A stretch of 39,649 nt of DNA, from the NCBI GenBank assembly GCA_900316805.1, contig ONEJ01000046.1:1-39649 (forward strand), given 5' to 3'. Origin of the DNA: an uncultured Lachnospiraceae bacterium. Lineage in GTDB: Bacteria > Bacillota > Clostridia > Lachnospirales > Lachnospiraceae. The notes below the pieces were generated by a model, which did no database searches, was not told the origin of the DNA, and saw nothing but the letters and a program-made list of their open reading frames with translations. The position numbers were made by a program, and so were the translations under genes. Positions 1 to 39,649 of the stretch are shown here, piece after piece (position 1 is the first letter of the stretch; each line of letters opens with the position of its first letter).

Positions 1-75
1 AGTTGCAGGCTTTATCCCAAGATAAACAGCAGCCTCTTCAAGATTAATGTAGTTTTCCTGTAAATTCATATCCAT
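1..75 (-). CDS. Excisionase-like helix-turn-helix protein (5' end only)
   Basis: The reverse strand opens with ATG at 75, preceded by an AAAAAGGTG ribosome site, and reads 25 codons to the window edge. The visible residues (INLEEAAVYLGIKP after a short N-terminus) match the first helix of the HTH_17/excisionase-like fold found in phage and integrative-element Xis proteins and in small DNA-binding adaptors. The family assignment rests on this short stretch only. An alternative ATG two codons downstream (69) is possible. With the small repeat protein and the decayed frame that follow, it suggests the left edge is accessory DNA. Function beyond DNA binding cannot be stated. Confidence 0.6.
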   Translation of the reverse strand, partial: MDMNLQENYINLEEAAVYLGIKPAT

Positions 76-146
76 TCAATTCACCTTTTTCTGATAGAAA
101 ACTGATTTAAGCGTATACTACAACAGTCTTTATGATAACACAGGAC

Positions 147-175
147 TTGCAAATCATCAATCTGTTTACTATAAT
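147..175 (+). promoter_or_regulatory. Sigma-A-type promoter for the two-repeat protein
   Basis: TTGCAA (147-152), a 17-bp spacer and a perfect TATAAT (170-175). It points at the gene starting at 261 and leaves a leader of about 80 nt. Confidence 0.6.
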
Positions 176-260
176 TAGTTGATATCTGACATGATTAAGC
201 ACAAATAATATGAATTTACTGATGTGTAAATAAGAATCGAACTGATAAAGGGCTATATCT

Positions 261-611
261 ATGAAGAAAACCGTACGATTTCCATGTATAGAATGTACCG
301 ATCACACAGGAGCAGCATACTCTTCCATCAAGGAAATGTGTGCCCACTGGGGGATTCAACCAGAAACCTATACTCGCCGAATACGGGTCTATCATATGGG
401 TGTTGAAGAAGCTCTCACCACCCCGGTAAAACCGAACGGAGGGCAGGCATGTAGGGATCACCAGGGAACACGATTCAGGAGCCGTTCCCTTATGTGTGAT
501 CATTGGCATATTGACCGCAAGCTGTTTGAATACCGTATCTCTCACGGATGGAGTCTCGAAGATGCGTTGACCAAACCGCGTCGCAGATCTTCACTGACAT
601 CCTCTGTATAG
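261..611 (+). CDS. Small protein with two copies of a ~44-residue repeat
   Basis: 116 residues, unrecognised by name. It consists almost entirely of two diverged copies of one module, residues about 12-55 and 64-106. Both share the pattern D-H-x-G, then S, M-C-x-H-W-x-I, R-I, and a closing G-x-x-x-E-x-A-L-T-x-P. The aromatic/His spacing and the closing EALT-P motif resemble short helix-turn-helix-like repeats in phage and mobile-element proteins of clostridia, including NUMOD-like DNA-binding repeats; that resemblance is inference. The protein is basic at its C-terminus (KPRRRS), consistent with nucleic-acid binding. It starts at ATG 261 behind AAAGGG and has its own promoter at 147-175. A strong hairpin follows at 648. 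Confidence 0.7.
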   Translation: MKKTVRFPCIECTDHTGAAYSSIKEMCAHWGIQPETYTRRIRVYHMGVEEALTTPVKPNGGQACRDHQGTRFRSRSLMCDHWHIDRKLFEYRISHGWSLEDALTKPRRRSSLTSSV

Positions 612-647
612 CCAGATGTTACCTCGTTTTGTTACGTAACATTATTA

Positions 648-690
648 AAGCCTGTAACCGGCTCAGACCGGCTACAGGCTTATTATTTTA
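648..690. terminator. Hairpin terminator downstream of the two-repeat protein
   Basis: AAGCCTGTA (648-656) pairs with TACAGGCTT (673-681), extended by CCGG/CCGG, and is followed by TATTATTTT. It ends the plus-strand gene and could also stop minus-strand transcription. Confidence 0.7.
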
Positions 691-871
691 CATTTGAATC
701 TCGTAACACTGACGTAACAATTTGCAGTTGCTTTTCGTTAATTTTTGTGAAATCCGGTAGTTTCACCAAAGCCCCAAACAGCTTAATTTTACAGGCTTTT
801 CGCTCTTCATAAAGGAGATCTTCGTAAGCATTGAAACTCCGATTCCGAGCTTCATATTTTCTATTTCCTCC
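683..871 (-). pseudogene. Decayed coding remnant without a start codon
   Basis: An open frame of about 62 codons on the minus strand, closed by TAA at 683-685 and bounded upstream by an in-frame stop at 872-874. Its translation looks protein-like (for example NAYEDLLYEERKACKI and FTKINEKQLQIV) but it has no usable start. A good ribosome site (AAGGAGG) and an ATG just upstream sit in a different frame that stops after 30 codons, which fits a frameshifted gene. I do not recognise the parent protein. It could also be chance. Confidence 0.3.
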
Positions 872-911
872 TTAAAACCCTTGATTCTACCAATTTCTGA
901 GCAAAAAAGAG

Positions 912-946
912 CCCCACATATGGTAACTACTATACCATATGTGGGG
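912..946 (-). terminator. Terminator of the TetR gene
   Basis: A perfect 14-bp stem (912-925 with 933-946) and a 7-nt loop. On the minus strand it is followed by CTCTTTTTT. A-tracts on both sides suggest it can work in both directions. Confidence 0.85.
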
Positions 947-977
947 AAAAAAGTAAATTGAAATTGACGCCGATGCT

Positions 978-1568
978 TTAAGTGTTCCTTACAGGGTTAT
1001 ATTTCATAATAAAGAGTTCCAGGGTTTCCTTCAGCACATCCATCTGTGCCTTAAGATAGAACTCATCCTCGAACAGTGTATAGTGTACGCAGGCTCTGAC
1101 CAGTATAAAAATCAGCGGTATCAGCTTTTCGTGCGGAATCCCCAGCTTGCCCTCCAGGCTCTTTGCATATTCGGTATAACGCTTATCTACGCCTGCAAAG
1201 AATTTCTTACCATATTCTCTGTATTTCGGGTGGGTGTAGACCTGATACATCAGGCGATATTTCTTTCCGTGCTTTTCTGCCGTCCAATGTGGAACCTCGT
1301 CGATGAACCGCCACAAGTCCTCCACATCTGTGGGGGCTTTCGCCATAAAATCATCCTCCACCTTACTCATACAGTATTCGGTGGACTGGATGATAAGGTC
1401 GTCCAAATCCTTGAAATATGTATAAATCATAGATGTGTTATAGCCGCAATGCTTTGCCAGGGTACGGATACCGGTCCCGTGCAGGCCTAACTCGGCAAAA
1501 CCGTTAAAGCACGTTTCCATCAGTTTCATCTTTTTTTCGTTCCATTGCTCTTCTGTATAATTCGCCAC
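978..1568 (-). CDS. TetR/AcrR-family transcriptional regulator
   Basis: 196 residues, the usual length for a TetR repressor. The N-terminal helix-turn-helix (about residues 10-55) reads ...GLHGTGIRTLAKHCGYNTSMIYTYF with a gap-free family pattern: the T-x-x-x-I-A turn and a YxYF recognition helix. The remaining 140 residues are the helical ligand-binding and dimer domain, which is not family-specific, so the ligand is unknown. The start is GTG at 1568, eight nucleotides after AAGGAGG. The gene stands alone; no divergent transporter or other obvious target lies within the window, so autoregulation or a distant target is likely. The 3' end is followed by a strong terminator at 912-946. Confidence 0.9.
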   Translation of the reverse strand: MANYTEEQWNEKKMKLMETCFNGFAELGLHGTGIRTLAKHCGYNTSMIYTYFKDLDDLIIQSTEYCMSKVEDDFMAKAPTDVEDLWRFIDEVPHWTAEKHGKKYRLMYQVYTHPKYREYGKKFFAGVDKRYTEYAKSLEGKLGIPHEKLIPLIFILVRACVHYTLFEDEFYLKAQMDVLKETLELFIMKYNPVRNT

Positions 1569-1963
1569 CAGTCTGCCTCCTTCATTTAAACCATCCGTTG
1601 CTAATAAAAGGTAGCATATATCCGGTAGGAAATCAAGTCCTTTGAGAATCGTCCCTGCTGCTTACCCAATCAGCACCTTTTTCTACTATAATGGTCTCGT
1701 AACTGTTCAGAACCCCTCATAGGGACTGATTAAAATTTATGTGCAAAACAGCGAATTTTATTTTCTTATTTTGCACCTGCATGAAACTTAAAGTGGATAT
1801 CCCAGCTTCAAAGACGGGACATGTTGACACTTATTTACGTAGCATTAATAACTGTCAAGACTTTCGGGCTGTCTGCGAAATCCTGCATCCCCGAAAGCAA
1901 TAAAAAGCACCTTAACCATCCGTCAAATGGCTAAGGTGCTTTTACCTTCATAATATGTATTTT
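1569..1963. other. 395-bp spacer with two extra hairpins
   Basis: No gene seen. Besides the dynamin-gene terminator it holds two inverted repeats: GTGCAAAA/TTTTGCAC at 1741-1776 (20-nt loop) and CTTTCGGG/CCCGAAAG at 1861-1897 (21-nt loop). Neither has a clear U-tract. The left part should contain the TetR promoter, but no convincing -35/-10 pair was found. Confidence 0.5.
1903..1943 (-). terminator. Terminator of the dynamin-like gene
   Basis: AAAAGCACCTTA (1903-1914) pairs with TAAGGTGCTTTT, with inner CCAT/ATGG pairs. On the minus strand the stem ends in a T-run. It lies about 20 bp past the stop codon at 1964. Confidence 0.8.
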
Positions 1964-4447
1964 TTATTCGAAATCCAACAGTTCTTCGATGGCATCGATC
2001 TCTTTGCCAAGTAACTGACCCTGCGCCATCTTGGTGTCGATAATGCCCTTCTGGCTCTCCAGATCATGTGCCAGATATACCAGTTCCGGATTGTACGAAG
2101 ACAGACCGGACATCAACTTGTTGATCAGCTGGTTTACCCAGATCTGGAAGCATCTCTCGTTCTCTTCTCCTGCCTTTTTATTGTTGTTGGCAATATCCGT
2201 CTTAAGAGCTTCCTTGTACTGCTCTCTGGATTCCTGCTTGTTGATACGTGTCAGGTCTCCGCCCAACAGTTTCTTACCCTTATTGGAGACAGCTGATGTA
2301 TTTGTGATATTTAATGTCTTATGTACACTCAACACTCCTGTCACATTCAGCGGAATATTTCTGAACTCGTTCTTCTGCTCTTCTGTCAGAATATCATTTC
2401 CACCGACGATATGTAGCAGATACTCACGGAATTCTTCCGCACATCTCTTCCAATACATCTCGGTCTGGAAAGATGCTTCTCTTGCATAATCTTGAATATC
2501 TTTTCGGATGCAGGCTTCAATCTTATCGTTGAATGGTCTCAGCTTCTCATAATCGGTCTTGCCATCACACTGACGAAGGACATCCTCAACGATTTTATCG
2601 ATTCTTGCATCGTCCAGGAATCTTCTTGAAATGTCGCCGGTAGCCTTTTCAATATACTCGGTAATATACTGCGTCCGCTTGCTTTCGCTCTCGTCCTCTA
2701 CCTTCTGCACAAGTTCTCTCTTCTTATCATCAAGGTTCTTCTCAATGACAGATCTGAGTGCATCGGCTTTCTGAACCCCCTCATTCACGCCGCTCCTTAC
2801 CATGGATGCAGCCTGAACCAGATATTTCATGGCCTGTGAGCACTTATTATAGATTGCATATTTCTGGGCAAAAATGCCAATTTCTTCTTCTACGCAGGGA
2901 ACTCCACTGTTCCAGAGAAGCCGTTCGCTTGATGCAATGCCCTCTACCCGTTTGCCGATTCTCTCATAAGAATCCCTGGGAAGAATATTATACTCATAAA
3001 GTCTGAGGTAAAGCTTGTTGTCCGGATTGCTGAATTTTTCCTGTTTCTCCTCGAAGATAGAGTAGTAATCTTCATCGATCCACTCCTCTTCCGGATTATC
3101 CATCTTGCCGCCCAAGGCGATGATGGAGGATACAAAATATACCCGGCTTGCCTTCCACTTGATCAGAACCAGATTATCCTTATTCTCTGCCTTCTTCTGC
3201 AGGGTTCTGCGGGATTTCTCATCTGACTTATTTACCACCAGCATCAGGTTGGAAACATCCAGTGCTCCACCGAGCTCATTGATAACGCCCATGATCTCAT
3301 TGTTATCAATTTCGTCCATGCTGTCCGGATTGGTCAAAAGAACCGGTAAAACATTGGACTTGGTGGACAGAGATTCCTTCAAAATATCTGCATATTCTCT
3401 GAACATGACTGCATTGGATCCCGGTGTATCATAAAATACGAAATCAAACTTGTCTAACGGCAGGAAAGAGTTCACAAAGCTTACCTGAATCTCAATGAAA
3501 TCGTCCATTCGGTTGGCAGGAAGTTCTCCCTTCGCCACAAGATCCTTCACACGATACTTCTCTAATAACTTATCGATTTTCTCAGCGTCGTTCTTTGTTT
3601 CTTTCAGGTCTTCTTCTGTCAGCAGCTTTTCTGCACACTGTAACAGTCCATCCTGCCGGATCTGTCCCTCCTGCTTGGCAAAATCATTCAGAGCGAACAG
3701 TGTCCAGTACATGACCTGGCTCTCAGATTCCGGTGCATGTGTCTTAACGGTTTTCGCGATCTGCTGTATAATTTCGCTTTCCGGCTTCTGGTTTACCTTC
3801 CACTCTGTGCCATGGAACTGAATTCTGAAGTCATCCCCATCGAACCGGAAGGAAACCTCCAGTACCTTTGAATCTCTTACCATGAAGATTTTCGCTGTGG
3901 CAGGGTCAGAATCACTGGGCAGAATTTCCTGACCGATGATACTGTTAAGGAAAGCAGATTTACCTGAACTATACAGTCCCATGACACATACAGCGATCTC
4001 AGGCTTTACGGCATCCGTGTATTTTGCAAGAATGGCCTCTGTCTCCGGATCCGGATACTCCTGGAAAAAGTCATGCAGCTTGTTATAAGCCACTTCCATC
4101 TGAGCCATAACCTCTTTCGCTTCTCTGATCTTCCTTGGTCCACGCTCGATATCAATATTCTGATCTGAGAAATACAATTTACGAATGGACATCAGTTCTT
4201 CGTAGTCATCATCCGTTCCCTCAAAAATGACCTTGATACCATTCTCAGGATCATACAAGTTCTCTATAACCGCCTTGAAAACATCATACGCATTGTGTGA
4301 CAGCGGCAGGGATGTGAAGCGCTCCCCCTTCAATGGAGAATTTTCCATCTCCTGCATGTCGGTCCATGTGCCGTTTTCCTCGCGCCAAAAATAATCAATA
4401 TGCTTTCTGTACGGGTCGCTGCATATCTTTAACTGATTCTTATCCAT
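1964..4447 (-). CDS. Dynamin-family GTPase
   Basis: 827 residues from ATG 4447, chosen because AAGGAG lies just upstream; an in-frame start at 4492 lacks one. Residues 1-110 form an N-terminal extension. The GTPase domain follows: P-loop GLYSSGKS (about 157-164), G3 DTPGSN (about 340-345) and G4 NKSD (about 406-409). The rest is helical, with charged stretches typical of the dynamin stalk/bundle. Bacterial dynamins act in membrane remodelling, stress tolerance or phage defence and often occur as pairs; this one is single. No transmembrane segment is evident, so it is probably cytosolic and membrane-associated. It has its own promoter (4515-4543) and terminator (1903-1943), so it is monocistronic and not tied to the sigma-like gene upstream. 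The GTPase class is secure; the cellular role is not. Confidence 0.85.
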   Translation of the reverse strand: MDKNQLKICSDPYRKHIDYFWREENGTWTDMQEMENSPLKGERFTSLPLSHNAYDVFKAVIENLYDPENGIKVIFEGTDDDYEELMSIRKLYFSDQNIDIERGPRKIREAKEVMAQMEVAYNKLHDFFQEYPDPETEAILAKYTDAVKPEIAVCVMGLYSSGKSAFLNSIIGQEILPSDSDPATAKIFMVRDSKVLEVSFRFDGDDFRIQFHGTEWKVNQKPESEIIQQIAKTVKTHAPESESQVMYWTLFALNDFAKQEGQIRQDGLLQCAEKLLTEEDLKETKNDAEKIDKLLEKYRVKDLVAKGELPANRMDDFIEIQVSFVNSFLPLDKFDFVFYDTPGSNAVMFREYADILKESLSTKSNVLPVLLTNPDSMDEIDNNEIMGVINELGGALDVSNLMLVVNKSDEKSRRTLQKKAENKDNLVLIKWKASRVYFVSSIIALGGKMDNPEEEWIDEDYYSIFEEKQEKFSNPDNKLYLRLYEYNILPRDSYERIGKRVEGIASSERLLWNSGVPCVEEEIGIFAQKYAIYNKCSQAMKYLVQAASMVRSGVNEGVQKADALRSVIEKNLDDKKRELVQKVEDESESKRTQYITEYIEKATGDISRRFLDDARIDKIVEDVLRQCDGKTDYEKLRPFNDKIEACIRKDIQDYAREASFQTEMYWKRCAEEFREYLLHIVGGNDILTEEQKNEFRNIPLNVTGVLSVHKTLNITNTSAVSNKGKKLLGGDLTRINKQESREQYKEALKTDIANNNKKAGEENERCFQIWVNQLINKLMSGLSSYNPELVYLAHDLESQKGIIDTKMAQGQLLGKEIDAIEELLDFE

Positions 4448-4514
4448 AGTCCCATCTCCTTCAATATGTTGCATCTGCCTAAATCTAAGCAATTCAATAT
4501 AAACCCTGACTTTA

Positions 4515-4543
4515 TTTTAGTCTTTCTTCTACCTAATGTCAAC
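4515..4543 (-). promoter_or_regulatory. Sigma-A promoter of the dynamin-like gene
   Basis: On the minus strand, TTGACA (4538-4543), 17 bp, then TAAAAT (4515-4520). The leader is about 60 nt. Confidence 0.7.
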
Positions 4544-4583
4544 AGTTCTTTCCCTCAAAAAGCATATTTTTTTGTACAAAATG

Positions 4584-5321
4584 CTACATTTTTGTTTTTG
4601 TCTTCTCTATCAGTCCCAGTATATTACCGAGTTCCTTCTGGGAAATACCGGTATAGTTCGTAATTTCCTCCACTGAGGGGTCATGTCCATTCTGCTCTTT
4701 CAGGTATTTTACCGCCTCGTTGACCAGAGCAACTTTTCCCACAACGGCATTTTCCTGCTCGTCCTCGCCGGTGAGTTCCCGGATAAAGGCTTTCATAGCC
4801 TCCTCCACTGCCAGCAGAAGCTCTGCCTCCACATCCAGCTTCTCCCGGCTTCCGCACAGCTCCCTAAGCCGAAGGAACAGAGCCATATTTCCCTCCTGCA
4901 CAATGTCCGGAAGGATTTCCGGAGAAAGGGCAAGCTTTTTTGCCACCTCCAGCACGTTGGAAAGCCATGCATTGGAAATGGTCTGGATCACGCGCTCTTC
5001 TCCATCAAGAAGCTTCCGGTACATCTCTGTCATTTCTTCTTCGCTGCAGCTTGGAAGTCCTTTCAGTTCCTCCAGATACATCTGAAAGACATTAGTCATC
5101 CCCTCCGGTGCTTTCCCCATACCTGCGTCCGTGGTTTCCTCCGGCATCTCTTCCTCATGGGGCACCGTCAGGAATTCAAATACCAGTGCTTCCTGCTGGC
5201 TGTCCAGCCCCATATCCTTAAAATAAGAGAGAATTTCCTCTCGTGTCATAGGCTCCGGTGAGGTGCGGATGATTTCCCGCACTTCCCGCAGCGTCTCTGT
5301 AAATGTGTTCTGATCCAGCAT
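4584..5321 (-). CDS. Sigma-70-like protein lacking region 4
   Basis: 245 residues from ATG 5321 behind GAGGAG. After a leader of about 75 residues it follows the primary-sigma layout. VFQMYLEEL resembles region 1.2 (about 80-88). A helical segment with DIVQEGNMALFLRL resembles region 2 (D-x-I-Q-E-G-N-x-x-L). DPSVEEITNYTGIS resembles region 3 (about 215-229). The region 2.3/2.4 aromatic -10-recognition motif is absent, and the protein stops before any region-4 helix-turn-helix. It therefore probably cannot recognise promoters by itself; it may bind core RNA polymerase or be a regulator. The gene lies 46 bp after trmD and is likely co-transcribed with rimM-trmD, in the place rplS often occupies. 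Function is inference. Confidence 0.7.
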   Translation of the reverse strand: MLDQNTFTETLREVREIIRTSPEPMTREEILSYFKDMGLDSQQEALVFEFLTVPHEEEMPEETTDAGMGKAPEGMTNVFQMYLEELKGLPSCSEEEMTEMYRKLLDGEERVIQTISNAWLSNVLEVAKKLALSPEILPDIVQEGNMALFLRLRELCGSREKLDVEAELLLAVEEAMKAFIRELTGEDEQENAVVGKVALVNEAVKYLKEQNGHDPSVEEITNYTGISQKELGNILGLIEKTKTKM

Positions 5322-5367
5322 TTATTTCTCCTCTACCATGTCAATTTTCTAATGCGTTTCTCCACAA

Positions 5368-6942
5368 CTATTTCGACTCCATCCAATAAACCGGTGTCTT
5401 CGAAAGGCAAAGCCCAAGCTTTTTCTGCAAGGCAATGGACGGTTCATTTCCCAGCCGAACCTGACCGTAAGGAATTTCTCCCCGCTCCAGGCCCTCGTTG
5501 ACCATCACCGTCTCCAGTGCCTGTCCCAGTTTTTTTCTCCGGTGCTCCGGCACGATCCAGAGCATTCCGATACTGCCCTCATCGTGCAGCCCGATAAAGC
5601 CCGCCAGCTGCTCTCCGTCAAAAGCGCCCTTCATCTGCCCCGCCTTTATACGCTGCCTGAAATACGCCTGTGGCAGTTCCCCGTCATAATTTGCGGTGAC
5701 ATAAGGCAGATGTTCCATCTCCAGCGTGCGTATCCGAAATCCAAGCATGGTCTCCAGGATATCCGCCCGGTATAGTCCCCGCACCGGCAGCCGCTCCCTT
5801 CTGGTGCACACGGCCTGCAGGCAGGTCACCGAATTTCGAAGGTCCAAACGCCGCTCCACCTCAGGCACCAGTTCCTGCTGGTGGAGAACCAGACAGATAG
5901 GGGCTTTCCTTCCCTGTTTTGATACAATGTCCACCACTTCCTGCGAAATTTCATAATCGGGCTGCTCCCTTTCTGCCTCTTCTGGCACAGCCTTGTTTCC
6001 ATATTCCTCATGAGAAGCAGCCTCTCCACGATCCGCCTTCCTGCGGGAGTAAATCTGCCCGCCGAAATCCTTCGGAAGTTCCTGCGGGTGGAAAATCTTC
6101 GTATGGAAAAACACGCCGCTCTCCGTTTCCCGAAGCAGCATCTCTTTTCCATCCCAGTATAACACTTCTCCCCGGCAGCGGTTAATACACTCGATCATAT
6201 CGATGTGCAAAAGCTTCTGCTTCATCAGGAAAGCCTTGCACTCCTCCAGAACCCGGTATTTCTCATACAGATCCGGACGGCGCTCCTTGGTGCGAAGCGC
6301 TGCCTGCCCCCTGCGCCACACTTCGATTTTCTTCCGATTGCCGGAAAGCAGCACAGCCGGAACCTCCCTGCCATGCCACACCTCCGGCCGGGAATACTGG
6401 GGATACTCCAGCAGGTTCCCGTGAAAAGATTCCGTCTCTGCGGACTGGTCATTATGCAGCACCGAAGGCACCAGCCTCGCCACGGCATCCACCATCACCA
6501 TAGCAGCCAGTTCCCCGCCGGTCAGCACATAATCCCCGATGGAGACATAGTCCGTCACCACCTCTTCCAGCACCCGCTCGTCAATTCCCTCATAGTGTCC
6601 ACAAAGAATCAATAACTCGTCACATTCCGATAATTCCTTTGCTTTTTTCTGGGAAAAGGATTCCCCCTGGGGCGTCACATAGATGACCCTCCGTTTTGCC
6701 TGTGCCGGCAGTTTTTCCAATACGCTCTGGCAGGCATCATACACAGGCTGCGCCTGCATCAGCATCCCCGCACCGCCCCCATAGGGATAATCGTCCACAC
6801 GGCCATTTTTATCCTCGGTAAAATCCCGGATATTCACCGCCTCAATTCCGATTTTATTCTGTTTTACCGCCCGGCCGGTGATGCTGGTCAAAAGCCCATT
6901 CATAACCATCTCCGGAAAAAGTGTCAGAATGTGAAAATTCAT
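5368..6942 (-). CDS. trmD: tRNA (guanine37-N1)-methyltransferase fused to a GNAT acetyltransferase
   Basis: 524 residues from ATG 6942 (AGGAG seven bases upstream), against about 240 for ordinary TrmD. Residues 1-240 are a complete TrmD, with DDYPYGGGAGML, YVTPQG, LCGHYEGIDERV, the trefoil-knot SIGDYVLTGGELA and the C-terminal RPEVWHGREVP and GNRKKIEVWRR. TrmD uses SAM to make m1G37, which prevents frameshifting. Residues about 245-524 form a second enzyme: a variable N-terminal lobe, then a GNAT core with an acetyl-CoA loop in IVPEHRRKKLGQALE and a distal RLGNEPSIALQKKLG (FR47-like). The reading frame is uninterrupted. The acetyl acceptor is unknown. The stop codon is followed by the sigma-like gene; rimM lies 65 bp upstream. 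Confidence 0.9.
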   Translation of the reverse strand: MNFHILTLFPEMVMNGLLTSITGRAVKQNKIGIEAVNIRDFTEDKNGRVDDYPYGGGAGMLMQAQPVYDACQSVLEKLPAQAKRRVIYVTPQGESFSQKKAKELSECDELLILCGHYEGIDERVLEEVVTDYVSIGDYVLTGGELAAMVMVDAVARLVPSVLHNDQSAETESFHGNLLEYPQYSRPEVWHGREVPAVLLSGNRKKIEVWRRGQAALRTKERRPDLYEKYRVLEECKAFLMKQKLLHIDMIECINRCRGEVLYWDGKEMLLRETESGVFFHTKIFHPQELPKDFGGQIYSRRKADRGEAASHEEYGNKAVPEEAEREQPDYEISQEVVDIVSKQGRKAPICLVLHQQELVPEVERRLDLRNSVTCLQAVCTRRERLPVRGLYRADILETMLGFRIRTLEMEHLPYVTANYDGELPQAYFRQRIKAGQMKGAFDGEQLAGFIGLHDEGSIGMLWIVPEHRRKKLGQALETVMVNEGLERGEIPYGQVRLGNEPSIALQKKLGLCLSKTPVYWMESK

Positions 6943-7007
6943 GGTCAAACTCCTATAAAACAAATGCTGATCCCATCATAAATCCCCTCTACATTATTCT
7001 TTCCTTA

Positions 7008-7514
7008 CTAGCGCAGCCCCGGCAAAAGATGTAATACCATCTTCCCCTCCCGGACTGCCACCTCTTTGACACAGTCATGAATGGCGGGCACTAGAAGCTC
7101 TGCCTCTCCCTGCTTTGAAATCACATACACATCATTGGCTCCTGTCTGCAGTACATCCGTCACCGTGCCCAGTTCCTCTCCCTCATCAGAAACTGCCGCA
7201 AGCCCTATCAGATCCGCAATAAAATATTCATCCTCCCCTAGCTCCACGGCATTTTCCCGTGTAACCAAAAGCTTTGCCTGCCGAAACTTCTCCACATCAT
7301 TCATATTGTCAAGACCCTTGAATTTCAGGATAACCATATTCTTAAAGAACTTTACCCCTGTGATTTCAAGATCCCTCCTGTCTTTTCCTGTGTCAAGGAT
7401 CACGTTTTTCAATTTCTTAAACCGAGCCGGATCATCCGTGGTGGGAAATACCTTGACCTCACCCCGCACACCGTGGGTGGTGGTAATGACACCTACCTGC
7501 AATAAATCTTCCAT
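7008..7514 (-). CDS. rimM: Ribosome maturation factor RimM
   Basis: 168 residues from ATG 7514, preceded by AGAGGAGA; an ATG eight codons upstream (7538) lacks a good site. The N-terminal RimM barrel shows [16 protein letters not shown] and [10 protein letters not shown]. The C-terminal PRC-type barrel holds [20 protein letters not shown] and ANDVYVI. RimM binds ribosomal protein S19 and helps the 30S head mature. It sits directly upstream of trmD as usual, but its customary upstream partners rpsP and khpA are displaced by about 1 kb. No clear promoter was found; one must lie in that spacer. Confidence 0.95.
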
Positions 7515-7542
7515 CTGATTTTCTCCTCTATCTTCCATCCTG

Positions 7543-7758
7543 TTAAAACCACATATGTTTGTTATAGGAAACCGAATCATATATGTCTTTTCCATTTGAT
7601 ACCGTAAAAATATAACCATCATCTAAGATACTGGTATATATTATCATTTTATCAGATTTTTCTATCTCATAATCATCCGATCTTTCATAATATTTAATAT
7701 CAAATTTTCGTTTATTCCGATTGGCATCCCTTCGGCATTTGCCCGACTGGTAGTGCAT
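7543..7758 (-). CDS. Small unrecognised ORF upstream of rimM
   Basis: 71 codons from ATG 7758 (the frame stays open to 7800), ending just before rimM. The translation is rich in Tyr, Asp and Lys, with alternating hydrophobic residues ([19 protein letters not shown]), which looks like beta structure. There is no convincing ribosome site and the base composition is much more AT-rich than the neighbours. It may be a short acquired gene, the tail of a decayed gene, or chance. Confidence 0.3.
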
Positions 7759-8410
7759 ATATATGGCGTCATCAGAGTAAAGCCAACGATTGTGTGTAAC
7801 TTATTTTTATCTTTTATTTGCTTTTTTATTTTATATTTCATTTTTTATCTTTCTAATTATATTTCTATTTTATCTTTCTATTTTGTCTTTCACTTTTATC
7901 ATCCTCTTCTTATCATCTCTTTCTCAATTCTTGTAGTCTGATTTAATATTTTCTTTTTTGATTCTCAATCGATAAATTTTATGATGTTCTCTACCATAAT
8001 AAACTTGAATTACTTCCATAATGGGCTAAAAACATCATCACGATGAGCTTAATTACTTTCATAAATAATATGTCAGAAAAATCTATTTTTTGCAACTGTA
8101 TTCTTCCGCGTCTCCCACATTTTTCGTTTCTTTGAACCAGACATTTCCTGATTATGGGCGTTAGGGACTGAATTACGCCTGCTCCGCCCATTTTTCCTCA
8201 CTTCTTCCCTTCTTTTTGAGAGATAGACGTACACTGATATCCCATCAACGCCTAAGAATAAACCAAATTGCTTCCGAGCGGAACATATAGAAAGAAATTT
8301 GGTCTTCTGCCGCCCTCTTTCTATTTTGGGAGTGGAAAAAGTATGAGCCAATACATTTTTTACAACTTTTTATTCAGTGTACCGGCATCCCCCGCATCTG
8401 CAGAATCAGT
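7759..8410. other. AT-rich spacer with a homopyrimidine tract
   Basis: No supported gene. Positions about 7800-7940 are almost entirely T and C on the plus strand, with repeated TTTCTATTTTATC-like strings, so the minus strand is A-rich purine. One copy of the GGGCG/CGCCC module lies at 8156-8189. The spacer splits a normally compact operon. Confidence 0.6.
8156..8189. repeat. Isolated GGGCG-N24-CGCCC module
   Basis: 34 nt with the terminal pairs GGGCG/CGCCC, flanked by AT on the left and ATTTTTCC on the right, as in copies near 21.2 and 33.6 kb. It is the only copy found in this spacer. Confidence 0.6.
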
Positions 8411-8464
8411 AAAAAGCACAAAAAGAAACACCGCACCCGGTATGAACCGTTTGATGTGCGGTGT
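8411..8464 (-). terminator. Terminator after khpA
   Basis: ACACCGCAC (8428-8436) pairs with GTGCGGTGT (8456-8464), with an inner CGGT/ACCG. On the minus strand it is followed by TTTCTTTTTGTG. It separates ylxM-ffh-rpsP-khpA from rimM-trmD. Confidence 0.8.
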
Positions 8465-8531
8465 CCTATATCGTAGATTTGGGCAGGCGATAAGATTTCT
8501 CCCGCTAGCGGGTCCCTCCTTACCGCAGCAG

Positions 8532-8762
8532 CTATTGCATAATATCTACGATTACCTTTTTATCTTCTTTGGAGGCCGCTGCCTTTACAACGGAACGGAT
8601 AGCCTTGGCGATGCGCCCCTGCTTTCCGATGACCTTGCCCATATCGGACTGGGCAACGCGCAGCTCCAGAATTGTACCCTTTTCGCTCTCGGTCTCTGTC
8701 ACAACGACTTCATCCGGGGAGTCAACCAGGGCTTTTGCAATTACTTCCACTAACTCTTTCAT
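8532..8762 (-). CDS. khpA: KH-domain RNA-binding protein KhpA
   Basis: 76 residues from ATG 8762, with GGAGG upstream. It is a single type-II KH domain with the signature GKVIGKQGRIAKAIRS containing the G-x-x-G loop. KhpA normally pairs with KhpB/Jag to bind RNA and influence cell elongation and division in Firmicutes. Its position directly after rpsP is conserved. The normal next genes rimM-trmD are cut off here by a terminator and a 1-kb spacer. Confidence 0.93.
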   Translation of the reverse strand: MKELVEVIAKALVDSPDEVVVTETESEKGTILELRVAQSDMGKVIGKQGRIAKAIRSVVKAAASKEDKKVIVDIMQ

Positions 8763-8823
8763 GAAACACCTCCAATATGACCTCCCGCCGGCCTGTGGGC
8801 TGACGGGATATCGCCAGACAGAT

Positions 8824-9069
8824 TTATTTCTCGATGCCGGCTGCCTTGAAGATTCTGTTAACGGTCTCTGTTGGCTGTGCACCATTAGCTAACCACTTCT
8901 TTGCTAACTCTGCGTCAACATGATACTCGCTCGGGTCCTTTGTCGGATCGTAAGTTCCGATCTCCTCGATGCATCTTCCGTCTCTCGGAGAGCGGGAATC
9001 TGCAACAACGATTCTATAGAAAGGAGCCTTCTTCTGTCCCATTCTTCTAAGTCTGATCTTTACTGCCAT
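8824..9069 (-). CDS. rpsP: 30S ribosomal protein S16
   Basis: 81 residues starting at ATG 9069, eight bases after AGGAGG; an in-frame GTG three codons upstream overlaps that site and is unlikely. [20 protein letters not shown] and [21 protein letters not shown] are diagnostic. S16 binds 16S rRNA early in 30S assembly. It lies between ffh and khpA. Confidence 0.98.
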
Positions 9070-9106
9070 TACTTTCACCTCCTCATAGGTTATATACTAT
9101 AATTTA

Positions 9107-10459
9107 TTAAAAGGGAAGTCCTTTGAACATTCCTCTTTTACCACGTTTACCGCCCATCATTCCGGGCATCTGCTTCATCATTTTCTTCATCTGCTCAAAC
9201 TGTTTCATCAGACGGTTGACTTCAGCAACATCCACACCGGCGCCCTTTGCAATACGGTTCTTCCGGCTGGGATTCATCAGGTTCGGATTCTTGCGTTCAC
9301 TTGGCGTCATGGAATGAATGATTGCCTCCACCCGCTTTAAGTTCTTCTCTGCTTCGTCCGTATCGATCTCCGGCATCTTACCACCGCCAAGCCCGGGCAT
9401 CATACCCATCAGGCTGGAGAGACCGCCCATTTTCTTCATCTGGCTCATGGACTCTAAATACATGTCGAAGTCGAACTCGTTCTTGCGCATTTTCTGCTCA
9501 AGTTCTTTGGCCTTCTCCTCGTCAATGTTCTCCTGAGCCTTCTCGATCATGGTGAGCACATCGCCCATACCAAGGATCCGGGATGCCATACGATCCGGAT
9601 AGAACTGCTCCAGATCCGACAACTTCTCGCCCATTCCTGCATAAAGGATCGGCTTGCCGGTCACAGCACGGATAGAAAGGGCTGCACCGCCTCTGGTATC
9701 ACCATCCAGCTTGGTCAGTACCACGCCGTCGATACCGATTTTATCATTGAAGGTTGATGCTACATTGACCGCATCCTGACCGGTCATGGCATCCACCACA
9801 AGGATTGTCTGGAATACATCCACTGCCTGCTTGATCTCCACAAGCTCCGCCATCATATCCTCATCCACATGAAGACGACCGGCGGTATCGATAATCAATA
9901 CATTACAGTCATTTTTCTTCGCATACTCCACAGCCGCCTTTGCAATGTCCGCAGGCTTATTCTTATCCCCCATGGAGAAAACTGCAACACCCTGTTTCTC
10001 ACCATTGATCTGCAGCTGTTCAATAGCTGCGGGACGATACACGTCACAGGCCGCCAGCAATGTCTTCTTGCCTTTGGTCTTCAGCTTTCCGGCAATCTTG
10101 GCCGTTGTGGTGGTCTTACCTGCACCCTGAAGTCCCACCATCATAATTACGGTGAGTTCCTTTCCCGGGCGAAAAGCAATCTCTGTGGTCTCTGAGCCCA
10201 TCAGACGGATCATCTCTTCGTTAACGATCTTGATCACCATCTGTCCCGGATTCAGGCCGTTCATCACATCCTGACCAATGGCCCGCTCCTGCACATCCTT
10301 CACGAACTGCTTTACTACGCGGAAATTGACGTCTGCCTCAAGAAGCGCCATCTTAACTTCCTTTAAGGCAGTCTTTACATCCTCTTCCGTCAGGCGTCCC
10401 TTACTGCGGAGATTCTTGAATACATTCTGCAATTTTTGGGAAAGACTGTCAAATGCCAT
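9107..10459 (-). CDS. ffh: Signal recognition particle GTPase Ffh
   Basis: 450 residues from ATG 10459, behind GAGGAG. The N-domain covers residues 1-85. The G-domain shows GLQGAGKTTTTAKIAGKL (G1), DTAGRLHVDEDMM (G3) and TKLDGDTRGGAAL (G4). The methionine-rich M-domain with GLGGGKMP and a C-terminal MMKQMPGMMGGKRGKRGMF tail binds SRP RNA and signal peptides. It delivers nascent membrane proteins to FtsY, which is encoded 1.6 kb away. One base separates it from the ylxM stop, so translation is probably coupled. The SRP RNA gene was not found in this window. Confidence 0.98.
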   Translation of the reverse strand: MAFDSLSQKLQNVFKNLRSKGRLTEEDVKTALKEVKMALLEADVNFRVVKQFVKDVQERAIGQDVMNGLNPGQMVIKIVNEEMIRLMGSETTEIAFRPGKELTVIMMVGLQGAGKTTTTAKIAGKLKTKGKKTLLAACDVYRPAAIEQLQINGEKQGVAVFSMGDKNKPADIAKAAVEYAKKNDCNVLIIDTAGRLHVDEDMMAELVEIKQAVDVFQTILVVDAMTGQDAVNVASTFNDKIGIDGVVLTKLDGDTRGGAALSIRAVTGKPILYAGMGEKLSDLEQFYPDRMASRILGMGDVLTMIEKAQENIDEEKAKELEQKMRKNEFDFDMYLESMSQMKKMGGLSSLMGMMPGLGGGKMPEIDTDEAEKNLKRVEAIIHSMTPSERKNPNLMNPSRKNRIAKGAGVDVAEVNRLMKQFEQMKKMMKQMPGMMGGKRGKRGMFKGLPF

Positions 10460-10460
10460 G

Positions 10461-10805
10461 CTACAGCTCCTCTAAAATCTGGGTTGATATTGCCTCAATC
10501 TGCTCCACGATCCGGCTGTCATTCGCCTGTTTCAAATGCTCCGACAGCTTGTGAATCTTCTCCACACTTTTCTTCACAGAAAGGAATTTTTCCACAAGAT
10601 GAAGCTTCGTCTCATAAGAGGCCAGTTTCCGTTCGCAACGCTTAACCATGTCCGCTACGCCCTGTCTGGTAATCCCCTCATCAGCTGCGATTTCCCCAAG
10701 GGAAAGATCATTAAATACGAAATCCTCATAGATCCGGCGCTGATGCTCATTCAGCAATTCGCCATAAAAATCATACAAATATGCCTGTTCTAATTTTTCT
10801 TCCAC
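10461..10805 (-). CDS. ylxM: SRP-associated HTH protein YlxM
   Basis: 114 residues. Start GTG 10805 is preferred: it has AGGTGA upstream and gives the usual short N-terminus before [10 protein letters not shown]; a GTG three codons earlier (10814) is possible. The sigma-70 region-4-like helix-turn-helix ([20 protein letters not shown]) is typical of YlxM/p13. In streptococci YlxM binds the Ffh-RNA complex and modulates its GTPase. It is the first gene of ylxM-ffh-rpsP-khpA, with a promoter at 10822-10850. Confidence 0.92.
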
Positions 10806-10821
10806 ATCAATCACCTAGGAT

Positions 10822-10850
10822 ACTTTATCATAACCATATCTATGTGTCAA
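10822..10850 (-). promoter_or_regulatory. Promoter of ylxM-ffh-rpsP-khpA
   Basis: On the minus strand, TTGACA (10845-10850), 17 bp, then TAAAGT (10822-10827). The -35 is perfect and the -10 differs at two positions. It leaves a very short leader. Confidence 0.5.
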
Positions 10851-10877
10851 GTATTTTTTCTTTACAGTGTTATTTTC

Positions 10878-12089
10878 CTAGATCATCGTCCGAACAATCT
10901 TCGGCTTATACCCAGCCTTTTCCAAGGCCTTGATAATCTGTTTCTTGTGGTCGGTTCCAAAACACTCCAGCGTAATGCGAAGCTCCACTGCCGCATTCCT
11001 GTTGGTGGAAACAAACTGGTTGTGCTCCAGCTTGATGACATTGCCCTGCTCCCTGGCAAGGGTCTCGGAAACCTTAGCCAGCTCACCCGGCTTATCCGGA
11101 AGCAGTACAGATACCGTAAAGATACGGTCGCGGAAAATCAGCCCCTGCTGCACCACCGAAGACATGGTGATTACATCCATGTTTCCACCGCTTAAGATAG
11201 ACACAACACGCTTGTCTTTCACATCCAGATGCTTTAAGGCAGCGACCGTCAAAAGACCGGAATTCTCCACGATCATCTTGTGATTTTCTACCATATCCAG
11301 GAAGCTGACAATCAGCTCATCATCGGATACAGTAATGATATCGTCCAGATTCTTCTGAATATACGGGAAAATGTTGCTGCCCGGTGTCTTTACTGCTGTA
11401 CCGTCCGCAATGGTGTTGACGCTGGGCAGTGTCGTCACTTTTCCAGCGGCAAAGGATGCCTGCATACAGTTGGCTCCCGCCGGCTCCACACCGATGACCC
11501 TGATTTTCGGATTTAAAAGCTTGGCAAGAGTGGAAACACCGGTAGCCAGTCCGCCGCCGCCGATGGGAACAAGGATATATTCCACCAGCGGAAGCTCCTT
11601 GAAGATCTCCATGGCGATGGTTCCCTGTCCAGTGGCAACTGCCAGATCATCGAAGGGATGAATAAAAGTATATCCTTCTTTCTCTGCCAGTTCTAAGGCA
11701 TGGGCGCAGGCCTCATCGTAGACATCTCCGTACAATACCACCTCAGCCCCATAGCCTTTGGTTCGGTTGACCTTGATGAGGGGCGTGGTGGTAGGCATCA
11801 CAATGACAGCCTTACAACCATAGCATTTTGCAGCATAGGCTACGCCCTGGGCATGATTTCCTGCTGAGGCAGTAATCAGTCCCCGCTCCCGCTCTTCGTC
11901 CGTTAAGGTGCTGATCTTATAGTAGGCACCTCTCACCTTATATGCACCGGTAAACTGCATGTTTTCCGGTTTTAAGTATACTTTGTTTCCTGTCTGTTCA
12001 CTCAGATAGTCACTGTATACAAGCTTGGTCTCCAGAGTGACCTCCTTGACCTTCTCGCTTGCTTCTTCAAATTTATCCAACGTCAGCAT
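10878..12089 (-). CDS. ilvA: Threonine ammonia-lyase (PLP-dependent) with ACT domain
   Basis: 403 residues from ATG 12089, behind AAGGAGG. The fold-type II PLP domain carries the Schiff-base lysine in TGAYKVRGAYYKI, the phosphate loop GGGGLATGVSTL and SAGNHAQGVAY. A C-terminal ACT-like domain (about 325-403) suggests allosteric control. It converts L-threonine to 2-oxobutyrate and ammonia. Its length and single ACT domain fit the IlvA/TdcB short type; which role (isoleucine synthesis or catabolism) cannot be told from sequence. Its start lies inside the end of ftsY (17-bp overlap), so it is co-translated with a protein-targeting gene, which is odd. Confidence 0.93.
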   Translation of the reverse strand: MLTLDKFEEASEKVKEVTLETKLVYSDYLSEQTGNKVYLKPENMQFTGAYKVRGAYYKISTLTDEERERGLITASAGNHAQGVAYAAKCYGCKAVIVMPTTTPLIKVNRTKGYGAEVVLYGDVYDEACAHALELAEKEGYTFIHPFDDLAVATGQGTIAMEIFKELPLVEYILVPIGGGGLATGVSTLAKLLNPKIRVIGVEPAGANCMQASFAAGKVTTLPSVNTIADGTAVKTPGSNIFPYIQKNLDDIITVSDDELIVSFLDMVENHKMIVENSGLLTVAALKHLDVKDKRVVSILSGGNMDVITMSSVVQQGLIFRDRIFTVSVLLPDKPGELAKVSETLAREQGNVIKLEHNQFVSTNRNAAVELRITLECFGTDHKKQIIKALEKAGYKPKIVRTMI

Positions 12090-13029
12090 CTGACTCTTCC
12101 TCCTTCTTTACATCAAACAACGCATTGACAAATTCATCCGGATCAAACTTCTGAAGATCGTCAATGGTCTCACCTACACCGATATATTTCACCGGAACCC
12201 CAAGCTCCGACTGAATCGCTACGGCAATGCCGCCCTTGGCAGTTCCATCCATCTTGGTTAAGACGATACCGGAGATCTTAGCCACATCGGAAAACTCCTT
12301 CGCCTGCACCAGGGCATTCTGTCCTGTGGTGGCATCTAACACCACCAGGGTCTCCCGGTAGGCATCCGGATATTCCTTTTCCAGAATACGGTTGATCTTG
12401 CCCAGCTCGTTCATGAGATTTTTCTTGTTGTGGAGCCGGCCCGCCGTGTCCACCAGAAGCACATCGGCATTTCTGGCCTTTGCTGCCGCTGTGGCATCAA
12501 ATACCACGGAGCCCGGATCTGCCCCCTCAGTCCCGCCGATCATATCCACACCGGAGCGGTTGGCCCACTCCTTCAGCTGATCCCCTGCAGCGGCACGGAA
12601 GGTGTCCGCTCCCGCAATGATCACCCGCTTGCCCTGCGCTTTCAACTTGCCCGCCAACTTGCCCACGGTGGTAGTCTTGCCGACACCATTGACGCCGATC
12701 ACCAGCACAACAGATTTTTCATTTTCAAAACGATAGGCGGTTTCCCCTACCTGCATCTGTTCCTTGATACTGTCGATCAGAAGCTGCTTGCAGTCCATGG
12801 GATCCTTCACATGATTTTCCTTTACTTTATCCTTAAGATTATCCAGAATCTCCTCGGTGGCCCGCACCCCCAGGTCTCCCATGATCAGGATTTCCTCCAG
12901 TTCCTCATAAAACTCATCATCGATCTTGGAAAAACCGTGGAAAATGGAATCCATCCCGGATACGATATTATCTCTTGTCTTTTTCAGTCCCGCTACCAGG
13001 CGGCTGAAGAATCCTTTTTTCTCTGCCAT
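12073..13029 (-). CDS. ftsY: SRP receptor GTPase FtsY
   Basis: 318 residues from ATG 13029, with GAGAGGAT upstream. It is the short NG form without the long acidic N-terminal region of E. coli FtsY. G1 is GVNGVGKTTTVGKLAGKL, G3 DTAGRLHNKKNL, and G4/closing loop TKMDGTAKGG. It docks the Ffh-ribosome complex at the membrane. It lies 82 bp after smc and overlaps ilvA by 17 bp. Confidence 0.98.
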   Translation of the reverse strand: MAEKKGFFSRLVAGLKKTRDNIVSGMDSIFHGFSKIDDEFYEELEEILIMGDLGVRATEEILDNLKDKVKENHVKDPMDCKQLLIDSIKEQMQVGETAYRFENEKSVVLVIGVNGVGKTTTVGKLAGKLKAQGKRVIIAGADTFRAAAGDQLKEWANRSGVDMIGGTEGADPGSVVFDATAAAKARNADVLLVDTAGRLHNKKNLMNELGKINRILEKEYPDAYRETLVVLDATTGQNALVQAKEFSDVAKISGIVLTKMDGTAKGGIAVAIQSELGVPVKYIGVGETIDDLQKFDPDEFVNALFDVKKEEESDADVG

Positions 13030-13111
13030 ATTCTATCCTCTCTATATTTCTCTCCGGCATGAATCCCTGCCGTAATATTATTCCCATCTTTCGCCTGCCG
13101 GACATCCCTCA

Positions 13112-16100
13112 TTACTCCGTCAGATCATTCTCGATCAGGTTAACGGAAACCAGCGTAGACACGCCCTTCTCCTGCATGGTAATTCCATACAGCCGGTCTG
13201 CCGCCGCCATGGTACCGCGTCTGTGGGTAATAACGATAAACTGCGTATTTTTTGTCAGCTTATTCAGATAGCTGGCAAAACGGCTTACGTTGGAATCATC
13301 CAGCGCTGCCTCAATCTCATCCAGCAGACAGAAAGGGGACGGCTTTAAGGCCTGAATGGCAAACAAAAGCGCAATGGCTGTCAGTGCCTTCTCCCCACCG
13401 GACATCTGCATCATGTTCTGCAGCTTCTTTCCCGGGGGCTGGGCGATAATGCGGATGCCGCATTCCAGGATATCCTCGTCCTCCACCAGTTCCAGCGAGC
13501 CGTGGCCGCCACCGAAAAGGTGCTTGAAGGCCTTGTCAAACTCCTTCTGGATCAGGGCAAATTTCTCGGTAAACTGCTTTCGCATACCATTGTCCAGATC
13601 CTCGATAATGCCTGCCAGCGTCTTTTCCGCCTCGATCAGATCATCGTGCTGACCCTTTAAGAACTCGTATCTCTGGGAAACCTCCTTGTATTCCTCGATC
13701 GCGTTGACATTTACGCTTCCCAGCTTACGGATCTCGTCCTTCACAGCCATCACGAGCTTTTTCAATTCTCCCAGATCCGAATACTCCTCCTTTTGCAGTT
13801 CTAACGCCGCATGAGGCGTCAGCTCATACTCCTCCCAGAGGTAATTGGTCTGGTACTCACCCGCTTCTTTTAATTTTTCCAGCTGGCTGTTCAGACGGAA
13901 AATCTCCTTGTCCAACTCGCCGCACCGCTTGGATACTTCCTCCTGCTTCTGAAAAAAGCCCTTGTAGCCTGCATTCATCTCTTCCTTGGCAGCAAGGCAC
14001 TCCTTCAGCTTTTTCTCCATCTCATCCTCCGAGCCCTCGGAGGCAGCAAGCGTCTTCTTGATTTCCTCAATATCCCGCCGTTTTTTCTCAGCATCCTCTC
14101 TGGAGTTCTTAGCATTTTCCAGAAGGCCTGTCCGTTCCTCCTCCAGCTTCTCAAGCTCCCCGCTGACACGGGAGAGATTGGTCTCGTTGAATTCCCCGCT
14201 CTGGTGAATCCCGGATTGCTCTAACGCAGCTGCGGAAAGCTTTTCCTTGGCTGCCGCCTCTTCCTTCTCCTGCTCCTTCAAAAGCTCCTGGAAGGAATCC
14301 GCTGCTGCCTTCAGTTCCTCCTCCCGCCTGCCGGAGCGTTCAATCTCATCGGCAATAGCCTGCTGCTCCCCGCGGATTTCGGCAATCTGCTTCTCCATCT
14401 GGTTCTTCTCTGCAATCAGGCCGGAATAAGCAGCCTCGCTCTCATTTCTCTGCTGTCTTGCCCGGTCCACATTGAGCTTCGCGGTATTCTGGATCAGATA
14501 CTGTTTCTGCAGTTCCTCTGCTATGGTTTGTAATTCATCCCCATTGAGTTCTGTCGCCGTGGCAATATCCTCTCTGCGGTCCTTTAAATCCTCGATCTCT
14601 TTCTTGAGATCGTCAATTTTCTGTTCCAGCTCCTCGATTTCCCTCTTTCTTGCCAGAAGATTCGAAGAATTCTTGAAAGCACCACCGGTCATGGATCCAC
14701 CCGGACTTAAATACTCGCCCTCTAAGGTTACGATATGTAAGCTGTAATGATTTTTCTTTGCCAGTGCAATGGCGTGGTCAATATCCTCCACCACCAGAAC
14801 ACGGCCCAGAAGGTATGTAGCCACCTCATCGTACTTCGGATCACATTTTACCAGCCGGTTGGCAATCCCGATGACGCCCGGCTCCGAGAGAGCCGCCTCA
14901 TTTTTGGGATTGCTCTTGGCACTGACACTGGTCAGGGGCAGGAAGGTGGCACGGCCCAGACGGTTCTGCTTCAGGAAACCGATCATCTTCTTCGCCGTAG
15001 CCTCATCCTCTGTCACGATATTCTGAATATTTCCACCCAAGGCAGTCTCGATGGCGGTCTCATACTTTTGTTCCACCTGGATCAGATCGGACACAACTCC
15101 CAAAAGCCCCGGATTATCCTTCTTCTGCTCCATCACCTTGCGGATACTGTTGCCGTAACCATCGTAGCGCTCGGCAATGCCCCGCAGAGATTCCAGTCTG
15201 GACTGCCGCTTGTGGAAAAGGTTCTGCTTTTCTTCCCGAAGACGGCTATTCTCCCTGGCCTTAAAACGCCACTCCTTCGCTTTTTCCTCAAGATCCTTCT
15301 GCTGTGCCTTCAGGTCTGCGATTTTCTCACATACCTCCCGGTAAGCCTTCTCGTCCTCCTGCAGATGGGCATCCAGATCAGCCTCCCGGGTCTTCCGGTC
15401 CAACAAGCGTTTCGTCAGTTCTGCCTTACGAATGTTAGTCTGCTCCAGCATGGTCTCACAGCGCTGCTTTCTGGACTGAATACCAGCCTTATTGTTCAAA
15501 AGCTCATAGAGTTCCTTCTGCCCTTTCTCGATCTGCTTATTGAAATCGGAAAGCTTTGCCTGTACCGCATCCAGCCCTTCCTGCGCCTGTTTCTGGGCGG
15601 CAAGGGACTCTGCCAGCTTTATATCCAGTGTGGCCTTCTCTTCCTCGTAGGATGCCTTTTCCTTCAGTCGCTCCTCCTTTTCCTTCTCAATGGCCTCCAG
15701 ACGGCTGCCCAGATGCTCATCGGTCATCTCTGCCGCCTTGATCTGCTCCGTCAGAATCTGGATCTGGCTTTCCAGCCTGCTCTTCATCACAGAGGCGTTG
15801 CTGATATTTTCCCGGATGGAATTGATCTGCTCATCCATATCCGACATATCCTGCTCCAGCTTCTCATATTCCGCCCGGATATTTTCCTTCTCCGCCGTAC
15901 TCTCCTTTAACTGGGCATCGACGATATCAAACTTTTCCTTAACTTCCTTCTGCTGCGTCTCGATCCGTTCCGATTCCAGAAGAAACATATTGACATCGTA
16001 GTCCTTCAGTTCCTCCTTCTTTTTCAGGTAGGTTTTCGCCTTCTGGGACTGCTGCTCCAGCGGTCCCACCTGACGCTCCAGCTCCGCCAAAATATCATTG

Positions 16101-16672
16101 ACACGAACCAGATTTTCTCTCTCATTGTCCAGCTTCTTCTGGGCTGAAATCTTGCGCTTTTTGAACTTGACGATACCTGCGGCCTCATCGAACAGTTCCC
16201 TGCGTTCCTCCGGCTTGCCGCTTAGGATCCGGTCGATCTGTCCCTGCCCGATGATGGAGTAACCCTCCTTACCGATTCCCGTATCGTAGAAAAGCTCCGA
16301 TACCTCTTTCAGACGGCAGGGGGAGCCATTGATCAGATACTCGCTCTCCCCCGACCGGTAAAGACGTCTTGCCACGGTCACTTCCTCATAATCGATGGCC
16401 AGCTTGTGATCCGAATTGTCCAATGTGATGGCCACATAAGCATAGCTTAAAGGCTTCCGGTTCTCGGTTCCTGCGAAAATAACATCCTGCATGGAAGAAC
16501 CTCGAAGCTGTTTTACCGACTGCTCACCCAGCACCCAGCGGACAGCATCACCTACGTTACTTTTGCCGCTGCCGTTAGGGCCTACAATGCCGGTAATTCC
16601 CTGATGGAATTCAAAAACAATTTTATTTGCAAAAGACTTGAAGCCCTGTACCTCAATACTTTTTAAATACAT
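13112..16672 (-). CDS. smc: Chromosome segregation ATPase SMC
   Basis: 1186 residues, the usual SMC length. The N-terminal ATPase half has Walker A GPNGSGKSNVGDAVRWVLGE. Two long coiled coils flank the hinge (about 500-680, with GLLGVVSDLIQVEQKYETAI and GGSMTGG). The C-terminal half carries the ABC signature MSGGEKALTAIALLFAIQ and Walker B CLLDEIEAALDDSN. With ScpAB it forms the bacterial condensin. Its start codon overlaps the rnc stop by one base (TAATG), so translation is coupled. The order rnc-smc-ftsY is the standard Firmicutes arrangement. Confidence 0.98.
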   Translation of the reverse strand: MYLKSIEVQGFKSFANKIVFEFHQGITGIVGPNGSGKSNVGDAVRWVLGEQSVKQLRGSSMQDVIFAGTENRKPLSYAYVAITLDNSDHKLAIDYEEVTVARRLYRSGESEYLINGSPCRLKEVSELFYDTGIGKEGYSIIGQGQIDRILSGKPEERRELFDEAAGIVKFKKRKISAQKKLDNERENLVRVNDILAELERQVGPLEQQSQKAKTYLKKKEELKDYDVNMFLLESERIETQQKEVKEKFDIVDAQLKESTAEKENIRAEYEKLEQDMSDMDEQINSIRENISNASVMKSRLESQIQILTEQIKAAEMTDEHLGSRLEAIEKEKEERLKEKASYEEEKATLDIKLAESLAAQKQAQEGLDAVQAKLSDFNKQIEKGQKELYELLNNKAGIQSRKQRCETMLEQTNIRKAELTKRLLDRKTREADLDAHLQEDEKAYREVCEKIADLKAQQKDLEEKAKEWRFKARENSRLREEKQNLFHKRQSRLESLRGIAERYDGYGNSIRKVMEQKKDNPGLLGVVSDLIQVEQKYETAIETALGGNIQNIVTEDEATAKKMIGFLKQNRLGRATFLPLTSVSAKSNPKNEAALSEPGVIGIANRLVKCDPKYDEVATYLLGRVLVVEDIDHAIALAKKNHYSLHIVTLEGEYLSPGGSMTGGAFKNSSNLLARKREIEELEQKIDDLKKEIEDLKDRREDIATATELNGDELQTIAEELQKQYLIQNTAKLNVDRARQQRNESEAAYSGLIAEKNQMEKQIAEIRGEQQAIADEIERSGRREEELKAAADSFQELLKEQEKEEAAAKEKLSAAALEQSGIHQSGEFNETNLSRVSGELEKLEEERTGLLENAKNSREDAEKKRRDIEEIKKTLAASEGSEDEMEKKLKECLAAKEEMNAGYKGFFQKQEEVSKRCGELDKEIFRLNSQLEKLKEAGEYQTNYLWEEYELTPHAALELQKEEYSDLGELKKLVMAVKDEIRKLGSVNVNAIEEYKEVSQRYEFLKGQHDDLIEAEKTLAGIIEDLDNGMRKQFTEKFALIQKEFDKAFKHLFGGGHGSLELVEDEDILECGIRIIAQPPGKKLQNMMQMSGGEKALTAIALLFAIQALKPSPFCLLDEIEAALDDSNVSRFASYLNKLTKNTQFIVITHRRGTMAAADRLYGITMQEKGVSTLVSVNLIENDLTE

Positions 16673-17358
16673 TACCTGCTCCCTTTTTCTGCCCTGATTT
16701 TCAGCAGCGCGTGATATGCTGCCTCCTGCTCTGCCGCTTTCTTGGTATGCCCACAGCCGCTTCCCAGCACCTGATCCTCCACGCGTACCTCCACGGTAAA
16801 GCTCTTGTTATGATCCGGTCCCGACTCATCCGTCAACACATAGGTGAGCTTCTCATGCTCTCCCTGCACAACCTCCTGCAGGATAGTCTTACTATCATAA
16901 AAGAGCTGTTTGTGTTCGATATCCTTCAAAATAAATTTCCTGATAAACTCTTTTGCGTTAGTAAAACCACCATCCAAATAAATTGCCCCGATGACCGCTT
17001 CCAGCGCGTCCGAAAGAATGGATTTGCGCTCCCGTCCTCCTGTTAAATCCTCGCCCTTTCCCAGATACAGATAATCCCCCAGGGAAATTTCCATAGCACA
17101 AAGAGCCAGTGTAGGCTCGCAGACAATACTGGCACGAAGCTTGGTCAGCTCGCCCTCCGGAAGATCTCCGTGTTCCCGGTACAGAAAATCACTGGAAATA
17201 ATCTCAAGCACCGCATCTCCCAGAAACTCAAGTCTCTCATTATCCGATAACTTTTTCATATGATGTTCGTTGGCATAGGAGCTGTGGGTCAGTGCCTGCA
17301 TCAGCAGCTTTTCATTTTCAAAATGATATCCGATGACCTTTTGAAATTTCTTTATCAT
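16672..17358 (-). CDS. rnc: Ribonuclease III
   Basis: 228 residues from ATG 17358, behind AGGAAAGGAAG. The signature ERLEFLGDAVLE carries the metal-binding acidic residues, with the second acidic cluster in DALEAVIGAIYLDGG. A C-terminal double-stranded RNA-binding domain (about 155-225) ends in KKAAEQEAAYHALLKI. It cleaves double-stranded RNA, including the rRNA precursor. It is coupled to smc by the one-base overlap. Confidence 0.98.
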   Translation of the reverse strand: MIKKFQKVIGYHFENEKLLMQALTHSSYANEHHMKKLSDNERLEFLGDAVLEIISSDFLYREHGDLPEGELTKLRASIVCEPTLALCAMEISLGDYLYLGKGEDLTGGRERKSILSDALEAVIGAIYLDGGFTNAKEFIRKFILKDIEHKQLFYDSKTILQEVVQGEHEKLTYVLTDESGPDHNKSFTVEVRVEDQVLGSGCGHTKKAAEQEAAYHALLKIRAEKGSR

Positions 17359-17389
17359 ATTTCTTCCTTTCCTGATCAATAAACTGAAG

Positions 17390-17414
17390 AAGGAGCCCGC
17401 TTAACGGACTCCTT
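17390..17414 (-). terminator. Weak hairpin between acpP and rnc
   Basis: AAGGAGCCCG (17390-17399) pairs, with one mismatch, with CGGACTCCTT (17405-17414). The U-tract is poor (CTTCAGTTTATT), so it may lower rather than stop read-through from acpP into rnc. Confidence 0.45.
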
Positions 17415-17423
17415 AAAGGGCAA

Positions 17424-17657
17424 TTAGTTGTTCAGTGCACTCTTGATCTGCTCTACTGCATCTGCCACCGTAACAATTTTCTCAGCCTGCTCATTTGGAA
17501 TCTCGATATCAAATTCCTCCTCAAGCCCCATAATAATCTGGAATACATCCAGTGAATCTGCTCCCAGATCATCAATAAAGGTGGTCTCCATGGTAATCTC
17601 GTTCTCGTCTACGTTGAGAACCTCCACAACAATCTTTTTTAACTTTTCAAATTCCAT
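17424..17657 (-). CDS. acpP: Acyl carrier protein
   Basis: 77 residues from ATG 17657, with AAGGAG upstream. The phosphopantetheine attachment serine lies in [14 protein letters not shown]; the protein is acidic and four-helical as expected. It carries growing acyl chains for fatty acid and phospholipid synthesis. It sits 20 bp after plsX, whose product uses acyl-ACP. Confidence 0.98.
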
Positions 17658-17677
17658 TTTCTACTCCTTCCTACTCC

Positions 17678-18697
17678 TTAATTATTTTCCTCAGAGTCCG
17701 TAATTTTTTCTTTAATGATTTCATTAATCTTCTGTTCCCGGAAAGTCACACACTGGTAAATTGAATTGGTGATTTCCCTTGCCTTGGAACTGCCGTGGGT
17801 CTTGACCACAAGACCATTCAGTCCCAGAAGCGGTGCTCCACCGTACTCGTCAGATGCGAAGGACTTTAATGTCTTCTTAAGAGCCGGCAGCGCAAGTGCT
17901 GCACCGATCTTACTCTTAGTAGTGCTCATGAGTCCACCCTTGATCACGCTGATGAGCGTGGCGCTTAAACCCTCATAGAGTTTCAGGATAACATTGCCCA
18001 CAAAGGCCTCGCACACGATGACATCTGCGCCACCGTGGGGAATTTCTCTTGCCTCAATACTTCCGACAAAATTGATATCCTTACATTCCCGAAGCAGCGG
18101 AAATGTCTCCTTCACCAGAGCATTGCCCTTCTCCTCCTCGGCACCGATATTGACGATGGCTACCCGGGGATTTTTTACACCGATGACATTTTCCATGTAG
18201 ACGGAACCCATCTTGGCGAACTGAACAAGATGCTCCGGTCTCGCATCCACATTAGCTCCGCAATCGATCAGAAGAGATCTGCCGGATTCTGTGGGAATGA
18301 TTGGTGCCAGCGGCGTTCTCTTGATTCCGCGGATACGTCCCACGATGGTCTGTCCTCCCACAAGGACTGCACCGGAGCTTCCCGCAGAAACGAAGGCATC
18401 TGCCTCCTTCTGTTTTACCATATTCATACCAACCACGATAGATGATTGTTTCTTGGTACGGATTGCCTGTACCGGAGGCTCTGCCATCTCGATCACCTCT
18501 GGTGCATCTATCACCTCGATCTGATCTGCCAGATACTGATATTTCTTCAGTTCCTCCTGTACTGCTTCCTCCTGGCCCACCAGGAATACCTTGATATCTG
18601 AACGGGAAGAGACTGCATCCACGGCGCCCTTTACGACCTCCATGGGGGCATTGTCACCACCCATCGCATCTACCACCACTTTCGTTACTGTCTGCAT
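17678..18697 (-). CDS. plsX: Phosphate acyltransferase PlsX
   Basis: 339 residues from ATG 18697, with AAGGAGG upstream; the longer frame to 18757 crosses the promoter. VVVDAMGGDNAP at the N-terminus and SAGSSGAVLVGG are typical. It makes acyl-phosphate from acyl-ACP for PlsY, the first committed step of phospholipid synthesis. It leads plsX-acpP-rnc-smc-ftsY-ilvA. A FapR-type operator was not recognised. Confidence 0.97.
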   Translation of the reverse strand: MQTVTKVVVDAMGGDNAPMEVVKGAVDAVSSRSDIKVFLVGQEEAVQEELKKYQYLADQIEVIDAPEVIEMAEPPVQAIRTKKQSSIVVGMNMVKQKEADAFVSAGSSGAVLVGGQTIVGRIRGIKRTPLAPIIPTESGRSLLIDCGANVDARPEHLVQFAKMGSVYMENVIGVKNPRVAIVNIGAEEEKGNALVKETFPLLRECKDINFVGSIEAREIPHGGADVIVCEAFVGNVILKLYEGLSATLISVIKGGLMSTTKSKIGAALALPALKKTLKSFASDEYGGAPLLGLNGLVVKTHGSSKAREITNSIYQCVTFREQKINEIIKEKITDSEENN

Positions 18698-18728
18698 ACT
18701 CGAAACCCTCCTTATGCACCTATTAGAG

Positions 18729-18757
18729 AATATACTATATCTCTTTCTATAAATCAA
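18729..18757 (-). promoter_or_regulatory. Promoter of the plsX operon
   Basis: On the minus strand, TTGATT (18752-18757), 17 bp, then TATATT (18729-18734). It lies just past the rpmF terminator, so the plsX operon can start independently. Confidence 0.55.
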
Positions 18758-18768
18758 TGTGAAATTTC

Positions 18769-18801
18769 GAAAAAAAAAGGCTTTCCTCTTCGGAAAGCCT
18801 T
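18769..18801 (-). terminator. Terminator of yceD-rpmF
   Basis: AAGGCTTTCC (18777-18786) pairs perfectly with GGAAAGCCTT (18792-18801) around a 5-nt loop. It is followed on the minus strand by nine or more T. Confidence 0.93.
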
Positions 18802-18811
18802 AATTCTGGAA

Positions 18812-18991
18812 TTAGTCCTGCGGAATGATCTCTTTCTTGTTATAAGACCCGCAGTTCTTGCATACTCTGTGAGGCATCATTAATGCACCACACTTGCTGC
18901 ACTTAACCAAAGTCGGAGCAGACATTTTCCAGTTTGCTCTTCTCTTATCTCTTCTACCCTTAGAAGATTTATTCTTTGGACAAATTGACAT
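18812..18991 (-). CDS. rpmF: 50S ribosomal protein L32
   Basis: 59 residues from ATG 18991, behind AAGGAGGTG, which overlaps the end of yceD. The C-terminal zinc ribbon is complete (CSKCG...CKNCG), the zinc-binding form. It directly follows yceD, the usual pair. Confidence 0.97.
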   Translation of the reverse strand: MSICPKNKSSKGRRDKRRANWKMSAPTLVKCSKCGALMMPHRVCKNCGSYNKKEIIPQD

Positions 18992-18995
18992 TTGT

Positions 18996-19520
18996 TTACA
19001 CCTCCTTAAACTTGTTAAATATATCCTGGATCGCGGCCATTCTTGGATCAAGTTCTGTTTTCTGGCAACTGCAGGCTCCCTTATTCAAGTTCATCCCGCA
19101 GACTTTACAAATTCCCTTGCAATCTTCCCTGCACAGAACTCTCATTGGCCAGTTCACCAAAAGCTCGGCGTAGACAAGTTTGTCCACGTCCAATACAAAT
19201 CCAATCAGGTAATCCACTTGTTCCATATCTTCATCCACAAGCTGCTCCTCTTCAATGCGTAGCTTCTTGTCAATGTCGAAATGGATCGGTGTCGGAACAT
19301 CCTCCAGACACCTGCCGCACGGAATCAGCACCTCAAGATCCACCGTGCCTGTAATCAGTACCGCCGCATTCTCCTCATTGCGGATATGAAGCTTTACCGG
19401 TGCTTTCTTCGTGATTGGGAAATCACCCAGGCGGGATACAAAAGATGTCAGGGAAATCTCTGCTTCTTCTGTCAGTTCCCGGTTTATGGACTTTGCAATC
19501 ATTGAAATATCAATATTCAC
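18996..19520 (-). CDS. yceD: YceD-family (DUF177) protein
   Basis: 174 residues. It has the DUF177 layout: a beta-rich N-terminus, an IPCGRCLEDV motif (about residue 75), a mid-domain with aspartates, and a C-terminal cysteine cluster (CREDCKGICKVCG, then CSC). The family is linked to 23S rRNA accumulation and is nearly always next to rpmF, as here. Its stop overlaps the rpmF ribosome site, so the two are coupled. A consensus promoter lies at 19547-19575. Confidence 0.93.
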   Translation of the reverse strand: MNIDISMIAKSINRELTEEAEISLTSFVSRLGDFPITKKAPVKLHIRNEENAAVLITGTVDLEVLIPCGRCLEDVPTPIHFDIDKKLRIEEEQLVDEDMEQVDYLIGFVLDVDKLVYAELLVNWPMRVLCREDCKGICKVCGMNLNKGACSCQKTELDPRMAAIQDIFNKFKEV

Positions 19521-19546
19521 AGCATTCTCCTAATCACACTTTACCA

Positions 19547-19575
19547 ATTATACATATGCACTTCTCGTTTGTCAA
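19547..19575 (-). promoter_or_regulatory. Consensus promoter of yceD-rpmF
   Basis: On the minus strand, TTGACA (19570-19575), 17 bp, TATAAT (19547-19552): both hexamers perfect. It starts within 30 bp of the ackA stop codon. Confidence 0.88.
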
Positions 19576-19600
19576 CAAGAAGTTGAAAAAATAAGTAATG

Positions 19601-20791
19601 TTATTTCACAAGTGCCACAGTCTCACGGCAGATTGCCAGCTCCTCGTTGGTTGGGATCACACATACCGTTACTTTGGAATCCGGTGTGGAAATGACTCTT
19701 TCCTCGCCGCGTACCTTATTGGCTTCTGCATCCAGGGTGATTCCCAGGTATCCAAGATAAGCCAGAATCTTCTCACGGATAAAGGAAGTATTCTCTCCGA
19801 TTCCGGCGGTAAATGCGATGGCATCCACACCATTCATGGCTGCCACATAGGACCCGATATATTTCGCCACGCGGTAAGCAAACACCTCGCAGGCATCAAT
19901 GGCTCTTGGATTTCCCTCATTGTAAGCAGCCTCCAGATCACGGAAATCGCTGGATACGCCGGAAAGTCCCTCAACGCCTGACTTCTTATTAAGAACATTC
20001 ACCACTCCATCGATGTCAAGGTTTTCTTTCTTTGCAATGTACTCCATAATAGCCGGATCAATATCTCCGGAACGGGTTCCCATTACCAGACCCTCAAGAG
20101 GAGTCAGACCCATGGAGGTATCCACACACGCCCCATTTAAAACAGCACTGATAGATGCACCATTTCCCAGATGGGCCACAATGATTTTGGAATTGTTCAG
20201 ATCCATTCCCAAAAACTTCGCACAGGCCTTGGATACAAAACTGTGGCTGGTTCCGTGGAAGCCGTATCTTCTTACCTTATATTTCTCATAATATTCATAG
20301 GGGAGTCCGTACAGATATGCCTTTCTCGGCATGGTCTGATGGAACGCTGTATCAAATACTCCTACCATGGGCACATTAGGCATCAGTTCCTGGCAGGCAC
20401 GGATTCCGATCAGGTTTGCCGGGTTGTGTAACGGAGCCAGATCATTGCACTCCTCAACCTTTGCAAGCACTTCCTCATTTAATACAACAGATGCAGAGAA
20501 TTTCTCACCTCCGTGTACCACACGGTGTCCCACTGCATCAATCTCGCTTAAGTCAGCCACTGCACCGGTCTTCGGATTATGCAGCGCATCGAGAACCATC
20601 TGGATTGCCTCTTTGTGGGTCGGCATCGGAGCCTCTGTAATTTCCTTGTCCAGCCCCTCCTTCTGGTATACCAGTCTTCCGTCGATTCCAATTCTCTCAC
20701 ATAAGCCCTTGGCAAGCACCTCTTCTGAATCAGAATTGATCAGCTGGTACTTCAGGGAAGAGCTTCCGCAGTTAATCACTAATACGTTCAT
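19601..20791 (-). CDS. ackA: Acetate kinase
   Basis: 396 residues from ATG 20791, behind AAGGGAG. Family signatures are complete: [63 protein letters not shown] and [10 protein letters not shown]. It makes ATP from acetyl phosphate at the end of fermentation. The usual partner pta is not adjacent. No terminator was found after it. Its divergent neighbour, across a repeat-rich spacer, is tmcAL, which consumes acetate. Confidence 0.98.
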
Positions 20792-20950
20792 TTGAATTCT
20801 CCCTTTTGCTTTATATTTTATTCTGTTCACACAGCATCTCCTGGTAACTCTTCTTCCGCTCTCCCGTATCCGATACAACGTCAATTAATTATTATTCACG
20901 GTACCTAAGATGCAGCAACGTCCATTTCACTCAGAATCGCTACCTTTTTT

Positions 20951-20979
20951 ATTATAAACACAATTTCATCGGCATACAA
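20951..20979 (-). promoter_or_regulatory. Promoter of ackA
   Basis: On the minus strand, TTGTAT (20974-20979), 17 bp, TATAAT (20951-20956). It gives a leader of about 150 nt. Confidence 0.55.
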
Positions 20980-21076
20980 GTAGAAATCTTTCTAAATGTA
21001 TGTTAATCTTTAGAATAAAGAAAAAGGGATCGGAGAATGAATCGGAAAATGAATCGAGGAATTATTTGATTTAGGT

Positions 21077-21252
21077 GGGCGCTGAAACATACTTTTCCGC
21101 CATGCGCCCAAAATTCTTCCTTCCATGACTTGAGGCACGAACATTTTGGGCGCATGGAAAAAAAGTCCTCGAAAGCGCCCAAAATATAACACAAATGGAG
21201 GTTTGTACTGTTGTGGCATGGGCGTATACAAAATAAACTACCTTCACCGCCC
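21077..21252. repeat. Tandem array A: three GGGCG-N23-CGCCC modules
   Basis: Modules at 21077-21109, 21148-21180 and 21220-21252, each exactly 33 nt with GGGCG/CGCCC ends, spaced 71 and 72 bp. The first two extend to GGGCGC/GCGCCC. The second is bounded by ATTTTGGGCGC and GCGCCCAAAAT (11-bp pairs). The right end of module 1 and left end of module 2 also form a 15-bp perfect inverted repeat (21100-21114 with 21143-21157). Confidence 0.8.
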
Positions 21253-21271
21253 ATTTTTCGTATAATCATTA

Positions 21272-21379
21272 AATTAAGGACTAAAACTTCCCACATGGAT
21301 TTCCCAGCGGTCCCCGGAGAATCCGGGTGGCAGGCGGGGGTCGCTGGGAAATCCATGTGGGAAGTTTGAATTAAGGACT
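21272..21379. mobile_element. MITE-like hairpin with flanking 11-bp direct repeats
   Basis: Perfect 26-bp inverted arms (21284-21309 and 21342-21367) enclose 32 bp that contain a second small hairpin (CCCGGA-GAA-TCCGGG). Identical 11-bp direct repeats AATTAAGGACT lie just outside (21272-21282 and 21369-21379), as expected for a target duplication. No coding capacity. A purely structural RNA element is the alternative. Confidence 0.6.
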
Positions 21380-21465
21380 TATAGAAGTCCCCGTACAACG
21401 GACATTGAACTTTTACAATTTACGCTTGCATTATAAGATTTGTAACAACGACTTCTGACCCCAGC

Positions 21466-21507
21466 AGTGTTTACTCAGCATTGTCTACTCAATAGTGTCT
21501 ACTCAAC
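21466..21507. repeat. Three tandem copies of a 14-bp unit
   Basis: AGTGTTTACTCAGC, ATTGTCTACTCAAT and AGTGTCTACTCAAC follow one another without gaps; TACTCA is invariant. The last copy also forms AATAGTG/CACTATT pairs with its surroundings. Confidence 0.65.
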
Positions 21508-21571
21508 ACTATTTATGAATAAATATCGTCGATATATATCGTGAGCCGAGGTCGTAAACATATATCGTAAC

Positions 21572-21848
21572 ATATATCTCATGCACAATTGTTCCGCGCC
21601 ACCCGTTTCACAGATTAAATTGATTTTCTATAGGTAGTTCGTGGGTATATAGAGATTTTTTCTTCTTCACTACCCATTTTCCAGATCCGATTGAAGGCTC
21701 ACGGAAAGGTGATGGATATATAGGGATTTTCATCCTCTATACCACTTTTCCAAATCTGGAGGCTTGCAGAATGGCAATAGGTATACAGCGGGAGAATGCA
21801 GAGTAAATAATTGTTTTTTACCGCTGTACATGTATCACAGATTAAATT
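21572..21848. repeat. Tandem array B: diverged modules with altered stems
   Basis: A clear module at 21643-21675 is again 33 nt but ends GGGTA/TACCC instead of GGGCG/CGCCC. A diverged copy starts 71 bp later (21714, GGATATATAG to ATACC). A half module ends 71 bp earlier (CCC at 21602-21604). A further hairpin with stem TACAGCGG/CCGCTGTA lies at 21784-21828. Spacers share CAGATxxxATTGA-like and GGAGGCT-like strings, and TCACAGATTAAATT occurs at both ends (21608-21621 and 21835-21848). Confidence 0.6.
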
Positions 21849-21962
21849 CCAGCCTTTATAAAAAACCACAGGCAGATAGATCATAACCTTCGGATAAAAG
21901 GAAATTAACAATTAAGAAATACGTATTACAAAATTGTAAAACACATGGGAGGACATCCGGCA

Positions 21963-23327
21963 ATGAAAATCGCAGGCGTGATTGCAGAATATAACCCCTT
22001 TCACAACGGGCATAAATATCAATTGGATAGAATAAGAGAAGAAACAGGTGCCGACTACATCATCATTGCCATGAGTGGAGATTTTTTGCAGCGGGGAGTC
22101 CCTGCCATGACAGACAAATACCGCCGGACACAGATGGCGCTGTCTGAGGGAGCAGATCTGGTTCTGGAACTTCCTTCCACATATGCCACCGCTTCTGCAG
22201 AACTCTTTGCAAGGGGTGGAGTGAACCTGTTGGCATCTACCGGCGTTGTAGATGTTCTTTGCTATGGCTGCGAAACAAACCAGCCGAAACTGATGAACGA
22301 GCTCGTTTCACTGCTGACAGAAGAATCACCGGAATATCAGGAACGACTTCGCGCCCATCTGGCAGCAGGAGTCCCCTTCCCCACAGCAAGAGCCAAAGCC
22401 CTGAGTTTCCTATTATCTGAAAAATCACACATTGCTGAGATTCCCGAAAAAAAATCAAGTTGCTCCGGGGCAGCCCGGGAGATGACCGGAAAAGCATGGA
22501 ATATCACCGGCGAAGCCTTAGAAAAATTCCTTGCCGCCCCCAACAATATACTGGCTCTGGAATACGAAAAAGCCCTGGCTCTCCTTCCTGACAGTATTTC
22601 CCGCAAACCGGTGTCCCATCCGATTCTTAGGGTAGGCGGCGGCTACCACAGCAGGGAACTATTCCCCAATTATGCAAATGCTTCCACCACCGCATTCGCA
22701 TCAGCCACCGCCATCCGGGCTGCTCTGGAAACCTGTCATAGCGCAGAAGAGATAAACGAAAAATTAGCCGGATCCGTGCCGCCTTCCGTCCTTTCCATGC
22801 TCTGCGATGCTTTTGACCGGCAGGCGCTGCTGAAGGAGGATGATTTCTCAATAGCCCTTTATACCAGACTCTGGAGTTTCCGGGAAAGAGGATACGAATC
22901 CTTCGTGGACTGCAGCAGAGAGCTGTCCAATAAAATTCAAAATCACCTGAATGAATTCGTAAGCTTCACACAATTTGCAGAATTGCTCAAAAGCCGGGAG
23001 GTCACCTACACCAGAGTCTGCCGGGTTCTGACCCACATCATGCTGGGAATCATCCGTAAGAACCTGACCGCGGCCTCCCCTGTTCCGTATCTGCGGGTAC
23101 TGGGCTTTCGGAAAAGCGCAGCCCCACTGCTTTCTGCCATAAAAAAAGAAGCATCCGTCCCCCTGATCACCAAGGTTTCCGATGCTTCCCGTGTTCTTTC
23201 TGATGAGGCTTTTGCCATGCTTCAGCAGGACATCCGCTGCGCGGATCTCTATCGGACCATTGCATCCATCCGATGCCGCCAGCAGCTTTCCAACGAGTTT
23301 TCTCATGGACTGGTCATAATTCCATAA
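21963..23327 (+). CDS. tmcAL: tRNA(Met) cytidine acetate ligase TmcAL
   Basis: 454 residues from ATG 21963, behind GGGAGG; the ATG six codons upstream precedes that site. The nucleotidyltransferase core is intact: AGVIAEYNPFHNGH (HxGH-type motif), MSGDFLQRG, and ADLVLELP. It acetylates the wobble cytidine of elongator tRNA-Met using acetate and ATP (formerly YlbM/DUF795). It faces away from ackA, whose product interconverts acetate and acetyl phosphate. Its last 14 bp overlap the end of aroB tail to tail. Confidence 0.93.
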   Translation: MKIAGVIAEYNPFHNGHKYQLDRIREETGADYIIIAMSGDFLQRGVPAMTDKYRRTQMALSEGADLVLELPSTYATASAELFARGGVNLLASTGVVDVLCYGCETNQPKLMNELVSLLTEESPEYQERLRAHLAAGVPFPTARAKALSFLLSEKSHIAEIPEKKSSCSGAAREMTGKAWNITGEALEKFLAAPNNILALEYEKALALLPDSISRKPVSHPILRVGGGYHSRELFPNYANASTTAFASATAIRAALETCHSAEEINEKLAGSVPPSVLSMLCDAFDRQALLKEDDFSIALYTRLWSFRERGYESFVDCSRELSNKIQNHLNEFVSFTQFAELLKSREVTYTRVCRVLTHIMLGIIRKNLTAASPVPYLRVLGFRKSAAPLLSAIKKEASVPLITKVSDASRVLSDEAFAMLQQDIRCADLYRTIASIRCRQQLSNEFSHGLVIIP

Positions 23328-24426
23328 TAATCTCTCTGGCCAGTTCCTCCCCGATAGGCTTTGCAAAAACTCCCGGAGCGAATTCTATCACGTCCCCGAT
23401 TCCCTTCTGCAGCACAAAACGCAGCTTGCCGTCACGGACTTTTTTGTCGGTGTAAAGCTTTTTTACCAATGCCTCCCGGTCGATGTAGGAAGGAATGGTG
23501 GTAGGAAGTCCTGCACGGGCATACAGTCTTGTCACCCGCTCTGCCTCCTCCTCAGACATATAGCCAAGTCTCGCAGACAGCAGCACCTGGGCTGCCATGC
23601 CGATGGAGAGAGCCTCTCCGTGCAGAAGCTTGTAATCGCTGACGGTCTCAATGGCCCGGCCCACAGTGTGTCCCAGATTCAAGACCTCCCGCAGACCACT
23701 CTCCCGCTCATCCTGCATCACCACATTGTATTTGATCTTACAGTTATTTTCTGCTATGTATTCACAGGCAAACCGATCGTAGGAAAGGATATCCTCCAGA
23801 TTTTCCTCGATAAATTCAAACATATCCAGACTGGCAAGGCAGGCATGCTTAATGGTTTCTGCCAGACCGCTTCTCGTCTGCCGCCCAGGAAGTGTCTTCC
23901 AGGCATCGATGTCGATATAAACCTTTTTGGGCTGATTGAAAAGACCAATCAGATTCGTAGCCAGCGGCGTGTCAACTGCCGTCTTTCCACCCACAGAAGC
24001 ATCTGCCGCCGCAAGAAGCGTGGTGGCATAATTGATGAAGGGAACCCCTCTTCCGAAGGTACCCGCTACAAACCCTGCCAGGTCCGTTACCACACCGCCG
24101 CCCACAGCGATGATCCCACAGTCTCTGCGATAGCCCTTTTCCAGCATGGCATCCTCAATTTTGGCCTTCGTCTGTCTGGTCTTACTCTTCTCTCCTGCCG
24201 GAAATACGAAGAGTTCCGCCTTAAAGCCCTCTGCCAGCAGTCTCTCACAAATTGGCTTTGCATACAGATCACACACATTGGTGTCCGTGATCAGCGCCAG
24301 CTTCCTGATCTTCCCCAGAAGTCCGGTGTCCAGGTCCTCCACCAGCTGATCGATCAGCCCATGGCCGATCTCTATCTCGTAGCTGTCATCCACAACCTTT
24401 TTCAGTTCTACATTAAATACACTCAC
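23314..24426 (-). CDS. aroB: 3-dehydroquinate synthase
   Basis: 370 residues from GTG 24426, four bases after AGAGGTGA. NAD-binding GGGVVTDLAGFVAGTFGRG, the active-site stretch TLLAAADASVGGKTAVD, and metal/substrate region NLGHTVGRAIE are all present. It makes the first ring of the shikimate pathway. It is the last gene of glnS-DUF2225-rnhA-aroB; the other aro genes are elsewhere. Converges on tmcAL with a 14-bp 3' overlap and no terminator between. Confidence 0.96.
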   Translation of the reverse strand: MSVFNVELKKVVDDSYEIEIGHGLIDQLVEDLDTGLLGKIRKLALITDTNVCDLYAKPICERLLAEGFKAELFVFPAGEKSKTRQTKAKIEDAMLEKGYRRDCGIIAVGGGVVTDLAGFVAGTFGRGVPFINYATTLLAAADASVGGKTAVDTPLATNLIGLFNQPKKVYIDIDAWKTLPGRQTRSGLAETIKHACLASLDMFEFIEENLEDILSYDRFACEYIAENNCKIKYNVVMQDERESGLREVLNLGHTVGRAIETVSDYKLLHGEALSIGMAAQVLLSARLGYMSEEEAERVTRLYARAGLPTTIPSYIDREALVKKLYTDKKVRDGKLRFVLQKGIGDVIEFAPGVFAKPIGEELAREIIMEL

Positions 24427-24436
24427 TCTGTCACCT

Positions 24437-25024
24437 CTATTCAATGCCGGCAGCCTGCTTCGCCAGCCGGTCTGCCTCCTCATTGCCTTCCACGCCGGAA
24501 TGTCCCTTTACCTTCACAAAATGAAGCATCAGCCGGTCCTTGATGGACTGCACGTAATCATAATAGGCAATGGTTCCTTCCTTATTTCTCTTCCAGCTTC
24601 CTGTGGCCCACATCTCAATTCCCATATAATCGTAGTATACGGTAAGTTCCGGCAGCCCCAGCGAAACCGCAAGCCCCATGGCCTTCATGCTCCCAAGGAT
24701 TTCCCCGGCCACATTTCGCATGGCAGCCATGGCCGGATCATTACCGGAGCCCTGAAGCTCATAACGCTTTCCACCGGCCATCAGAAACCCGCCATAGCCG
24801 TATACGGATGTAACGGCATTAAAGGAGCCATCCACAAAGGCATAATTCTCCGGTTCTTCCTTCGGATAACTGCTGCCCCCTATAAACTGCAGAGCCTCTT
24901 CCTTCGATGCAAAACTCTTGTACTCAGCTCCCGGATATCCCAAAACCACCTGTTTGCACTGGTCCCAGGTGTCGAAAACTCCCGTTTTTTTTCCTTTGCG
25001 GACTGCATAGTATTTTTTCGCCAT
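24437..25024 (-). CDS. rnhA: Ribonuclease H1 with hybrid-binding N-terminal domain
   Basis: 195 residues from ATG 25024, with GGGAGAAA upstream. Residues 1-48 are the RNase H1 N-terminal (viroplasmin/HBD) domain (KYYAVRKGKKTGVFDTW). The catalytic domain starts at FVDGSFN, with a Glu in the following helix, VYYDYMG, and GHSGVEGNEEADRLA, giving the DEDD set. It removes RNA from RNA-DNA hybrids. It lies 14 bp after the DUF2225 gene and 10 bp before aroB. Confidence 0.92.
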   Translation of the reverse strand: MAKKYYAVRKGKKTGVFDTWDQCKQVVLGYPGAEYKSFASKEEALQFIGGSSYPKEEPENYAFVDGSFNAVTSVYGYGGFLMAGGKRYELQGSGNDPAMAAMRNVAGEILGSMKAMGLAVSLGLPELTVYYDYMGIEMWATGSWKRNKEGTIAYYDYVQSIKDRLMLHFVKVKGHSGVEGNEEADRLAKQAAGIE

Positions 25025-25038
25025 ATCCGTTTCTCCCA

Positions 25039-25902
25039 TCAGGAATTTCCACTATGGATTCTTGCAATAATTTCTTCCTTCAGATCCCTCGCCCGATCCT
25101 TCACCTTCGCAGAGGCTGTGCGGGACACAAGGATGCCTGACACCAGCCTTGATGCAATATCTGTCCGGTCCAGACGAAAGGCCATATTGGCAAGAAGAAT
25201 GTTCATGGTGCTTTCATCCATGCCGCACATGGGAAAAGTCTCTGTGCCTACGGCCTTCATAAAGCCCTCCATGGCCTGCTCATAGTATAAACGCTCCTCC
25301 CTGCGGCAGGATTCTAACAGTTCCTCATCCGTCAGTCCGTCATCTCCCAGTGTTTCGATCCACCCCCTGTAAACCCAGGACAATTTCAGGCAGATATAAG
25401 CCTTCTCGCTGATCCTTCCCTTCTTGATCACAGCATTAAAAAGCGCCAGCTTATAGCGTTCCACCGCCTGCTCATAGGAGCAAACGGTTTCCGTCTTCGG
25501 ATTGCTCTCCGGCTTAAAGTGGCTGCAGACCCCTTCCTTTACCAGGCGGATCTGACCGGCGGTAATATTGGTAAAATAGCGGTTCAACGCCGTATATCCG
25601 CAATGGGGACAGGAGATCACATCATATTTACCGGTATCAATCGATTGAAACCTCGGCCGCAGATCGAAATCAGAATCCAGTCTGTGGAGCCTGCCATTTT
25701 TCACAGACAGCACAAAAAAGGACTTCCCGCAGACCGGACAGTGCACGGTGCGGTTCAAAAGGTATTCTGTTTCCCCGTGCTCTGTCTTCTCTTCAGCGTT
25801 CACTTCCGCAGCTTTGCTTCTGCCATTTTCACTCTTCTCCGAGAAAATGTCATCGGTATCCAGCTGCAGACCGAATTTTTCTAACCCCTCAAATAAATTC
25901 AT
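25039..25902 (-). CDS. DUF2225 family zinc-cluster protein
   Basis: 287 residues from ATG 25902, behind GGGAGAAG. After a low-complexity leader (1-50) come two paired-cysteine motifs, HCPVCGKSF (about 54-62) and SCPHCGYTALNRYF (about 97-110), probably one zinc site. A helical, TPR-like C-terminus follows. This arrangement is DUF2225, of unknown role. It sits between glnS and rnhA. Confidence 0.85.
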   Translation of the reverse strand: MNLFEGLEKFGLQLDTDDIFSEKSENGRSKAAEVNAEEKTEHGETEYLLNRTVHCPVCGKSFFVLSVKNGRLHRLDSDFDLRPRFQSIDTGKYDVISCPHCGYTALNRYFTNITAGQIRLVKEGVCSHFKPESNPKTETVCSYEQAVERYKLALFNAVIKKGRISEKAYICLKLSWVYRGWIETLGDDGLTDEELLESCRREERLYYEQAMEGFMKAVGTETFPMCGMDESTMNILLANMAFRLDRTDIASRLVSGILVSRTASAKVKDRARDLKEEIIARIHSGNS

Positions 25903-25918
25903 ATGCTTCTCCCTCAGT

Positions 25919-27601
25919 TTAAGCCGGATTCACCGGAAGCTTAAAGGAGCTTTTCAGAGAAACAATCCGGTTAAATACCGGCTGTCCCGGCTTGGAGTCC
26001 TTATAATCTGCGCAGAAAAATCCTTGGCGTACAAACTGGCAGCTGTCATAGGCCTTCGCCTCCATCAGCGCCGGCTCCACAATACAATCCTCCAGCACCG
26101 TCAGTGAATTCGGGTTCAGGTTGAGGCTTCCATCCTCATTGTATACCCCCAGTTCCTCGTTGATCAGGTTTTCATACAGACGGACTGTCACCTTTTTGCC
26201 GTACTCTGCGGATACCCAGTGAATGGTTCCCTTCACCTTACGGCCATCCGGGCTGTTGCCTCCCTTAGAAGCCGGATCATAGGTACAGTGAATTACGGAA
26301 ATCTTACCATTTTCATCCTTTTCAAAGCCCACACATTTAACAAAATAAGCGTTCATCAGGCGGACCTCATTGCCCGGGAACATGCGGAAATACTTCTTGG
26401 GCGGCTCCTCCATGAAGTCCTCTCTCTCGATATAAAGTTCTCTGGTAAAAGGCACCGTTCTCTGTCCCAGCTTGGGATTTTCCAGATTATTGTCCACCGT
26501 CAGCTGCTCCACCTGGCCTTCCGGATAATTGTCAATGACCACCTTTACCGGATCCAAAACTGCCATCATACGAGGCCGTTTCATCTTAAGATCCTCACGG
26601 ATGCAGTACTCCAGCATCGCATAATCCACAGAACTGTTTGCCTTGGAAACGCCGCAGAGCTCCACAAATTTCTGGATAGACTCCGGCGTATAGCCTCTTC
26701 TTCTAAGGGCTGCGATAGAAACCAGTCTCGGGTCATCCCAGCCATCCACGATTTTCTCCTCTACCAGCTTCTTGATATATCGCTTTCCAGTAACCACATT
26801 GGTCAGATAAAGCTTTGCAAACTCAATCTGCTTTGGGGTGCCCTCCGGGCTTGTCTTATAGCCAAGCTCCGTCACAACCCAGTCGTACAGCGGTCTGTGA
26901 TCCTCAAACTCCAGGGTACAGATGGAGTGGGTAATCCCTTCAATGGCATCCTCGATAGGATGGGCAAAATCGTACATCGGGTAGATACACCACTTATCCC
27001 CGGTATTGTGGTGGGTCATGTGAGCCACACGGTAAAGGATCGGGTCTCTCATATTGATATTGGAGGATGCCATATCGATGCGGGCACGAAGTACACGACT
27101 GCCGTCCTCACACTCACCATTTTTCATTCCTTCAAAAAGTGCCAGATTCTCTTCCACGGTTCTCTCGGCATAAGGATCCATCTTGCCGGGCTCTGTAAGG
27201 GTTCCACGATATTCCCGGATCTCATCTGCTGTCAGGTCAGAAACATAAGCCTTTCCCTTCTTGATCAGCTGGATGGCTGCCTCGTACATCCGGTCAAAAT
27301 AATCCGATGCAAAATACACCCCATCCCACTGGGCTCCCAGCCACTCTACATCGGCCTTGATGGATTCCACAAACTCCACTTTCTCCTTGGTAGGATTGGT
27401 ATCATCAAAACGGAGATTAAATTTTCCGCCATATTTCTTTGCAAGTCCCGAATTTAAAAGAATAGACTTGGCATGTCCGATGTGAAGATATCCATTGGGC
27501 TCCGGAGGGAATCTAGTCTTTACCGCCTCACAATTGCCCTCTGCCAAATCCTTCTCGATGATCTGCTCGATAAAATTCTTGGAAACTGCTTCATTTTCCA
27601 T
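25919..27601 (-). CDS. glnS: Glutaminyl-tRNA synthetase
   Basis: 560 residues from ATG 27601, preceded by AGAGGAG. Class I signatures: [16 protein letters not shown] (HIGH), [11 protein letters not shown], and [10 protein letters not shown]-like second motif region (a variant of KMSKR; the visible residues are LKMKRPRM). A two-barrel anticodon-binding C-terminus follows. It charges tRNA-Gln. The frame continues upstream to the promoter, but that part is leader. The leader contains a terminator-like hairpin (27696-27728), suggesting attenuation. First gene of an operon with DUF2225, rnhA and aroB. Confidence 0.96.
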
Positions 27602-27690
27602 AATCTGTACTCCTCTTTCTGCCTGTTGTGATTCTGCGCACTCCTGCAATTTTGCCAATTGCATCAACAAAGAATCCTCCCGGCGTTTAT

Positions 27691-27728
27691 TAAAAAACGG
27701 AGCCCAGGCTGTTTGCATAAGCTCCGTT
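27691..27728 (-). terminator. Terminator-like hairpin inside the glnS leader
   Basis: On the minus strand AACGGAGC pairs with GCTCCGTT around a 17-nt loop and runs into TTTTTTAATAA. It starts only about 15 nt after the -10 box and lies about 95 nt before the glnS ATG. No T-box motif was seen. Confidence 0.65.
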
Positions 27729-27743
27729 ACTTGCGATATTTTC

Positions 27744-27772
27744 ATTATAAAGACACGACAAAACTTTGTCAA
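27744..27772 (-). promoter_or_regulatory. Consensus promoter of the glnS operon
   Basis: On the minus strand, TTGACA (27767-27772), 17 bp, TATAAT (27744-27749): perfect hexamers and spacing. Confidence 0.9.
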
Positions 27773-27802
27773 TAATGACTACTGGGTTACGTTGTTCCAC
27801 AA

Positions 27803-27867
27803 CATCTTGGATATAGGAATGCATTTTTACAAGTATACTTGACAAATGCATTCCTATATCCAAGATG
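27803..27867. repeat. 24-bp perfect inverted repeat with a palindromic loop
   Basis: Arms 27803-27826 and 27844-27867 are perfectly complementary; the 17-nt loop contains the palindrome CAAGTATACTTG. Weaker complementarity continues outward (GTTAC...GTAAC). It lacks a T-run, so it is a strong hairpin rather than a classical terminator. It lies between the rhomboid-like gene's stop and the glnS promoter. Confidence 0.8.
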
Positions 27868-27887
27868 CCGTGTGAACAGTAACACTG

Positions 27888-28763
27888 TTACTGCACGTGC
27901 TGGTGAGTAAACAGATGCTCCTCACAGTACTCCAGATTGCCCCTGCATTTACTGCAATAGCGGAAGGTCAGCTCCGGATTGGTGATCTCGGTGCGGCCAC
28001 AGATGGCACATTTGTGCTTGGAAATGCCGGAACCGGGTCTTGGCTCCCGAAACTGTGCCTGAAACTCCTTCTGGCGTTTCTTATGCTTTCTTGTAATGTG
28101 GATGCTGGCGAACCAGAAAAACAGGAACATGTTGGCGATAGCCACAATCAGCTGGGTGCAGGTCATAAGTCCAAAGATGATTCCCATTTCCGATCCATAA
28201 GTTCCAATGGCTCTGGCAAAAGTGCTGATGACCTGATAGCCGAAATACACCAGTTCAAACACCAGCATCCATTTCATCTTAATGGGAAGCACAAAGAACA
28301 AAAGCACCTGCCCCTCCGGCATACACATGGCCAGTGCCAACAGCATGGACAGGAGAATGTAATAGGTACTCAGATAGACGTCAGTGCCGGTTCCTGTAAC
28401 AAGAAAACTCACAAGGTACACCAGAATCCCCGCCAGATCGCTCAAAATAATTCCGCCAAACAGATAGACATTCATGCGGAAGGTTCCCAAAAAAGACTCT
28501 AAGGAGCTGGCCCAGGACAGCACGCAGAAAAGAAACAATATCCCAAAAAGGTCAAAGGACGTACTTGGCATGAACACCCAGGTAAACAGACGCCAGACCT
28601 GCCCGTGGAGAATCCCGCTGACAGAAAAACTTAAGTAGTACAGAAGCCCCGGTGCTGTCATGGAAACCAATAGGCCTGCCAGGATCGCAAAGACAAAATA
28701 TCTGCTCAGATTCGGAATCGCATAACGTCCCCATTTTCTTTCTAATTTATCCATCCAATTCAT
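27888..28763 (-). CDS. Rhomboid-like membrane protein without catalytic serine
   Basis: 291 residues from ATG 28763, eight bases after GAGG; an upstream GTG (28772) overlaps that site. Six or so hydrophobic segments span residues about 20-230. WRLFTWVFMP matches the rhomboid/derlin family L1 region, but neither the GxSG serine motif nor the catalytic histidine is visible, so it should be an inactive rhomboid (pseudoprotease). The cytoplasmic tail (about 225-291) is basic and ends in a zinc-ribbon-like cluster: CAICG, CSKCRG, then C and two His. It has its own consensus promoter, divergent from the activase gene. Confidence 0.8.
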   Translation of the reverse strand: MNWMDKLERKWGRYAIPNLSRYFVFAILAGLLVSMTAPGLLYYLSFSVSGILHGQVWRLFTWVFMPSTSFDLFGILFLFCVLSWASSLESFLGTFRMNVYLFGGIILSDLAGILVYLVSFLVTGTGTDVYLSTYYILLSMLLALAMCMPEGQVLLFFVLPIKMKWMLVFELVYFGYQVISTFARAIGTYGSEMGIIFGLMTCTQLIVAIANMFLFFWFASIHITRKHKKRQKEFQAQFREPRPGSGISKHKCAICGRTEITNPELTFRYCSKCRGNLEYCEEHLFTHQHVQ

Positions 28764-28824
28764 AAATGACACCTCAATATTTTCATTTTACTATGTTACT
28801 CTTTGAATAGCCAGTCGCTTTTTC

Positions 28825-28853
28825 ATTATATTTTCTAATTGTCCCCTTGTCAA
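28825..28853 (-). promoter_or_regulatory. Consensus promoter of the rhomboid-like gene
   Basis: On the minus strand, TTGACA (28848-28853), 17 bp, TATAAT (28825-28830). It is back to back with the plus-strand promoter 52 bp away. Confidence 0.88.
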
Positions 28854-28905
28854 CGAACCACAGATTTCTTTCCAAGATTTAATAAATTATTTATCTTTTC
28901 GGTGA

Positions 28906-28934
28906 TTGTTTTTTACTTTTTCTTGTCGTATAAT
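28906..28934 (+). promoter_or_regulatory. Promoter of the activase/dehydratase-like gene
   Basis: TTGTTT (28906-28911), 17 bp, TATAAT (28929-28934). A leader of about 115 nt follows with an AGGTCA...ATGACCT inverted pair (28984-29023). Confidence 0.65.
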
Positions 28935-29055
28935 GTTGCTTGTTTACGATTAGAAACGTACTTATTTATAATACAAAAGTATGAGGTCAGTAATTGTCAC
29001 CATTACCGGGCATGCTTCATGACCTGATCAGACTGACAGATGGAGGTTCTTTTTT

Positions 29056-32000
29056 ATGGAAAACAATTCCCTACATAAACTCGGTATTGATATCGGCTCC
29101 ACCACCGTGAAGATTGCGGTGCTGGATCAGGAGGACAATCTTCTTTTCGCCGATTACGAGCGCCATTTTGCCAATATTCAGGAGACCCTGACAGCACTCC
29201 TTCAGGAGGCATATGACAAGTTGGGGAATCTTTCCGTGGCTCCCATGATTACCGGTTCCGGCGGACTGACACTGGCGAAGCACATGAACGTGCCCTTCGT
29301 GCAGGAGGTCATTTCCGTATCCACAGCACTGCAGCACTACGCCCCCCAGACCGATGTGGCCATCGAGCTGGGCGGCGAGGATGCCAAGATCATCTATTTT
29401 GAGGGCGGCAACGTGGAGCAGCGTATGAACGGCATCTGTGCCGGCGGTACCGGTTCCTTTATCGACCAGATGGCATCCCTCATTCAGACGGACGCCTCCG
29501 GTCTCAACGAATATGCGAAAAATTATAAGGCTATCTACCCCATTGCAGCCCGCTGCGGCGTATTTGCAAAAACAGATATCCAGCCGCTGATCAATGAGGG
29601 AGCAACGCCGGAGGATCTGTCTGCTTCCATTTTCCAGGCAGTGGTGAACCAGACCATCAGTGGTCTGGCCTGCGGCAAGCCCATTCGGGGACACGTGGCC
29701 TTTCTGGGTGGTCCCCTCCACTTTTTGTCCGAGCTTAAGGGGTCCTTTATCCGCACCTTAAACTTAGACAGTGAGCATGCCATCACACCGGAAAATTCCC
29801 ATCTTTTTGCTGCCATCGGTTCCGCCTTGAACTTCAAGGAGGATTCCGTGACCCAGCTGGGAACCATGATCCGTCAGCTGTCCAATGGCATCAAGATGGA
29901 ATTTGAGGTAGCCAGATTAGACCCGCTTTTTGCCGATGAAAAGGAATATGAAGCTTTTACGAAGCGCCACGGCAACAACCATGTGGAAACCGCAGAGCTT
30001 AAAAATTACAGTGGCAGCTGCTATCTGGGTATCGACGCGGGCTCTACCACCACCAAGGTGGCTCTCGTCAGCGAAGAAGGAAAGCTTCTGTATTCTTTCT
30101 ACGACAATAACAATGGAAGCCCCCTGGCTACAGCCATCCGTTCCATTCAGGAGATTTACTCCCTGCTTCCGAAGGATGCCCATATTGTCCACTCCTGCTC
30201 CACCGGTTACGGCGAAGCTCTCCTTAAGGCTGCGCTGATGTTAGATGACGGAGAAGTGGAGACGGTGGCTCACTACTATGCTGCTGCCTTTTTCGACCCG
30301 AAGGTAGACTGCATCTTAGACATCGGCGGCCAGGACATGAAGTGCATCAAGATCAAAAACCAGACCGTAGACAGCGTTCAGTTAAACGAAGCCTGCTCCT
30401 CCGGCTGTGGTTCCTTCATTGAGACCTTCGCAAAATCTCTGAATTACAGTGTACAGGATTTCGCAAAAGAGGCTCTTTTTGCCAAGCATCCCATTGATCT
30501 GGGCACCCGCTGTACCGTTTTCATGAACTCCAAGGTAAAGCAGGCCCAGAAGGAAGGCGCCTCAGTGGCAGACATTTCCGCAGGACTGGCTTATTCCGTC
30601 ATCAAGAATGCCCTTTTTAAGGTAATCAAGCTCTCGGATGCCAGTGATCTGGGAGAAAACATCGTAGTGCAGGGCGGAACCTTCTACAACGATGCCGTGC
30701 TTCGCAGCTTTGAGAAAATCGCCGGTGTTCACGCCACCCGTCCGGATATTGCCGGAATCATGGGTGCCTTTGGTGCTGCACTGATTGCAAGAGAACGTCA
30801 CGAGGCCGGTTATGAGACCACCATGCTGACCATTGAACAGATCAATGCACTGACCTACACCACCAAGCTTTCCCGCTGTCAGGGCTGTACCAACCACTGC
30901 CTTCTGACCATCAACCAGTTTTCCGACAACCGGCGCTATATCACCGGCAACCGCTGTGAGCGTGGTCTCGGAAAAGAGAAAAATACGGCTCACGTGCCGA
31001 ACCTTTATGAATACAAGAACAAGAGGCTTTTTGACTATAAGCCCCTTTCCCCGGAGGAAGCTACCAGGGGAACCGTCGGTATCCCGCGGGTACTGAATAT
31101 GTATGAGAATTATCCTTTCTGGGCAGTCTTCTTTAAGAAGCTGGGCTTTCGCGTTGTACTTTCGCCCCAGTCCACCAGAAAGATTTACGAGCTGGGCATC
31201 GATTCCATCCCCAGCGAGTCGGAATGCTACCCGGCTAAGCTGACCCACGGACATATTGCATGGCTGATCCACCAGAATGTGGACTTTATTTTCTATCCGG
31301 CAATTCCATACGAGAGAAACGAGTTCCCGGATGCCAACAACCACTACAACTGTCCGATCGTTACTTCCTATTCGGAGAACATTAAAAATAATGTGGATGA
31401 GATTACCAATGGCGATGTGCGGTTTTTGAACCCCTTCATGGCCTTTACCGATGAAGAGGTGCTTTCCAAGCAGTTGGTGGATTGCTTTACGAAGGAATTC
31501 TATATTCGCGAATCAGAGATCCGGGACGCTGTTTCCGAGGGATGGAAGGAGCTTGCTGTCACCCGTCTGGAAATGCAGCACAAGGGTGAAGAGGTTCTCA
31601 AATACATGGAAGAAAACCACTGCCGTGGTATCGTTCTGGCAGGGCGTCCTTACCACGTGGATCCGGAGATCAACCACGGAATTCCGGAATTGATCAATTC
31701 CTACGGCATCTGCGTGCTGACAGAGGATTCCGTCTCCCACCTGGGTAATTTGGAACGTCCGCTGATCGTTATGGACCAGTGGATGTACCACAGCAGACTC
31801 TACTCTGCCGCTAACTTTGTAAAAACCAGAGATGATCTGGACTTAATACAGCTTAATTCCTTCGGCTGCGGACTGGATGCCGTTACCACCGACTGCGTCA
31901 ACGACATTCTGACGGGCTCCGGCAAAATTTACACCTGCCTGAAGATCGACGAGGTCAACAACCTGGGAGCAGCCCGCATCCGTATCCGCTCTCTCCTTGC

Positions 32001-33306
32001 CGCCATCCGCGTGAAGGAGAAAAAGCAGGAGAAACGCACCCTGCAGCCCTCCAGCTATGAGCGTGTGATCTTTACGGAGGAAATGCGAAAGAACTATACC
32101 ATCATCTGTCCGCAGATGTCTCCGATCCATTTTGACCTGATTATCCCGGCCTTCCAGGCTGCCGGCTATAACCTGGTAATTCCGGAGATTCCCGCCAGAG
32201 AATGTGTGGACGTAGGACTCAAGTACGTAAACAATGATGCCTGCTATCCGTCCTTAATTGTCATCGGACAGATCATGGATGCCGTCATGTCCGGGGACTA
32301 TGACCTGACAAGAACCGCCATCCTGATCACCCAGACGGGCGGCGGCTGCCGTGCCACCAACTATATCGGTTTCATCCGCCGTGCTCTCATCAAGGCCGGA
32401 TGCCCGGATGTACCTGTTATCTCCCTCAACATGGTGGGGCTGGAAAAGAACCCGGGCTTCAAATTTACCCCAAGCCTGATCCAGCACGGTCTCTACGCGC
32501 TGGAGTTCGGTGATATCTTTATGCGCTGTCTCTACCGGGTACGCCCTTACGAATCCGTCCCCGGCTCGGCCAACGCACTGCATGAGAAGTGGAAAAAGCG
32601 TGTGATTGAGTTCTTAAGCTCCACAAAGATTCTGTCACACCGGAAATACGAAAAGATGTGCCGTCAGATTATCCGCGACTTCGACAACCTGCCGATGACG
32701 GATGAGAAAAAGCCCCGCGTAGGCGTGGTAGGTGAGATTCTTGTAAAGTTCCTGCCTGCTGCCAACAACCATATCGTGGATCTGCTGGAGGCGGAAGGAG
32801 CGGAAGCCGTGGTACCGGACCTTACGGATTTCCTGCTCTACAGCTGTTACAACCAGAACTTTAAGACCGAGCATCTGGGCGGTACCGCCAAAGCCGCACG
32901 GCTCAACAATCTTCTGATCCGCTTCTTCGAGTGGCTCAGAAAGGCCGCAAGGGATGAACTTTCTAAGAGTAAGCATTTTGAACCTACTGCCTACATCCAG
33001 AATCTGGCCGCTCAGGCAGAACCAATCGTCTCCTGCGGCAATCAGACTGGTGAGGGCTGGTTCCTAACCGGCGAAATGTTAGAGCTGATCGGTCAGGGCG
33101 TCAACAATATCGTCTGCGCCCAGCCATTCGCCTGCCTGCCCAACCACATCGTGGGCAAAGGCGTAATTAAAGAGATCCGCCGCGCTTATCCGGGAGCCAA
33201 CATCGTAGCCATCGACTACGATCCGGGCGCTTCGGAGGTAAATCAGCTGAACCGTATCAAGCTGATGCTGGCTACGGCACAGAAGAATTTGCGGAACGAA
33301 GAATAA
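29056..33306 (+). CDS. Tandem 2-hydroxyacyl-CoA dehydratase activase fused to dehydratase-like domains
   Basis: 1416 residues from ATG 29056, nine bases after TGGAGG. Two ASKHA-fold ATPase modules lie in series. Module 1 (about 7-265) has [10 protein letters not shown] and the two cysteines (C128 in ICAGGTGS and C167 in RCGVF) at the positions of the bridging [4Fe-4S] ligands of HgdC. Module 2 (about 322-580) has [19 protein letters not shown] and TRCTVF. A cysteine knot ([15 protein letters not shown]) follows, then a DUF2229 region and a dehydratase-D-like region ([27 protein letters not shown]). Family members use ATP to push an electron at very low potential into a partner enzyme. The substrate is unknown. 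It has its own promoter and terminator. Confidence 0.88.
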
Positions 33307-33374
33307 CACACTAGTACAGCGTTTCGTAAATAACTGAACCAATAACGCAGAATATTTTTTCCGATGTGAATGGT

Positions 33375-33412
33375 AAAAAACCCAGACACAGCGGGCTGCA
33401 TCTGGGTTTTTT
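33375..33412 (+). terminator. Terminator of the activase gene
   Basis: AAAAAACCCAGA (33375-33386) pairs with TCTGGGTTTTTT (33401-33412); T-run follows on the plus strand. Confidence 0.92.
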
Positions 33413-33424
33413 GATATGCGAAAT

Positions 33425-33703
33425 GGGCGCTCATGGGATTTTTCGTCTCTGGCGCCCATTCTTTCTGTTAATTCAATTTTCTTATATTGCATTAATACCT
33501 GATTCCGTTTTGTTTTCTGGTTTTTGTTTCTGATTTTTGTTTTTGATTTGGGCGGTAGTGAACACTTTTTCGCTATGTGCCCATTTTTTCTTACCATCAA
33601 GATGTTTCTTTGCATATTTTGGGCGGTACAGTTCTAAATTTACGTATACGCCCATTTTTCCAAAAAATATGGGCGTATAGAAAATTTTCTCTGCGAAGCG
33701 CCC
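33425..33703. repeat. Array C: four GGGCG-N23-CGCCC modules
   Basis: Modules at 33425-33457, 33550-33582, 33621-33653 and 33671-33703, each exactly 33 nt. The second ends GTGCCC, a change that still permits a G-U pair. The spacing is 125, 71 and 50 bp. Three of them are followed by ATTTTT or ATTCT. Modules 3 and 4 share TATACGCCCAT/ATGGGCGTATA (11-bp inverted). Between 1 and 2 is a T-rich stretch with TTTTTGTTTCTGA-like repeats. This accounts for the 460-bp spacer after the activase gene; no gene is seen in it. Confidence 0.8.
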
Positions 33704-33732
33704 ATTCTCCGCTTTTCACATATATTCTGCCA

Positions 33733-33807
33733 CCTAAATTCTATATTTTCCAAGACAGCCTTAACTCCTTATTTTCCAGGGCAAGCCTTAACTCCATATT
33801 TTTCAAG
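33733..33807. repeat. Three ~26-bp tandem copies across the stop codon of the YjbR-MGMT gene
   Basis: Copies at about 33780-33807, 33754-33779 and 33733-33753 share GCCTTAACTCC and TATTTTCCA. The first is coding (LEKYGVKA); in the second the TAT codon equivalent is TAA, the gene's stop. Confidence 0.65.
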
Positions 33808-34404
33808 GTCAACCTTCCCATCCACGACTTCGACACCATCCTCCTGCAGTAGCCTGGCCTGTGCATCGGCACCGCCAAAGGCAAAGGCGCCGGACAACTC
33901 CCCCTTGGCATTGACAACGCGAAAGCAGGGAATATGCTCCGGATCCGGATTCTTGTGGAGTGCGTTGCCAACAACCCTCGCCATCTTGGGATCACCGGCC
34001 ATGGCTGCAATCTGACCGTAGGTTGCCACATGTCCTTTGGGAATTTGCCTCACAGCTTCATAAATCCGCTTCGCCGGACTGTCTGCCACAAGATCATAGC
34101 TCTCAGCAACCATCCGCTTAATTTCAACATCGGGAATGGAACCATCAAGAATAATTGTATTCCAGTGATCTTTGTTCTGATGATATCCGGGGACCACTGC
34201 CGGATAAGCGCTGCGCCAGAAATCCCGCCACTGGGGATCCACTTTCACATTTATATTCAGGAATCCCTCTCTCTCATATGTCCATAAAAAAGCTTTCCTG
34301 CTGCCGGTCATCCGCACAAGCTGCCAGTTCTCGTCATGAAAGGGGGCATCCTGATATGTATTGGGAAATGACAGCCCATATGCCAGTAATTCTTCTCTGT
34401 TCAT
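33769..34404 (-). CDS. YjbR/MmcQ domain fused to an MGMT-type alkyltransferase domain
   Basis: 211 residues from ATG 34404, behind GGAGGGAAAGG. Residues 1-105 are a YjbR/MmcQ-like domain (NREELLAYGLSFPNTY, WRSAYPAVVPGYHQNKDHWN). Residues 108-205 are the DNA-binding domain of O6-alkylguanine-DNA alkyltransferase: the helix-turn-helix GHVATYGQIAAMAG, RVVGNALHKNP, and active-site IPCFRVV with the acceptor cysteine C160. The usual PCHR histidine is Phe, so direct alkyl transfer may be weak; an ATL-like sensing role is possible. Family members without a full N-terminal domain often flag damage for other repair systems. The C-terminus was shaped by a tandem duplication. Confidence 0.82.
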   Translation of the reverse strand: MNREELLAYGLSFPNTYQDAPFHDENWQLVRMTGSRKAFLWTYEREGFLNINVKVDPQWRDFWRSAYPAVVPGYHQNKDHWNTIILDGSIPDVEIKRMVAESYDLVADSPAKRIYEAVRQIPKGHVATYGQIAAMAGDPKMARVVGNALHKNPDPEHIPCFRVVNAKGELSGAFAFGGADAQARLLQEDGVEVVDGKVDLEKYGVKACPGK

Positions 34405-34461
34405 TCCTTTCCCTCCGTTTCTTCTCCACCGTCCTTTTTCCTCTAACCACTTTCCTTGTAT

Positions 34462-34568
34462 GGAACATACTGAAAAATAATTTTTGCCTATATGTCCCGC
34501 GACACGCATTTTACCACTCGATCACTCGTCAATCGGGACATAGCGTACCATTTTTCTCCATATGTCCC
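34462..34568. repeat. Array D: modules with GGGACATA/TATGTCCC stems
   Basis: A 34-nt module at 34535-34568 (8-bp stem GGGACATA/TATGTCCC, TTTTTC in the loop) and a related 37-nt module at 34462-34498 (GGAACATA/TATGTCCC) whose right ends are 70 bp apart. The spacer following each begins with related strings (GCATTTTA and GCATTTAT), and a third spacer runs into the SDR stop codon. Confidence 0.65.
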
Positions 34569-34593
34569 AGGAAAGCATTTATTACTTGCTACG

Positions 34594-35466
34594 CTACGTA
34601 TCCTCTCGCGTTTTCTTCTTCCGGGCAATTCGGTGTAACTGCGGACGAAGGGTAATATCCGGCACCACCATGCCCTCCCGCTGCGAAAGCACATAACGAA
34701 CCGCATCGGCCACCTCGGAAGCCAGAAGGAAGCTGCCCTCCTCCTCTGAGCAGGTAATGTCCGCATCGCGGTACAGATTTGTGTCCGTCATATCCGGGTG
34801 AATCGTAGTCACTTTCACGCCATATTTGCGGGCCTCATCAAAAAGACTCTCACCAAAGCTGGTAAGCCCCGCCTTGACAGCACCATAGGCGCAGCCATGG
34901 GGACTGCTCTGCTTGGCTGTAATGGAAGAAATGTTGATCATGTATCCCCTATTTTGTTTCAGCACCCGAAGCAGACGATTGGACAGAATCAATGGTACTT
35001 CCAGATTTGTACGGACCAGAGTCTGGATCTGCTCTACGGAAAGCTGCTCATGAAGACCATAATAGCCCACACCGGCAGCATTCACCAAAACCTCCAACTG
35101 CGAATTCCGTGAAATCTCCCTGACCTGATTGCAGAGCCATCCGGTATCCAGCAGATCCCCCTGCACCTTGTGAAATCTTCCTTTTCCATCAAAACAAAGC
35201 TCTGTTGTTTTCTGCCGGCTGTTCTTCTCTAGATCACCAAAACCATCCTCTAAGCGCTCCTGACAGTTCCCTGCCGGATGTTCAGCCCCTGTCTGCCTGA
35301 TTCCCTCTTCACAAAGGGCGTCAAAATTCCGTCCAAATCCATACACCTCATAGCCCAGCTCACACAATACCCTGCTAATGGCAAAACCAATTCCCGAGCT
35401 GGCTCCAGTCACAATTGCTGACTTGTTCCCAAACGCTTGCTTCTCACTTGTATCATTCCCGTCCAT
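34594..35466 (-). CDS. Short-chain dehydrogenase/reductase with an insertion
   Basis: 290 residues from ATG 35466, six bases after GGAG; ATGs at 35469, 35487 and 35520 are alternatives. The Rossmann nucleotide loop TGASSGIG (about 20-27), NAAG (about 129-132), the catalytic Ser (NISSIT) and Tyr/Lys (CAYGAVKAG) are present. About 45 extra, polar residues (about 50-95) sit between beta-2 and the aspartate (QGDLLD) where NADP/NAD binding is usually set. A C-terminal tail of basic residues follows (RIARKKKTR). The substrate is unknown. It lies downstream of the SPL operon on the same strand, 114 bp away. Confidence 0.85.
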   Translation of the reverse strand: MDGNDTSEKQAFGNKSAIVTGASSGIGFAISRVLCELGYEVYGFGRNFDALCEEGIRQTGAEHPAGNCQERLEDGFGDLEKNSRQKTTELCFDGKGRFHKVQGDLLDTGWLCNQVREISRNSQLEVLVNAAGVGYYGLHEQLSVEQIQTLVRTNLEVPLILSNRLLRVLKQNRGYMINISSITAKQSSPHGCAYGAVKAGLTSFGESLFDEARKYGVKVTTIHPDMTDTNLYRDADITCSEEEGSFLLASEVADAVRYVLSQREGMVVPDITLRPQLHRIARKKKTREDT

Positions 35467-35579
35467 CATATTCTCCACCTGATTCATTTTCGCGGAACAT
35501 GCCCTTATATTTTGCTCCATTTACTTCATTTCCGCGGATCCTGCATCTGCCTGTCATTTTCCACGTCATACACGCCTTT

Positions 35580-36605
35580 TTATTCATGAAAAATCTTATG
35601 CCCATCCATGCGCTTCTCCAGCTCCGAAATCAAAAACTGCTCCATCGTATCCAGAAGCTCGCTGGGATATTGATATACCCCTCCCACATTCACATAGGGA
35701 AACTGCACCGCCGGTGCCCCCGGCAGCGTGCGCCTGATTTTCTTCATATAATCCTGAGAAATGCGGAAGGTACCGACACTGACATCAGAAAGCGCCTGCA
35801 TGGACATTCCCTTCCGGGAAAAAGCCGCATCAAGCTCAGCCAGGAGTCCCTCATAATCCTGCCGCCAAGTGGGCAGATACAGCATTGGGTCAAAGCACAG
35901 CCGCACCGGAAAGCCTAAAGCCAGCCCCTCCAGGGCGCAGGCAATCCTCGCCCCGGCAGATGGCGTGCCCTGTTCACAGGCATCAATCATCTGCTGTGGT
36001 GCCAGCGTAAAAGCATAGATCACATTGCCAGCCCTCGGGATCCCTTCCCACATCCGCGGATTAGCACTTTTTGTCCGAATCTCGATCTTTAGATTTTCCC
36101 GGGTAGACGCATATTCTGCCCAAAGCCTTCCATAACCGCACAGGGACTCCAACGCCAGCAGATCCGCATCGTAAGAGACACAAAGATACATAGATTTTTC
36201 CAGGAGGAAGTCATCCAGTGCCTCAAAATAATCCTCCAGATTCACAAAAACCACCAGATGTCCGGAAGGGTACATGCCCTTCAGATAGCAGTAGCTGCAG
36301 TCAAACACGCAGTTCATCATGGTGGAACAGTAATAAAAATTCTCATTGCCAAAATCCTGACACACCGGCGCCCCCTCGTAAAACAATGTGCCCTCCTTCG
36401 CCGCCAGAATCAGGCATTGACTGCGGTGCTGCGTCACAATTTCCTGCCCACGGCGGTTGAAAACATCTTTGTAATGGTCAATGAACACCACCCTGCTATG
36501 GGGAAAATACGAAAGAATTTCCTCCACCCGCGGGTGGTTTCTTACCCGATTTTCCACGTAAATATGTGTAAACTTTGGATTAAAATAAGTATCCCCTGAG
36601 TTCAT
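35580..36605 (-). CDS. Spore photoproduct lyase-like radical SAM protein
   Basis: 341 residues from ATG 36605, almost exactly the length of B. subtilis SplB (about 342). The radical-SAM cluster is C99-x3-C103-x2-C106 (CVFDCSYCYLKG), the SPL spacing. C142 (LCVSYDADLL) lies where SplB has the hydrogen-donor cysteine near 141. SPL repairs UV-induced spore photoproduct in DNA using SAM, releasing 5'-deoxyadenosine. Sequence divergence elsewhere is large, so another radical SAM substrate is possible. Its start overlaps the end of the nucleosidase gene by 26 bp, so the two are translated together. Confidence 0.82.
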   Translation of the reverse strand: MNSGDTYFNPKFTHIYVENRVRNHPRVEEILSYFPHSRVVFIDHYKDVFNRRGQEIVTQHRSQCLILAAKEGTLFYEGAPVCQDFGNENFYYCSTMMNCVFDCSYCYLKGMYPSGHLVVFVNLEDYFEALDDFLLEKSMYLCVSYDADLLALESLCGYGRLWAEYASTRENLKIEIRTKSANPRMWEGIPRAGNVIYAFTLAPQQMIDACEQGTPSAGARIACALEGLALGFPVRLCFDPMLYLPTWRQDYEGLLAELDAAFSRKGMSMQALSDVSVGTFRISQDYMKKIRRTLPGAPAVQFPYVNVGGVYQYPSELLDTMEQFLISELEKRMDGHKIFHE

Positions 36606-37584
36606 CCAGAATCTTCTTTCCCTCTCTCTTATCCTTCGCCGGTATCCTTCCCTGACGTTGTAAATCCGCAAGTCTCTGACCATAATCCACGCCTGTCAGC
36701 TGAAAATACCACAGAAGCTGCTCCAGTTCCTTCTGCATCACAACCGAACAGTGAAGCTGTTCTCCCAACGCTGCCGCCTCTTTTTGGATCTGCTGCCGGC
36801 TGTTCCACTGCTTTTCCTTTTCCTGTGCTCCAGCATGAATCAGCTCACGCAGAAAAGAGATAAAGGCACACACCTCCGGCGTAGCATTTCCAAGCACCGC
36901 AGCCAGTTGCTCTCGCACATTTAAAACAGACTTCCCCTGAACGTCATTCATCTGCCCTTGCGTATTCAAGCCAGCATTCTCTGCGCCTGCCTCCGCCCCG
37001 TGATCCGAAACCACCTTCAAAAACAGCATCTGATGTGGACCATAAAAATAATTGCCCGCCTGATAGATCGCCGCGGCCTCCATATCGTATATCTGGGGAT
37101 CCTTTGCCGCTGCATTTTCCTGCGGGGAAAAGCAATGCAGACTTTCCGCTCCCGGCATCCTTCCACGAGGCGGCTCATGGCCGGAAGACATCAGCTCATG
37201 GGCAGTCCGCACCTTCCCGCCGCTCACAAGCTGTGCCTCCCCGAAGGGATGTCGGTAAAGAATATCCGGGTAAAAGGTTCTTCCGCTGCACGCCTCCGTC
37301 AATTTATTGCACAAAAAAAGTTCCCCCACCGGAATCTCCGGTGAAGCGGCACAGGTTCCGTAATTTAACAAAAGATCCGTCTTCTTCGGTGGAAAAAGCG
37401 TAGAAATCTCCGCCACCGCCGTTGCCGCTGCAATGGCTCCGACTCCGGTAATTACCAGCCGGATAGACTGCCCCTCATCGGAAAACACCTGAAAATGTGT
37501 CTGTCCATTTTCCTTTTTTAATTGAAAAGTCCGGATGATTTCCTGTGCCTCCGGATAAAGCGCGCAAAATATTGTCAGCTGCAT
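36580..37584 (-). CDS. MTA/SAH-nucleosidase-like protein with C-terminal extension
   Basis: 334 residues from ATG 37584, with AAGGA upstream. The phosphorylase/nucleosidase fold (1-200) has the N-terminal CALYPEAQ, GVGAIAAATA, NYGTCAA, the substrate motif YDMEAAAIYQAG and the catalytic-aspartate-like KVVSDHGAE. Residues about 215-334 are an added helical tail, Gln/Glu/Lys-rich, ending in ...LDELRGYLF, seen in no classic MTAN. MTANs cleave adenine from MTA, SAH and 5'-deoxyadenosine, the last being the by-product of radical SAM enzymes such as its neighbour. It overlaps tcdA by 10 bp and the SPL gene by 26 bp. Confidence 0.8.
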   Translation of the reverse strand: MQLTIFCALYPEAQEIIRTFQLKKENGQTHFQVFSDEGQSIRLVITGVGAIAAATAVAEISTLFPPKKTDLLLNYGTCAASPEIPVGELFLCNKLTEACSGRTFYPDILYRHPFGEAQLVSGGKVRTAHELMSSGHEPPRGRMPGAESLHCFSPQENAAAKDPQIYDMEAAAIYQAGNYFYGPHQMLFLKVVSDHGAEAGAENAGLNTQGQMNDVQGKSVLNVREQLAAVLGNATPEVCAFISFLRELIHAGAQEKEKQWNSRQQIQKEAAALGEQLHCSVVMQKELEQLLWYFQLTGVDYGQRLADLQRQGRIPAKDKREGKKILDELRGYLF

Positions 37585-38327
37585 AAATCCTTCACGACCT
37601 CACCGGCAATGATCAAGCCTGCCACCGATGGCACAAAAGCTGTGCTTCCAGGAATTGCTCTTCGCTCCGTACACTTATGTTTTGCCCCCGGCGGACAGAT
37701 GCAGTTCGTCCTGCAGCTAATGGCCATGTCCTCCACCGGTTTGATGGGAAGTTCCTCCGAATACACCACCTTCAGCTTCTTCACACCGCGTTTCTTCAAC
37801 TCATGGCGCATGACCTTAGCCAGCGGACACACCTTCGTCTTATAAATGTCAGCCACTTTAAACTGGCTTCCATCCAGCTTGTTGCCCGCTCCCATGCTGC
37901 TGATGATCGGAACCTTTTTCTCCCGGGCCTTCATCACCAGCGCGATCTTGGCAGTCACAGTATCCACTGCATCCACCACATAATCATATTCCTCAAAGGG
38001 AAAATCATCTGCATTTTCCGGCAGGAAAAAACACTGGTGGGTGCGGACATCTACATCCGGATTGATGTCTAACATCCGTTCCTTCATCACATCCACCTTG
38101 TATCTTCCAACGGTACTGCGTGTAGCGATGATCTGCCGGTTCAGATTCGTCAGACAGACCTTGTCATCATCGATCAGATCAAAAGCTCCCACGCCGCTTC
38201 GCACCAGCGCCTCGCATACATAACCGCCGACACCGCCCACGCCAAAGACCGCCACCCGCGCCCCGGCCAGCCGGTCCATCGCCTCTTTTCCCAATAGTAA
38301 TTCTGTTCTCGAAAACTGTGTCAGCAT
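37575..38327 (-). CDS. tcdA: tRNA threonylcarbamoyladenosine dehydratase TcdA
   Basis: 250 residues from ATG 38327, behind AGGGGAG; the frame is open further but upstream crosses the promoter. The E1-like (ThiF/MoeB) ATP-binding core shows VAVFGVGGVGGYVCEALVRSG, DDDKVCLTNLNRQI, and VVDAVDTVTAKI. It cyclises t6A37 of ANN-reading tRNAs to ct6A. E. coli CsdL/TcdA is 268 residues. First gene of the tcdA-nucleosidase-SPL operon. Confidence 0.93.
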   Translation of the reverse strand: MLTQFSRTELLLGKEAMDRLAGARVAVFGVGGVGGYVCEALVRSGVGAFDLIDDDKVCLTNLNRQIIATRSTVGRYKVDVMKERMLDINPDVDVRTHQCFFLPENADDFPFEEYDYVVDAVDTVTAKIALVMKAREKKVPIISSMGAGNKLDGSQFKVADIYKTKVCPLAKVMRHELKKRGVKKLKVVYSEELPIKPVEDMAISCRTNCICPPGAKHKCTERRAIPGSTAFVPSVAGLIIAGEVVKDLCS

Positions 38328-38366
38328 TGTTATCTCCCCTCGTTTCAGTTCTTTCAAATATCTATT

Positions 38367-38395
38367 ATTATATCCACTTTGCAGGAATCCTTCAA
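38367..38395 (-). promoter_or_regulatory. Promoter of tcdA-nucleosidase-SPL
   Basis: On the minus strand, TTGAAG (38390-38395), 17 bp, TATAAT (38367-38372); about 40 nt leader. Confidence 0.7.
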
Positions 38396-38515
38396 CCGGC
38401 AAATCCCCTTTGTTTTGATTCTGACCAAGATACAAATACACAATCCCCCAAACACGAGTATGATAAGTATATACTACTCTACAGAAAACGTTACAAAATA
38501 AGAAGCAGTATTTCA

Positions 38516-38611
38516 ATGTTTTCCGGCCACTCCGGCGCCATGACACTGACGGAGCTGGTCTACACCCACCTGGATGTCCACGAGCTGGTGGAAGCCATCA
38601 ACCTGATCTAA
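38516..38611 (+). pseudogene. C-terminal remnant of a tyrosine recombinase
   Basis: About 31 residues reading GHSGAMTLTELVYTHLD then VEAIN, matching the last box of XerC/phage-type integrases (GHSS...YTHL.), including the nucleophilic tyrosine. Nothing upstream in any frame restores the rest. This is a scar of an integrated element, not a working gene. Upstream 38396-38515 is AT-rich and shows nothing else. Confidence 0.6.
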
Positions 38612-38614
38612 AAA

Positions 38615-38650
38615 AAGGAATGAGCTGAAACCACCCTCAGCTCATTCCTT
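38615..38650. terminator. Bidirectional terminator
   Basis: AAGGAATGAGCTGA (38615-38628) pairs with TCAGCTCATTCCTT (38637-38650) around an 8-nt loop, with A-tract on the left and TTCTTCTTT on the right. On the minus strand it includes the stop codon of the microprotein gene. Confidence 0.85.
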
Positions 38651-38807
38651 CTTCTTTACAACCTTCACTTCGCGCAAGTATATTGGCAAGCATATCGCTC
38701 AACACAACCAGATCCGCCGCCAGCACCGCCACCTCCTTATCGGAAAGACACTCCGATAAACCGCAGGCGATCGTCGATAGAAAATACAAATTGGTACAGG
38801 AATTCAT
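38637..38807 (-). CDS. DUF6774-type microprotein
   Basis: 56 residues from ATG 38807 with GGTGATGGT upstream. The pattern (an N-terminal NSC, then STIACGLSECLSDKEVAVLA, then LVVLSDMLANILARSEGC) matches a small uncharacterised family common in Lachnospiraceae (DUF6774): two short helices with conserved cysteines. The stop codon lies within the terminator stem, so the gene and its terminator overlap. The neighbouring recombinase scar hints at accessory DNA. Confidence 0.75.
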   Translation of the reverse strand: MNSCTNLYFLSTIACGLSECLSDKEVAVLAADLVVLSDMLANILARSEGCKEEGMS

Positions 38808-38940
38808 ACCATCACCGTTTTCGCTCTTTCTATCAATATATGAGGCAAATGGGCGATATTTTCATGGAAAATCCAGATTGTTACTTGCGTGTTACTTGTA
38901 TTCGTTATGAAAAACTATTTTTACCCTTCAAAAAGAAATT

Positions 38941-38969
38941 TTGCCAACAGATATGATTTTTGCTATAAT
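38941..38969 (+). promoter_or_regulatory. Promoter of the AAA-ATPase-like gene
   Basis: TTGCCA (38941-38946), 17 bp, TATAAT (38964-38969); the leader is about 30 nt. Confidence 0.75.
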
Positions 38970-39004
38970 TAATACATAATAGGCAGAAGGAGGAAATCAG
39001 AACA

Positions 39005-39649
39005 ATGGGAAAAAGAAAAAAGCTTCCTGTGGGTATAGAAAATTTTTCAAAAATCCGAGAGGAAGACTTTTACTATGTAGATAAAACCGGCCTGATAGAA
39101 ATGCTTTTGAATAATTGGGGAGAGGTAAATCTGTTCACCCGTCCCCGAAGGTTTGGGAAATCCTTAAATATGAGTATGCTCCGGCATTTTTTTGAGATTG
39201 GAACAGATCCTTCTCTTTTTGACGGTCTCTCCATTGCCCAAAATCAGGAACTGTATCAGAAGTTTATGGGAAAGTACCCTGTTATCTCCATCAGCCTGAA
39301 GGGAGTTGATACGGATAATTACGAAGATGCCCGTAAGCTTCTCGTAAAAATTATGAATCGTGAGGCACGACGGCTGCGTTTTCTCTTAGACAGCGACGGA
39401 CTATGTGATTTGGACAAATCGGTATTTATGGATATTCTTGACAAGCAGATGGATGAAGATACCTTGGTCTGCAGTCTTCAGGAATTATCAGAACTTTTGG
39501 AACTGCATTACGGAGAAAAAGTGATTATACTGATTGATGAATATGATGTCCCCCTTGCCAAGGCCAATGAAAATGGCTATTATGACGAGATGGTGCTTCT
39601 GATCCGAAACCTGTTGGGGAATGCTTTGAAAACCAATGACAGCCTGAAA
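39005..39649 (+). CDS. AAA-ATPase-like protein of the PD-(D/E)XK-associated family (partial)
   Basis: 215 codons to the window end from ATG 39005, behind AAGGAGG. The N-terminus reads LPVGIENFSKIREEDFYYVD, then a Walker A-like TRPRRFGKSLNMSML; IILIDEYDVPLAKA is the Walker B region. This is the PF09820-type predicted AAA-ATPase, usually about 500-550 residues with a C-terminal PD-(D/E)XK nuclease-like domain, abundant in Bacteroidetes and Lachnospiraceae and of unknown role. The C-terminal part lies outside the window. Confidence 0.9.
   Translation, partial: MGKRKKLPVGIENFSKIREEDFYYVDKTGLIEMLLNNWGEVNLFTRPRRFGKSLNMSMLRHFFEIGTDPSLFDGLSIAQNQELYQKFMGKYPVISISLKGVDTDNYEDARKLLVKIMNREARRLRFLLDSDGLCDLDKSVFMDILDKQMDEDTLVCSLQELSELLELHYGEKVIILIDEYDVPLAKANENGYYDEMVLLIRNLLGNALKTNDSLK

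Follow-up and report, generated by a model that had tools for sequence, protein, structure and literature searches.

Mirrored, helically spaced arrays of inverted half-sites in a Lachnospiraceae lineage: candidate sites for a DNA-wrapping architectural protein

The window analyzed here is a stretch of 39,649 nucleotides from the genome of an uncultured Lachnospiraceae bacterium (contig ONEJ01000046.1). It carries short inverted-repeat modules in two regions, one at 21 kb and one between 33.4 and 34.6 kb (Table 1), and the array at 21.1 kb lies between genes that Pfam identifies as an acetate kinase and a HIGH-type nucleotidyltransferase. A first reading of the window, made from the letters only (the sequence-only reading), had listed eight modules of exactly 33 nt and related modules of 34-37 nt at 34.5 kb. 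All eight were located where it had placed them, and two related modules, of 37 nt and 34 nt, are present at 34.5 kb, where a distance of 70 bp separates their right ends; its total of about 11 modules came down to ten. The steps between the 33-nt modules are 71, 72 and then 423 bp in the 21-kb region, and 125, 71 and 50 bp in the 33-kb region. With overlapping words counted, 8 pairs of words with the same arms were found in the window, compared with 0.0 in block shuffles. Modules of the GGGTATAT type were also found elsewhere in the host genome, at C51 (with an imperfect right arm), C74, C75 and C89.

Table 1. Modules and spacers located in the window (positions count from the first letter of the window).
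Feature	Positions	Strand	
GGGCG-class 33-nt module, left of array centre	21077..21109	-	
Central spacer of 21.1-kb array, 38 bp (71-bp step)	21110..21147	.	
GGGCG-class 33-nt module	21148..21180	+	
Tandem spacer, 39 bp (72-bp step)	21181..21219	.	
GGGCG-class 33-nt module	21220..21252	+	
Second-class 33-nt module, GGGTA-TATAG...CTACCC	21643..21675	+	
GGGCG 33-nt module	33425..33457	unclear	
33-nt module, one arm mismatch (TGCCC)	33550..33582	-	
GGGCG 33-nt module, 71 bp after the 33550 module	33621..33653	-	
Central spacer, 17 bp (50-bp step, about two turns less than 71)	33654..33670	.	
GGGCG 33-nt module, right of array centre	33671..33703	+	
Third-class 37-nt module, GGGACATATAG...TATGTTCC read on minus strand	34462..34498	-	
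Third-class 34-nt module, GGGACATATGG...CTATGTCCC read on minus strand	34535..34568	-	

Other repeats were seen in the same regions. Just after the third module, positions 21283-21368 hold a near-perfect hairpin of about 84 nt, with 33-nt arms that are 94% complementary and 18 nt between them; with AATTAAGGACT direct repeats on either side, 97 bp from each other, it has the look of a small insertion that produced a target duplication. Three direct repeats of 14 bp, all imperfect (CAGCAGTGTTTACT and relatives), lie at 21462-21503. After the GGGTA module, the region 21700-21840 contains degenerate module-like sequences, GGATATATAGGG...CTATACC and GGTATACAGCGG...CCGCTGTAC, which are perhaps decayed modules. 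Imperfect 27-bp repeats occur three times at 33731-33810, at the 3' end of a gene with YjbR and methylguanine methyltransferase DNA-binding domains.

The modules are enriched throughout the host genome, as the sequence-only reading had predicted. The host genome (G000; 2.25 Mb, 82% complete) contains 64 exact matches to the pattern GGGCG-N23-CGCCC, compared with a single match for the reversed-pattern control, and a sister species (G018; 80% complete) contains 105. Among 60 genomes of the genus, the pattern was abundant only in G018 besides the host, the rest having 0-9 matches (controls, 0-15). Dozens of short module arrays appear to lie between ordinary genes of the host. A weight-matrix scan of sampled stretches with a cut-off of at least 20 bits yielded 153 modules, 149 of them distinct and 4 without clear orientation. 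The oriented consensus is GGGCG-YATRG-A-run-T-rich-CCA-N-CGCCC, nearly always with a T before it and an A after it. The loop feature noticed earlier, TTTTTC followed by C-x-ATG, proved to be the minus-strand reading of this asymmetric YATRG-A-tract interior. In G000 and G018 the arrays are mirrored, with minus modules left of the centre and plus modules right of it, so that the GGGCGYATRG ends point inward; among steps shorter than 150 bp, no plus-then-minus step was counted. Half-sites fall into the classes GGGCG, GGGTA and GGGACA, the arms being paired across classes, and different classes co-occur in single genomes. The 'core TGGGC' of the half-sites is partly so by design, since TGGGC was set by the search patterns. 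A further module class, TGGGCATATATATGARAAATCAAAATGTRCTGCCCA, was found nearly unchanged at four places in G018 (C2:86013, C5:20725, C5:36746 and C9:4372).

Spacing between modules is regular. In G000 and G018, 91 of the 104 consecutive steps shorter than 150 bp are 70-72 bp long, and the others are 61 (seven times), 50, 66, 125, 133 and 143 bp (twice). Steps of 70-73, 51, 52, 53, 74, 81 and 124 bp were found in five other species, and several arrays in G011, G054 and G347 read about 71-52-71. When all steps were pooled, 132 of 156 were 70-73 bp, and the spacings overall lie near 5, 6, 7 or 8 helical turns, with clusters near 50-53, 61, 70-73 and 81-82 bp. The remaining 24 steps cluster in phase at a best period of 10.25 bp (R = 0.74, P about 2e-6, uncorrected), which was chosen by scanning periods between 8 and 14; the step list was compiled by hand. 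Because the 24 steps are not independent, we collapsed them to 12 species-and-spacing values, which gave R = 0.62 and P about 0.009. Out-of-phase steps, of 66 and 74 bp, also exist. One orthologous locus (L022/L050) differs between the two species in its central step, which measures 71 bp in G000 but 61 bp in G018; the alignment puts the missing 10 bp in the spacer. The 70-72-bp period first noticed in the window is strict, with the refinement that most other spacings differ from it by about whole helical turns.

The spacers had been thought to share weak motifs. Mean pairwise identity among 33 non-redundant tandem spacers was 0.295, compared with 0.280 expected from composition, indicating that they have almost no sequence in common; the feature they share is A/T periodicity. 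Their A/T content oscillates every 9-10 bp or so, in register with the modules. None of 2000 shuffles and none of 2000 cyclic shifts reached the observed periodicity of the tandem spacers (n = 33), and the result was 0 of 2000 for each of these nulls with the central spacers (n = 19). The strongest harmonic of the 71-bp unit is the seventh (10.14 bp), with the third close behind. DNA 100-138 bp outside the arrays had no A/T periodicity. The rhythm in the flanks just beyond the outer modules had about a third of the amplitude found inside and lacked significance at 61-89 bp, suggesting that wrapping may extend past the modules. With similar spacers removed, the periodicity of five other species pooled (n = 30) was reached by 0 of 2000 cyclic shifts, as it was when G012 was left out (n = 16). 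Singly, G012 (n = 14) gave 4 of 2000 and G054 (n = 4) 12 of 2000, and the periodicity of G011 alone was not significant (n = 6, 326 of 2000); spacers of G056 and G347, too few alone, entered the pooled test only. The near-duplicate array L013 was dropped from the spacer, junction and flank analyses.

By rhythm, the nearest known system is the E. coli gyrase motif. According to the part of PMC6379681 that we consulted, this motif has a central 36-bp part and two 47-bp flanks with a 10.75-bp GC periodicity, gyrase cuts BIME-2 repeats, its recognition of DNA is suggested to work by indirect readout, and the motif is likened to nucleosome-positioning DNA. The arrays resemble it in having a central segment of about 36 bp between flanking arms with helical GC/AT periodicity. 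They could therefore be read as strong DNA gyrase sites, the Lachnospiraceae counterpart of E. coli BIME-2, in which the module would be the cleavage segment of about 36 bp and the spacers would be wrapped on the GyrA C-terminal domains. The 33-37-bp modules flanked by periodic spacers of about 34-39 bp fit this reading, as does the occurrence of arrays irrespective of gene direction. However, indirect readout leaves the conserved TGGGC half-sites unexplained, a 130-bp footprint cannot occupy every site at a 71-bp spacing, and the observed period (9-10 bp in the spacers, about 10.25 bp in the spacing) is shorter than 10.75 bp. Periodic spacers are present as in the gyrase motif, but their period and the arm length differ. 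The arrays are further set apart by sequence-specific half-sites and by a repeat every 71 bp. We regard the gyrase reading as unlikely. With nucleosome-positioning DNA the arrays share an A/T periodicity of about 10 bp, and would share wrapping; they differ in being short, in having strong half-sites and in their bacterial host.

The sequence-only reading had offered both a folded hairpin and a protein on two half-sites as the reason for the inverted arms. Hairpins of RNA or single-stranded DNA (small RNAs, terminators, processing sites) would account for arms that are paired across classes, and the ten window modules fold with z-scores of -1.5 to -3.9 relative to shuffles; such z-scores are nevertheless expected, inverted arms being the selection criterion. 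Arm pairing within each of nine species was close to the independent-column expectation (pooled over seven, z at most 1.5), and inner-pair covariation in G000 and G018 reached a z of at most 1.4. The earlier statement that the stem changes and stays paired therefore holds between the GGGCG, GGGTA and GGGACA classes but not within a class, where no covariation beyond column composition was found. Real modules folded better than half-swapped chimeras by -0.5 kcal/mol (P = 0.0016 with 144 modules, 0.016 with 95 and 0.025 with 33), an excess of self-complementarity that was absent at the strictest redundancy cut (n = 23) and that was also seen with DNA parameters (0 of 60 chimera sets). This excess lends the hairpin weak support and is a minor effect, perhaps reflecting the palindrome correction that can occur during replication. 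An Rfam search of the window gave no match above the gathering score. The 23-nt loops between the arms also speak against hairpins, which leave the mirrored order, the absence of strand preference and the helical phasing unexplained. After the tests with Rfam, inner-pair covariation, per-species arm pairing, folding and half-swapped chimeras, we mostly rejected hairpin RNA and consider hairpins of either kind highly improbable. The option of a protein on two half-sites gained support from the sequence conservation of the arms, pairing near the column expectation, and the helically phased spacing and spacers.

We searched for arrays in relatives of the host. A genus search with TGGGC...GCCCA...TGGGC at array spacing, in which half-sites not starting with TGGGC would be missed, matched 9 of 62 genomes. 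The reversed pattern matched once in each of 6 of the 62, which places the single matches of G028 and G006 at control level. On reading the matches, we found arrays with their own half-sites in G012, G054, G056, G011 and G010. A search of the family matched 26 of 299 genomes, mostly with GC-rich single matches (reversed pattern, matches in 4 genomes); besides the host, arrays looked real by eye in G272, G347, G153 and G280, and the sequences from G272 and G347 show the array geometry. Some other Lachnospiraceae, then, have the same geometry with different half-sites. Applied to a sample of 196 genomes from the class, a stricter pattern matched the host alone, leaving the 195 others without a match. 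When arms were detected generically in 20 stretches from six relatives, G012 was the only one to show arrays, and the 80-bp repeats of G056 and 93-bp repeats of G010 seen in the process look like unrelated tandem repeats. In G012, L125:2946-3153 and L127:11784-12090 contain tandem 52-bp arrays (about five helical turns) of GGGGTA...TACCCC modules, possibly a related class.

A wide spread of the GGGCG class was considered and rejected: 9 of 15 matching contig stretches belong to one assembly, CAMFDG01, which matches the sister species G018, and the other 6 are single chance-like matches, in a searched set from which the host's own records may be absent. A phage or plasmid origin was also rejected; in the DNA examined, five viral stretches hold one module each and no array, and among plasmid and phage records none resembled the 21.1-kb array. 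The sequence-only reading knew no named family with such a layout. Within the portion of the open-licence literature that we searched, we likewise found no description of such arrays in Lachnospiraceae or of a family laid out in this way, and the searched part of PMC3733652 has no match to Firmicutes, Clostridi-, Lachnospir-, Eubacterium, spacing or helical. The module family is real, apparently selected, and undescribed in the literature searched.

Comparison of the two species showed that arrays persist at orthologous places. In G018 an array also sits at the position corresponding to that between the acetate kinase and nucleotidyltransferase genes. Judged by flanking frames, at least 8 of 28 G000 loci (L011, L013, L014, L015, L016, L019, L022 and the 21-kb array of the window) correspond in position to a G018 array, a minimum since G018 was sampled in part; for L014 and L022 one flank each was matched. 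In six orthologous arrays aligned in register, 144 of 150 arm bases were identical, compared with 194 of 345 in the interiors and 125 of 324 in the spacers. Two choices inflate the arm value: modules had been detected by their arms, and 9 of the 24 unit pairs did not pass the arm test and were discarded, leaving 15. L013 and L015/L043 were left out. The 33-kb array of the window is absent at the orthologous G018 site, where two convergent frames overlap by 29 bp, suggesting that the array is not essential there. Arrays have also been copied within a genome: L023, L055, L056, L005 and L057 share 90-250 bp at about 75-81%, L023 and L056 having a module-spacer-module stretch in common (168 bp at 80%), and some arrays contain internal tandem duplications. 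Duplication alone would yield equal spacing, and the case for constraint is therefore made from the spacings other than 71 bp and from the diverged spacers. Two other observations concern single loci. The array of five to six modules at L013 (G000) and L046 (G018) is 96% identical with its surroundings over 1341 bp, more than other regions common to both species (about 78-93%), which may mean recent transfer, contamination or strong conservation. In G018, L038:1123-1460 is a tandem repeat with a period of about 53 bp near a single module.

Most modules lie outside identified genes. No frame of at least 100 aa overlaps 106 of the 153 modules, and the other 47 lie in 22 such frames; 20 of these frames were scanned and only one had a Pfam family (L010, MatE), suggesting that most are probably chance frames. 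Frames flanking 52 arrays or single modules were co-oriented in 29 cases, convergent in 12 and divergent in 11, a count that scores the 21-kb array of the window as co-oriented although the acetate kinase and the plus-strand nucleotidyltransferase are divergent. Of 20 flanking frames chosen from 104 and tested, 16 had Pfam families, mixed and mostly metabolic or informational, and the neighbours of the arrays in the window are mixed likewise. Regulation of a functional gene set was rejected on the grounds of these mixed neighbours. The arrays might still be operators for an ordinary regulator or silencer acting on adjacent genes, and the conservation of half-sites at orthologous places would be in keeping with that. 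Such operators are nevertheless very unlikely in our judgement, given the lack of a promoter preference, with 12 of 52 arrays between convergent frames, and the mixed kinds of Pfam families in 16 of 20 flanking frames.

Judged by copy number, by clustering and by palindromic form, REP/BIME is the repeat family that comes nearest. Like REP, BIME and REPIN sequences, the modules are imperfect GC-armed palindromes in many copies (64 exact matches in G000 and 105 in G018, a REP-type copy number), mostly outside identified genes, clustered in both orientations and with species-specific arms. They differ in their mirrored rather than strictly alternating order, near whole-turn spacing, periodic spacers and lack of a constant head. 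In the part of PMC2817692 that we consulted, the palindrome of REP/BIME sequences is accompanied on one side by a GT(A/G)G head lying outside it. No constant head of this kind was found on the modules, whose flanks are T and A (TGGGCG...CGCCCA) with the GGG within the palindrome; G precedes the flanking T at 68% of 40 tandem junctions, and A predominates (66%) at the 56 ends of 28 central spacers. The Pfam family Y1_Tnp, which also covers IS200/IS605 enzymes, had no match in G000 and G018, the genomes richest in modules (82% and 80% complete), or in G036; it had two matches each in the array-bearing G012 and G272 and one in G013, which had no array match in the genus search. An association with RAYT is thus unsupported in G000 and G018, although Y1 transposases occur in G012 and G272. 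The arrays are REP/BIME-like in distribution but fail the REP head and RAYT tests. They also resemble CRISPRs in having 33-nt repeats and unlike spacers of 38 bp. CRISPR repeats are near-identical, direct and in one orientation, whereas the repeats here are degenerate, have dyad symmetry and flip orientation in mid-array. Annotators would have reason for caution, as such arrays can be mistaken for hairpin RNAs or CRISPRs.

Non-autonomous mobile elements of a REPIN-like or MITE-like kind, with mirrored arrays as transposase-bound ends and copies that spread and decay, would explain the many places occupied, the mirror symmetry, the module-spacer-module stretches shared by paralogous arrays such as L023 and L056, the variable presence of the 33-kb array between species, and the Y1-type transposases of G012 and G272. 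However, G000 and G018, both incomplete, yielded no Y1 transposase, and one was found in G013, which had no array match. Spacers have almost no shared sequence once similar ones are removed, orthologous arrays persist with arms kept and spacers diverged, and mobility predicts neither whole-turn spacing nor the phase of A/T in the spacers. We therefore think a mobile origin unlikely.

The reading that we favor, and hold to be probable, is that the arrays are predicted sites for a sequence-specific, DNA-wrapping architectural protein. The sites themselves, spacings close to whole turns, the mirrored order, A/T periodicity in spacers whose sequence is not conserved, and arms that persist between orthologous loci were all obtained by calculation. 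A module would be an inverted pair of half-sites (core TGGGC; TGGGCG(Y)ATRG in the host) that are separated by about 30 bp, equal to three turns, and enclose an A/T-rich middle that may be bendable. With a module repeat of 71-72 bp (seven turns), neighbouring half-sites point in alternating directions and yet share one helix face; with distances of about 30 bp within a module and about 41, 31 or 21 bp across spacers, all would face the same way. The A/T rhythm of the spacers is what would be expected of DNA bent around a protein surface. We propose that a protein may bind the half-sites cooperatively, and that the DNA between them may be bent or wrapped on its surface with the A/T minor grooves inward. 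The products would be nucleoprotein patches resembling nucleosomes, each about 100-390 bp long and scattered between genes. Their role, the least certain step, might lie in chromosome architecture, such as loops, bridging or supercoil containment; the lack of gene-direction preference and the mixed Pfam neighbours fit architecture better than the regulation of a gene set. Against the wrapping-protein reading, the coexisting half-site classes would need several proteins or a loose one.

Bacterial chromosome-organizing proteins are mostly known as weakly specific or single-site binders. We tentatively suggest, as a broader possibility about which we remain doubtful, that a Lachnospiraceae lineage may carry a chromosomal DNA positioning code, in which ladders of alternating half-sites, three and four turns apart and with mirror-symmetric ends, would seed a filament of an undescribed bacterial protein with the DNA wrapped in nucleosome-like fashion; from one species to another the letters of the half-sites would drift while the geometry would keep to 5, 6, 7 or 8 turns. 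A candidate binder should be directly findable, because the sites can be made as short DNA bait. Spacings that change mostly by whole turns, together with a bending rhythm in unconserved spacers, would amount to an evolutionary trace left by a defined DNA-wrapping complex.
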